From assembly GCF_038396675.1 (NCBI RefSeq), contig NC_088921.1, positions 46,223,501 to 46,287,500 on the forward strand: DNA of 64,000 nt, given 5' to 3'. This document shows, one piece after another, positions 1-64,000 of the stretch. The translations under genes were made by a program, and so were the position numbers. Source of the DNA: Hydra vulgaris. Taxonomy: Eukaryota; Cnidaria; Hydrozoa; Anthoathecata; Hydridae. How positions within the stretch are numbered: the first letter of the stretch is position 1; every line of letters begins with the position of its first letter. The notes below the pieces were generated by a model. The model saw only the letters and a program-made list of their open reading frames with translations. It had not been told where the DNA came from and searched no databases.

Positions 1-658
1 TTTTATGTATTTTTGTTTTCGGCTTTCATATATTTGTTTTCGGCTTTCATACAAGTTTGTTTTCTTATTGACTTAGAAGAATTTTGCGCATAACCTTGGT
101 TTATTTTTACAACATGTAGTTTATTGTCAGCAATCGTTGTCTACAGTTTTGTTAATAATTGGCCGTAACCTTAGGCAAAAATTTAGGTTTTTGGTCTTGA
201 AAATGTTTGTGTAGGCCTTAGCCTTGAAACTCTAATTCTTGACCTTGACCTTAAACTCTTTGCCTTGTCCTTTGCCTTGTAAATTTTGGTCTCGGCTTTG
301 GCCTTGTAACATGTGGCTTTGGCCTTGCTACTTTAGCCTGGTTAACAACTCTGCATTCAATTATATTAAACCCTGCCACACTAGTGATGTTAATTTTACA
401 GGTAAATTTAGAAATAAAATAAAAAATTTTAAGAAAAATAATAAAATCAGTGAAATTATTTTAAGGAAATTTGCTTCTAATATATAATACATATATTATA
501 TAATACATACAGGGTATTTTTTAATAAAGAGCACCGTAGCGCCACTTAGATGTATGTATTTTTTGAGTTGTCTAAATAAATTCGGGGGTCGGAAACGACG
601 TTACCTGTTTTTTACTGTTTGTATATTCACCTCCCCAATTTTGAAGGTGCTACCACAG
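1..658. other. Non-coding leader with GCCTTG-rich minisatellite
   Basis: No gene is visible. Roughly 165-335 is a degenerate short-period repeat built on GCCTTG/GACCTTG words, which creates a meaningless open frame. The rest is AT-rich unique-looking sequence. Confidence 0.5.
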
Positions 659-762
659 TTAAGGATGCTATTTATTTTTATTTATTAGATTTTAATATAG
701 TTTTGGATGTTAAGTTAAGGATGCTATTTATTTTTATTTATTAGATTTTAGTATAGTTTTTA
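659..762. repeat. Tandem duplication of a ~56-bp unit
   Basis: The segment beginning TTAAGGATGCTATTTATTTT occurs twice, at about 659 and again at about 715, with one or two differences. It lies in the A-rich tail of the SINE-like sequence on the minus strand. Confidence 0.75.
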
Positions 763-905
763 TACAACTTTCCCTCAACTATTCAACACCTAAACTCAAG
801 CCGAATAAAGCAGTTGCACAGAGAAGCAAATTAAATCCGGACATTGTACTCAAAACTAATCGCTTATAAAGTGAGTTCTCTACCACTACACCACTATCGC
901 ATTTG
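700..905 (-). repeat. tRNA-headed SINE-like relic
   Basis: Read on the minus strand, 900 downward begins GCGATAGTGGTGTAGTGGTA, which carries a good RNA polymerase III A-box (TGGTGTAGTGG), and ends in an A/T-rich tail near 700. The B-box region (TTTTGAGTACAATGTCC) is only weakly tRNA-like and no acceptor stem closes, so a functional tRNA is unlikely. The body (CTTCTCTGTGCAACTG...) faintly resembles the SINE copies at 51.09 kb and 60.03 kb. A tRNA-derived SINE relic is the best reading. Confidence 0.4.
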
Positions 906-1094
906 ATCCTCGCCATTTCATTGAAAAAAAGTTCTTTATTAGCAAAAGTAATTCCTTTTAAAAAAGCATATAGATAGAATACAATATTTTCTTTATATAT
1001 TTTCCTCCTAATTTCTCCTGTATTTTCCTCGTCATAGAAAATTAAATAAAAAAAGTTAGATGCTTCAATGCAAGATAAGCAAATAAGGTCCTAT

Positions 1095-1098
<4 letters not shown>

Positions 1099-1180
<82 letters not shown>
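1099..1180. repeat. (TA)n microsatellite
   Basis: An uninterrupted run of TA dinucleotides of about 82 bp, followed by an AAT-rich tail. Confidence 0.97.
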
Positions 1181-1184
<4 letters not shown>

Positions 1185-1433
1185 TAATAAAAATATTAAT
1201 AATAATAATAATAAAAATTAGAGATTAAAGTGCCATCATTTACAACTATCTCAATAGTGATGAAGTAATTCAGATGTACTGAGAAAGTTTACTATCAGTT
1301 CTTGAAAGCGCCTGCAAATAGTTCGCACTTTAGTCTTTTTTTGAATGTTTCTAAAATGGTTGAGTTTCGTATGTTTATAGACAAACCATTCCATATTCGA
1401 GGTGCATTCATTTAATACAGTTTCACCAGAACA

Positions 1434-1601
1434 CTGGTGAAACTGTATTTCCAAGAACTCTCTCACTTTTCTCTTAAAATAGTCTTCCTCTACTTGTCCT
1501 TGGAAATACAGTTTCACCAGTGTTCTCCGGGTGAAGGCGGTTTGAATGAAGACGACGGTGATTACGTCACATCGTCGTTTTGGAAACCTTATTTTTCTTT
1601 T
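1434..1601. mobile_element. Rearranged 3' fragment of a Penelope-like element (inverted + direct)
   Basis: Positions 1498-1601 repeat, on the plus strand, the last coding stretch of the PLE endonuclease ORF (peptide LEIQFHQC, then GGLNEDDGDYVTSSFW), which recurs at about 4135-4239. Positions 1434-1497 are the same coding end (EEDYFKRKVRE) in the opposite orientation, so the two pieces stand head to head. The direct piece runs straight into the 176-bp terminal repeat at 1602 without the ~1 kb 3'UTR of the full copy. It is the remains of an upstream, 5'-truncated and inverted PLE copy. Such inverted 5' ends are commonly reported for PLEs. Confidence 0.8.
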
Positions 1602-1777
1602 TTAAGACGCAAGAACACATTACATTGAAGTTTTATTATTTGTTTGTTTTTTTTTAACGGTTTTTTATATTACTTGAATAACGAGGGTATATATAACCCC
1701 TAGAAATATTGTAAATTATTATAAGAAAGAGGATAAGTTTACATACTATACCAGATGTTTCAACTTAATTAAATTTT
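1602..1777 (+). repeat. PLE terminal direct repeat (pseudo-LTR), upstream copy
   Basis: The segment AGACGCAAGAACACATTACA... through ...CAACTTAATTAAATTTT is repeated almost base for base at 5353-5528; I see about one difference (ATAAG versus TTAG). It lies immediately before the first ATG of the PLE coding region (1795) and directly after the upstream PLE fragment. PLEs are known to carry such pseudo-LTRs because of tandem or partly tandem insertion. Near-identity suggests the two repeats arose in one recent event. Confidence 0.85.
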
Positions 1778-1794
1778 ATAAAAGCTTATCTAAG

Positions 1795-4276
1795 ATGTTA
1801 ACTTTTAAAAATTATATTGTCGCCAATTATAGTATTGGATTATATCATAACATCAACGCATTAAAAAACGCAAAGAAAAACGCAGCAAAATCAAAAAATC
1901 AATGGATATTTCTTCAAAGATGTGTTAAACATTGCATCATCCCAAGATTTCTTCGTATAAAAAATCCACTGAACAGTAAATTTAGTAAATGCTTAATGAT
2001 AAAAGTTAAAAAAGATCTACTTCTACATACCCAAAAGCTAGCAAAAAAAAGATATTTCAACAACATAATTTCAATCAAAAAATTAGAAGAATTTATAAAA
2101 TCATGTGTAAATAATGAAGATTTTCAAAAAATTACAAACATTACAGATAAGTCCTACGAATATATGTTTTTGCAATCGAGAAATAAACTAAAAAACAAAT
2201 TTGATTTATTAATCAAGGAAAGTAGATATAAAGATAATGATAACCAAAGAAAGTACAAGTTTATAAAAGAGGTAACATTTAATTTATGTGCTGATAATAT
2301 CCCAACACATCACAAAAAATTACTAGATTTAGGACCCAACTTTGTTCCAATTCCGAGTAAAGTTCCATATATGGATATAATAAGTATAAATGAAACGGCA
2401 GCTTTAAAGTTAAAATATTCAAACAAAAATACTGATGCACATAAACTTAGACAAGATGTACTTCGAGTTTTGAAAATTCATAAACCGGTTTGTACAAATT
2501 TAGATAAGGATCAGTTTAAAGCTCTCAAAGAACTTAAGTCTAGCAACACAATTAGTATTTATCCGTTCGATAAAGGATCAGGCTTTGTTCGAATTAAAAA
2601 ACCGATGCTCTTAAAAAACTTGAAGAACAACTCGGAAAATCTAAAATCATAAACTATGATCCAACTCAAAAACTCCTTCGCAAAGTTCAGAATACTTTAC
2701 GAAATCTGAAAACAAAGTTTACAAAAAATGAATATAGATCGATTTATCCAAGTGACGCCACTCCTTCACGATTATATGGTGTCATCAAAGCACACAAACC
2801 AACTAATAACTACCCAATGCGAATTATAGTAAGCACAATAGGATCACCTACATATAAATTATCAAATTATTTAGTAAATCTCATCCAACCGACCTCCAAT
2901 CTTAACAAAACAAAACTTCGAAGTTCAAAACAGTTTGTTGAATGTGCTCAATCATAGTATATCGATCCTGGTGAATTTCAAGTTTCCTTCGATATTGTTA
3001 ATCTTTACCCTTCAATACCAGTTAAAGAATCAATCGATATTTTATTAGAACAACTCCGTAACAGTCCTGTCTTTAAATCAAAATTATCTTTTTCAGAAAT
3101 AAAAATACTTTTAGATTTGTGTTTGTCAAATTGTTATTTTTTACATGAAAGCAACATACACACATTGGAAGATGCTGGTCCTATAGGTTTATCATTAATG
3201 GTAGTAATGGCAGAGAGTTTTCTACAACATTATGAAGAAAAAGCGTTACTACAGGCGATATCTTACACCACCAATATGTGTAAAATCATTTAAAAGGTAT
3301 GTAGATGATATCCATTCCCGTTTTATAAATGAGGCAGAATCAGAACGTTTTCTCAACTTGTTAAATAATCAACACACAAATATCAAATGTACAATTGAAA
3401 AAGAAAGTGATTCACACGCAATAAATTTTCTCGATCTCTCAATAACAAATAACAAATCCGGAACATATCTTTTTAAAATCTATCGCAAAGATGCAACTAC
3501 TAATGTGCAAAATTAAGCCGCATTTTTGTCACGATCCAAAAATAATTTATGATGTATTTAAAGGTTTTATCTAAAGAGCTTTTGCATTATGCAGTAAAGA
3601 ACACATAAATCATGAATTAAAGTTTCTAACAGAAATGTTTACAGAAAATGGTTATAACAAAAAAATACTTCAAAACATTGTCAAAAAAATAAAAAAAAAA
3701 AAGCAAAATAATCAACAAAACAACAACAATAACATCAATAAACTAGAACCAAATTATATTTCTCTACCATGGGTACCAAAATTAAGTAATCAATTAAAAC
3801 AGATATTTAAAAGTGTAGGCTATACTCCAGTTTTTAAATCACCAAAAAACCTTCAACAATTAATAACTCAAAAAAACAAGCCTCGACTTCCCAACAACTC
3901 TTACCCAGGAGTATACAAACTGGAGTGTTCGTGTGGAAAGCTCTATGTAGGTGAAACAAAACTCAAGGTTTCAACTCGCATTTGCCAACATCAAAAACAT
4001 ACTTTTGAGGGAAAATGGAAAAATTCGGCCGTAGCGGGGCATTCCAGAAATTGCCATGGTGTCTTTGGCTGGAATAATAACAACACTGTTAAAGTAGAAG
4101 AAGACTATTTTAAGAGAAAAGTGAGAGAGTCCTTGGAAATACAGTTTCACCAGTGTTTTCCGGGTGAAGGCGGTTTGAATGAAGACGACGGTGATTACGT
4201 CACATCGTCGTTTTGGAAACCTTATTTTTCTTTTTTAATCAATCATCAATCAATCAATCAATCATATATATTCTGA
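1795..4276 (+). pseudogene. Penelope-like retroelement polyprotein: reverse transcriptase + GIY-YIG endonuclease (broken)
   Basis: Open blocks at 1795-2652, about 2650-3230 (other frames), 3232-3516 and 3635-4276 together read as one PLE protein. The first block is a basic N-terminal domain. The middle carries RT motifs: LYGVIKAHKP near 2775, FDIVNLYPSIPV near 2989, AGPIGLSLMVVMAE near 3175 and the catalytic YVDD at 3298-3309. The last block has a GIY-YIG-type nuclease: YKLECSCGKLYVGETKL near 3915-3965, followed by the Arg of RICQH. The protein would copy RNA at a nicked target and cut DNA with its own nuclease. Frameshifts near 2600 and 3510-3620, a stop in CAQS*YIDP (about 2956) and a shift near 3230 make it inactive. 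An ATG at 1795 follows the terminal repeat by 17 bp. Family call is strong; clade within PLEs is not resolved. Confidence 0.92.
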
Positions 4277-5352
4277 AAATAAATTTTCACGGCTATTTAC
4301 AAATAGTATTGAAATACTAATCTCAAGTAAATACCTTCAAAAAATAGTTTATTTATATACAATTAATCTTAGTAATAAAAATAATAATAATATTAATAAT
4401 AGTAATAATAATAACAATAAAGTAATTATAATAATTTAAATAAATCGGTATAACTTTCCATACATCATTCGTTTATACATACAAAGTTACAGTTACAAAC
4501 TGACAAAGCGTAACAACTAACGATGACATAAAAACGACTATTGCTAAAAAAAAATTATAAAGATTTAGTAAATATATTAATATAATCATAGTTGTTTTAA
4601 TATAATAATCAAAATATTTGCAAATATTATAATCAAATAAATAAATACAATATAAACAGAAAAACACTGCCAAAATCAAAACAAAACAAAAGTTACAACA
4701 AACATTACAAACAAAACAAAAAATTACCTTTGGCAAAAAAAAAAAAAAAAAAAAAAACAACTAAGGATTAAAAAAGATAATAATAATACACGGTAGAATA
4801 AAACATATATAATAAATGGCTAAAATGAAAATAAAAACAAATTATATATAACTGTATAAAAATTTATATATAACTAAAAATAAATAACAATTAAAAAAAT
4901 AAATAAATAAATAAATGACTAACAAAAAGTAGTAAAACTATATACGCTAAAAAACTAAAGAACAATAAATAATAAAATAAATAATCCTAAGAAATATATG
5001 AAAGAAAACTAAAGAAATTTATGAAAAAATAATAAAAATCTTCATTTGCCGATCGAGGTTCCGATGTTTAAATAGTTTTTTTTTCTTTCTTTGCCATTCT
5101 TTTTATATATTTCATTCATTAACGTTTTTTTTTTCACTTCTATTTTCATTACTTTTTTACTTAATTTCTTTCAGATATTTCTTTTTCTTTTCTTCTTTTA
5201 AAACATTTATTTATTCTACTTTTCTGTTGATTTTATTCTTCGTTTAATTTATAAATATTTTTTTTTCCCTTTTACTTTTTTCCTTTCAAAAAGTTATTTT
5301 CAACCGTTAGAAAATAGCGTCCACCATTTGCGATGTCATTGCAAAGAGAAAA
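4277..5352 (+). other. Long AT-rich 3'UTR of the Penelope-like element
   Basis: This lies between the endonuclease stop and the downstream terminal repeat. It is low-complexity: an A-rich first half (AAT/AATA repeats, a ~20-bp oligo(A) at about 4736-4756) and a T-rich second half (5070-5300). No conserved coding sequence is visible; the minus-strand Phe-rich open frame here is a by-product of the A-richness. Confidence 0.6.
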
Positions 5353-5528
5353 AGACGCAAGAACACATTACATTGAAGTTTTATTATTTGTTTGTTTTTT
5401 TTTAACGGTTTTTTATATTACTTGAATAACGAGGGTATATATAACCCCTAGAAATATTGTAAATTATTATTAGAAAGAGGATAAGTTTACATACTATACC
5501 AGATGTTTCAACTTAATTAAATTTTTAA
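5353..5528 (+). repeat. PLE terminal direct repeat (pseudo-LTR), downstream copy
   Basis: Near-identical partner of 1602-1777. It continues into additional element-like sequence (AACGGTTTGTTTTTACTATA...) and the hammerhead-like hairpin at 5580, so the true repeat unit of the family is probably longer than the 176 bp shared here. Confidence 0.85.
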
Positions 5529-5577
5529 CGGTTTGTTTTTACTATAACGATTTCTTTGTAACTATTTTATTTATTAT

Positions 5578-5632
5578 ACCTGATGACGCTGATCACGATA
5601 GATCAGCGAAATATCGAAATAATTATATATTA
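5578..5632 (+). ncRNA. Hammerhead-like ribozyme motif of the PLE end
   Basis: The sequence contains CTGATGA, then a hairpin CGCTGATC / GATCAGCG with loop ACGATA, then AAATATCG. This is the hammerhead core order CUGAUGA - stem II - GAAA, but either the first stem base pairs (8-bp stem, leaving AAA) or an unpaired C precedes a 7-bp stem with GAAA, so it is not canonical. A related copy at 8770 has T-A replaced by C-G in the stem (GCTGACC/GGTCAGC), a compensatory change. Hammerhead ribozymes in PLE terminal repeats are established; self-cleavage of this copy is not shown, and I could not close a good stem I. Confidence 0.5.
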
Positions 5633-5682
5633 TTAAAATATATATATTTAAAAAAAAAAAGTTTATACGCAACCGTATTTAT

Positions 5683-5881
<199 letters not shown>

Positions 5882-5889
5882 TATATAAA

Positions 5890-6990
5890 TTCTATAACTA
5901 TGTAAATTCAATTCTATTATATGTAACTATCTATATGTAAAAGACGAACTAAATGCTCAGATTTACTGGTAAGTTTTGAAAAAGGAAATTTTAAATTTTC
6001 CAGGCGTTAAATTTTCAAAATTTTATGGTGTATTTACCGGAAAATTTTCTGGTAAATATTACCTTCGCAACACAATGCCACACAGACTTTGTGAAAACAA
6101 AGTCTAAGTCCATTTAGCTGATTAACATCATGCGCAGATTGCTCAATAAATAGTTCCGGATGAGCCAATTTTTTTGTTACATCTATGAAGCTGCCTGGCT
6201 AAATTAGGAAATCACAATTTATTGATAATAATATATAACCCGATTTTTCGAAATGATTATTATTTTCAAATGAACTCCTTACTGCTTGTCATTTTTTAAC
6301 AAATGTTTTATAATACTTATAAAAGTTATGGTCATAAGAAATAATTTTGTTTCCAAATAAATTTCCAATTATTTGAGGAGCCTATCTGCAGAACGGACAT
6401 AGTTCGCATTAATTGATTTTGAAAAATCTATAAAAAACTGAACTACCGTAACATTTACTACCGTAACATTTACATTTATATTATCTACTTTAACCCACTT
6501 TATTGCAATTTTTATATTTAACGATCAATTTTGCTCTATTCAAAAAATTTTTTCAATTTTTTTTATTCAAAATATTTTTAAAGATATCAACCTTTAATTC
6601 GAGCTCATTGATTTATAAAATAAATTATTAACAGATATACTTTTTAGTTTTTCAAAATGTAGCATAATGTTACCTTGGGTTGGTGTTTCTTTAAGCCATG
6701 TATACTTGTTGCGCTGCTTTGTTTCATTTAATTACAAATTACTTAAGTAAATACCTTCATAATGTTAGAGCAAATACTTACCTAAAATTTACATCAAGAA
6801 ATACTTCTGTTTTGTTTAAATAATTGTCCTCAGATCAATTTAAAGCAAAATAAAAATAAAAATTATACTTTGTATATTGTATTAATTTTTTTCTATTCTA
6901 TAACAGAAAAATAACTGTTTATAATAAAAAAATAACTAAATTTGTAGGTAGGTAACAACTCTATATAAATATTTAATGTTTAAAAATAAT
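5890..6990. other. Non-coding AT-rich interval
   Basis: No coding or RNA gene recognised. A short direct duplication (CTACCGTAACATTTA) occurs near 6440-6470. I could not find a terminal inverted repeat matching the far side of the adjacent pogo-type transposase. Confidence 0.4.
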
Positions 6991-6994
6991 TGTT

Positions 6995-8361
6995 TTAGTC
7001 AAATTTAAAGACACGTAGCCTAGACTTATATTTACTATTAGATGTTGCACTAGAGATATCACATTTAACTTTTTTTCGTTTCTCGGGTGCTTCTAGGGCA
7101 TTTTTTATTGGTATAACTTCTGATTCTTCTGAGTCAGGACAGATTCCTTCTGTCAACAGATGATCGATCCTACAGTGGCAACCGATTAATAAGAGGTTCT
7201 TTGTTACTAGGATAAATTCCACACTTAGCAAAACCTGATATTAGTTTTTCACTTGAAGTGCCTTTTATTAATTCCAGCTTTTTTTAAGTAGTGATGGAAA
7301 GCATCCTTTTGGAAGTGTTGTTGATTTTTTACCTGCAGGTGATTCTTTCCATGAATTCAAAACAGTTTTCCATTTACTTTTTAGTGGCCTAAAATAGGCA
7401 GCATCTAGAGGCTGTGTCAAATGTGACGAGTTAGGAGGTAAACAAACAAATACTATGTTATTTAGTTGACACAGTTTTAAAACATTCTGACTAATGTGTG
7501 ATGATAAATTATCCCCAATGAGAACTTTTTTTCTAGTTGTTTTTCCAGTATAGGAAGCAGGTGAGCAGTAAACCAATCCTCAAATGTGACACTACCTAAC
7601 CATCCATGTTTTGTGCGATTGTACCTAGTTCCATGGGGACCGTTTTCAGTCCACATTGACCACAGATTTTCTGATTTGTAGACAATATAAGGTGGTGCTG
7701 CACTTCCAGCAGCATTGCTGCAAAACATGACTGAAATATTGGACTTTAATGAGTTAATTACTCTTTCAGGGTATTTACAACCTTTACGACAAATAATTTT
7801 TTTACGGCCTGGGTCATCACTTAGGTTTGTTTTGTCATAGTTGTATATATTTTCTGCTGGCACATTTGTAACAACTTGGGAGAGGTTTTCAATAAAGTCG
7901 CTTAAGGTTTTTTCGTTAGCAGCAGCCCGATTACGTTTTACATTAGCTGCCAACCGCATGGTGAGCATAAGATGTCTTTTTAAAAATAATTTACTCCATT
8001 CAAGTCCTAGAAAATTGTTTCTAAACTGTGGAATAGTTTTGTTTTGGAAGAGAGATAATCCTTTACAATAAATCTAAAATCCAATTCATCAACAGGGAAT
8101 CCAAACTCAGACACTGCCAAGACATGAGAAACAAAAGCAGATTCTTCCTAAGCAGTAAATGTTGTAGGATGTCCTGGTTGTCCATTGTGTTTTAGCTTTA
8201 GTTTACTTTGGATAGTAGTTCTAGAAATGTCAAAATGCTTAGACGCAACTCTCTGACTCATTCTGCCTTTCATTAATAGCATTAAGGCACTGTTGGAGCT
8301 CTTCTTGAGAATAATCTACATACTTTCTGGAGCCCAGTCTCCTAGAATACATTCTTGGCAT
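6995..8361 (-). pseudogene. pogo/Tigger-type (CENP-B-like DDE) transposase, degenerate
   Basis: Reading from 8361 down: MPRMYSRRLGSRKY... is a psq-like helix-turn-helix start, then after frame breaks HFDISRTTIQSKLKLKH. The DDE_1 domain follows with IYNYDKTNLSDDPGRKK (first catalytic Asp region, about 7820), VMFCSNAAGSAAPPYIVYK, VTFEDWF, KVLIGDNLSSHIS (second Asp, about 7510) and LPPNSSHLTQPLDAAYFRPLK. The C-terminal GISGFAKCGIYP-like part and a basic tail (EKRKKVKCD) end at 6995. Such enzymes bind terminal repeats and cut and paste DNA at TA sites. Frameshifts near 8270, 7500 and 7230 plus stops near 8140 and 8260 inactivate it. Flanking terminal repeats were not found, so this may be a truncated copy. 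Confidence 0.9.
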
Positions 8362-8369
8362 TTTCATAA

Positions 8370-8688
8370 GCTGAAATATAAAGCAATCAATATATTTTAA
8401 CAACAACAAAAATACTGTTTACAGTATAAAATATAGTTTTTGTAAAATTATTACAATACTATTATTATGAATAAAAAATGTAAAGGAACTTTTGTGAAGA
8501 GCAATGAATATTGCAAATAGTAAGTAAAAACTAATTCAAAACAGAAACTTAACATAATTCAAAAACAGACAAACAACAACAACAAAAAAGTCATTAACAT
8601 ATAATATTATAATATTATATTAATATATATATATTATTAATAATTTATATACTAATATATAATTTATATTAATATATAAATTATTAAT
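8370..8688. other. AT-rich non-coding interval
   Basis: Low-complexity AT sequence with many short ATTAATAT palindromes (8590-8690). No gene seen. Confidence 0.4.
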
Positions 8689-8884
8689 ATTTGTTAAATT
8701 TGATTAAAACGGCTGCGTATAAACTTTTTGTTTTAAATATATTTCGATGTAATTATATATTTACACAATATGATGATGCTGACCGCAAAAGGTCAGCGAA
8801 ATATTGTGTAAATATATAATTACATCGAAATATATTTAAAACAAAAAGTTTTTACGCAGCCGTTTTAATCAAATTTAACAAATA
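8689..8884. repeat. ~195-bp palindrome containing hammerhead-like core, PLE-end related
   Basis: Left arm from about 8689 (TTGTTAAATTTGATTAAAAC...) is mirrored by the right arm ending about 8884 with very few mismatches over about 90 bp each. The centre reads GATGATGCTGACC-GCAAAA-GGTCAGCGAAAT. An asymmetric internal loop (GATGAT opposite GAA) sits next to the 7-bp hairpin, like a hammerhead core whose outer helices are fused into one long stem. The right arm and the following CGTATAACAAGAATATGATTTTAAAAGAT match the region downstream of 5580, so this is a rearranged piece of the same element family, without its ORF. Confidence 0.8.
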
Positions 8885-11800
8885 TAAATATCGTATAACA
8901 AGAATATGATTTTAAAAGATATTATTAATATATATTACATTAAATGTTAATGACTTTAACTTTATTATATTTGTTATAATAATAATGATAATAATACATT
9001 TAATAAAGAAATAAATTATACCACCAAAATGAATAAATAAAAAGTATATTTATTTAATATAAATAAAATGATTGAAGATTTAATAAATGATATGGGGTTA
9101 CTTTAAGTCCGGATTAAAGTAATTCCACTTTTACATAAAAACTAATTTGAATGTGATTAGTTATTTTTTTCTTACAGCTAAATAAAAAAAATATTCTAAT
9201 CTTTTTACCAAAGTGTTAATCTAGCAAACTCAGAGATTTTTTATCTCTGTAGTGTGTGCGATAATAACAAACCACATAAAAGTTTTGCCAAGTGAACTTC
9301 ACTAGCAAATTCAGTTCATTTTTGACATCCAACTTAAAGTTAAATTATTTAGCGTGCGGCAAAGGCAATATGGTTTCATAACAGAATTAGTCAAATTAAA
9401 AAATAGATAAAAACGCACCACTTTTTAAACGTTTGAACAAAAGAGACAAACTCAAATTTTCTGTAAGTGGATTCAAGTAATAATGGCATAAAGTATATAA
9501 AGGCATAAATTGTAAGTAAATAAAGGCATAAACCCAGTGTTACGGTACTTTTAGACGTACACCGATTGATACATCCTCAGAAACTGATACATCCTCAAAC
9601 TATTATTAGAACCAAGGATGTTTTATTAGATCCCATATTTAAATAAATATAACTTAGTTTAATAGAATTCAGTATATAAAATTTGAAAATGGAGCAAACT
9701 CAAAACTTTTATAATTTTTAAAACAAAACAAAACAAAAAACTTAACTAACTTGGTTCTCCAATAATTACCTCCCCAGCCGGCATTTGGTCCTAAAAACGA
9801 CTTTTTAAGACTAATTGCTGGCTCGATCTTCAATACACTCTTATAGATATTCCAATGTTGAAGTCAAACAGTTAGCAAGAATAGATTGAACATGCGTTTA
9901 CGAAATATTAACATGCGTTTACGAAAACAATCAGCTGCATCTAGATGCATGTGCCTAAAATCTTGCAGCAACTAAACACAAAATCATTGACATCATGATC
10001 ATCTGAAAAATAATCATATAAAAAAAATCAATAAACATTACTTCAATCATTTTAAGTATTTTTTGGTAATTAAAACAAAGTTAAAATGAAATAAAAAATA
10101 GTTTCATATACTTACCAATTGTGACAGTAATAAATGACATGACATTTGTTGAACATATACAAGAAAAGATGGATAACTTTGCCATATTTTTGTCGGCCTA
10201 TAGCAAAGTGTTTTTTTTGCAGCCATTAACAAATCTTAAGAAAATACTGTTGCTGACAATGTTGCAAGTTTAAAAATTGATTGAATATCATACCTTCTAA
10301 AAAAAACGTACTTCCTGTAACAACCAACAAGTTCAAAACCTTCTCCGAATAAACATTTTTTTTTTTTTGCATTTTGAATGTACTAGTAGAATGTACCTAA
10401 TTAAACAGAATTGTAATTCTCTTTAATATTTAACTCTTTCTTAACTCCAAGATTAACTGGCTGGAAACTATATATAAAACTTTTTTAAATATGCTGTTAA
10501 CTTTTGTTCTTTTTTAACTTTATCAATGCAATCACAGCTGCAAAATTATTTATTGCATTTATTCAATCACAGCTGCAGAAATTATTTATTGCATTTATTG
10601 CTAAGCTGCAACTTAGCAATAATTGCAATAAATAATTTCTGCATAGTATACTGTATATTGTTATCTTCATTAGCTACAAAATCTACTCTACTTTCCAAAT
10701 ATTTATCTGTTGAGACATCAAGTATATTATTAAATAAATATTGGCTAGAAAAATCACATGCAGATTATAATTTTGTTTACTTATTACAAATCCGGAATCC
10801 AAATATGCATTCTTAAATTGCAAAAACTGAAACATTTCTTCGGACAGTTATCTCGGGCATACGGAAATCAATAAATGCCATACCATTACGTTTATAGAAC
10901 TGAAGGACTTTCCATAAACAAAATAATGCAAACTTGTACTAAAATTTCATTTTTAAATATTTAGATAACTCTGATTTTTTCTGAATTATATAATTGATGG
11001 AAAAAAACATCAACCTGATGATGAGTCAAGATATACCCTGTTCGTACTTGTACACAACAACTTTTTTTTAATCATTTTTGGTTGAAAACGTGAATTAAAC
11101 ACTCAGAATTCACCATCAATATAAATAAAGCAACACTTAGCTAAATAAAAAAACTTTTTTTATCAGTAAAATATTACCTTTTTCAAAAGTTTTAACACAT
11201 ATTTATTAATTGTAATATGAATCATGAATATAAAAAGATAAAATTGCAGTCATTTTACAACAAAAAAAGCTGAAGCATAACAAATCTGAAAAATTAAGTT
11301 TAAACTCAGCTAACTCAATGTTTGTATAGAATTATCTTTATCTAAAAATTACACTTTAATTCATTGCTAATTGAAAAGGACTTTAAAAAGTTGAACAATA
11401 ACATCCTAATATTCTAGAACACATCTAAAACTGAAAATACAATCCACCTCTTATTATCCATTGCTACTTTAACCGTATTGGATAAGTAACTTGTTTCTAT
11501 CAACCAAAAGCTACCAATAAATTGCAAGCAATAGGAAATTCAAATTAATTATTTAAAAATATTTTCAAAGTACTAAAATAAAAAAACCACAAAAGGAAAT
11601 ATAAAAAAAAATTTGTTGACATGAATTTATTTCAATAGTAAATGCCGCTAAATCTTCTTAAATTGTTCTAAAATAGAACTCAGGTCTAAAATAGAACTGT
11701 GATGAGGTAAAATTTCGTTAATATTTCTTTGACAAAGGAAATATATTGAGGAGATTATTTTGTTCGTCTTAATCGAACTTAATTTCCTTCCGTTCACATA

Positions 11801-11900
11801 ATTTAAGGAATTAATTTCCTTATATGATGGGAAGATTTACGACCAAACCAGTGAGGAAATTTCTTTCCTTACCGGGGAAGGAAAATTTTTTTTGAATGTA
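8885..11900. other. Long non-coding interval
   Basis: No gene recognised. It holds a hairpin at 10574-10644 (listed separately), a small hairpin TTACTTTAAGTCCGGATTAAAGTAA at about 9098-9122, and at 11730-11890 several GGAAATT/AATTTCC words suggesting a worn MITE whose ends I could not define. Confidence 0.4.
10526..10645. repeat. Direct plus inverted repeat (stem-loop)
   Basis: CAATCACAGCTGCA(G)AAATTATTTATTGCATTTATT occurs twice in tandem (from about 10527 and 10564). The second copy is followed by its reverse complement, AATTGCAATAAATAATTTCTGC, ending at 10644, giving a stem of about 30 bp around a GCTAAGCTGCAACTTAGC hairpin tip. Confidence 0.8.
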
Positions 11901-11920
11901 GCAAAAGTATTAGGGTATGA

Positions 11921-12104
11921 GGGGCAAAATGAGACACTTAAGCTCTAATATATCTAATACAGACCGCCTAAGAACTTTAGAAAATTTTTTTTTAAATCTA
12001 CTACCATCCTACTATAACCTTATAAAATTTGAGTTGCAAAATTGCAGTGGTTTGGTCACCAGAGATCATATATTGACAACTTCTATCCTGTCTCATTTTG
12101 CCCC
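11921..12104. mobile_element. Short MITE with GGGGCAAAATGAGACA termini
   Basis: The left end GGGGCAAAATGAGACA (11921-11936) is the exact reverse complement of TGTCTCATTTTGCCCC (12089-12104). The 184-bp interior has no coding capacity beyond a chance open frame. The same terminal word starts again at 12112 next to a pogo-type transposase remnant, so this is probably a non-autonomous relative of that element. Confidence 0.85.
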
Positions 12105-12111
12105 GCTATGT

Positions 12112-13000
12112 GGGGCAAAATGAGACAGATTTTTTTAATAAGTAATTCAAATAATGATAAACAAAACAGATTTTTAAGAGGTTTAGCAAAATAGATATTT
12201 TATAATATAGTACAGCTAATAATAATATATAATATATAATCAAACAAATATAATACATAATCAAGCTGTCACTAATTAATCATATAATCAAACACACTGT
12301 CACTAGTCACATAAATCACATAACGCTTCACCAGTATGAACAGAAATTAACATCAGTCTGAATAAGCCCAAGTTGTAAATTTTAAACATTGACTCTTCTT
12401 CAATATTTTTGCAGCCATACTCCATAATCCATTACAAAAACATTCACAGTTTTCAACATTTAAACTTTTAACTCTTTTTTTACCCTTTCTTAATGCCCAT
12501 TTATTTTCTATTTTTTGTTCTTTTAAATTTTTTGATTTTTCAGAGAATTCAAATAGTTATTTTCTAGAATGTGATGTCGTTATTATCTGTAATTCTTCTC
12601 CTTTTCCTGGTAATAAAGTGAGAAAGCTAAAATATTAGAAAAGCAGGGTATTACTATGTTAAAATCAATATTTTTTGAACATCCTGAACACAAAGGTAAT
12701 AAGGTGCTTGAATAAACTTGAAAATCAATTTTATCAAGTTTATGTAAGTTGACATTAGAGCTTTTGTTATTATTAAACTTAATGTCTGGAATTATATCCC
12801 GACGCAAAAGATAAATTCCAGATTTACGAAAGCCAGAACAGGCAACTTCTGCAGACGCAGCTTTATGATATGCTTTAGAGAATATACCTATAAGTTGATT
12901 ATTTGTTAATTTCGTCCAGGATGCTCATGCAACCATGATCCACATTATATATTATAAAAAGTTTTTAGCGGTTTAAAACAACAGTTGTCGTTACACCTCA
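12112..13000 (-). pseudogene. pogo-type element end with C-terminal transposase remnant
   Basis: GGGGCAAAATGAGACAG at 12112-12128 repeats the MITE terminus. On the minus strand at about 12990-12540 the translation includes HEHPGR, IFSKAYHKAASAE and SGFRKSGIYLLRRDIIPDI, which matches the C-terminal part of pogo/CENP-B-like transposases (usual pattern HPGxxLTxxQ ... KAYxKAAT ... GFRxTGIYPF). A stop follows HPGRN and the catalytic domain upstream is missing. I could not find the second terminus toward 13-15 kb. It is a decayed 3' end of an autonomous relative of the adjacent MITE. Confidence 0.65.
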
Positions 13001-15497
13001 TTGCACATAGTACAAAGCACAAAGTTCAAAATGAAATAGGATCTATAGTGAAATAAAATAAAAATAATTCGCGTAATTAACCTAATAATCCAAAACAAAG
13101 TCGCCGCAGCTTTTTAAAACTTATGTGGCACTCTGTAAGGACTTCTTGGAGCATCTTAATAACCACTAAAAAGAAATTCTGTAATTATATATACTGCATT
13201 TAAAAGATTATAAATTTACATAGGCTTATTAGTTATAAAAATTTATAAAAATTAAGTAAAGCCCAAATAAAGGTAGGTTGTTAAAAAATTAACTAGGTAA
13301 TCAATATATCCCAATCCAATACAGTGTTTTTAAACTATATTAATTACAGGTTTGTGCTTGTTTCAGCTACGTGTGCTTTTGCAAAAACCGCTTGATAACA
13401 TTTCTCACTTGGCTGAGTCTGGGTTCTCACATTCAAATATAAAATGGGTTCTACTTGGGTTTGAAGCTTCTTCAAAGCAAACTTAATGAACCCCATCAAA
13501 GTTGTGCACCCCCAGCGTGTTTCTCTTGTAAAGGTGATTTTCTGTGATCAATAGCATCTGGGTTAAATAACCCGCATTTCCGTGATAAAGTTTTGCTAAA
13601 ATAAACCAGTAAATTAAGTAGAAAAATTATTAGATAGGAAAACCTATTAACATTTTCTTAAAGACTTATGTCATTTTTATGATTTAATGAAGAAAACTAT
13701 TATATGCATTCTGTTATATAGTTTAAGGAATATTATTAAAGTAAAAAAAATGGTATAGCATTATGATTTATAAGATATTAAAACCCTAACCTCATGCAAC
13801 TATTCTTCTACATTCAAATTTAACAGTTTAATAACTTCTCAATGCAACTAAGGCATGGTACACGTTTTTCCAAACAAAAATATTAATAAGTTTTTTCAAT
13901 TACAATATATGTAAGTTTTTTCATCAAATTATCTTAACCACTATTACAATCTGGTAAAAGTAATGCAACTATATTAAATCGTCGAGCGTAGTTTTATTTA
14001 GTAAAGATGTAGTTTTCAACATAAAGTACCTTGGCTATAGATTAGTCCATGGATTTGATTTTTTCATAAAAGCACGTATTGGTGTTTGTTTTCAATGAAT
14101 GTAACTTGATATTTATAATCAGACATTATTTGGGGAAATTATCCATAAGTTATAATTTTCAATACCACACCTAAATGAGTAAGTTTCAGATAAACTATGG
14201 TAGTGGTAATTTTTCTACAAAAGTTGTTTTTGCATAAATAATCATAACTCTTAGCCCCATTCATAAAACTGTTTTCGGTATTTAGTATCATTTTTTGAAA
14301 TACTTAAAAAATAATTTATTCTATTCAGAATGCGTAAACAATTAAAAAACAGAGGCGGTAAACTTTATAAACAAGTTACTTCATTTTCAAACTCGTTTCT
14401 TTTTTATATCAGTAGTAACCTTTAATTGTTTCTTTAAATGGTTTCTTTTATTTTTATAACAATAATTTAAAAGTAACATAATTTATTTATAACTTATTGT
14501 TATAAAAACAATAGTGTCTTGGATAGGAAGTTGACATTCAACTATTATAGCTAATGTATTAAGATAATTACTTTTTGTAGTTAGCACCACGCAAAATGAA
14601 ATATATATATTACATAATTCATTCTAACTGCTTTTAAAAGTAGCATATTTTTTTAAAATATACCAAAATGTATTAAATTGTAATTATGTTCATAAATTAT
14701 GTCAAGAAAACACTTCAAGACATCTTTATAATTATATTGATATATCTCCTACAAAACTGTTATAACAAACACTTCGGTTGTTTATAATATTTTGCAATTA
14801 TTTACGAATTTTTTGAATTTTTTTTAAATTAAACACCAATAAATAAAAAGTTGTTCAGTTTGCCACTAACAACCAATCGGATTTGTTTAAAATATCGGCG
14901 TTTTAATACATTATTTAATTAACGCTGAAATTTTATTAATTTAATTATCGGCGTTATTTTTTTACGAGTTAGTTATATGCTTTAGTTGCATTGAATTACC
15001 TTAGATACCTTTTTTTTTTAATAAATAATTACCATAAATTTTCTAATTACGTTTTTATATATAAAAAAAGCAAAGTCTAGCTAGTTCAAATAAATTAAAG
15101 TTTTTTTTTTTCTTTTAAAAACGAAGCTACGAAATTGGGAGAGTTTAGAAAATATAATAAAAAGACAAGAAGTGTTTCTTAAAATTTTATTTTTTTATTG
15201 AGCAGTATTTATAAACAATAATAAGTAATTATAGTATACAGAATTAAGATAATTAATACCAATAACATATTCTTATGAAGATCTCAAATCATTAAATAAT
15301 TTTCTTGTATATTAATTTCAAACAAACTAAAATGATAATAGTAAAAGAGCCAGCGCGAGTTGGTGTCATGTGGGGAGTACTATCACAAATTTTATTGACC
15401 AAAAATAAAAATAAAAAATGCACAGTGCGTCCAAACATGCTCCATAAAAATTTTGAAATGATGCCTCAACCCTAATTTCAAAATATGTTTCATTTTA
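13000..15497. other. Long non-coding interval
   Basis: No ORF with recognisable similarity. Around 13360-13570 base composition is less AT-biased (e.g. CACCCCCAGCGTGTTTCTC), possibly an old exon or repeat relic that I cannot identify. Otherwise AT-rich. Confidence 0.4.
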
Positions 15498-15501
15498 TTA
15501 A

Positions 15502-18041
15502 GGTGGGTACCCTTTAAGAGGAAAAAAATTTAAAACTTGATATTATATGGGAACATTTATATTTTTCTGAAGTGTTAGATTAAATCATTTAAAAAAATTA
15601 CAAAACTAATTTTTTTTACCCCCTGCTCAATAATTATGCGCATAAATTAGCAAAATTTAGGCTAAAAATAGAACTTTTTTTAACAAGAATATCTTGAGAA
15701 CCATACATGTTCTATAATCCAAACTTTATAAGTGGTTTTATAGACGTTCAAAAAATGTGCTGAATCAAAAATTATACAATAAACAACATTTAATAACTTT
15801 AAAATCAATAAATTCTATCAATAAAAAGAAAAAAGTATAAGTACAGCTTGTTAAAAATCAAATTTTAATAGTTTAATATAAAAAAAGTTAACTTTCTTTG
15901 GTTCAGCACATCACAAATACACTCAGGAATAGTTGCTGAAAATTTGAAAGAATTCCAATGAGCGGTTAAAAAGTTATCTTTGTTAAAAAGTTAAAAGATA
16001 CGCAAAAAGTGAATCGCTAGAAAAACACAATTTAAAGTTTTTTACACAATTAAACCTACTAAAAACCACCACTGTTGTATGTCACACCTTCTGCTTTGTT
16101 ATGTTGGTCAATAAAACCTTTTTTAATAGCTCTTACCTTTTTCTCCTGTTTTTTGTGGCACCTGTACTTTTTATCTCATTCTGTTTAACGCGTACTTAAT
16201 CTACATTTAGAGAACTTTTTGTTGTAAAATATCCAGGCACAACATTACATTTTTCAAACACTGGTAGTAAACTCTGAACTCCATTATTGAAGCTAATTAT
16301 TGCAGAGGCCAAAGCAATCTCAACAACTGTTCTTTCCACATGTACTCTTTTGGGTGCGCGAGTCCAATCATCCCATTTAGCGATTCATTGACATTTTGAG
16401 TTTGTCCATGTTAACATTTCTTGAGCAATATATAATACTGCCAAGATCTTTGTAAAAAAAAATTGGTTTAATGAGTTTAATTATAGCTTTTGGAATACAC
16501 TTTGATTTGTAATTTTTCTGGTCTGAATGATACTTACACCATGAACTTGAACCTTTAGGGCAAAACTGGTGTTGTTGCTCTAAGTTGTCAGATTGTGCGC
16601 AGTGAAAAAGTACTGCAGCAACAGCCTTTTTCATATATATAGACTATCAATATTTTGGCGTATTGCTATACCATATTAGTTTTGAAGAGAATTTATCCAT
16701 TTATCAGTTAATCTTCCTTTCCCACTGATGTATTTTCCATCTGATAATGTATAACCTTTGTAACGATCTCGCAAAATTCGTAGTTTTGCATCAACTCTCT
16801 TCTGAACATGTCCAATGCACTCTGCTTTCTCAATAATTTCTCATATCTTGCAGGGATAACAACTTTTTTGTCTGGACAGTAGCATCAATACACTTTCCAT
16901 GAGATATTTTTGTGCCTATACCATTCATTGAGGAGTATCCTATGCGCTGCCATGAACCATCTAAACTAACAGCAACATTTACAATTAATGATTCATCATA
17001 ATTTTCACCAAGTTTTTCCCTACGTATGTCCTCTGAGGCTTTTTTTGTACTCTCTCTAGAGGTTTCAATGTAAGCAGGGTGAAGTTTGTTATTAATTTTA
17101 TGGTAACCACGTTTAGTCATACCAGAAGGCATATTCATTAAACGACAAAAAGTATTAATTGCTGTGTATCCTTGCCCCATTTTTCGAAAAGCTAACACAG
17201 TACTTAGGTTAACTTCTTTTACTTTTTTACCTTTGATTAGTTCATTTTTATTTTCTATTGATTTTGAAGTTAAAAAGTTCATCATCCATGTAAAATCTTG
17301 ACAAGAAATTAGGAAGGTGTGAGAAAGACCCTCTTTTTTATTAATGTCGTGTACAATATTGATTGACGAATAACATTCTGGGCATCTTTCAACTGTTTTC
17401 AACAAACTTGAAAATAAATTTGAGTTCATAATTATATTACACTCTTTTTCTATACAATCAAAGTTTTCTACATCTAAATAAGACAAGTTTATTTTTTTTC
17501 CAGATGCCGATCCACTTAAATTACTTGGTGAATGTGGAGACAAAACAGTTTGTTGTAAAGAATTTAAATTATTTAGAGAATCTTTTTCCAATTTATGAAA
17601 CTTTCTTTTCTTTGCTCTTTTTTAGCCTATCTTTTTTTGAACCCATTTATTAACTAATTAAAAACATCCATCAATCAAAGTAATTTTCTTAAAGGGTAAT
17701 TATCTATACCTTGCAGAAACGAATATGAGGTTTCAATTTAGGGATATTAGATCAAAAGCCAACAAGAGTTCTTAAGGAACAATTTAGTTATAAGCACACA
17801 AAAAAAGTTTATAAATTGGACTTGTATTTTTCAAGATGTAGCAAGAAATGTATCTCTAAGGGCCGTTTCTAAGGCGATTAATTTTCCAGTACCAAATCTA
17901 TTAGAATAATTTAGGCCTTTTGAATATTTTTTTTAAAATTTTTTTTTAATTATTATAAGATAAATGATAAATGAATGAAAATTGTTAAAATTAAAATTTT
18001 GAAAAAAAAAATTTTAGCCTGTTTTTTGGGGTACTACCACC
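15502..18041 (-). mobile_element. TTAA-flanked Kolobok/Mutator-like DNA transposon, complete boundaries
   Basis: The left edge is TTAA|GGTGGGTACCC (TTAA at 15498-15501) and the right edge is GGGGTACTACCACC|TTAA (TTAA at 18042-18045). The imperfect terminal inverted repeat GGTGG(TA)GTACCC is therefore bordered by a TTAA target duplication on both sides. The 2,540-bp interior carries one transposase gene on the minus strand. TTAA target choice is characteristic of Kolobok (also piggyBac), and the protein belongs to the Mutator-like transposase family seen in invertebrates. Confidence 0.8.
16196..17591 (-). pseudogene. Kolobok/Mutator-like transposase, internally deleted
   Basis: The start at 17591 opens a 253-residue block. 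A Cys pair (RCPECYSS) is followed by SCQDFTWM, a linker, and the conserved VAVSLDGSWQRIGYSSMNGIG near residue 210, where D in SxDGSWQ is the likely first catalytic acidic residue; KCIDATV follows. The next blocks (about 16830-16640, other frame) read IEKAECIGHVQKRVDAKLR. Then 16634-16196 gives MKKAVAAVLFHC, QHQFCPKGSSSWCKYH, and after a shift WTRAPKRVHVERTVVEIALASA ending in NVD*. That order is the normal family order, but about 80 residues expected between KCID and ECIGHVQ are missing and frames are broken. The enzyme is therefore not functional; the element would need a helper. Confidence 0.85.
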
Positions 18042-18045
18042 TTAA

Positions 18046-19680
18046 TATGTTGGGAAATTTTATGTTTAGCAGTTGAACTTTTTACTTACATACATATATA
18101 TGCCCCAAGAAGACCTAACGGTCTTGTCACAGAGCACTGCGGAAGTGCATTTAAATAAGGGTATACGAATTCATACACAACAAAGTACTTTAAATGTCTC
18201 TTTTGATGAAAAGATACTACTAAAAGGTGTAAGTACTATTGTACTTGGTTACTCAAAAAAAAGATAAGTTTCTACCTTTAGGGTATATCACATATCCTAC
18301 TCCTTAAAGGTAGAAAATTAAACCTTTAAGGTTAAAAATGATTTAAAAAATGGTCGTATGTGGTGTAATTTACTACTTTAAGGTATACTGTTCTACCTTA
18401 AAGCATATAATTTCCCCCCTTAAGTGGTATGATATGTGGTATACCCTTAAAAATAGAATATTGGGATAGTATTGACGTTAAACCAGTGTTTCTTAATTTT
18501 TGACCCTTCAGGGGTGGTTTCTTCAGAGTCAGTGGACCCTTCAGGGTACACGGCATGCATTCTGGGGTTCATGTAGCAGGCAGAGATTTAAAAAAAATTA
18601 CAGTGTGGAGTTTTGAATTTTTTAACGGGAATTTTTTTATTTTTTTACTTACACTTTTTTCCGATAAAAAAATTTACAGTCGTAACTTATAAAAAATAAT
18701 TACATGACCAGGGCTAGAAGAAGACAAATTTAGTCTTATCATTAAGCCCCAAAAAATGCGTCATTACTAGATAAAATATAGTTTAACAATAAAATATAGT
18801 TTCAATGTATAAATCTCTAATTTAATATTATGAAAGAAAATGTAAATATATCGAATAGCGTTTAAAATATATAGTTTTTTAAAGAATAAGATTTAAGAAT
18901 TGTTTTGTAAAATAAAAGAAACAAAATTTAATAAAATCTTAAAATGACAAAAATAACATTTAAGAATTGGTTTGAAAAATAAGATATGATTTTATATAAA
19001 ACACATTTTATTGTTATAGCAGTTTATAGTTTACTTTATTTAATTAAATTTATAATACTTTTTATCGCCAATTAAGTAAAAGCAAATAAACAATAAAAAA
19101 TAAAAGTAAAAGATTAATAAATAACGCAAAAAAAAAAAAAAAATTTCTCAAAAAGAAATCATTTAAAATAATAAAAATATATGTACATATGTTGATTAAT
19201 TATGTATTAATAATCTAAAGTAATTAATTAGCTATTACCTGTTGATTTCTAAATTAACGAAGCTCTATTAGAAAAAATTTAATTCATTTTCAGTTAACAA
19301 AAGTAATTGCATAAGTTTTATTTTGAATTGGTTCAGAGAATGATTAGTTTTCAGTTCATTATTTAATATTATGTTCAACAACTTTGGTCCTCGGTTTACA
19401 ATAGAAAATTTAGTAGCGGAATAATAAGTTTTGGATTGAATGTAGTTGTATTTTAAAAATCTAGTAGAGTATATGTGATTTATTTTTCAAAAATAAAATA
19501 AAATAAGATGGGTGATATATTTTTATCAAGTTTGAACATGAAAATAAGAACACGATAGAGGTTTAGTTTATATATATTTTAAATAGTATTTGTGTGTGCG
19601 AGAAACGATCTACGTTTGAAACTATTCTTATAGTCTGTTTTTGTTTGCTAAGCAATTTTTTTATTTTCGTGTCGTTAGTG
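18046..19680. other. Non-coding interval with TACCTTAAAG cluster and a hAT-like terminus
   Basis: Positions 18230-18470 contain several direct and inverted copies of CTTTAAGGT/ACCTTAAAG words. At 18484 the sequence CAGTGTTTCTTAATTTTTGA resembles the end of a hAT-type element, followed by an internal repeat of GACCCTTCAGGGT (about 18501 and 18535), but no opposite end was found. The remainder to 19680 is AT-rich. Confidence 0.4.
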
Positions 19681-19682
19681 CA

Positions 19683-21016
19683 ACAGCGGAGAAAATAGAA
19701 TTAGCCTCACCTTTATTTTTCGTTCTAATTTAACAAAAATGGCAATGAAACAATTATTAAATCTTCCCTTTTTCTTATTATCTTCTACTACAATTAAAAA
19801 GTTTATAAATTGGTATGTTTAATTAATTACAAGTGGAAAAAAAAAATTAAAAGTTTTCAATTTGTGTAGAAAATAGAATTAGCCTCATTTACGTTATATA
19901 CAAGAAAATACAAAATATATTTTATTTTACGCTCATTTAATATTTAGTATTGCTTCCTCAATTTTTAATGACTTCAAATATGCGACTTGACACACTAGTC
20001 ACAAGATTTTGGATAGTTTCTATAGATATTTCATTCCAAGCTTCTCTGATACGAGTTTTCAGCTCCAATGCGGATTCATATTGCTTACAATTTTCATAAA
20101 CCTTTCTAGAAAGTATTCCCCATAAATTTTCAATTGAGTTAAGACCTGGACTGCATGCGAGCCATTCCATTACGTGAATATTTTTCTTTCTAAACCAAGC
20201 TTTTGTAAACTTTGAGTTATGGATAGCAGCATTAACTTTTTTTCATCACTGAAGAGAACTTGATACCACTCTTCCTGCTAAGACATGTGTTCTTTTGCAA
20301 GTTATAATCTAACTTCTTTATGACGAGCAGTAAGTTTTGGTCTTGGTTTACGCTTTTCCGAACTGTGTTTGGATCTTCATGTAAGATTTGTCTCACACGT
20401 TGAACAGTTACAGGTAATTGTAAATCAACACAAATTTGAGATGCAGTCATGTGATGAGCAGCAGCACGACGTATAATAACTCGTTTAGTACAATTATCAA
20501 TTTTACGTTTGCCACCACTTTCCTTATAAGCTCCACAATTAACACTAATCTTGAATAAATTATTAACCACTTCTGTAGATCTTTTAATTTTCTTTGTAAT
20601 TTCCTGATTAGATAAGTCTATATCTTTACATGCTTTGATTACTGCTAATACTTCATTCGTTAAACGCTTACCACGTCCCATTTCAAATTCAGGTATCAAA
20701 AACCAAATGTTAAAAACTTTATGAGCCATGAAGTCACAAATGCGTATCACCAGATCAAAATATACAAGTAAACCTGAAAATAATTATTGTTGAGGCTAAT
20801 TCTATTTGCTACCGCAAATATTAAGTATTTTACATTTTATGGTTTTATCAAATGTACCGCAATTTAGTTATGCTATATTATAATCTAAAAAGTTTTTGTT
20901 TGTAACAATAATTATATAAGTGTGAATACAAAAGATGCACCACACAAATTTGCTTAGAGATTTACAAAATATTGGATCAGTACATAGTGAGGCTAATTCT
21001 ATTTTCTCCACTGCAC
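19683..21016 (-). mobile_element. Tc1/mariner-type element with IR/DR-like doubled inverted repeats
   Basis: Outer ends: GCGGAGAAAATAGAATTAGC at about 19685 and its mirror GCTAATTCTATTTTCTCCACTG at about 20994-21015. The same 24-bp word recurs inside, at about 19867-19892 (GAAAATAGAATTAGCCTC) and inverted at about 20791-20810. Each end thus carries two copies in direct order, as in the IR/DR structure known from Sleeping Beauty-like Tc1 elements. A clear TA target duplication was not visible. Confidence 0.8.
19958..20681 (-). pseudogene. Tc1-like transposase with most of the DDE domain deleted
   Basis: The start is best placed at 20681 (MGRGKRLTNEV); the upstream extension is non-conserved. 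An N-terminal paired-like helix-turn-helix region follows (LSNQEITKKIKRSTEVVNNL), then a second one (AHHMTASQICVDLQLPVTVQ). After WYQVLFSDEKK (first catalytic Asp region, about 20250) the frame breaks. It resumes as NAAIHNSKFTKAWFRKKNIH and SPGLNSIENLWGILSRKVYE (the E of the DD34E triad), ending EVIKN at 19958. About 80 residues between SDEK and NAAIH, including part of the second Asp motif, are absent. The transposase is dead, though its ends may still be recognised by relatives. Confidence 0.9.
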
Positions 21017-21106
21017 ACCAAGCAATGTTCGCATAATTTAAGTAGCAATAAATAGATGAAAAGTAAATGTTTTTTAAACAAGATCAATTTAATAACTGCT
21101 CACCAA

Positions 21107-21610
21107 GCTGGCAAACAACGTTGAAATAACGTTGAAACCTAACGTTGAATTTACGTTGATTCAACGTTTAGAAGGAAAGTTTTTTTCAACGTTGATTTAT
21201 CAGCGTTAAATCAGCGCTAGGTTCAAACGTTATATCAACGTTGATTCGACGCACAGAAGTGTTAAAATAACGTTGAGTTTACGTTGAAACAACGTTTAGA
21301 ATGACAGTTATTTTAACGTTGATTTATCAACGTTAAACCGACTGTTAAAAAACGCTTTCCCAGCAAGCACACAACGTTACTTAAACGTTGGATTTTTGTT
21401 GTTTATTGGTCACGACGTCAATCCACCAAATAAATGTTAAAATAGCGTTAATTTAAACACCAAACCAACGTTATATTAACGTCGAAATAATCAACGTGGC
21501 TAGATAACGTAATGCTAACGTTTTATTGGCGTTTGATTTCATAAGCTTTAAATACGTCTTGTTTCTTGATATTTTCAACGTTACATCAACGTCAGGTCAA
21601 CGTAGAAAAA
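21107..21610. repeat. ACGTT-rich subterminal repeat arrays of CACTA-like element(s), left end
   Basis: AACGTTG/CAACGTT words occur about every 10-25 bp, in both orientations. Two probable element starts are present: CCAAGCTGGCAAACAACGTTG at about 21104 and CCCAGCAAGCACACAACGTT at 21359. The latter is matched in reverse by AACGTTTTTGTGCTTGCTGGG ending at 31102. Such arrays are typical transposase-binding subterminal repeats in CACTA-type elements (inference). The first ~250 bp may be a separate non-autonomous copy inserted side by side. Confidence 0.75.
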
Positions 21611-22128
21611 AAAATTTTTCGAAACCATTTGTGTTTTCTAATAACTACTTTATGAATGTAATTTTAATTTTGTACCACGAGGCGAGAATAAATTCAGAAT
21701 CTTCTTCAGACTTTACTACCTGTTTATTTTCGTTTATAATTTTTCGCTTATTAGCATGTATTTTCATAATAAGATAAGCAAAATTTTTATAATATAAAAG
21801 CACTTTTTTATTTATAATATCATAAATAAAGTTTAATAGATTGTGTATTATGTGTATATACAAATATCATAAGAAATATAATTGATGTGCTTTTGACTAT
21901 TAACTAAATATAACTAAATGTGTAGAACAGCATACTTATTAACAAATTAATTAATGCTACTTAAGTTATTTATTAATCAGTTAATTAAAAGTTGTTTAGC
22001 TTTGAGTAGTTTAGGTTAGTAATAGTTACTTATATGAAATTTAAAAACTTTGTTTTCATTAATGCTTAGTTTTAGTTAGGCATTTTACTTCTGAAAAATT
22101 GTTTATAGAAAGTAGTTTATTTAATAAA
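21611..22128. other. Putative promoter/leader region of the CACTA-like transposase
   Basis: AT-rich sequence between the ACGTT array and the first plausible ATG (22129). Open frames here are short and overlap on both strands, so none is called. No specific promoter motif was recognised. Confidence 0.35.
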
Positions 22129-24194
22129 ATGGTATCTCGGTTAAGTAAATGGAAAAGTATTAAACGATTTGTTAACGAGGTATTATTAGAAGAAAGTGAG
22201 AATGATGTTTATTCTGGTGATAAAAATGTTGCTGTTGACAGTTATTATGGTGGAAGTGTTTTAATGAGTTATGATCAAATAGTTAGAAATAGTGTTGCAT
22301 TAACCTCTTGTACTTATGATGATTTTGATATCTCATGTAATTCATCTTATGATACAACTGCATCTAGTACAAATAATGAGTTTAAAACATTGAACTCATC
22401 TGATAAGCAATATAATGAATTGGAAACAACATCATGCAAGATCTGGCATCTTGGGCATCTCGAAATAGATTGACACAGATAGCAATAAATGAAGTATTGG
22501 GTATATATTGAAATAGATTGACACAGATAGCAATAAATGAAGTATTGGGTATCCTAGTTAAACATGGTCATTCCAATGAACTACCAAATGATTCAAGAAC
22601 CTTACTAAAAACACCAAGGTCTGTAGAAAGTGTGAATGTATGTGGAGGGAGTTATGTGTACATTGGAATTGCTTTAGGAATCATAAGAACCTTGAATAAA
22701 AATAATGGTTGCACAGAAAAAATAGAATTGACTGTTAACATTGATGGTTTGCCTTTGTTTAAGTCTTTTTCTACACAGTTATGGCCTATTCTTTGTAAGT
22801 TTAGCACTTTAAACCCATTTATTGTTGCACTACATTGTGGTGAGAAAAAGCCAAATAATGTTGATGACTTCATGAAAGATTTCTTAACAGAGTATGATTA
22901 TCTAAAAACCAATAACTTAGTTTACCATGATTGATCCTACTTAGTTTCAATAAAGTATTTTACATGTGATACTCCAGCAAGACAATTTCTCAAGTGTATT
23001 AAAAGCAACACTGGTTACTTTAGTTGTGAGCGGTGCGCAACACAAGGTGAATGGAAAGGAAGAATGGTTTTTCATGAACTTGATTGTTGTAAGAGAACTG
23101 ACGATAAGTTCAGTTTACTAAATATCCTGAACACCAGCTTCGACTGAGTCCTCTAATAAGTTATGGCATTAGTTGTGTGAATCGATTTGTTTTAGATTAT
23201 ATGCATTTAATATGTCTAGGTGTGGTAAAACGACTTATAAGTTTTTTAAAATTTGGTCTGCCTGTATGTCGCCTTTCCCAACTTCAAATTAGTAGAGTTT
23301 CAGAAAGCCTTGTTCAATTAAATGGATGTATGCCAAGTGAGTTTGGAAGGCAGCCTAGATCATTAGAAGACTTCAAAAGATGGAAAGCAACAGAGCTTCG
23401 TCAATTTTTACTTTATACTGGACCGGCTGTTTTAAAAAAAACCTTATCAAAAGATTTCTATGCCCATTTTGTCACACTTAGTGTAGCTATAACAATTATG
23501 TCATATACGAGTGTATCAAAAAGGTCAGAAGTAATGTTAGATTATGCAAATGAGCTTTTACTGTGGTTTGTGTCTGAGGCAAAAGTTTTGTATGGACAAA
23601 CATTTACATCTTATAATGTGCACACTTTAATCCACCTACACGAGGACATAGTAAATCATAAAACAAATTTTCATGAGTTATCTACTTTCTCATTCGAGAA
23701 TTATATGTACATATCAAAAAAATTTATTTAAGAAATCCAAAAATCCACTTGGACAAGTTGTGAAGCGTTTGTCTGAGTTAGAAACATCAGGGTCATTGTT
23801 TTCTTCAAAAGCTGTTTTCACCACTGTTTCAATAAAAGAGAAAGATCGTTGGTTTTTACTTGAGTCAAACAATTTTGCTTGTGTCAAAGATATATTATAT
23901 AACAATTTCTTTTTGTGTGATAAACTTAAATCTTATCAAATAAAAAGTTTGTATACAAATCCATGTGATTCAAAAAAGATTAATATTGGTTATGTTCAAA
24001 GTAATGTTTGTATGAAGCAGAAAGTTTTGCATAGATCTGCATTGAAGTGCAAAGTGGCAAGTTTACCCAATTTACCAAATGATAATAGTTTTGTACTTGT
24101 GCCTCTATTGGACGAAGTTCATTGGTCATTGACTAAAAGTTTTCTTCTTTTTACATGTGTAGTATTTAATAATTATATATCATTATATATGTGA
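22129..24194 (+). pseudogene. CACTA/EnSpm (tnp2-like) transposase, broken by several frame changes
   Basis: ATG at 22129 opens an acidic/Ser-rich N-terminal domain. From about 22440 the conserved part reads LASWASRNRLTQIAINEVLG, LPNDSRTLLKTPR, INIDGLPLFKSFSTQLWPIL-like (VNIDGLPLFKSF at about 22738), PFIVALHCGEKKPNNVDDF, DTPARQFLKCIKSNTGYFSCERC (Cys knuckle, about 22965-23040), then NRFVLDYMHLICLGVVKRL at about 23180 (DxMH of tnp2-like proteins) and RWKATELRQFLLYTGP. The C-terminal part runs to 24194. A 50-bp tandem duplication (22457-22506 / 22507-22553) shifts the frame. Further breaks lie near 22430, 22934, 23145 and 23730. The family occurs widely in animal genomes as DNA-transposon transposases; placement in CACTA/EnSpm is from the tnp2-like layout and is less certain than transposase itself. 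Confidence 0.8.
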
Positions 24195-24296
24195 TTATAA
24201 TAATGAATAAAGTTAACCAAAAAATGTTTTGTTATACATTTAACACTGAATGTAATTTTTTTATAACAGTTTAAGTGTTGTGCGAGTATGTATATA

Positions 24297-24366
24297 TAAA
24301 TTATATATATGTATATATAATATATATATATATATATATATTATTTTTTTTTTTCTTTTTTTTTTT
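24297..24366. repeat. (TA)n tract and T-rich LINE tail
   Basis: TATA-rich sequence at 24290-24342 is followed by an oligo-T stretch at 24343-24367. On the minus strand the T stretch is the poly(A) tail of the LINE whose 3' end lies at about 24368. Confidence 0.8.
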
Positions 24367-24367
24367 A

Positions 24368-26703
24368 TACATCTTCGCTTCCAACAAGGCTGCAAGCAGC
24401 CACTAATTAAAGTTGGAAGTTACTGAAAGAGAAAAGATGAAGATTGTAGAGCAAGATAACGATTGACAGACGACTTAAAGAATTGCAAATTATATGAATC
24501 AGGAAAGCAAGATGAAGGAGGCGAATTCCAAAGAGCTGATGTTCGAGGAAAAAAACTAGACGAATAAGCGTTTTTGGAGCACTTAGGAACAGTCACAGAA
24601 AAAGGATGACACTTAATTGAATGACGAGTAACACGAGAATGAGTTATAGTAGATGGCACAAGAGACGCTAGCTCTTTAGAGCAGTGCCCATTATAGTATT
24701 TATAAAAAAGAGAAAGAGAAGTAACATTACGACGATGTGATAATGGTTGGAGGTTGCCTGCAAGAGCAGGTCCAACTATGTTTACAATGCGTTTTTGCAC
24801 TTTGTCTAAAAGAGAAAGGGCATCATTAGAAGAACCGCCCCAGATATGACAACAGTATTCCATACAAGGCCGGATTTGAGATTTATAGAGATAAAGAATA
24901 GAATCCGAAATAAGAAAGTGACGAGCTCGATAAAGAGATGCAACCTTAGCAGATGCTAATTTTGCAACTGATTTGATATATGGTTTTCAAGAAAGATTGG
25001 AAGTAAGAGTTATTCCTAGAAGATGAAGAGTAGGTGACTCATCGAGTACATCACCGTTCATAAATATAGGAAGATCTAAACTATTGCGATAAGGATTGGC
25101 TGAAAAAAAATTGAGTTTTATCTGAATTAAAGTTCACCAGCCACTATGAGCCTCATGCTGTTGCAGAAGTGAGATCCTTTTCAAGCTCAAATGCCCCCTC
25201 CAAGCAATCAGAGCATGTCAAACTTTATCAAAAGCTTTTGAAATGTCGAGAGCAATGGCCTTAACCTCTCCACCTTTATCTAATGCACAATAAATCTGTC
25301 AGTTATTACTGTTAACAAATCAGCTGTAGAACGAGAAGATCGAAATCCATAATGATGGTCAGAAAGTAAGTTATTAGATTCAAGATGAGAAATTAAGTGT
25401 TTGTTAATTAAAGATTCAAAAACCTTGCTTATGGTAGGAAGAAGACTTATGGGACGGTAGTTAGACGAATCAGATCGCTCTCCAGAATTTTTGAAGATAG
25501 GAATAACAGATGCCGCTTTCCAGCAAGCTGGAAAACAAGACTCTGATAAGCACTTGTTGAATAGTTTTGAGAGTATAGACGACAGCTCCGGAGAACACTT
25601 CTGCAAGACAATAACAGGTATGTTGTCCGGGCCACAAGCTGTAGAAGAGTCTAGGCAGGAAATCACTTTAGATACAGATGCTAGAGTGATATGAATGTCA
25701 AGCAATGGATCAACCTGTTTGTTGGCAATATCAGGTAGAACGCAATTAGTGGAATCAAGAGATGATATTGATGAAAAGTTTTTAGCAAACAATTCGGCTT
25801 TGTCTTTAGGTGAGGTGACAAAGTCTAAACCATGCAAGAGAGGTGGAATTATAGATTTGCCCTTATTATTGATATTGACACGAGAGCCTAATTTTTGGGA
25901 TGAGATGCGAGATTTCATGACCTGAGAATAGCGGGTTTTGGCGTTAGACAAAACCTTTTTACAATTGCATCTAGCAGTAATAAACAGACGTCTGTTTTCT
26001 GGAGAACTGTTTTGCTGATAAATATCGAAGTAACGATTTCGATTGGCAATCGCAGCAGCACAGTGTGAGAAAAACCATGGAGGAGAGTGAGGCTTGACCT
26101 GGAATCGTCGAGAGAGAATAAAAGATTCCATGCCAGCCTGAATCCACGAAGTTATGTAAGAAGCACATTTGTCGACAGGAAGACGAAAGGTTTCTACCCA
26201 AGGGCCGTCACGAAGAAAATCACGGAAAGAACCCTAATCAGCTTTACTGTAGTTGTAAGAGGTTTAATAATAGGGGGATTCAGGTGATGAAGAAGAATGA
26301 GATATAAGTTTTAGAGAGATCAAACTGTGATCAGAAGCACCTAAGGGTAAATGTGGAGAAACTGAGCACTGACTAGGATCAGAAACAAGACATAAGTCGA
26401 GTAGAGAAGGTAAATGATTCGGGTTGTCTGGAAAGCGAGTTGGAAAGTTGACTATTTGAGTTAGGGATTGAGAAAGGCAAAAGTTGTGGGCTTTAATGCC
26501 TGCCGAATCACTGACAATAGAGCCAAGCCATTCAGAGTGGTGAGCATTAAAGTCACCAACAACAACTATATTAGCTGATGGATAAAGAGAGAGGGCTTGG
26601 TCAATATGAAACTAGGTTTGAATCCACAGACTATTTTTTTATGTGCTTTCGTTTAGCACCACTTCACTTTATTGCCTTTCTCTTTGTTCTATATTGCTCT
26701 CCT
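24368..26703 (-). pseudogene. CR1/jockey-type LINE (endonuclease + reverse transcriptase), 5'-truncated, RT core deleted
   Basis: Read downward from about 26620: VVVGDFNAHHSEW and LLDLCLV..GASDHSLI are APE-endonuclease motifs. Then 26131-25280 encodes ACGPDNIPVIVLQKCSPE, FPACWKAASVIPIFKNSGERSDSSNYRPISLLPTISKVFE and the YGFRSSRSTADLL motif. After GEVKAIALDISKAFDKV (RT motif A) the sequence jumps to SANPYRNSLDLPIF, so the YADD motif is deleted. The tail (24863-24420) reads MEYCCHIWGGSS, PLSHRRNVTSLSLFYKYYNG and SFFPRTSALWNSPP. LINE proteins nick DNA and copy their RNA into it. Frame breaks and the deletion leave it inactive. It is inserted, opposite in orientation, between the transposase and DUF4806 genes of the host element. 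Confidence 0.9.
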
Positions 26704-26775
26704 TCATCTCAAGACTGCACACTTTTTGACGTTGTTTCTAGAAACAACGTCAAAAAGTGTGCAGTCTTGAGATGA
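26629..26775 (+). repeat. Inverted 5' piece of the LINE ending in a perfect 72-bp palindrome
   Basis: On the plus strand 26636-26735 reads MCFRLAPLHFIAFLF...YCSPSSQDCTLFDVV, which is endonuclease-domain sequence of the same LINE but opposite to the rest of the element. It ends in an exact palindrome (26704-26775): TCATCTCAAGACTGCACACT... to its mirror ...AGTGTGCAGTCTTGAGATGA, two arms of 35 bp and a 2-bp centre. 5' inversion of this kind is typical of twin priming during LINE insertion. Confidence 0.8.
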
Positions 26776-28090
26776 ATGAGAAAATTTAAAACTTTGTTTT
26801 AAATTTTATTATTTGATATATATTGATATTGTATTAACTATATTAAATATATATTGATATAACTTTTTTAGATTTTTTTAGATTTAGAAATTGGAGGGTC
26901 AAACTGCAACTTTAGTGTCAAAGTATCCTAAATAAAATGAATCCTATTTTAGGTGATCAAGATGTTTGTGAAAATTATTTTCAAACAGACCAGGAGCAAG
27001 AAAATGAATGCATAAATTTTGAAAGTATGTACTGTTATTTTTACTTATAAACATTTTTATGAAATTTTTTTTAATGCTTAAATATTTTTATGCTATTTTT
27101 TTATAATTTCTTTAAAATGAATTGGTTCATTTTAAGTATCGGTATTACGGTGAAGCAATTTTTATTGAAAATAAAAAGATTGAAAATCAATATTCCTGAG
27201 ACTCAAACTGATGTTTGTTAATTATATCACAAAAGTAAAAAAGTATTTTTACATTTAGATGAATTCTTGAGGCTTGTTTTAGAACCCAAAAGTTTATACG
27301 GCTTCTATTATTATTATCTTAGACTCCAAAAAAGTGGAATAAATTGCTACTTTTATAAATAATCTTTTTATTAATATAAATTTTTTGGTAAAAAAAATAG
27401 TTGCAAAATATACCTAAAAAACTTTACTGCAGTACTAAAAAACTTTATTGCATATTTTGTTGAAATGAAAAGAATAAGCTTTTTTAATTAAAAGATAATA
27501 ATTCAGAGCTCAGTCACATCAAATTTCAAAAAAAAATTTAAATTACTCCACCCTAATCTTTATATTTATAGTAATATATATTTATGCATAGAACCTTTCA
27601 ATTTCAATAAAAGTATACCAATACCGAAATTCACAAGTAATTTATCACCAAAACAAAATTATCAGCATTCTGGCACATCTTCGTTGTTACATTCTTCTCC
27701 TATAAACAACTTATTTGATCAGGTGTGTGCAAGGGTTGAATCTTGCTCAAGATCATCTTCTCCGTCAGCAGTGTCTAAATATTCACAGTATTCATTAAGA
27801 GGTAATGCTAAAAATCAAATTAATGATGCCAAGAAATTGCAATCATATACCTCAAACTATCAATCACCTATGAAAATATTAGGGGTTCTTTACAATTTTC
27901 TTCAACACATAGCCAATTGCCACCTGTTGTTTATCATTCACCTGAGGGAGAGTCAACTCATCAAAATTGTCATTTTGCAAAACCAACAAGAAATGATGGA
28001 GCTTCAAATGTCTTAAGTAAATATCCGTTTTCTGAAAAACGTGATATGACTTTTGTAGTACTTACTATTTTTATGTATATATGTGTTATA

Positions 28091-28092
<2 letters not shown>

Positions 28093-28150
<58 letters not shown>
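28093..28150. repeat. (GAT)n microsatellite in DUF4806 intron 2
   Basis: About 19 uninterrupted GAT triplets. The resulting poly-Asp open frame is not a gene. Confidence 0.97.
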
Positions 28151-28159
28151 ATATATACA

Positions 28160-28371
28160 CCCTCGGAATAAAGAGGTCAGCAATAATTTTGCAAAAAATT
28201 GAGGTCAGCAATAATTTGCCAACATAATCTTTTAGAGGGCAGCAGCAGGTCGGCAAAAAAAAATTGATACAAAGGTCTTACCATAAAACATAGAAACGAG
28301 GTCGGCAACTTTTTGCTGACCTCAAACACTTTTAGGTCGGCATTGCAGAATGCCGACCCTAATTCTGAGGG
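28160..28371. mobile_element. MITE with CCCTCGGAATT-type ends, copy 1
   Basis: Ends CCCTCGGAATAAAGAGGTCAGCAA (from 28160) and TGCCGACCCTAATTCTGAGGG (to 28371) are inverted. The 212-bp interior is rich in GGTCGGCAA/TTGCCGACC subterminal words. TATATA flanks both sides, compatible with a TA-type target. Confidence 0.88.
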
Positions 28372-28404
28372 TTGATATATATATATACGTCTGTGTATAT
28401 ATAG

Positions 28405-28623
28405 CCCTCGGAATTAGGATCAGCATTCAGCAATCCTGACCTTCAAGTATTTGAGGTCGGCAAAAATTGCCGAAAACGATGTCAGCAAAAATTGCCGACT
28501 TTGTTTTTTCGTCTTATGGTAAGATCTTTGAATCAATTTTCTTTTTTTGATGACCTGATGCCAACCTAGAAAAGATTGAGGTCGGCAAATTATTGCCGAC
28601 CTCACTTTCCTTAATTCCGAGGG
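28405..28623. mobile_element. MITE with CCCTCGGAATT-type ends, copy 2 (opposite orientation)
   Basis: Ends CCCTCGGAATTAGGATCAGCA (28405) and CCTTAATTCCGAGGG (28623). The internal word ATGGTAAGATCTTTGAATCAA is the reverse of TTGATACAAAGGTCTTACCAT in copy 1, so the two 0.2-kb copies lie in opposite directions only 33 bp apart, both within DUF4806 intron 2. A (TC)n run (28627-28649) and a (TA)n run (28669-28702) follow. Confidence 0.88.
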
Positions 28624-28669
28624 TTATCTCTCTCTCTCTCTCTCTCTCTTAAAAAAATTAAAACCATAT

Positions 28670-28703
<34 letters not shown>

Positions 28704-28923
28704 GATTTTAATTTTTTTAAATCAAATTAGGATTTCAATACGAGGTGATTCAGCTGCTTAGTGAGATAAAATCAGTTGCAAATACCCATCATTTTCAATG
28801 TACATGTAAAGCTGCTCAAGATGACAATCTATTACTTCTTTGAAATACTGTAGAAGAATTTGATGACTTGGAGAACAAAATATCTTCAAATGAAGATGTG
28901 TTTAATTTACTTGTACGTATTTT

Positions 28924-29823
28924 GGTGTGCCATGCTAGACAAGAATAAAATGAGGATATATAACTAGGAAAGAATAATTTCAGAATAGAATGTTTTATGA
29001 TAGAAATAAAGAAACCTTACTAGAAAAGAATTTTTACAAAAGAATATTTTTTGGCAGAAATTTTGAAAAGAAACTTTAAATACTTTCTAAGAAAGAATAT
29101 TTTTTAATAAACGTAAACAACTTGCTGGGAAAGAATTTTATTTAATAAATGCGAAAAACTTGCTAGGAAAGAATTTTATTTAATAAATCTAAAAAACTTG
29201 CTACGACAGAACTTTATTTCATTAATCCAAAAAAACTTGCTAGGACAGAATTACCATTTATAATAAAAGTGAATCACTGATGAATGATTTAGAAATTTCA
29301 GATAATCTTTATTATTTCACAAAGACTTTGTTAGAATTAGATTATACTTATAATCTATAATGACGATTAAATGTTTCTTCAAATCAAAAAAATTACACCA
29401 TTCAAAAATATATTGATATTAGCTTATTATAAAGCAATAATCGTATAGTCTTTATAATTATTTAACATTTATTCAATTAAAAATCATAACTGTAATTACC
29501 AAATTGCGCGCAAATTCTTTCTTAAAATTTCTTTACTAGCACGTTTATAAAATTTCTTTTCTAAAATTTCTTTGCTAGTACGTTTTTCCAATTTTCTTTG
29601 CTAGAAAGAAAATGACTTTTGTGCGATTTCTATCCTAAAAAAGTCTTTGCTAGCAAGTTTTTCATTTTTCTTTGCCAGAAAGGATATATGTATTTCTTTC
29701 TTCTTTTCTATCCTTCAATTATTCTATCCTAAAAAGTAATCATGTTTTTTTCTATCATAGCAAGAATTTTCATGTTTCTTTCCTAGAAAGGCTTTCCTGA
29801 ATTCTTGTGTAGAACCGGCCACC
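28924..29823. mobile_element. 900-bp fold-back (hAT-type) MITE with 8-bp target duplication
   Basis: The flanks CGTATTTT at 28916-28923 and 29824-29831 are identical 8-mers. The ends are inverted: GGTGTGCCATGCTAGACAAGAAT versus the mirror of ATTCTTGTGTAGAACCGGCCACC. Inside, the left half repeats CTTGCTAGGAAAGAATTTTA-like units (29060-29255, period about 44 bp). The right half (29515-29800) repeats the reverse, TTTCTTTGCTAGCAAG-like, so the two halves can fold together. No ORF. An 8-bp duplication points to hAT mobilisation. It sits 11 bp after the 3' end of DUF4806 exon 3, leaving the donor GTACGT intact. Confidence 0.88.
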
Positions 29824-30919
29824 CGTATTTTATTTATAATTATTTTATAAACAACCAAGCAAATTTTATAAAATGTGTACTTAAAACTTGCAAAATCTTA
29901 GGTCAATCAAATTAGTCGAGTCGGTGGAGCAAATTACAAAACAAGCATCAAAAACATCATGCAACGGTAAGTTCATTTTGTTACTATAAGGGAGATGTAA
30001 ATTCCCAATTGTTTTTCCTATTATTGCTTTTCTTAAAATACTATATAGTGGTAATGTTTTACATAAATGTTTTCATAACTAATGATATTATATTTATATT
30101 ACCACCATTTTGTAGTTAGAAACGGTTTTGAAATTCAGACATAAAATTTGCATATGTAATAATAATGACAAGTATAGACAATATATACATATTTTAATGT
30201 ATATATTAAATATAAACAATATATTCATTAAAATTTAAACTGTTGGATATTTTTATTTCTATTTAAAGATTAATTAAAAGTTTAATTGCAGATAACAAAG
30301 CTCTAAATTTGTGCATATGAGATTTTTATTTCTTTTCTGCAATTTTTAGGGTAATGTCAAATAGCCTTCAAGCTAAATTTAGTATGGCAGGTAAGAGAGG
30401 ACAAAAAAAAGCTTTCGAAAAGACCAAATTTTATCATGCTGTATCTGGTAATCGTTTAAATTTTATATGACCAACAGCCCTTAAATCTCTTAGTCTTGTT
30501 GATATGAAACTAGCTGTAAGCAATCTACAGATCGATTTCCAATTAAAATATGTCAGATAAAAATTTTAAATAATTAACCCTTGTTCTATTTTTAGATTCG
30601 GTTTTGGCGACTTATGCAGAGAGTACGAGATCCACAATTCGAGATTTTTTAAAAGATTACCTAAAATATGCTCCTGATAGGCTAAACGGAGGTGGGCGCA
30701 AGAGCTCGCCGCGCACTCCGGAGTAACGAAAGTTATTTGTAAGCGTTGATACAACCAATATTTATAAAAAGTTTAATTGCAGATAACGAACAAATCTCTA
30801 AATTTTTGCTGTATTTGTTTTGAAATAAGAATTATATACATATTATTATTTGTTGTATTATTTCAAGAGATGTTTTGTATATGCCTAAAATTTATTTTGG
30901 TTGTTTTAAATCGGTAAGA

Positions 30920-31102
30920 ACGACCAACCTAGGTTGAAATAACGTTTATATAACGTAATATCAACGTGTTTCTTACGTCTGTCCGCAACGTTGACAAAAA
31001 CAACGTCATAATTTGTTTCCATTTCAACCAACTTTCAACGTCAGTTCAACGAGTACTGCGACGTTATAACAACGTTGTATCAACGTTTTTGTGCTTGCTG
31101 GG
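30920..31102. repeat. ACGTT-rich right end of the CACTA-like element
   Basis: ACGTT/AACGT words recur every 10-20 bp and the block ends CAACGTTTTTGTGCTTGCTGGG at 31102, the mirror of the left end at 21359 (CCCAGCAAGCACACAACGTT). It lies about 195 bp after the DUF4806 stop codon. Confidence 0.78.
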
Positions 31103-32775
31103 TTGTAATCACAGAAAAATAGGACTTTAGTGGAGATTTTAATTTAGAGGATTTTTTTCGTTTTTATTTAGGTTTAACGTCCATGTTTTTACACTTATGG
31201 GGCTTGAGCAGGGGTTAATAACACTTCATCATGCTTTAAATTGACGAAAAAGTAAAGCTAAATTCCTGTTATATTTTTTATAACATGAACTTTAATTAAT
31301 AAGATTAATATGAAGTATACTTTGACACTAATAAAGGACAATGATTTACATTTTTAAGAATTTTTTCTTTTTAATATATATATAAATTTAACATATGTAA
31401 GAATTTTTTCTTTCCTCAAAACTGTTGCAAATGCAAACTAACTTAATTAATTAGTTAAACCCGTTATAAAATTTAAGTAACTTCGTATTTGACAAATGCG
31501 CAAAACTACAACATTCTCCGTGTATTTAAAGGTTTTTAGTTTGTTTTTAGTTGCGACCCCTCTTTAATAATATCCCTTAAGTTACGTACAACAAATTATT
31601 AGGCATAAAAAAGAGAAATTAAAAAAAAATTGAACTAATTGCATATATTTATATCATTTTAACTGACAAAAAATTTACAATAAAAGGAAATCAGGTTTTT
31701 TTTTTTATAAATCGTATAAATGCGTCAATCGTTAATCTTAAAGAAAAAAAAAATGGACTTATGATACCTTAATAAAAAAAAAAATAATAATAATAATAAA
31801 AAAAAACCCACATAAAAACTCAAAATCGATTTACCTATTTATAGTAACCTATGTTGACATGACAGTTAATATAAACATTTATCGAAAATGTAACTATAAA
31901 ATCTGTTTCCAAGTACAAAAGGATTAACAATAAAAAAAAAAAAAAAAAATCAAATTAAGATATAAATTGCATTTTTAGCAAAATGTTGTCTTGGCTTTTA
32001 GTAAATAAATAAAAGCAGTAAGTTCCAATAATGAAACTACCAATTATTCATTTTTAACAATAGACACCAACGTGAAGGTAAGCCAAGCAGTCTATCAACA
32101 CAAAACATCACAACAATAAAACATAACAATAGAATATTTACACCACACCCTTGATCCTAAAATCCAGCGAAAATAACAAACCAAATTAAAATATGAAAGA
32201 CAAAATTAGAAAACCAATTTTAAGTTAACTATTTTTATCTTTTTACTAAACATATAAATACATAAAAGTATATTTGCTTTTATATTCAATATTAGTTATT
32301 CAATTAATTCAAATTTAGGACATTAAAACGCCCTAGATTTAAAGATCAAGGTTGCATACTCTCTCATACACATTACGCTAAACATTAACAGATATTATGT
32401 GTTTCCAGAATAATTAAATAAAGGCTAGACAACACAACCTAGCTCTAAAGCAGTCACACCGCCTGGCACTAAATACTGCCAAGTCACACCTCTGCTATAA
32501 GTACACCGCTTGGCTGACAAGGTTATCAATCTTGCTCAACATAATGCCAAGTCACACCACTTTGAAAACATGGAAACAACATAATTTTAACATATATACA
32601 ACTATAAACAAGTATGGTTTTATATATCAAATATAAACACATTTTATAACAATATTAAATGACAGATATATTTATCACAAACTATGAAAAAAAATATTAA
32701 AATAATAAATAGTTATACATACAAAATATACTCACAACCTACAAACAGTAAATTTTCGAAATGAAAATCTAAAGA
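31103..32775. other. Non-coding interval
   Basis: AT-rich with oligo(A) runs (31780-31805, 31930-31950). Near 32450-32575 the word (T)GCCAAGTCACACC is repeated with GTCACACCGCCTGGCA, giving small hairpins; this might belong to the 3' end of the adjacent Helitron but I could not place a terminal CTRR. Confidence 0.4.
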
Positions 32776-35241
32776 CTATAAATTAAGAACATTAGAAAAT
32801 ATAACATTATTTGTGTAACACTTTACACCTACCATACCGTGAATGAGATGTTTATCAATTTTGAAAAACAAACTATTAAATGCTCTAGTTCTTGAACATG
32901 CAACATATAGTTGACCATGAGAGAAACACGGTTTTTTGAGATATACCCTAACTCTATCAAATGTTTGAGCTTGACTTTTATTAATTGTCATTAAATAAGC
33001 CAATCTGACAGAAAACTGACAACGTTTCAGAACAAAAGGTAAATTAGAATCTGATGGAGCACCCTGAATTCGAGGAACAAAAACCCGTTTACCACCGGAA
33101 ACACCTGTCAAAACCTCTGCATCAATATAACTATTTTGAAGTGCACTAACTTTCATTCGAGTACCATTGCATAGCCCAGCTTTGAGATCTAAATTCCTAA
33201 GTAGCATAATTACACAACCAATTTTCAATTTTAAACAATGAGGTGGCATACCTAAAGGAGTTAAGCTGTTCAAAAACTCAACAGGAAAGTTATTTCTTTC
33301 ATTAAGGTCATCAGTATCAATTTGATTAGCATTTAAAAAAATTTTGATCTCACCCGGCAGACATTCAAGCACTTCTTCATTGATTGATAATGAATCAACA
33401 TTAGTTGGTGTTAAAATCACGTGTTTAGAATAATCATTTTGATCAGCATCTCCAAAAATCTTTTCAACAATCGATTCATTTTCTCTAATAATGCACTGAT
33501 TTGGAAATGTAAATTTCTGCACCCATCGCCACTGTAACATTTTATACACGATTCTACAATTTCAGCTGGTTGTCCTATTTTTACAACAGGCAGTATTTGC
33601 CTGAAGTCACCACCAAAAAGAATGACTTTTCCTCCAAACGGAAAGCTGTTGTTGCAAACATCTTTTAACAACCTATCAATTGCGTTAAGGCATGTTTAGG
33701 TATCATGGATGTTTCATCAAGCAAAAACAAACTATCTTGTTTTGAAAAATGACCATGTATAGAGTTAGGGGTTACATTACATGTGCTGCTATCCAATATT
33801 GGAACAGGAAGTTAGAATAAACCATGCAATGTAGATCCATTTGTAAGAAGAGTTGCTGCTATGCCAGTCCATGCAGCTGAAGCTGATTTAAAACCCCTAC
33901 TTATGGTTTCAGCAACCAAATAATTATACGTAAACGTTTTTCCACTACCAGCTGGTCTATCCATAAAAAACAATCTGGAATGTTGATTTTCTACACTTGG
34001 TTGCTCGTTCAATGCAGCAAGGACAGCATTACACTTAATTGATTGACATTAAGAAGCAGTCTCATTCTATTAGCTTCGTCAATTGATTGCTGAACATTAT
34101 CATTTAAACTTTCTAGATTAAAATCTATGAATTCATCAACAACAGGCATATTATAACCAGATAGCGTTTTACCACTTTGATTAATAATCTTTTCGATTTG
34201 ACGAAGAATAGCTTGTTCAGCTAATATAAATGGAACTTGGCAATGAATGAAATCCTCCATCATAAAAGCTTTGTATGTATTACAAAGATGCAAAGGGTCG
34301 TCAGGTTCACAAAAGGTTAAAATAACTGAAAACAGCTGTCTAATTTGCTTAGGCATTCGCATTAAAACTGCCTCAGAAAGAGTATTCTGCCATTCAGTGT
34401 CATCTTGCAACAAACCTTTGAAAACATATGCTTCACCAAAGGTTTCAAGAACTATTCCATTAACAGAACGCAAATCCGCCCAAGATGTTGCTCCTTTTGC
34501 CTGCAAAAGTAACGATCTAAGAAAAAATAATTCTCCTGTTGGACTAACTTTATACATTCTTACTATCACCTTTTTTCCACCTTTGTCTAACCTTCCATTT
34601 ACAATGTTTATCATCAAGTGATATGGAATGTCTACATATGAATAGCGATGCGCTCCTTCATTTTCAGAATTTAATTTAAGCCATGCCGTAAGGTGTGTTG
34701 TATATATTCTCAACTATATATATATGTGGATCATATATATATATAGTTGAGAATATATTGGTGGAATATCTTGATCTGGGCTAAAATTACCTATACGATG
34801 ATAAATCTGGCCACATATTTTAAAACATGGAGGCCCATGATTTATTGGTTGAATTACAGTTGCTTTAAAAGAAGCGAAAGAAAGATTATAATTTATTATA
34901 TGATTTCGAATATGTTATAAAAAATTAACATTAGCATTATGATCTACATAATTCCCTGTAAATAAACCCTGTAAAACTTGTGTAAATGGTGAAAGTGGAA
35001 TTAAAGCTACCTTACCATTATCGCAACATAGAAAATGTGTTTCATCTGGAAATTTCTTAGCACCACAGTGCTGACAAATTTTATTCATTTCTCCTAAATA
35101 ATTATATTCTGGAATAGCATTACTTCTTGCTATAGAATACATTTGTCCTTGTCAAACAGATCTTCTTTCATTTTGGCGATGATTAACTTCACCTCGATTT
35201 ACCCTATTTCTTTTATTTTGGCGACGATTATCATTAAACAT
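32776..35241 (-). pseudogene. Helitron Rep/helicase, Rep region deleted, frames broken
   Basis: Reading down from 35241 (MFNDNRRQNKRN...), the N-terminal zinc-finger part has CQHCGAKKFPDETHFLCC and GKVALIPLSP, with one stop at about 35154. After IYHRIGNFSPDQDIPP the text jumps to YIYTTHLTAWLKLNSENEG-like sequence (34713), so several hundred residues including the HUH Rep nuclease are missing. The PIF1-type helicase follows: MDRPAGSGKTFTYNYLV (Walker A, about 33950), LLDETSMIPKHAL (Walker B, about 33705), KVILFGGDFRQILPVV, and finally INKSQAQTFDRVRVYL and QLYVACSRTR near the C-terminus at 32776. Helitrons transpose by rolling-circle replication. Frameshifts occur near 33550, 33700 and 34010. 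Confidence 0.9.
34703..34757. repeat. 55-bp palindrome at the Helitron deletion junction
   Basis: TATATTCTCAACTATATATA on the left mirrors TATATATAGTTGAGAATATA on the right around TGTGGATCA. It sits where the Rep-coding region is missing. Confidence 0.85.
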
Positions 35242-35577
35242 ATTTATCAAAGCAACACTAATTATTTCTTTGTTTTACTACTCTAAAGTTAACAATTAAA
35301 TAAAAAAACTTAATAAATAACTAAAAAAATCTTATTCGAAAAATTATAAAATAAAGAAACCAAATAAATGCAAAATAAAATTAATTTGCCATCATTAAAA
35401 GAAATAAACCTGTATTACTTTTTCTTAAGTTTATTTAATTAAAGTTAAGAAAAACCTGCAACCATATTAGCAAAGACTTATAAAAAAAAGTTAAAATATA
35501 TTTTGTTTCTAATAAAAAAATTTAGAAAATAAACAAATATCCTTTTTTATTAAAAACAGTAAAGTGTTTCTAACAAA

Positions 35578-35579
<2 letters not shown>
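35242..35579. other. Non-coding AT-rich interval
   Basis: Nothing recognised; probably the 5' flank of the Helitron. A TC start dinucleotide cannot be singled out. Confidence 0.35.

Positions 35580-35667
<88 letters not shown>
35580..35667. repeat. (TA)n microsatellite
   Basis: About 88 bp of TA dinucleotides bordering the left side of the fold-back element. Confidence 0.95.
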
Positions 35668-35670
<3 letters not shown>

Positions 35671-35730
35671 GGTGGTGGTAAAAACAACTTATTTTTAAAA
35701 TGTCAGCTCACAAACCCTAAATGTGTTTTA

Positions 35731-36201
35731 TATAATAAAATAATACTGGATTTAAAAATTTTTTGAATAAAAAATATTTTTACGGGTGCCACAAGGCCCT
35801 TACACATCAAACAGGTTACTAATATTATAAAAAAAAAAGTATATCATGTTGGGTCTCAAAAGAAGCAAAATTTTATAAAAATTCTAAAAATAACAATTAT
35901 TTTATAAAAAAACTATTATTTAAGATTTTTTTGAAATTATAATTTAAAAAAATAAACTTTTTTCATTTTTAGTATAAAAGGTCATTTTTTTTGCAATAAG
36001 CTATAAAATAACAATTTTTTTTTTTAAATAATTGTTATTTTTGAAATTTTTATAAAATTTTGCTTCTTTTGTGACCCAACATGACATACTTTTGAAAAAC
36101 TTTTTTTTTTATAATATTAGGAACCTGTTTGATGTATAAGGGCCTTGTGGCACCTGTAAAAATATTTTTTATTCAAAAAATTTTTAAATCCAGTATTATT
36201 T

Positions 36202-36209
<8 letters not shown>
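35731..36209. mobile_element. Long inverted-repeat (fold-back) element
   Basis: The left arm, 35731-about 35925 (TATAATAAAATAATACTGGA..., CACAAGGCCCTTACACATCA, CAACATG-type words), is mirrored by 36015-36209 with few mismatches, leaving a loop of roughly 90 bp. No ORF. A (TA)n tract of about 70 bp (36203-36273) continues from the right arm and another lies 64 bp left of the left arm. A MITE of unknown superfamily, or a hairpin-forming duplication. Confidence 0.85.
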
Positions 36210-36273
<64 letters not shown>

Positions 36274-36281
<8 letters not shown>

Positions 36282-36780
36282 TGAACTATTTATTAGTGAA
36301 AACATATGAAATCCAAAATTTTCTTTATAACATATATAGTACATTTTATAAATAAACCTCTACAATTTTCTTGGTATAACAACTCGATCATGATTAATAA
36401 CATCTCGATCATGATTAATAACAACTCTGTAAACATGAATTTTCTAATAATCTAAATCTTAATAAATTATAAACAATTAAACTTAAATAAAAATGTATGA
36501 AAATGATTAATGGTATATTAAATATAAAAAAACAAACATATAACACAATTATATCCTAAACCACAATTCATTCATGCAAGAGAAATTATTATACACTTAT
36601 TAATTTTGTTACTTTGTTTCCTTTTTTCTTATCCTCATTGTACACTAAAAGCTCCTTTAGCTGTACATCTTTCACAAGCATTGTTTCCGTTATGATTAAT
36701 TGTACCTTTAATAAATGCTCTTGCAGGCGCATAACATATATACCCTAATAACTACATTTTTTTTTTTTGTCTTAAAAATA
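36274..36780. other. Non-coding interval
   Basis: AT-rich, with a tandem AACTCGATCATGATTAATAACATCTCGATCATGATTAATAAC duplication at about 36379-36424 (two ~20-bp units). No gene. Confidence 0.4.
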
Positions 36781-37640
36781 TCAAAATATCCAATCTAACT
36801 GAAGTTGTTTGTATTCATTTAAAAAATCAAAAATTAAATCATCAATATTAGATGGTTTAGATTTTCCATAATATAATCCCACAATAAAAGGGTTAAAATT
36901 TACTATTCTACATAAAATAGGGCAAAGGTTTATTGATGTAGACCTAAATAAAGGTAAACCATAAATATTTACATCAATAAGTATTGTTTCAGTTATAAAA
37001 ATTGAAGAACCTCTGTTAGATGAAGAAACAGCTTTTAGTATACCAGTCTCAAGAACAAGGTAATAGTATTGACCACAACACTTGCTTTCGGCAGTAACTA
37101 ATTTTTGAGTCTGAAGCAAAGTTCTTTTATCATCGTCTGCCGAAAGATAAAAGAACTTTGCTTTAGACTCCAAAATCAAAAACTGTCAAAAGCAAGTATG
37201 TTGGCCAATACTATTACTTTGGTCTTGAGACTGGTATACTAAAAGCTGTTTCTGCAGATAGCAGAAGGCTTCTGCTATCAGTATAGCTAACAGCTCGTTT
37301 ACATATTCACGTGAACAACAGTGGTCTACTGCCCATTTCACCAGTTTATGATTAAGTGAAACATTGTTTTTCAATTTCTTCTGAGAAAAAAACTGTCGTT
37401 GTCACTTTGAGACAAATAATCATAAAGAAATTCTTCACTTTCATAATCGCTTTCCAAATTTTTGACATCTTCTATTTGATTGATGTTTTGTGTAAATTCT
37501 GAATTGTCATTATTTCTCTCGAGTTTCTTCTACTTACTACTAGAAGATGATTCTGCCAGAGCTAGAACATTAGAGTGGCATTTTCGTCAGTTTCTTAAAT
37601 AAGCCATCAATTTCTTTTATCGTAAGAACAAGTAGAAACT
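36781..37640 (-). pseudogene. CACTA-like transposase fragment, second copy, internally inverted
   Basis: From about 37510 down: an acidic N-terminal part (NLESDYESEEFLYDYLSQSDND), then NHKLVKWAVDHCCSREYVNELLAIL (37374 block). The 37179-36781 block reads LSADDDKRTLLQTQKLV, CCGQYYYLVLETGILKAV, IDVNIYGLPLFRSTSINLCPIL and VNFNPFIVGLYYGKSKPSNIDDL. This is the same order as the plus-strand gene at 22.1 kb, but diverged. About 37026-37135 is repeated as its own reverse complement at 37145-37250, duplicating the GQYYYLVLETG segment and wrecking the frame. The DYMH half is absent. The copy lies 0.4 kb from an ACGTT array, as in the first copy. Confidence 0.82.
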
Positions 37641-37799
37641 TGAATACTACATAAAACATTTTTGAAAATTAAAAGTTTCACACATAAACACCTCTATGTT
37701 GCACATTATACTAAAATATTATTTTAATTTTTTTTTTTTTCTCTTTAACTAATTTTACTTTAAGCACCAACTCAATGTACGGTTTTTTTTATGAGTTTT

Positions 37800-37866
37800 T
37801 TTTTGTCAACGTTGATTTAACGTTAAAACAACGTTTAAACGGTAACATTGTTTTAACGTTGTGACA
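37800..37866. repeat. ACGTT-rich element end, interrupted by Tc1 insertion
   Basis: CAACGTTGATTTAACGTTAAAACAACGTT... continues to AACGTTGTGACATA, where the Tc1-type element starts. It matches the style of the arrays at 21.1-21.6 kb and 30.9-31.1 kb and belongs to the opposite-strand transposase copy. Confidence 0.75.
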
Positions 37867-37868
37867 TA

Positions 37869-39418
37869 CAGTACTGTTCATAAGTTTAGAGCCACCTGTT
37901 TTTTTCATTATTTTGCGGCTTAAGTATGGTGAGGTTAACATTATAAGCATAACAATGCATATTGTAATTTGACAAGGTACGAATCTATTGATATTCATGA
38001 ATAATTGTGTATTAAACCAAATATAAATATTGATATTCATGAGTTCTTTAATATTATAGTCAATTTTTGAACATTTTAACATATTTTGGTAACTTAATGA
38101 TGTATTGGTATCAATGTTTTGGTTAATTCAGTTGTTATTTATGCTACTTTTTGGAATGTGTACACTAGTTAGATAATGTATTTAATGATATTTTCGTTTT
38201 TATTTTAGAGTTTGAGTGAAAATATTTTCTGAAATGGGCAAAGCTAAAAGCCTTAATTCAACTGTTCGGGCCCAGGTGGTGGTTTTGAAGGAAGTTAGTG
38301 GTTTAAGCCTAAATGATATAGCCAAAAAAATAAAAAAAAGTCGCCATGCTGTACAAAATGTGTATAAGAAACATTTGGAATCAAATACATTCACGGACAA
38401 ACCCAGATGTAGCCGTCCTAGAATGTCAACTTTACGTCAAGATAGAACCTTAAAACGCCTGGCCCTAACAAATCGTCGCCTTTCTTCCAAAATTTTGTCT
38501 CGACAGTGGCATGATGTTGGTGGACCTTTAATATCTCCAAAATCTGTTCGTCGTCGTTTGAATAAACAAGGTTTGAATGGTGGTGTTGCTATTAAAAAGC
38601 CTTTTATCTCCAAAATTAATCAGCAGAAGCGTCTCAAATTTGCACACGAATTTTTGCATTTTAGTGTTACTAATTGGCAAACGGTGTTGTGGTCTGATGA
38701 GTCCAAATTTAATTTAGCTGGTAATGATTCTCTACGTATTTTCGTTTGGCGTCGTCAAAATGAATCATATAAACCGGAATGTTCGCAGGGAACTGTAAAG
38801 CATGGTGGTGGTAGCATCATGGTGTGAGGTTGTATTTCATCTTTTGGGCCGAGCCAGTTGTATCAGGTGGAAGGAATCATGAATGGTGCCATGTATAGAG
38901 ATATTTTGCGAAAGCATTTGCTACCTTCAACAACAGCATTGTTTCCTGCAACTTTTCCATGGATCTTTCAGCAAGACAATGATCCTAAGCACACGTCCAA
39001 AGTGGCTAAAGATTTTCTAGCTGCTAATGGTGTTCAAGTCTTGCACTGGCCACCCCAGTCACCGGATTTGAACCCCATAGAAAATTTGTGGGATGAAATT
39101 GATCGCCGCTGTGCAGGCAAACGTGCTAGTAATAAACTTGAACTTTGGGACTTTATTTCTACCGCTTGGACTAGTATTACTGCTGTTGATTGCAAGAAGC
39201 TTGTTGACACTATACCAGCCCGGTTGGCTGAAGTAATTAAAAATAAAGGTGGATCTACTCATTATTAATATTTTAATACTCATTTTGGTACTAAAATGTT
39301 ATAACAATATATTTTGCATGTTTCAGTAATATATTATTTTGCTGCACTGGGGTTATGGCTTTATAATCTGCAAAAAACTAAAAAAAATGGGGTGGCTCTA
39401 AACTTATGACCAGTACTG
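37869..39418 (+). mobile_element. Tc1/mariner element, complete, TA target duplication
   Basis: Left end TA|CAGTACTGTTCATAAGTTTA (from 37869) mirrors the right end ...ACTTATGACCAGTACTG|TA (to 39418). Terminal repeats match over about 30 bp with few differences (TTTAGAGCCACC shared). TA flanks both ends, as expected for this superfamily. The 1,550-bp length is normal for an autonomous element. Confidence 0.95.
38234..39268 (+). pseudogene. Tc1-like DD34E transposase, full length with a single premature TGA
   Basis: ATG at 38234 (MGKAKSLNSTVRAQVVVLKE) is preferred over the in-frame upstream ATG at 38216 because conservation starts there. Two N-terminal helix-turn-helix regions (LSLNDIAKKIKKSRHAVQNV; then SPKSVRRRLNKQGL) are followed by the catalytic core: WSDESKFNL (first D, about 38697), QQDNDPKHTS (second D, about 38972), SPDLNPIENLWDE (E, about 39072). 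The tail EVIKNKGGSTHY is typical. At 38825-38827 the motif GSIMVWG reads GSIMV-TGA-G: one G-to-A change in the Trp codon stops an otherwise open 344-codon frame. The element is therefore very young or recently inactivated. It cuts and pastes between TA sites. Confidence 0.95.
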
Positions 39419-39429
39419 TAGTTGAACAA

Positions 39430-40690
39430 TGTCTCATAATTAGTTTTTCCTTCATCATATATATATACTGATATGTGTAATCCGATATTAAACAAAAACA
39501 GTGTTTACTTTTTCATTAATTGAAATCTATTTTTGCAAAAAATAATTTTATTATTTATTACAGCTTGTTGAAAATGTCAACCAAAAAAAAGAAAATACAA
39601 CGTTTTATATGTCACCTACAGTTTCACTTTTGTTACTTAACGAGATGGAACCGAAAAGCCACAGTGCTTTTTATGTGATATAACGCTTGCTGATGTAAAA
39701 AACCAGCAAAATTGTGTGAAAGAAGCAAAAATGTCAGAACATCTTAAATCTGTCCACTCAGGAAACGCATTTAATAATGTTATCATTTTTTGTACCAAGA
39801 AGCTCAATTTGCAAAAAATGGCACATTACCCAAACTAGGTTTTATTCCAACACAACCATGTTTAAAAGAATTATACAAAGTTGCATATTGCATATTGCAA
39901 AAATTCTTCTAAATTCTTGTTTAATGGACATAGTAGAACTTGTGTGTGGTAGCAATTAAATAAGAAAGTTGAAGCGATGTCTTCGTTAAATAATTTCATT
40001 CATTCTAGAATTGTTAATATGCCTTCAAACATTTTGCAGCAGGTCATTAATGAACAGAACAAAAGTTTTTGTCCAGTTGTTTGCCAATTCCATTCAGCAA
40101 ACAACTGGACAGGAACACAGATGTAATCTTACTGGATGAGATTACTATGTAGCCAGCTCTTGGTGTTTGTACGTTAGGTAAATATAAAAACACAAAGTAT
40201 GAAAGAAGAGTTTTTGTTTTGCGACTTTTGGGAACTATAAAAATAAAAGATGTTTTTAGAATGATAAAAAGTTCTCTTGAAAAACATAACATTGATTAAA
40301 AAAATAAGTTTGGCAGGTTGTGTACAGATGGAACATCTACAATCCTTGAAAACACTGGAAACCTTGGTCAAGAAAGAGGTGGCTAATGTTATGATAACTC
40401 ATTGCTTTTTACACCGACATGCATTCGCATCAAAAACTTTGCCTACTATTTTTGTGAGAAGTTATGATCATGTGGATCAAAATAACTAACTTCATAAGAG
40501 CTTGAGCTTTGAACCACCGGCTATTTAGATGACCACAAAGTACATCAATCATGAAGATCTTATTAAAGATTATTTAATGGACAAGAGATCCAAAGCAATA
40601 TCGCGAGTTGAATTTCATGCAAAAGATTTTTATTTTAGTGTAGGTTATGACAAGCTTATACATATCCTAAACTACATTAAAACCACGATG
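39430..40690 (+). pseudogene. ZBED/hAT-type (FAM200-like) transposase-derived pseudogene
   Basis: From about 39569 the translation, over several frames, gives YSFTFVT*RDGTEKPQCFLC, then LADVKNQQNC and SEHLKSVHS, a BED-type zinc finger (CxxC ... HxxxxH). Next come EAMSSLNNFIHSRIVNM and NILQQVINEQ. At about 40310 GLCTDGTSTILENTGN-like text (LCTDG motif) and ITHCFLHRHAFASKTLP mark the hAT catalytic-domain region. Frames change every 100-200 bp and stops are frequent, so it is a relic. No terminal repeats seen. It may be a dead hAT copy or a retired domesticated gene; the former is more likely given the surroundings. Confidence 0.75.
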
Positions 40691-40764
40691 AGAGGGTAGT
40701 TACCCTCTCCTTGTTAAATGAGCAATGTCCATATTAATTCCATTTGCTACTACGTACCTTTATA

Positions 40765-41590
40765 AGTGAACGTAAAGATTAAACAATAAAATTGCTAACA
40801 TCTCCATGAAAGTTGCTAAAAGTATTGGAATTATATATAAAGCTAGACATATGTTAAATAGAAAACAATTAAAACAGCTATATTATTCGTTTACACACTG
40901 ACATTTAAATGATGCAAATATTGTAAAGGGAATCACACATAAAAGTAAACTTAAATCTTTTTATCAGCATAAGAAACACGCAGCTCGCTTAATTACTTTT
41001 GTAAATCGTTTTTCAAATTCAAAACAGCTTCTAAGAGAAATTAGAGCCTTAACTGTATATACATTAACTAAATGTTTTTAATATTTTACGTTTTATCTTT
41101 AAATGTAAAAATCATTTATCTCCTAATGTATTTATAAACCTCTATAATGTAAAACTTATAGACAAATACAATCTTCATAATAGAAATATCTCCAAAAACA
41201 ATTATGACAAGCTAAATTATATTTAAAAATTTATATCTAAAATATATTTTTTATAGCGGTCCTATTTTAAGGAACAAAATAGTTTTGCCTAATTTCGATT
41301 TGCCTTTGAGACGGACTTTTACTTCTCTCAAACGGAAATTTAAAAAAGTAATTTTTCAACAGAAAATATCTTTTCTTGATTTTAGTTGTTTTTTGTTTCA
41401 TATATTTTATCCAGTTTTTTTTTATTTTATATGCACAGTTGTATATAGTTTATGCTGATTTTATTGGTTTACTTTGATTATTTTATTATTATATTCGATA
41501 TTGTAAAGGCCTTTATGAAAAGATCATATTATCTTCTGGAAGTCCTGCCGATTATATTTGTAATAAAGCATTAGCGTCAATAAAATCTAA
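40765..41590 (+). pseudogene. LINE 3' end (C-terminal RT/thumb region), 5'-truncated
   Basis: Translation from 40800: SMKVAKSIGIIYKARHMLNR, then YHAANIVKGITHKSKLKS-like and QHKKHAARLITFVNRFSNSK, followed by KCKNHLSPNVFINLY and a shifted FDFALETDF..FKRK ending. This is the C-terminal part of CR1/jockey-type LINE proteins, related to the copy at 59.7-61.4 kb. The 3'UTR (41395-41580) contains GGAAGTCCTGCCGATTATAT and AATAAAG. It begins abruptly after the ZBED relic, as expected for a 5'-truncated insertion. Confidence 0.75.
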
Positions 41591-41594
41591 AAAT

Positions 41595-41694
41595 CGTAAC
41601 CGGTAAGCATAATTTGAAACCCTATACAGGCTCAGAATAGGCAGAGATATGCGCAATCTGATTCGCTGATTTTGAAAGAGAGGCTTTTGCGCGT
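41595..41694 (+). repeat. Inverted-repeat arm, left (partner 44944-45029)
   Basis: CCGGTAAGCATAATTTGAAA ... CTGATTCGCTGATTTTGAAA ... GAGAGGC is mirrored at 44944-45029 with roughly 90% identity. The arms stand 3.25 kb apart and face inward. Confidence 0.8.
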
Positions 41695-41699
41695 AAGTG

Positions 41700-42835
41700 T
41701 AAATCAAAACAAATGTCAAAAAACGTATTGATTAATGAAAGTGAAACTGAGTAATTGCCAAATAATAATAACAAAAAAAGTATGATTTTTTTATCCGATT
41801 TTGTACAATATAGTACTAATATTTTTACAAAACTTCACAACTCAAAACATCCGTGATTTTCATAATATTTTCTTAAAAATAAAGATTTAAAAAATTTAGT
41901 TTGTTTTCCTAATGGTTTTTATAACTCTAAGATATAAAAATGACAACCATTGTAACGAACTATAAACCAGATGGTAAAACTTGACTATGCTGTGATTCCT
42001 TAGAATGAAACAGTTTTAAAATTTACCTAGTAATATCAATTGAATATTATTAACTTGATACAAGTTTTTTCAAACTAAGTTCCCATTAATCCTATTATAT
42101 AACAAGAAAACTATTTTTAAAAAGAACCTAATTTCTTTTCACATTTTTACCCTTATTATTCCCATATATAAATTGTATACATCACTAAAGCATTTCAAGT
42201 TTAAGAATATTGAATATTTAACTAGCCAAGATAATTTTCAACACTCTCAAAATAAAAGCAATTGCAAGCGAGAGCTGATTTAGATTGCCTTTAATAATGT
42301 ATAGTAATAAAAGATTACAAAGCATTGTAGCATAATAAGCTATAAGAAAAAAATTATAACCTGATGTCCACAAGTGTGTTTTGATATAGTAAACTGATTA
42401 CAAAAAGGCATAACTCTTAACTTACCACACCTTTATGAAAAACTAAGTGTAAAAATATATACATATATATTGGTTATTGTATTCTATAAATGGTAAAAAA
42501 TGTTTACCTTTGATAGCAACTGATGGTAAATAATATCAAATAAAGCAACAAAGTTTGATAAATTTTACATTTATTATGCTATCAATTTATTTAACACTAT
42601 ATACTCCTGAAGGAAAAAAATGAAAGTAAAAAACTATTTATCTTTCATATTTCCAAATTTTATGAATAGTTTTATTATGTAATCTTAGGTATAACCAATA
42701 TAATCGAGTGTGCTTTTTTTGAATTTCTGTGAACACCACTTGTATAATAGTATAAAAATAGGACGTGTCATGTTTTATCGTGAAGTAATACAATTAAATT
42801 TTTTTTGAAAACTTACTTCTTCAAATGTTAAAGCT
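41700..42835. other. Non-coding AT-rich interval
   Basis: No gene or recognisable repeat beyond the flanking arms. Confidence 0.4.
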
Positions 42836-44031
42836 TGTTTTGATGAAGTTTATTTCATTACAATAATTGCCATAATTCACCTTCATTTGGTTAAGTTTTT
42901 TAACTTCAATACTCTTTGCTAGCTTGTAATATCAACACTTATATGTAACTGTACAAAAGAGCTGTTCAGTAGATAAACAAATAAATATCACTTTTTTTGT
43001 TAAATTTTCCAATAGATTATTAATATACAATTTTTATCCTATTTTCATAATAGTTAAAATACGCGACCAAACTTTTTTTAATTTTTCACAAAGTGTTTGA
43101 AGATTTAAGAATGATGTTTTATTAAAGTTAAGTGAATAAAAATATTGACATACACCTTATCAGCCTTTTCAAAATTTAGGTTAAACAGTAACTTCTTCAG
43201 AGTTCATAGATTTACATGGAACATGTAAGCTAGTTTGATAAAACATCTGTAAAAATTTTCTTTTTCCAAAAATTTAAATGTTAAAATATTTATAATTAAC
43301 AAGTTGGTATAAAGATGCAGTAAAGAGCTTAGAACAACCTCCATCTCAGCTTAAAATTTAAACTTTGCATACTTTAAGTATTTTACCAGTAGTCTGGACT
43401 GCATATGCATATAAACTTTGTATTGATCATGTTTTATAGAACATGGACATTACATTTGACAAGAAACACATTTAGAAATCTTGCAAAATTGCACACATGC
43501 AAATTCAAGTTAAATATTTCAAGAGTCTATATATACTAAACACATTTGATAATAAAAAAAAATTCATAGCATGACAACTAATTTTGTTCTTTTTTTTTGT
43601 AGTTTTTTATTACTCTTCTTTCATTATAACATTTGATTTTAACCACTTAGTTTGGTTTTTTAAATCTTTTTTTTTTTCAACTATTACAATACAAAAATGC
43701 CACAATCATTTGCCATAATCCACTTTTATTTGGTTAACTTATTTGACTTCAATAATTTTTCTTGCATTAATGTCAGTGTTTATATGTAACTGTACAAAAA
43801 AATAATGTTCAGTTAGCAAATAATATTTTATATCAAGGTTAATGTAGCCTGCCAAAAAATTTTTAATTTTCAAAAAGTGTTAAACGGTTTAGGGCGATGT
43901 TTTATTAGAGTTATGTAATAAAAAAATAAATCTGTCTCCTCCAAACTATGGTTGAAACAAAACATGAAAACAAAATCTCCTCAGAGCTCACATGGAGCAT
44001 GTAAGCTAGTTTTGAAATCAGTAAAAATTTT

Positions 44032-44416
44032 GGTAATTAACACAGTTAAGCGGCCTAAAATAATTTTATTTTTTCACTTGTTGCGCTCTCGTCAGAGGAG
44101 GCTTTTTAACCATTAGGAATATTAAGTGAAATAATAAAAGAAAAAAGATTGCTACCCCATGCCAAACCCTTAGTCGGTGTAGCAGCACTTCCTTGTAGCA
44201 GCAGGCTATAAGATAATCAATGTAGCAACACTCCCTTGTAGCAACAGGCTATAAGATAGTTAATGTAGCAGCACTCTTTGTAGCTGCTATATACTGAAGC
44301 CAATAAATATTCCTTAAGTTTATATTAAAAAGTCACTACTTTGAGCAAGTTTTCACACGAGAGCGCAACAAGCGAAAAAATAAAATTATTTTAGGCCGCT
44401 TAACTGTAGATTTACC
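44032..44416. mobile_element. 385-bp MITE with 8-bp target duplication (AAAATTTT)
   Basis: Ends GGTAATTAACACAGTTAAGC and the mirror of GCTTAACTGTAGATTTACC are inverted, and the terminal repeat continues through GGCCTAAAATAATTTTATTTT. AAAATTTT flanks both sides (44024-44031, 44417-44424). Unit A, the empty paralogous site, reads GTAAAAATTTTCTTT straight through at about 43249. Internal near-repeats of GTAGCAGCACT...GGCTATAAGATA. A second copy lies at about 47820-48163. Confidence 0.92.
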
Positions 44417-44534
44417 AAAATTTTCTTTATTTAAAAACTCTAATGTTCAACTCTTTATAATTAATATGTAAATCAATTTATAAATAAAGTTCTTCACCAG
44501 TTGTCTGGTAAAACTGCATATAACCTTTATAGGC

Positions 44535-44597
44535 AAAGTTTATATACAGTTGTACGAGACTACCTATAGTAGTCTCGTACAACTGTATATAAACTTT
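44535..44597. repeat. 63-bp palindrome
   Basis: AAAGTTTATATACAGTTGTA...GACTAC / GTAGTC...TACAACTGTATATAAACTTT around a CTATA centre. It is absent from unit A, where ATATAAACTTTGTATT occurs once, so it arose by a local inverted duplication in unit B. Two overlapping open frames on opposite strands here are artefacts of it. Confidence 0.9.
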
Positions 44598-44943
44598 GTA
44601 TTTGAGCATGCTTCAAGGCCAAGAACATATTTTACGAGAAATGCATTTATAAATCTTTCCGAATTTACTTCAACACATAAATCTTTTTTCCATTTCTTTA
44701 AATTAACATCAGATAAAACCTCCATCATCAAGGTAAACTTTATTGAAATTTTGAGATTTTTACGAGTGAAAATTCTCTTGTACAATTAGATTTTGATACC
44801 TTTTAAATACTCTGAAGAGTACTAAAATAAAATAAATTTCCTAATACAAAATTTGTATTGATAAACTTAGTTAATCATTACTATGAAATTTATTTCAATA
44901 ATCTGCTTAGATATTAAATATATTTTTCAACAAATACGCACTT

Positions 44944-45362
44944 GCCTCTCTTTCAAAATCAGCGAATCAGATTGCTCATATTTCTGTCTATTCTGAGCCT
45001 GAATATGGTTTCAAAATATGCAACCGGTAAAGGTTTATTTTTCCTTTTTTTTTTCTCTCCCTATACATTTACAATTGAACCTGTTATTTCGAAAAGGGCA
45101 CAAGTCCATTTACTAAAACTTTTCAAAATCAACAAAAATATGAATTTTATTAAAATAATGTCAAGGCTGCTAAAGAAATTAAACATAGAAGTAGATAAAT
45201 AAAGAGCGTATATAACTTATGTATTTTTTATTTTTTATAAAAAAAACATAAATCATACAGAAATTTTTAATTCAAACTTATAAACTAACTGTTAAAAGTT
45301 TTGGACTTATGTCCTTTTCGAAATGACAGGTTCAATTATGTTTGGAAAGGGGTTTGCCAGGT
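44944..45362. repeat. Inverted-repeat arm, right, followed by MITE-like unit
   Basis: 44944-45029 is the reverse of the 41595 arm. Adjacent 45030-45362 has its own inverted ends (GAACCTGTTATTTCGAAAAG at about 45076 mirrored by CTTTTCGAAATGACAGGTTC at about 45313; outer end GGGGTTTGCCAGG). A diverged copy in the same orientation occurs at about 47454-47716 (AACCTGTCATTTT ... CAGTAGATAAATAAA). Confidence 0.65.
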
Positions 45363-46700
45363 TGCTAAAATTTTAAATGTGGTCCATGACTACATTTAAA
45401 AAAGTCCAACTCCAGTAACTGCCTGTTCTTCAGTTTATTGAAATCAATCATAAAGTTGAATGTCTTTGCTGCCACTATATTAATATGCCTTTTGTTAACA
45501 TTATAAATTACAAAAATTACAATTATAAACAATCTGGCTATAGCAAGAATCAGATAAGTTATCCTATCACCGAGCTCCATTACATTGCTGTTTTTAGGTT
45601 ACATAGATATTAAATAACGGTATATACACACAAAACTTTAGAAACAAAATAAACTTTACAAACAGTACTTCAATTGAATAATTAAAGAAATAAAATAAGA
45701 CAAAAGAGAGATAACCATGAAAGTCTACCCAGAGGCAATTTTTGAGGAATATAGTTTAAATATCAACAAAACCAAAAGAGAAAAAAAATAGTAACAATCC
45801 AGCAAACTCTCTATGCATAGAGAGTTTGCTGGGATAGGATGTAATAATAAAAGAAAAGTGATAACGACTTTCAATGTTTGATAAATTTAAACCTTTTAAA
45901 TTATTTTCAAAAAATATGTTTTAAATCAAATATATTAAGTTCTATATTTAAGAAATATTGTTGAGAATTTGCCTTAAAACTTTCCAAAGTGCAGAGTAAA
46001 TTAGTCTTAAAACTTTCCAAAGTGCAGTGTTTTTCATCAGAAGTATGAAGAAAGTTTTTTTCAAAAAAAAGAATCAATGTATTGAATGTGGAGTTATTCT
46101 TCAAACTAAACTTTCTCATAAATATCCAACTAAAAATTAGATGAATGTTTATGAGAAATCTCATTTTAACTAAGATTGAAATGTTACTGGAGATAACCAC
46201 GCTTTACTTTAAACATAAATAGTATCACATGGTGAATATTAAGTTTATTCCAAACTTATTGCAAGATCTACCTTTATCTTCTTTATGCTTTAAAATTTAA
46301 TTTTTAATATTATGGTAACATGTATGATCTTGCTTTTAAAGTTTATTCAATGGTTTAACACTCCTTAAACACAAAATGTAAGGTTTGTAATATTTATACA
46401 AGTTTGAGCTATATTTTTTTGTCATTTAATGGCAAATAAATAAAAGGTATAACTTGTGTAAGCTGGTACTTTTATTATCTGGTAATGTAAGCTTAACTTT
46501 AATAAATTGATACTTAAACATGCACGCTTAAGTACCAGCTTAGCATAAATAAGTTTGAATTTTGTAAGCCTCACTTTTAAAAGCATACGTGTTATACAAT
46601 TATTTACGGGTTATGCGAACGTGTTGAACCGTTGAATTTTTTAAACAAGAACATTGATGTAATGGTTTGCTTCACCAGCATTTGTTATATATAATGACAT
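45363..46700. other. Non-coding interval upstream of the hnRNP gene
   Basis: Contains a perfect 34-bp palindrome CCAGCAAACTCTCTATGC / GCATAGAGAGTTTGCTGG at 45797-45830, a 30-bp tandem duplication (CTTAAAACTTTCCAAAGTGCAG at about 45973 and 46003) and an imperfect stem (TAAGCTGGTACTT 46462 / AAGTACCAGCTTA 46530). No gene. Confidence 0.55.
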
Positions 46701-46719
46701 TATAACAATTAATTCCACG

Positions 46720-46829
46720 TAAAGCCGTGCATTATCTCCTCTGAATACCAAGACCAAATGTTTCAGTTAAATCCTCTTGGTAGAACCCCGCGCTGAGACG
46801 ACGCTAGTCCTTTAAGTTTCGAAGCCATG
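46720..46829 (+). other. Putative 5'UTR/first exon of the hnRNP gene
   Basis: A less AT-rich stretch (CCTCTTGGTAGAACCCCGCGCTGAGACGACGC) ends GAAGCC-ATG|GTTTGT: a good initiation context with the ATG as the last codon before a GT donor at 46830. Exon 2 (48307) is open upstream of its own ATG at 48334 (NNAYANDGP), so translation most likely begins here. The transcription start is not visible, and the exon assignment is inference; the internal ATG at 48334 is the alternative. Confidence 0.55.
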
Positions 46830-49800
46830 GTTTGTAATGTACTTTTTTTTACTTTAATGTTTTTTAAAATTTAATTCGAAACTTAATTTTTGTCAATCTT
46901 TTAAATTTCTTCTGAAACATCTTGCATATTATCGGTTTCACGTAATAACCTTAATATACCTCCAAAACAAACACTTAAGTATGGAATTTAACTATGTCAG
47001 TCCATCCATTCTCTACTTTCGAATACTCTATCTAGATATTAGAAAAATAATGATTCTTTAGTTGCTTATTTATCTGCTTGTTGCTTTTATGATATTTTAC
47101 TAAAAATTAGGTTAAACAAATTTTTTGCCTTTTACTATCACTTAAATCTCTCCTCTTAATTATGTTCTTTTAAGGTGTATATTATTTTTAGTTTTCTTCT
47201 AGTAAAGGTAAGTCTAACCTCGTGAAGTAAATAATAGAGTTTCTCTAAATTAATTGAAAATAAAAACATTTAGGCATTGACCTCATGTTAAATAATTTTT
47301 GGAAAATATCTTATCTACTATTTTGTGTGAGCATGTACTTCAGGCCCCTTTAAAAGGCTGGAAGAAGCAACTCTAATGCATAATAAATGTGATTGAAAAC
47401 CTGACTTAGACTTAGCTTTAGGGTTACTTGTTTTGAATAAGGCTTTCTTGACTGGTAGCAAAATTTAACCTGTCATTTTAAAAAGAGACATCCATTAAAA
47501 CTCTTCAAAAACAACAAAAATGTGTTTTTATAGAGAATGTCTATGGTGCTTAAAAAAGAATATCTAGCAGTAGATAAATAAAAAATTTTTTCTTATTAGT
47601 TTTATTGAGTTTTAGTTATTATGAAAGGAAACATGTAGATATTTTTAATTTAAAAGTTTTAGTTAATAGACTTGTGACCCTTTTGATATAGGGTATCAAT
47701 TGTTCTGTTGCAGTGTAGGTTGTTAGACTTATTTTTGCTTATATACATTATAAAGTCAATTAAAATAATTGATTGATTGATTATACTTATGCTTGCATAT
47801 ACATTTACTTTAATAGATAATCCTAAAGTTAAGTGGCCTAGAATAATTTTATTTTTTTGCTTATTTACTTATACTTGCATATACATATACTTTTTTAAAT
47901 AATTTTTTTTTTCAATTGTTGTGCACTTGTCAGTGAAGGCTTAACAAATATAAGGAATATTTGTTAAAATAATAAAAGAAAAAAGATAGCTGCCCCGTGC
48001 CAAACCCTAAATCATATACTCACTTGGAGCAGCAGACTATAAGATAGTCGATATATGTATTGAAGCCAATAAATATTCCTAATGTTTAAAAAGTCTCCAC
48101 TGACAAGAGTGCTACAAGCAAAAAAATTATTTTAGGCTTCTTAACTGTAGCTTTACCCTTTTATATTAGTTTTGTGTTTTAGAAATAATCCTGCTAAGTT
48201 TTAAAGTATTAGCAATTCATTTGTGTATGCATGTAATTGTGTTTTAGTGCGCTCTTCACAACTACTTTTGAATATATATTAAATTTGTGTAAATTTTTTT
48301 ATTTAGAACAATGCGTATGCTAATGATGGTCCCATGGAAGACTCGCGTGAGTCTGAAGCAATGAGAAAATTGTTTGTTGGTGGACTAAATAGAGAAACCA
48401 CAGATGAGACTTTTTTTGAATACTTTGGGCAGTTTGGAAACACTGTTGACCAAGTTGTGATAAAAGATCCTGATACCAAAATGTCAAGAGGCTTTGGTTT
48501 TATAACATATGATCAATCATCTGCTGTAGAGAGTTGTTTTGCCAGTCGTCCACATGTGTTGGATGGAAAAACTTTAGATGTTAAACGAGCTATACCAAAA
48601 GAAATGCAATCCCCAGCATCTCGTTTAAGAGTAAAAAAACTATTTGTAGGAGGCGTTGCCCCTGATCTTACCCCAGAAGAATTTCAAGACTATATTGAGA
48701 GTCGTCATCCTACATCAATCGGCACTATAGATAAAATTGATTTTTTAAAAGACAAAGATACAAATAAGAATAAAGGTTTTGGTTTTTTGGAGTGTTCTAG
48801 TGAAGATTTTGCTGATCGTTTAGTAATAAGTGAAAATTCTTTTCAATTAAATGGGAAAAATATGTCTTTAAAAAAAGCTGAGCCTAAAGAAGGTTTGTTT
48901 AATTTTTCTTTTTTGCAATTATTATATGATTTTTTATAAATTAAAAAATGTGTGTTTCCTTATTTATACAATCATTAGTATAAGTTGTTTCTTTATGTAA
49001 AAATGTGTTGGTTAATTTTATAAAGAAATTATAAAAGAGCAAAGTTTAGAAGTTGTTAGTCCTGTATTTAATTTATTTTTTTTCTTTTTTTTTTCTTTAA
49101 GAACTCATTCTTTTTTTAGTTATTTTCCACAGGACATCTGTCCTTTTGAACTTTTATCTAACTCTGCCACACTCTTGTTAACCTATTATGCATCTCTTAG
49201 GCATTCACTGCTTGGTGTAACTTTACTAAAATGCATTGCATTTTAAAAAGTTTTTTTTTGTAATTGTCTCTTGTCAGTCTAGTTAAGATTTTTTTGTGCC
49301 TTTTTAAAAAGTTTCAAAACATTTAAAAGGCTGTGGCTGAGTTGTTGCAACTAAATATTATATCAAGAGGCGAATTAGATAATTAAATAAAGGTTTATTT
49401 ACCTCATTTCTATTTTCTAAAATTTTAGTATATAACAATAAGTATTTTTATCCTGTATTTGTATTATCTGGATAAACTTCTGTTTTAACCATTATAGTAT
49501 TTAAAACATATGTGTGAGAGTCCTATGAAAGAACTATTTTTGTTGCAGTAAATTTGTTGTTTTTCTGCAAAAAAAATTTTGCAATCTGGTAAATTTAAGT
49601 TAATTTGCTACTTGTATGTGCATGGTCAAGAATAGAGTGTGATCGTACTCGCTTCTGAATGAGTCTTAAATATATATTGTTATTGTGATTTATATATATA
49701 TATTGTTATTGTGATATTTTTTTGTTATTGTTGTGTTTTTTTGTTATTGTTGTGTTTTTTGTTTTATGTTTTTTTTTTCGTCTATATTATTATTATCTTT

Positions 49801-51821
49801 ATTGTCTGCACCTAAGACAATTAGTAAATTAGATAAAGTTAATATTAAAGTTTTTCTGCATACTTTTGTAAATTTAAAATTTGCCATCCATGTTGAAATT
49901 ACATCATGTGAAATTTTTAAAGAATAACTAAATAAAAACATTAAACTAGGTAGCCATCAGGTTTAGGTAGTGGCACCAAACTAATTAAAATTAAAATTTT
50001 CGCTGCATTCTCCTATGGAATAAAGAGGTAATTTGCAACCCTATACTTAACAGTTTTTTTACAAAATTATCTATATTTTGCATGGACTTTATTTTGCTAG
50101 TGTAAACTGACTTACATTGGTGTGGAGGTGGGCATGGGCTATATATGCCACAGCCTGTATATATATGTATACTATATTTTTATGGTTTGTTCCAGTACTT
50201 CATGATGTACTGAAATAGTGGTTGTACTAAAATAAATAGTGGTTGTACTGAAATACTGTTTCGGTACAGTATTGGCAGAATCAACTCTAGCCTACTTCAA
50301 ATAACAAAAAGTATATACAATAAATTTTTGAAAACAATGTGCAAAGCAATTTTGCACATTATTTTCAAAGAATACATAATTCATTTGTCACTCAAATAAA
50401 CTTCTCTCTAAACTTTAGAAAATCAGGGAATACCTGGAAAAATCAGGGAATTTTTCTTTAAAATTAGGGAAAAATCAGGGAATATTTTTTATTTTAATAT
50501 TTAGATTGAAGTTACTTTGCAGTATCCAGTTTTTGAATCTTTTAATATTGAAAGTTGCTCACTACAGTGGTTTTATAACATTTATAATATATAGTAGCTA
50601 TATGTTTTGGGAACAAGGATTCAGTTGCGAAAGTAATATATCCTTCAACATAAACAGGGAAAAACATATACTTTCCACCGCACGAACTCAGGGAAAAATG
50701 CTTTAAACTCAGGGAAAATGGATTTCAAAACTGCCATGAACCCTCTGGGGTTAAAGTTTTAATCTTTCTATTTGTCAAGTTAAAATGGTTGACAAAAATT
50801 CAATTAAAATATTACTTGTATATGCAATAATGCTTTTAATCAAGCTCATCCTAAATGTTATGCTTGTTCAAAAAGTTTAATAAATTATTAATGGATATTT
50901 ATTTGGTCTTTTATTAAATAGTTTTAAAATTAAAGAATAACTGGAGTGTCTGCAAAGATGTCTGAAGGGGCCATTAAAGTAAAGTACGGTTTGCTGTTTA
51001 AAAGTAGACTGTAACAGTGTAGTGTGCTCCTGTAAAGTAGGGGATGAAGAGTTCAGTCCTTACCATGTCCCTGGTAGTACTGCGCTCAACTTGTTTCTCC
51101 ATGCAGTGGCCTTATATGTCAAGGCTCTTGTGTGGACTTATTGAGTTAAGAGGAATGGAGCCACAACTTAAGAAAGCCACTATATCCTCCTCGGCTGTAA
51201 TGACCTTGGGGTGAATTCAAAATAAAACAAAATGAATAACTCAAGTTATAAAGTGTAATAATAGTAAAAATGTCTTAACTATAAATTACTAGTTTTATAT
51301 ATTGATTTAGAATGTATTAAAATTTACAACTATTTGTAATGTAACAAAAATGGTTAAATGAAAAAGTGAATTGTAATTAATGACATGTTTTTATAATTGC
51401 AGGTAGTGGTGGAAGTGGCGGCGGTGGTGGTCAAGGAGGCAAATATCAAGGAAATAGCTTTCAGAATAACAGTTATCAAGGTAACCAAGGTGGAGGTTTT
51501 AATAGTAGAGGGGGAGCTAGAGGTGGAAATAGCAATAGAGTAAATAGTGGGCGAGGTGGGTTTAGAGGTGGAAGAGGGGCACCTCGTGGTGGTGCAAGAG
51601 GAGGCGGTGGAGTTCCTAATAATGATTACAACAGCTATGGAGGAGGTTATCAACAGCCACAAAACTATCAGCAAGACTATTCATTTCAAAATAATGGATA
51701 TGGAAATTACCAACAAGGATATGGTCAGCAACAACCAAGTAGCTATGGAGGAGGTTACAATCAAACTGGTGGTGGTGGGGGTGGTGGTTATCAGAGTAAC
51801 AATCGCTATCAACCATACTAA
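46827..51821 (+). CDS. hnRNP A/B-type RNA-binding protein (two RRMs, RGG/GYQ-rich tail)
   Basis: Coding exons are ATG 46827-46829, 48307-48892 and 51403-51821, joined in phase to give a predicted 335 residues, close to human hnRNP A1/A2B1 size. RRM1 (about 22-98) has RNP2 KLFVGGL and RNP1 SRGFGFITY. RRM2 (about 111-190) has KLFVGGV and NKGFGFLEC. The tail (from 198) is Gly-rich with RGG/RG boxes (GRGGFRGGRGAPRGG) and a prion-like GYQQPQNYQQ stretch, ending NNRYQPY, an R-x2-PY nuclear-import signal like those bound by transportin. Such proteins package pre-mRNA, regulate splicing and shuttle between nucleus and cytoplasm. All splice sites are GT-AG, two donors being GTTTGT. Intron 2 read-through gives a short alternative end (GLFNFSFL..., stop 48939). 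The gene is intact and looks functional; the exact A1/A2B1/A3 orthology is unresolved. Confidence 0.92.
46830..48306 (+). other. hnRNP intron 1, holding repeat insertions
   Basis: Runs from donor GTTTGT (46830) to the acceptor TTTTTTTATTTAG (48306). It includes the MITE-like copy at 47454-47716 and the second copy of the 385-bp MITE at about 47820-48163. Confidence 0.6.
47820..48163. mobile_element. Second copy of the GTTAAGCGGCC MITE in hnRNP intron 1
   Basis: AAGTTAAGTGGCCTAGAATAATTTTATTT near 47829 mirrors AAATTATTTTAGGCTTCTTAACTGTAGCTTTACC ending about 48163 (ends diverged). The interior shares AAGATAGCTGCCCCGTGCCAAACCC and GAAGCCAATAAATATTCC with the copy at 44.0 kb. It carries an extra repeat of CTTATACTTGCATATACATA (compare 47786 and 47868). 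Confidence 0.82.
48893..51402 (+). other. hnRNP intron 2
   Basis: Donor GTTTGT at 48893, acceptor ATAATTGCAG at 51402. Contains TTGTTATTGTG repeats (49677-49760), GGAAAAATCAGGGAAT-type repeats (50425-50720) and a SINE near its 3' end. No additional coding exon with similarity to hnRNPs was seen. Confidence 0.65.
50985..51240 (+). mobile_element. SINE copy in hnRNP intron 2
   Basis: 51087-51220 (CAACTTGTTTCTCCATGCAG ... CTCCTCGGCTGTAATGACCT) matches 60033-60165 in the LINE at 60 kb. The upstream part (GTAGTGTGCTCCTGTAAAGT ... GAGTTCAGTCC) includes a possible B-box-like word, suggesting an RNA polymerase III head. The tail is A-rich (AAAATAAAACAAAATGAATA). Two copies in unrelated places with an A-rich end indicate a SINE; the family name is not known to me. 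Confidence 0.72.
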
Positions 51822-51825
51822 ATAG

Positions 51826-52139
51826 GTAAGTTATTAGTACAAAATCTTTGAAATGGCCTTTTTATATAATGATCCTTTTTTTAGAACTTGACACTTTTTC
51901 AGGGTCGCATCCAAAGAATTTTTAGTGTACCAATAGTCTGGTATAGGCGTCCTGAATAAAATCTGTTTATTTTTTTTAATTATAATTGTTTTGATAAATT
52001 TATTAAATATGCAACTTAAAAAAAGGCACGTCAAAAAAGACTGGATGCGACTCTATCAATGTAAGCATGTTCAGTCCATAATAAATTACTCTCTCCTAAA
52101 TACGAGAACATAATTATACATATGTTTTTCTATCTGTAG
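51826..52139 (+). other. 3'UTR intron of the hnRNP gene
   Basis: The TAA stop (51819-51821) is followed by ATAG and the consensus donor GTAAGT at 51826. A matching acceptor TATCTGTAG ends at 52139. Because the exon junction would be four bases after the stop, it should not trigger nonsense-mediated decay. Inferred from splice signals only. Confidence 0.6.
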
Positions 52140-52370
52140 GTTTCTAGTTTCTAATCAAATGCAGTCTAAGGACTAAATCGTCAGACTAGGAAGTTGTACA
52201 TAGAAGACTTAAGTTCTAATTGGTCAATTTTAGCAAGAGAACGATATATTTTCAAGAAGCTGAAACGTTTCATAAGATAACTAAGTGTGTGACATCTTAC
52301 CATGGACTGATTTTATATTTTAATCTTCGTGGTTTTTTTTTATAAATAAAGTATCAGCCTTAATTATTAA
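52140..52370 (+). terminator. hnRNP 3'UTR exon and polyadenylation signal
   Basis: Last exon after the 3'UTR intron. AATAAA at 52345-52350 (in TATAAATAAAGTATCAGC) is the first good polyadenylation signal after the stop codon; cleavage expected around 52365-52375. Confidence 0.6.
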
Positions 52371-53952
52371 TTTCTTGTTTTGCCCATGCGATATATTTAT
52401 AATATTATGATTTGTGTCTGGAAAATATCTATAGAATATTTTGGTTTTATAAAAACTTTTGTGTAGGCAAGTTTATTGCTCAGGAAGCCTTTTTTTTTTC
52501 TCGACATTCCAATATAAATGAGTTTTCATTCCAAAATATTGTTTAGAAATAAGCTTTATTCAGTTTTGTATAAGTTTTGTTAGGCATTAATTTAGGTTAT
52601 GCAGTATTTAACTTGTAACAATGTGATGAATTCGATTGCAGGAAATTTAGTATAATGAAAAATCAAACAAATTCAGGAGTGATGTTTCATAAATAGATCG
52701 AATATTGGTAATCAGGATGCTGTTAAATTATAAAATGAAAAAATATCGAATTCAGATAGCATGATAAATAGGAAATCAAATTGAACAAAAGATAAGAGTC
52801 TTGGATTACTTCAGGTTAAGAACAGTAGCTTCAGGTAAAAAAAGTAGCATAACATTTTCAGATGATTAAGTTGTTAAAAGGTGCAGGATAATATGCGTAT
52901 ATATAAAACATGTTCCACAGTTTGTTTATTTTCTTATATTTTATTTTTAGGTTCTTTAAATTTTTGATCATTTGTGTTATTTGCGATTTCTTATGAACTT
53001 ATCATGTGCTTACTGTCATTATCTAACTGGTAATTGCATTTTGGTGAGTAACTAATTAAATATGTCTATAGAATGAAAAATAGTGTGTGTAATAAAAATA
53101 GTGTAGCAAAAGATGTCAGATTATAAAGGTTAGCTTGCTGCATCAATTCTATTTAATTTTGTAAATAATATAAAGCCATTAAAAAATTGTGTTAATTGAT
53201 AATGATTGATAAATATGTATCATAAATAATAAGTACTTTGAGCTATTTGGTAAAAAAGACAACTAAAGACAGTTATAAACAAGTTAGCATTTATTTTTTC
53301 TATTAAATTTGATTCTATTCCTTTGATGCTCTTATTATTTAAAATGCACTGCGGCTGTTGAAATAAATCTCAAAAATCCTAAATTATCTTATCTTTAAAT
53401 CCATTAAAATATCTTAACTCCTAATATTAAATTGTAAAAAGAAATCATTGTTACTTAACAGTGTAAAATTGCCTATGTTCAGTCACTTAAACTTCTTTTT
53501 TCTTAAGTACACAATTGTATTGTTAATTATTATAATAAAAATTATTTTAAGCAAAATGAAATGTTAAATTTAAAGCAAAATGTAAAATTAAAGTAATAAA
53601 ATCAGAGTTTGATATTTTATTTTAAATGTTATTACTTTGTTATAAATATTACTTTTATTTTAAATGTTATTACTACTTGTTGACGGATCAGGTTTAGTTA
53701 TTAAAGTCCCGAAGCCTACCAGATTTGTTAGACCCGTTTAGTTAACGAGTCCAAATGGTCGAGGTTTTGTGAGTTTCAGTCCTATAATAACGAAATCCAG
53801 ACCCAGTACAAAACGGGTCTGTGTCTAAACTTAACTCATAAACGGTCCTATATTAACGACTATTAAGTTTCCAAACTTTAGTCGATTGCAAATAAACATT
53901 TGTATAAAAGTACTTTTTTTCAACTTTTTAAATTTTTCTTAAAGTTACTATT
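52371..53952. other. Non-coding interval
   Basis: No gene recognised. 53690-53880 is less AT-biased, with CCCG/CGGGTC words (AGACCCGTTTAGTTAACGAG; AAAACGGGTCTGTGTCTAAA), a possible worn repeat that I cannot identify. Confidence 0.4.
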
Positions 53953-54213
53953 ATATCTTTGATAGGTGGACATAACAGTATAACTGCTTTTTTGACCATT
54001 TAACGATTTATATGAGAAAATGTTTCTTGTGTATGCCGGTATCAATGGTATTAACAGTATAGTTACACCATTCCGTTCAAACAGAATAAAATAACCCATT
54101 TCTCAAAATATGACTTCTGTAGCAAAATAATTGGGTTCATAATAATGTTTTTTTGCTCTCCTGAAAAGTTACACTTTTGCAGTTATACTCCTATGTCCGC
54201 CCATCAAAGATAT
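53953..54213. mobile_element. MITE with ATATCTTTGAT ends
   Basis: ATATCTTTGATAGGTGGACATA...AGTATAACTGC (from 53953) is mirrored by GCAGTTATACTCCTATGTCC...CCATCAAAGATAT (to 54213), a terminal inverted repeat of about 35 bp. 261 bp, no ORF. The target duplication is ambiguous (TA-rich flanks). Confidence 0.88.
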
Positions 54214-54228
54214 ATTAATGACGTAACG

Positions 54229-54654
54229 GTATTTCGTCTGACTATTTCCCCCTGAACTTTGGGAAGTCAGACGAGAAAACTTTTGGTTTTTGCGCTAATG
54301 CTTTTAACAATCGACTATAACAAATATGTTCCTGTGGCTTTACTATGATGTAATAAAGAAACAATTATATATTGCGTAGTGTTAGACAGTGTTTTTATTG
54401 TTTATTTTTTAGCCTTTTTGATTAATTTGCTTTGAATTAAGTTTTTACTGTTGTGTTCCAAAAAAAAAAAGTTGTTTAAGAGTAGAAATAAATTAAATTT
54501 CTTTTTATTTATACATTTTCATTTAACTTTTCTTAAAAGCAGATTATTACCCTTATTAAAAATGTTTATTAAATATTTTTCTGCATGATTTTTAGCCAAA
54601 GTTTTTCGTCTGACTTCCCAAAGTTTACGGGAAAAAAAAGTCAGATGAAATATT
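54229..54654. mobile_element. MITE with TATTTCGTCTGACT ends
   Basis: TATTTCGTCTGACTATTTCC ... AGTCAGACGAGAAAACTTTTGG at the left mirrors CCAAAGTTTTTCGTCTGACT ... GTCAGATGAAATA at the right, about 55 bp each with indels. Each end itself contains an inverted GTCTGACT...AGTCAGAC hairpin. About 425 bp, no ORF; it begins 16 bp after the neighbouring MITE. Confidence 0.88.
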
Positions 54655-55560
54655 GTCTAATCAATGACGCTGATATAATAACGCTATCAAATATTAAAAA
54701 TTTTTTTTTTAGAATGTTTGCTGTCATCTTAACTGAAGGAAGATTCGAAAGTATAGAATCCGACTAAGTTAATTGCAACTACATCAAATTACTGCTCAAA
54801 TAAATAGAATCACGAGATGATTTGATAAAAGATCTTAATTATTTATATGAAATAACAAAATTATTAAAATATGTCATATTTTTGTATATATACATTTTTT
54901 AAAAGACTGTTTTTCAATATATTGTACCTTTTTTCTTTATAATTTTCTAGAAACCCCATTTTATAATATAATAAAGAAATAAGGAATATACATTTACATA
55001 CGATAATTTCGTAGTGTTTTATATATTATCTCCTATATTGTCTATTGTTTAAACTATGCTTTAAAAAACAGGGCTGCGCGTTAAAAACTAACTTTTTTGT
55101 CTGAAGAGTTCAGTTAAAAGTTTAGACAAAAAGGTTTAATCCTTTGCAAACTCAACCAAATTTTTTGGCCATTTTTTAAACCGCTCAGCATAGTTAAAGT
55201 GTTTTTCAAAAGACTTCCGTCAATCGGTTATTTGTCTAAACAATCGAGATATTTCCGGTAAATATCTGGCCTGCAATAAACCATTAGATATTTTATTGCA
55301 AAAACACGTTTATTTACGTTAACACAGTCTTGTATTGTAGTTTATTAAAATTTATTTTAATAATGTTGCTAATTTTAAATCCAACTTTTGTTTTGATTCA
55401 TTTTTAGTGAATTTTACACTGGGTTGATTCAGTTCGATTATTATTTCTTTTTTTTTAGATGTGTATAAAACTTGTTTACTTTATCATGACTTTTTCTCCT
55501 TGATTTTTCTTTAAATAGGACTTTTCTTATCGATATTATAAATTGATGCAAGCTCGATGT
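54655..55560. other. Non-coding interval
   Basis: AT-rich; nothing recognised. Confidence 0.4.
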
Positions 55561-58126
<2,566 letters not shown>

Positions 58127-58139
58127 TGTAAATTTCTCT

Positions 58140-59690
58140 ATATAGTTTAAGTATCTATATTAAAGCTTTATAAAAAAAAATTCTCCAATTGACTAATTTA
58201 TCGCGTGATTTAAGTTAAAACTACGGTATATTTAAAATGTGAGCATTAGCTCTAATTTCCAGACCTGTGAAATCTCATGTTCTTGGACTCTATTTTTTAA
58301 TTTAGACCTTGCTTGGTGCTGGAAATATCTTAATTATTGCAAAGACATTTAAACAATAGAAAGTTCATTGAGAAAATAGAAGAAAAAGAGCTACAACTCC
58401 CAGCTCTCAACTCTCATTTTTTTGCTCCCAACTCTCATTTTTTTGAGTACTTTTACTTAGTAAGTGGGTAACATAGTAACTTTGAGTAAAAATAACATTT
58501 TTTTTTATAAAATTATCAGCTTTAAACACTTTATAAATGTTCTAGCTCTTTTGATCTATAATCATGTCCAAATTAAGGATATTTTGTAATTTCATTTACG
58601 TCAATTTGATGCAAACCGACAGAGCAAAATAACAAAATACCTCAAATATACACTTTATAAAAACCCTAAATACTGTCTACAAGTTCTTTTTTTTTTTTTT
58701 TTTTTTTATAAAACAACACAAGCAGCAAAAAATAATAAATTCAAATTTATTTCATCTCATGCAAAACCTAAGTTATAGATTGTCAAAGTTAGGAATTTTG
58801 TTGAAATTCTCGGTTTAAATTTTACTAAATTGCCTTAACTACGCCGAGCGTACTTGTATTTATTTTGAATATGGATGTTTTATACGATTTAGTATATTAC
58901 TTTTATATTTAAGTACGTAATTTTTATTCGAAATGTTTTTATATACTTCCTATTCGTATTAATTTCATCACGTCAGGTGTTACAATTTTAATCAATCAAT
59001 ACGCTAACAAAATTAATTACAAACATTTTTATTGTGGGCAAAAAAACACGATCTTTCACCGCATCAAAATAATTGAAGAAAAGGCCGTCGGTAATGTTAC
59101 AATATTTTTAAACTGCGAAATATCATGATTGAAGATACTAAATAGAATGGAAAGATCTTGGAGATCGACTTAAAAAAAAATTTGAGTTAGTGGACAAAAG
59201 CAAAACCCCAATAGTACTAGTACAGGTGTTAAATTCAAGGTGGGGGGAGAATTCTTATCAGAGAGCCATTTTCTGAGAAAACCAGGCAATGCTCTAAAGT
59301 GATATCCTTCGATTACGCTAAATTTTTTTCTTCTAAATACATAGTTTCTGAGTTATGGTCGGTCAAACTTTAGACCTTTTAACAAGGTCGTTTTAGTGAT
59401 TTTTTAACTTAATTTTAAGACAATAAGACAACTGTATCCCAAGTTTGTTTTTATAATAGGAAAGTATAGGTAGAAATTAAAAACAAAAAAATTTTAAAAA
59501 CAGAGGAAAACTATTCCTTAGTCTAAAAATCTTAAGCTGAAATCACACACTTTTTAGTTTGGGGCATACTTTGAATATATTTATCTCCAAACATAAAAAG
59601 TTCCCGCAAAGTGTTTTATTGAATATCCCGTTGCAACTTTAATGATTTAAGAAAAATGAGGGGGTATTGCTTACGAAAAAAGTTATGAGT
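58140..59690. other. Non-coding interval
   Basis: Contains a T-run (58687-58709) and a small duplication of CTCCCA(G/A)CTCTCA...CATTTTTTTG (58398-58444). No gene. Confidence 0.4.
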
Positions 59691-59694
59691 CATC

Positions 59695-61377
59695 AAGCTA
59701 TCAAAAAGTGTTATTAGATGCTCTGCGTTCATTAAAATTAAAAGCACAAGGATTTGATAATGTTATAATTAAGTGTATTTCTATATTAAAAAAACTATTT
59801 TGAATATATTTTATCTTTCGTTTAAACAAGGAATCTTTCCAATTAAACTTAACATTGCAATGGTAATACCAGTTTTTAAATCTGGACAGGATACTAATAT
59901 TTCTAACTATAGATCTATTTCCATTCTTCTTTGCTTCTCGAAAATACTAGAACGTATTATGTATAAAAAATTATACTCGTTTTTAGAAAAAAATAGTATT
60001 CTTTATAACAAACAATTTGGCTTCACAACTTTCAACTTGTTTCTCCGCGCAGCGGCCTTGTTCATCAAGGTTCGTGTTTCGGAGTTATAGATTTAAGAGA
60101 GGGTTATAGCCACTATTAAGTAGCCTCCTCATCTGTAGTGGCCTTCTCGGCCTTGAGGAAGTGAATAACAAAAAAAAAAAAAATAGGGCACTTTACTGAT
60201 CATGCAATTCTTCATCTCATTTAGATTATTTTTCAAGCTTTTGACAAAAAAAAGTTCACTTTAGGTGTTTTCATAGATCTAAGTAAGGCGTTCGACACTG
60301 TTGATCATAGCATTTTAATTAAAAAAATTTGAAAACTACTGAATCAAAAATATAAACACAGCTTAGTTTAAAAGCTACTTAACTAGTTGAAAACAATATA
60401 TTTCATTCGAGAATTAAAAAACTAACATCATGACAATTGCGACATTCTTCATAACACTTTTATTTTTAATTTATCTTAATGATTTAACCAAACCTATTAT
60501 ATATTTTAAATTCTATTTTATTTGCTGATGACACAAAAATTTATTTTATTCTCATAGTAATATAACAACATTTAAAACGGTCAATATTGAACTTCTAAAA
60601 CTAACCGAATGGTTAAATATAACAAACTTTCTAATAATTTAACTAAAACTAAGAATACTATTTATTTATCATCGCCTCCATAAAAAAGATAAAATCCCTC
60701 TTGCACTTCCAAAACTTATTATTGGAGAATACATCGTAAAGAGAGAATGTTCAATAAAATTTTTAGGTGTAATTCTAGATGAAAACATAAATTGGAAAGA
60801 CCACATTAAAATAGTTGAAAATAAAATTTCTAAAAATATCGGATTATTCTCTAAAGCAAAACCATGCTTCGATAAATCATGTTTGAAATTCATATACTAC
60901 TCATTTATTCAATCCTATCTTCATTATGCAAACATTGCTTGGTGCAGCACCAATAAAACAAAGACAAAAAAGCTAACAAAAACATGCAATTAGATTTTTA
61001 CCAGATGCACATCGTCTCTCTCATTCAAGACGATTGTTTAACAATCTAGAAATATTAAATTTGTACCAAATAAATATATATCATCTTCTAATTTTTATGT
61101 ATAAAACTAATAATAATACAAAAACAAATATCTTCAAGCCATTATTTTATAAAGTTCAACACAAATACGTGACTAAATATTAAAGTAACAACTTTGTTCA
61201 ACCCAAAACTGTATATGAGTCCACCAAGTTCTCAATAACTATTAGAGGATCTAATGTATGGAATAAGATAATGTAATGATAAGTAATGATATTGAAACAC
61301 TTACAACTTTTGAACAGTTTAAAAAAAAACTAAAATTATTTTTTTTAAATAATGAACAAACAGAGAAATATTTTTAA
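59695..61377 (+). pseudogene. CR1/jockey-type LINE reverse transcriptase, degenerate, interrupted by a SINE
   Basis: Blocks in order: ALRSLKLKAQGFDNVIIKC (59720), GIFPIKLNIAMVIPVFKSGQ, SNYRSISILLCFSKILERIM, LYNKQFGF (60020), SINE insertion, then DHAILHLI, GVFIDLSKAFDTVDHSILIK (motif A, about 60270). ILVGDPLLF-like text is lost, but LIYLNDLTKP and ADDTKIYF (motif C, about 60525) remain. KFLGVILDENINWKDHIK (60757), LKFIYYSFIQSYLHYANIAW (60884), QFKKKLKLFF (61317) follow. The N-terminal endonuclease is absent (5' truncation). Many frameshifts and stops. It resembles the fragment at 40.8-41.6 kb more than the LINE at 24.4-26.7 kb, so at least two LINE families are present. Confidence 0.88.
60033..60183 (+). 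mobile_element. SINE copy inserted in the LINE RT
   Basis: CAACTTGTTTCTCCGCGCAG ... GTAGTGGCCTTCTCGGCCTT ... ends in an oligo(A) of 14 at about 60170-60183. It splits the RT between NKQFGF and DHAILHL and matches the copy in hnRNP intron 2 at 51087-51220. It lacks the upstream head, so it is 5'-truncated. Confidence 0.78.
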
Positions 61378-61401
61378 AATTATCTATACAAATGAAGAGT
61401 A

Positions 61402-61661
61402 CACGGGAAAAAACGGCATAGTCGCATTTAAAAAGTTTTAAGAAAGTATGAATCATTTATACAAGTCTTTGTATAAAGTCAGGAAAAATTTTTTTTTAAT
61501 AAAAGTTACAAATATTTTATTAAAAATGTAAACTTCAGATAAATTAATCAAGAAGTATTTTTTTAAATTTACTTCTATGCTTTATATGAAAACCTTTACA
61601 AATGATTAATATATACTTTTTCAAAAATTTTTAAATGTGACTATGCCGTTTTTTCCCGTGC
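61402..61661. mobile_element. 260-bp MITE with CACGGGAAAAAACGGC ends
   Basis: CACGGGAAAAAACGGCATAG...GCATTTAAAAA at 61402-61434 is mirrored by TTTTTAAATG...CTATGCCGTTTTTTCCCGTG at 61629-61661 with one or two mismatches. The interior is AT-rich without an ORF. No clear target duplication. Confidence 0.92.
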
Positions 61662-63190
61662 AATCTTCAAATATTATATTTGAAAATTATCTACTAATAC
61701 ATAATTTATTTGTCTTGAAGGTTCTAAAGTCTATAATCGTATACGTTATAGCCAATTTTATTATTAAAAAAGTAATTATAAAGATTTACAGCATTTATAG
61801 ATATTAATAACGATAATTTAAATTTATTCTTTTTCTTAAAAATGAGAAGGGAAAAAATAGAGAAGGGAAAAAAAGTAATCTTCTTTGAATTATTTATTTT
61901 TATAATTTTTGGTATTAATTCTTTCAAATTTCTTTTTGCTGAAAAAATATTTTTGATTATGAACCTAACTTAATCAAACTTAAAAAGAACGTAACTTTTA
62001 AAAACAAATATCCGCTGGGTTTTTTCTCTAAATTTTAAATTTTAGTTACAACAAATTGTAATGTTTTGAAAAAACAAAGGACTTGGTGATGAGGCAAACC
62101 TGTCTTCTTTTCGTCCTTGCCATCTTTATATATATTATAAAACAAAAAACTTGTAAATATTTGTACGACTGAATAAATGAATTGAAAAAAATTAAAAAAA
62201 AATCTTGGGGGGTAATTTCGCATTATTGAAATAACGTTACCTCAAAATGGTGCTAAATCTGTTTTGTTTTTTTAAATAATTTATACGATTATAAACATGT
62301 AAACACTTTTAACCTGATATTTATTGAACAATTATAATTATTTTTAGGCATTGTTTCGTTATTTACATTTATTCAGTTTGCTTTATTTAAAATTTAGTTA
62401 ATTACTTCTCAATTGTTCAGAACAAAGTATCCTATCTTGATGTCAACGTCGGATCTGGGAAAACAATAAACGTCGGCTCGTCGATTGTTTTTTCAGATTA
62501 TAGTGAAGATTTTATCTCAAACTTTTTATATAAATTTTGGAAATTTTAGACAATCATACGATATTTGAAGATCTAAAACAATTTCCCCTCCTGTTTCCAG
62601 TCGATAATTGTTCTACACAATTCGCAGAGTACTTGTGCTACCCGAGAATCATTGATATTGATCTTTGTCTCGTATAGTTGATATAATCAATCTGCTAATT
62701 TAGTTGCAGCTTCCAAAAAAGGCTAGCCTATAATGACTAGCCACTATTAACATGTCGAAAAGTTATTGGCTTGTTATTTATAACGGCTGCTTCTAATAGT
62801 TGACTAAGTAACCGATGAGTCAAACTCTAACGAACCGCTAAAAAAATGCCTTTTTAAGGTTCATTGCAAATCCTGTACTATATTATGTAAATTCTAAACT
62901 ATTAATATAATTTAACCAATATAATGAAAAATGTATTTCAAGCAAAATAACAACTTCAAAAAAAGTTTTTATTTCTAAAAAGATTTGTAAAAAAATACTA
63001 CAAAGTATATTTAGAACTTTCAATATTTCATCAGTAGCGCTTCAATATTTCATCAGTAGCGAGACCTTTCAATATTTCATCAGTAGCGCTAGTTTAAGTG
63101 CGGTTATGCAAAATAAAAAAATTTTTATTTGTGTTACAAAAGTATAATTTTTAATCAATTAAGGTATTGTTGCTTTTAGTTATCATTGTC
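61662..63190. other. Non-coding interval
   Basis: No gene. A triple repeat at 63017-63088 is listed separately. Around 62440-62660 composition is slightly richer in GC but no coding similarity is recognised. Confidence 0.4.
63017..63088. repeat. Three tandem 22-bp units
   Basis: TTCAATATTTCATCAGTAGC occurs three times (63019, 63041, 63068), the last two separated by GAGAC. Confidence 0.95.
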
Positions 63191-63196
63191 TGTTTT

Positions 63197-64000
63197 TTAA
63201 AACAGGAAGTAAAAGTTAAAAGTATCATGCTTTTGTTTATGCAAATGACTTTCATACGACAATAAATTTTTATCACTTTTAAGTTCCAGAAAAACAAAGA
63301 GCTGGAAAAACGATTTCATTATTTTATTATTAATACGTTGGAAATCATACACATGGTTGTCAAATCTGTCAGTTGAATGGCCGGTTCTGCAACTTGATAT
63401 ATGAACATTTATGCAATTTCTCAAACTATTTGTTTTTCCCGTATATGTTGATTGACCGTCACACGATAAACATTTAAAATAATAAATGAAATTCTTGCTG
63501 TTACAAGCAACGTGACTTTTAATGTTCCAGACAGTACCATTGTTACAAATTTTTTTTACATCTTGCAGGTAAAATAGACAAGTTTTGCAACGACTATCAT
63601 TACATTTTAAAATTCCTATATTTTTATTATTAAATGGTACGGAATTAAATTAAGCAGAAGTAAGTTGTCTCAGTAAATTTGGTGGTTGTTTGTAAGCTAT
63701 TACAGGATTAATATTATAAAAATTTTTATTGTTGTATTCTTTCACTGGAGAACTGCAAAGAAGATTAGTTTTAGTTAGTATAGGCTGGCAGTTTATATTA
63801 CTGTAAAATGTAATGAGTAAAGGAAAAATTTATTTAGCTTTCTTCTGTTGAGCTGGTGATTGCAGTTTTGCATTATGAAATGCTTTTTCAATAACTTTAT
63901 CCGGGTAATTGCATTCTTTCAGCCATAATGTAAACTCTGCTAAACGCAATTTTTCTGTGGTATAATCAGATGTATATACAATTATTCTTTTTGCAAGATT
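63197..64000 (-). pseudogene. Penelope-like element of a second family, C-terminal part with GIY-YIG nuclease (runs off window)
   Basis: On the minus strand from 64000: AKRIIVYTSDYTTEKLRLAE and EFTLWLKECNYPDKVIEKAF (end of the RT domain), a stop near 63840, then PPNLLRQLTSA, GILKCNDSRCKTCLFYL, VWNIKSHVACNSKNFIYYFK and CLSCDGQSTYTGKTNSLR, followed by HISSCRTGHSTDRFDNHVY. The IYYFKCLSC...TYTGKT block is the GIY-YIG nuclease core with its zinc-finger-like Cys pairs, typical of PLE C-termini. It differs from the 1.8-4.3 kb element (YKLECSC-GKLYVGETKL), so it is a different PLE family. Stops at about 63840 and 63650 indicate decay. The RT itself would lie beyond the right edge. Confidence 0.82.

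Follow-up and report, generated by a model that had tools for sequence, protein, structure and literature searches.

Between positions 21359 and 31102 of the window, the whole 64,000-nucleotide stretch of Hydra vulgaris DNA analysed here, a transposase gene is followed on the same strand by a spliced gene with a DUF4806 domain. The question is whether the two genes belong to one transposon and, if so, what the second protein does in it.

The window element

The whole element, inserts included, covers 21359..31102 (+) and is flanked on both sides by TT, a 2-bp target duplication. The left terminal inverted repeat (TIR), CCCAGCAAGCACAC, lies at 21359..21372 (+), and the right one, CCCAGCAAGCACAA when read outside-in, at 31089..31102 (−). 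The window motif search confirmed the mirrored terminal motif noticed in the sequence-only reading: CCCAGCAAGCACA is present as exact inverted copies at 21359-21371 (+) and 31090-31102 (−). Of its six listed places in the window, these two ends are the only ones without a mismatch; with three mismatches allowed, the motif is no more frequent than chance in the window and is uninformative as a count.

LINE and MITE insertions had been described in the unit, and sister copies discussed below lack two stretches of it. A LINE at 24341..26792 (−, bounds approximate) is missing in L011, L012, and L014, the three copies that align across its position and hold 0.2–0.35 kb there. A 0.9-kb insert at 28924..29823 (bounds approximate, no strand assigned) is missing in five copies (L011–L014 and L018). 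The expected unit of roughly 6 kb without inserts corresponds to the lengths of L012, L013, and L014, which are 6087, 5979, and 6657 bp, respectively. No match to Rfam at gathering scores was found anywhere in the window, and three scans of viral contigs, run with two pieces of the transposase and with the spliced DUF4806 sequence, found no relatives.

The transposase gene

The transposase is spread over pieces between about 22063 and 24191; the frame changes three times, in-frame stops interrupt it, and a short stretch is duplicated near 22.5 kb. The N-terminal part lies at 22063..22470 (+) with an ATG near 22129. The next part, 22512..23144 (+), carries VNIDG (the first D), CDTPAR (the second D), CERC, and an in-frame stop at 22932. 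It is followed in another frame by 23108..23728 (+) with NVHTLIH (H-x3-H) and FENY (E), and in a further change of frame by the C-terminal part at 23655..24191 (+). The same catalytic and zinc motifs are intact in sister copies: D191, D266, C285, C288, H485, H489, and E510 are invariant with fixed spacing in all seven intact sister ORFs. Because E409 and D342 are likewise invariant in the intact ORFs, the assignment of E510 as the catalytic glutamate rests on its position after H-x3-H. Open frames of 1877–2151 aa among the transposase matches were set aside, since one such locus (L035) contains 5400 N.

A transposase at 22.1–24.2 kb had been recognised before and described as tnp2-like. The transposase stands, but its tnp2-like character was not borne out by Pfam directly. 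Transposase_21 (PF02992) gave no match at E up to 1 in five pieces of the window, at E up to 10 in four of them, or in the seven intact sister ORFs. Weak matches below the cut-off appeared to DUF4218 in four of the seven intact ORFs (best 6.4e-4) and to DUF1258 of the Mirage group in three of them (best 0.0091). In the structure model (mean pLDDT 64.5), an RNase H-like fold near RAG1/Transib was found, and RAG1, Transib, and ProtoRAG were the best structural matches, with low TM values of 0.22–0.36 by query and 0.28–0.41 by target length. By its motifs and modelled fold, the protein is a RAG1/Transib-like DDE enzyme that bears the zinc-pair signature known from the CMC-Transib (CMCT) group.

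The DUF4806 gene

The second gene consists of six exons on the forward strand. Exon 1 (26937..27024) is an open frame with edges read by eye, and exon 2 (27592..28016) is of low complexity, rich in S, P, N, and Q, with internal frame changes. The DUF4806 domain starts in exon 3 (28731..28912), which has an in-frame TGA at 28841-28843, and continues through exon 4 (29902..29966), exon 5 (30350..30447), and exon 6 with the stop codon (30596..30726). GT-AG phases are consistent for exons 3–6, whereas the outer edges of exons 1 and 2 were judged by eye only. The earlier description of six exons still joined by GT-AG sites holds as a splice model. It does not hold as a statement of intactness, given the frame change in exon 2 and the TGA in exon 3. 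With the transposase broken by frame changes and stops and the second gene by a frame change and a TGA, the window copy is a dead transposon copy.

The domain assignment proposed for exons 3–6 was upheld: downstream of the stop, their spliced translation matches DUF4806 (PF16064) at 36.2 bits against a cut-off of 25. DUF4806 was matched at E up to 0.1 in eight of eight members; with exons 4–6 alone it was matched at this level in just three of four members, all below the cut-off. The genome-wide Pfam search returned a single PF16064 match because the exons are short.

DUF4806 has been classed as a subtype of BEN (PMC11075544, after Pan et al. 2023), and the best match of our domain among 177635 solved sequences was BEND6, at a weak E of 0.28. 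The Nrf1_DNA-bind model also gave weak matches below the cut-off in 3/8 members (best 0.0024) and, in the other set, in 3/4. NRF1 combines a dimerisation domain with a DNA-binding domain (PMC10810270). Because of the published claim and the top solved-structure match, we prefer BEN over NRF1 as the probable relative, neither being decisive.

Sister copies in the genome

The window's own genome (911 Mb) was searched, and 26 transposase loci were obtained, of which 12 could be delimited as elements and 14 could not. In L012 and L014, transposase and DUF4806 gene keep their order and strand between CCCAGCAAGCACA ends; L013 is alike, but its transposase is partly replaced. Another subfamily (L020, L022, and L023) has the two genes between its ends in elements of 6.3 kb, about 97–98% identical, on three chromosomes and each with a different 2-bp target duplication. 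The target duplication and empty sites predicted from the window were both found: an exact 2-bp duplication flanks 10/12 delimited elements (exceptions, L028 and L034), and paralogous empty sites were read for L014.

Downstream of the transposase, DUF4806 was recognised in 19/26 loci, and the transposases of such loci are as little as 42% identical. The DUF4806 domains of other subfamilies are 30–43% identical to that of the window, with like exon junctions. Among the delimited elements, the DUF4806 score was well above noise in 11 of 12, L032 being weak. Scores were weak (41–53) in L031, L032, and L035 and at noise level in the analysed stretches of L016, L017, L019, and L030. L016 and L017 do have an exon-6 match, immediately beyond that stretch.

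Of the two findings that the sequence-only reading had named as refuting, neither was encountered. A copy with both ends around the transposase yet excluding DUF4806 was not seen among the 12 delimited elements. The last DUF4806 exon lies near all 12 close right ends listed, the exon match at C12:62616936 being weak (E 0.35). About 60 genome matches to the DUF4806 exon have an 81-aa open frame and no listed transposase; none of them belongs to the 17 listed pairs. Such exon copies at first resembled solo genes. L036, the one locus of like score that was examined (82-aa frame), matches the two-gene element L024 from about exon 5 through the right end. Its 7.5 kb yielded neither a transposase nor a left end, and it is taken as a probable deletion derivative or 3′ fragment of a two-gene element. 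L037 has DUF4806 and a right end with different sequence upstream, and its 7.4 kb contain no transposase. The transposase and the DUF4806 gene are one mobile unit, as the sequence-only reading had supposed, and their pairing is conserved across several subfamilies. A chance neighbourhood, in which a transposase remnant lies next to a DUF4806 host gene of no relation and the ends match by accident, was conceivable from the window alone and now has practically no probability, being refuted by sister copies that share order, ends, and duplications at independent sites.

Class of the element

The TIR begins with CCC in 12/12 delimited elements (termini CCCAG or CCCAA), a CCC start having been a search condition for L020, L022, L023, and L032. 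CACTA-type termini occur in none of the 12, and an exact 3-bp duplication in just one, L028 (TAA/TAA), which fails at 2 bp. With CCC ends and 2-bp duplications, the element fits a TRC-type transposon, an animal relative of CACTA/EnSpm, rather than a canonical CACTA element. The former label of CACTA-like is refined accordingly. RAG1, Transib, and ProtoRAG differ from the Hydra element, with its 2-bp duplication, in their ends and duplication length, which is 5 bp in Transib.

The TRC elements SmTRC1 of Schistosoma and its Tribolium and Aedes relatives likewise have CCC-starting TIRs (CCCAGTCAAC in Aedes) and 2-bp flanking repeats, and SmTRC1, too, yields extra spliced products (SmTRC-PrA) beyond its transposase ORF (PMC1636069). 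In contrast, Transposase_21 was reported for SmTRC1, whereas HMMER did not reach it in the Hydra element; in the accessible part of that report, the second protein is not assigned to DUF4806/BEN and palindromic CpG arrays are not described (PMC1636069). Another Hydra element, Spongebob_HMa (EnSpm-4N1_HM; 5,836 bp), also has a 2-bp duplication and was grouped with TRC elements (PMC4298943). Its TIR, CCCAGCCAACATTGAC, is unlike that of the window element, and its authors found the transposase hard to define and, in the accessible text, name no second gene (PMC4298943).

Discussion

What the second protein does may be read from the ends. The dense ACGTT arrays described before are present at 21372..21608 on the left, as AACGTT palindromes, and at 30933..31088 on the right. 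The first 300 bp contain 12 ACGT against a shuffle mean of 4.0 (maximum 8, 200 shuffles), and the last 300 bp contain 10 against 3.9, a value equal to the maximum of 200 shuffles. Across the 64 kb there are 32 AACGTT against 19.0 in shuffles, a count that 0/100 shuffles reach, and the palindrome clusters at both element ends, immediately beyond the left end, and at 37.8 kb. The palindrome changes with the subfamily, AACGTT in some and GACGTC in others. Spacing is often 11 bp, which is the commonest ACGT spacing in only four of seven subfamilies; L032 has no dominant palindrome and the array of L034 is weak.

Repeated DNA words at the ends suggest a second protein that grips the ends. We infer that the DUF4806 protein binds the ACGT arrays and that this binding pairs the ends. 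The transposase of gene 1 would cut at the CCCA-type inverted repeats. Gene 2, once spliced, would encode a low-complexity linker and, at the C-terminus, the BEN-type DUF4806 domain for DNA binding; its product, most likely dimeric, would bind the palindromic ACGT-core arrays within both ends. From sites one helical turn apart it could coat the ends and bring them together for cleavage by the transposase, which is what TNPA does for TNPD in plant En/Spm. A two-gene TRC transposon, whose DUF4806 protein binds and pairs the ends for a RAG1/Transib-like transposase, is the probable overall explanation.

By analogy, DUF4806 is best read as the animal equivalent of TNPA in plants, a protein encoded by the element to bind its ends. 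En/Spm of maize and Tgmt of soybean (TNPA/TNPD) likewise combine a transposase with an element-encoded binder of subterminal repeats, and these repeats and their binding proteins diverge between subfamilies (PMC2613891, PMC8195511). The plant elements differ in their CACTA ends, in the 3-bp duplication of Tgmt, and in a TNPA that arises by alternative splicing. No kinship of DUF4806 with TNPA is known to us. BEN-type DNA binding is described for LIN-14 (PMC10080584); unlike BEN/DUF4806 host genes, DUF4806 here lies inside a transposon beside its presumed binding sites.

It is unlikely that DUF4806 is instead the element's regulator, which would bind the CpG-rich ends in order to repress the transposase promoter or lift its silencing rather than to pair the ends. 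The ends of eight elements have 3.9–6.7 CG per 100 bp against 0.9–1.5 inside, in an AT-rich genome; TNPA acts on Spm promoter methylation and also represses (PMC1636069), and BEN proteins have been described as regulators of transcription and chromatin (PMC10080584). However, arrays are present at both ends, and one of them lies past the second gene, a place where a promoter would not be expected. Regulation is also compatible with end-pairing, so it is a rival in emphasis only.

Rather improbable is a DUF4806 gene captured once as cargo by an ancestral element and retained for some different purpose, in which case the ACGT arrays would be the target of the transposase or of a host factor, for instance a bZIP protein with a preference for ACGT cores. 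GACGTC and ACGT cores do resemble common bZIP sites. Accessory genes such as TET/JBP are carried by other DNA transposons (PMC12730594). However, the pair and its like exon junctions are kept across subfamilies whose DUF4806 domains are 30–43% identical to the window's, which is more than expected of idle cargo, and one host factor would not explain the alternation of AACGTT and GACGTC.

The partnership of DUF4806 with a transposon appears new, no such link having been found in the literature searched. DUF4806 was listed as a Hydra-enriched domain, with 69 and 54 copies in two Hydra species and 0–6 in five other cnidarians, and no tie to transposons is made in the accessible text (PMC7642931). 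Location in a transposon would explain this abundance. Tentatively, and with somewhat more doubt than hope, DUF4806/BEN may be the ancestral end-binding subunit of animal TRC transposons, each recognising its own NACGTN array, with the host genes (many in Hydra, known in fish and insects) being live or domesticated copies. If true, DUF4806 and the RAG1-like transposase would together form an animal version of TNPA/TNPD, offering ready protein–site pairs for reading BEN specificity, as the AACGTT and GACGTC subfamilies each bring their own DUF4806. A domain of unknown function would gain a concrete, testable job. End-pairing by DUF4806 would show that animals, like plants, own CACTA-type elements whose ends are bound by a separate protein, and it would offer transposons as one source of BEN-type regulators.

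Results

The element at window 21359-31102 had been read from the sequence alone as one transposon with a transposase and a DUF4806 gene. The decisive test of this claim was a self-comparison of the window's own assembly (911.5 Mb, 15 contigs), and it upheld the claim: in sister copies the same ends enclose both genes. A 140-aa piece of the transposase served as query and scored at 150 or more places in the genome. Twenty-five loci (20 + 5), picked for closeness or long open frames, were fetched, making 26 with the window. Three sister loci (L011, L012 and L014) align with the window across both genes and the right end. A fourth (L013) aligns at both ends, along the start of the transposase as far as window 22900 and along most of the second gene; 1.2 kb of different sequence separates its aligned parts. 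Both ends are present in L012, L013 and L014, whose lengths are 6087, 5979 and 6657 bp. In these alignments L011, L012 and L014 lack the LINE of the window (24341-26792), and L011-L014 and L018 lack the 0.9-kb insert (28924-29823). The LINE holds ORFs like reverse transcriptase on the minus strand, and related sequence occurs in L036 and L037, two DUF4806 loci in whose 7.5 and 7.4 kb no transposase was found. The 0.9-kb insert sits in the intron after exon 3 and holds 38-39-bp repeats. Another subfamily (L020, L022 and L023) is young-looking; these three copies are 96.7-98.4% identical over 6.3 kb, each carries both genes, and their flanking dinucleotides are CC, TT and AA. Among the three, only L020 keeps an intact transposase frame (ORF of 648 aa).

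The linkage of the two genes was also counted genome-wide. DUF4806 exon 6 matched at least 149 places and the right end at least 40, with some of the lowest-ranked matches weak. A same-strand exon-6 match lies inside each of the 12 close right ends (start-to-start 91-403 bp; one match weak) and, among the matches listed, inside 25 of all 40 right ends. Among the matches listed, 17 of 150 transposase places have a same-strand exon-6 match 1-12 kb downstream; 1000 random shifts gave a mean of 0.10 and a maximum of 2, and the upstream and opposite-strand controls gave 1 each. The figure of 17 is low because exon 6 of the window gene detects chiefly its own subfamily. The L020 subfamily yielded seven places, four of them downstream of a listed transposase. 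With a spliced profile, 19 of the 26 transposase loci scored at least 70, while reversed or shuffled sequence scored at most 29; eight of the 19 were used in building the profile and the other 11 are independent of it. Over the 140-aa piece, transposase identity to the window ranges from 42 to 100% among these 19. Three loci (L031, L032 and L035) scored 41-53; in the fetched stretch another four (L016, L017, L019 and L030) did not rise above noise, although L016 and L017 have an exon-6 match just beyond it. All eight spliced domains match PF16064 at E ≤0.1, and seven are 30-97% identical to that of the window. Exons 4-6 alone matched PF16064 below the cut-off in three of four members. The last DUF4806 exon (81-aa open frame) also occurs at about 60 places of like score with no listed transposase. 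These places, of which L036 (C14:2992600-3000100) was read, probably represent a derivative in high copy number that is akin to the L024 subfamily.

The proposed inverted CCCAGCAAGCACA ends are both present in the window and exact, and the AACGTT clusters are there as well. The transposase sequence is present at 22.1-24.2 kb but broken into pieces; exons 3-6 of the DUF4806 gene (26.9-30.7 kb) join in phase, but the gene is broken by an in-frame stop. The product after this stop scored 36.2 bits against PF16064 in the suggested profile search (cut-off 25). Since both genes are broken, the window copy is dead.

Twelve of the 26 elements, the window's among them, could be delimited. The short target duplication expected earlier was found in ten of the 12 as an exact 2-bp repeat (TT, AA, TT, TT, CC, TT, AA, TA, AG and AT). 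No 2-bp duplication was found at L028 and L034; L028 bears TAA on either side. Mismatched left-right flank pairings agreed by chance in 20 of 132 cases, and none of 100000 permutations reached ten matching flanks. Empty sites, likewise expected, were read for L014. This copy is inserted within another repeat, and its joined flanks detected uninterrupted relatives; all three fetched continue across the junction, with a single TT in L038 and L040 and AT in L039. On the left side of the junction the three relatives are identical at 74/87, 70/89 and 61/77 positions; identity drops on the right side, where 17-18 of the initial 30 aligned bases agree and 51-52 out of about 90.

Within the CCCA-type termini, the outermost 300 bp on either side are ACGT-rich. 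In the window element they contain 12 (left) and 10 (right) ACGT (means of 200 shuffles, 4.0 and 3.9; maxima, 8 and 10), and inside eight elements the density is 0.7-2.0 per kb. ACGT was not above shuffles at the left ends of L034 (1) and L033 (3). The palindrome is AACGTT in the window's subfamily and L024, weakly so in L034, and GACGTC in L020, L022, L028 and L033; no dominant palindrome was found at the ends of L032. Pairs of ACGT exactly 11 bp apart numbered 54 against about 4.3 per distance at random in eight partly non-independent elements. Counted by subfamily, this spacing is the commonest in those of the window element, L020, L024 and L028, and not in those of L032, L033 and L034. Another dense AACGTT array (window 21113-21345) adjoins the left end on its outer side, as would be seen had the element inserted next to a relative, and the right 500-bp flank of L012 holds 14 ACGT (window average, 0.91 per 500 bp). 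A landing bias toward the element's own kind of array is possible, from two of the eight elements counted.

Elsewhere in the window, a degraded second transposase of the same superfamily lies at 36.6-37.4 kb on the minus strand (44.6% identity over 112 columns), with an AACGTT cluster upstream (37807-37862) and adjoining ORFs labelled by eye as Tc1/mariner-like (38216-39268). ORFs resembling GIY-YIG/Penelope (3635-4276, plus strand), a PIF1 helicase (32776-33549, minus strand) and an RRM protein (48334-48939, plus strand) were also labelled by eye.

Discussion

DUF4806 is called a BEN subtype in PMC11075544, which cites Pan et al. 2023. Against solved structures, the top match of its profile, with an E value of 0.28 that is not significant by itself, was to the BEN domain of BEND6, and a weak NRF1 match recurred in three of eight members. 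On these grounds DNA binding by DUF4806 is regarded as likely, with BEN as the better label.

The element shares CCC ends and 2-bp duplications with the TRC elements, animal relatives of CACTA (PMC1636069), and a Hydra family with both features is filed with TRC in PMC4298943. SmTRC1 has extra spliced products. A second gene that is DUF4806, its conservation across subfamilies and matching palindrome arrays at the ends were not found in the literature searched.

According to PMC2613891 and PMC8195511, plant En/Spm requires the transposase TNPD and TNPA, a binder of subterminal repeats, and TNPA-like proteins and their repeats diverge jointly. The Hydra element resembles this system in its conserved ends and transposase, its second gene, whose product has a probable DNA-binding domain, and its subfamily-specific arrays; the parts of the two are taken to be unrelated. 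A regulatory role of DUF4806 at the CpG-rich ends is compatible with the same data. The ACGT spacing and palindrome suit a dimer reading a CG-centred palindrome repeated on one helix face. We infer that the DUF4806 protein would bind the ACGT arrays and pair the element ends.
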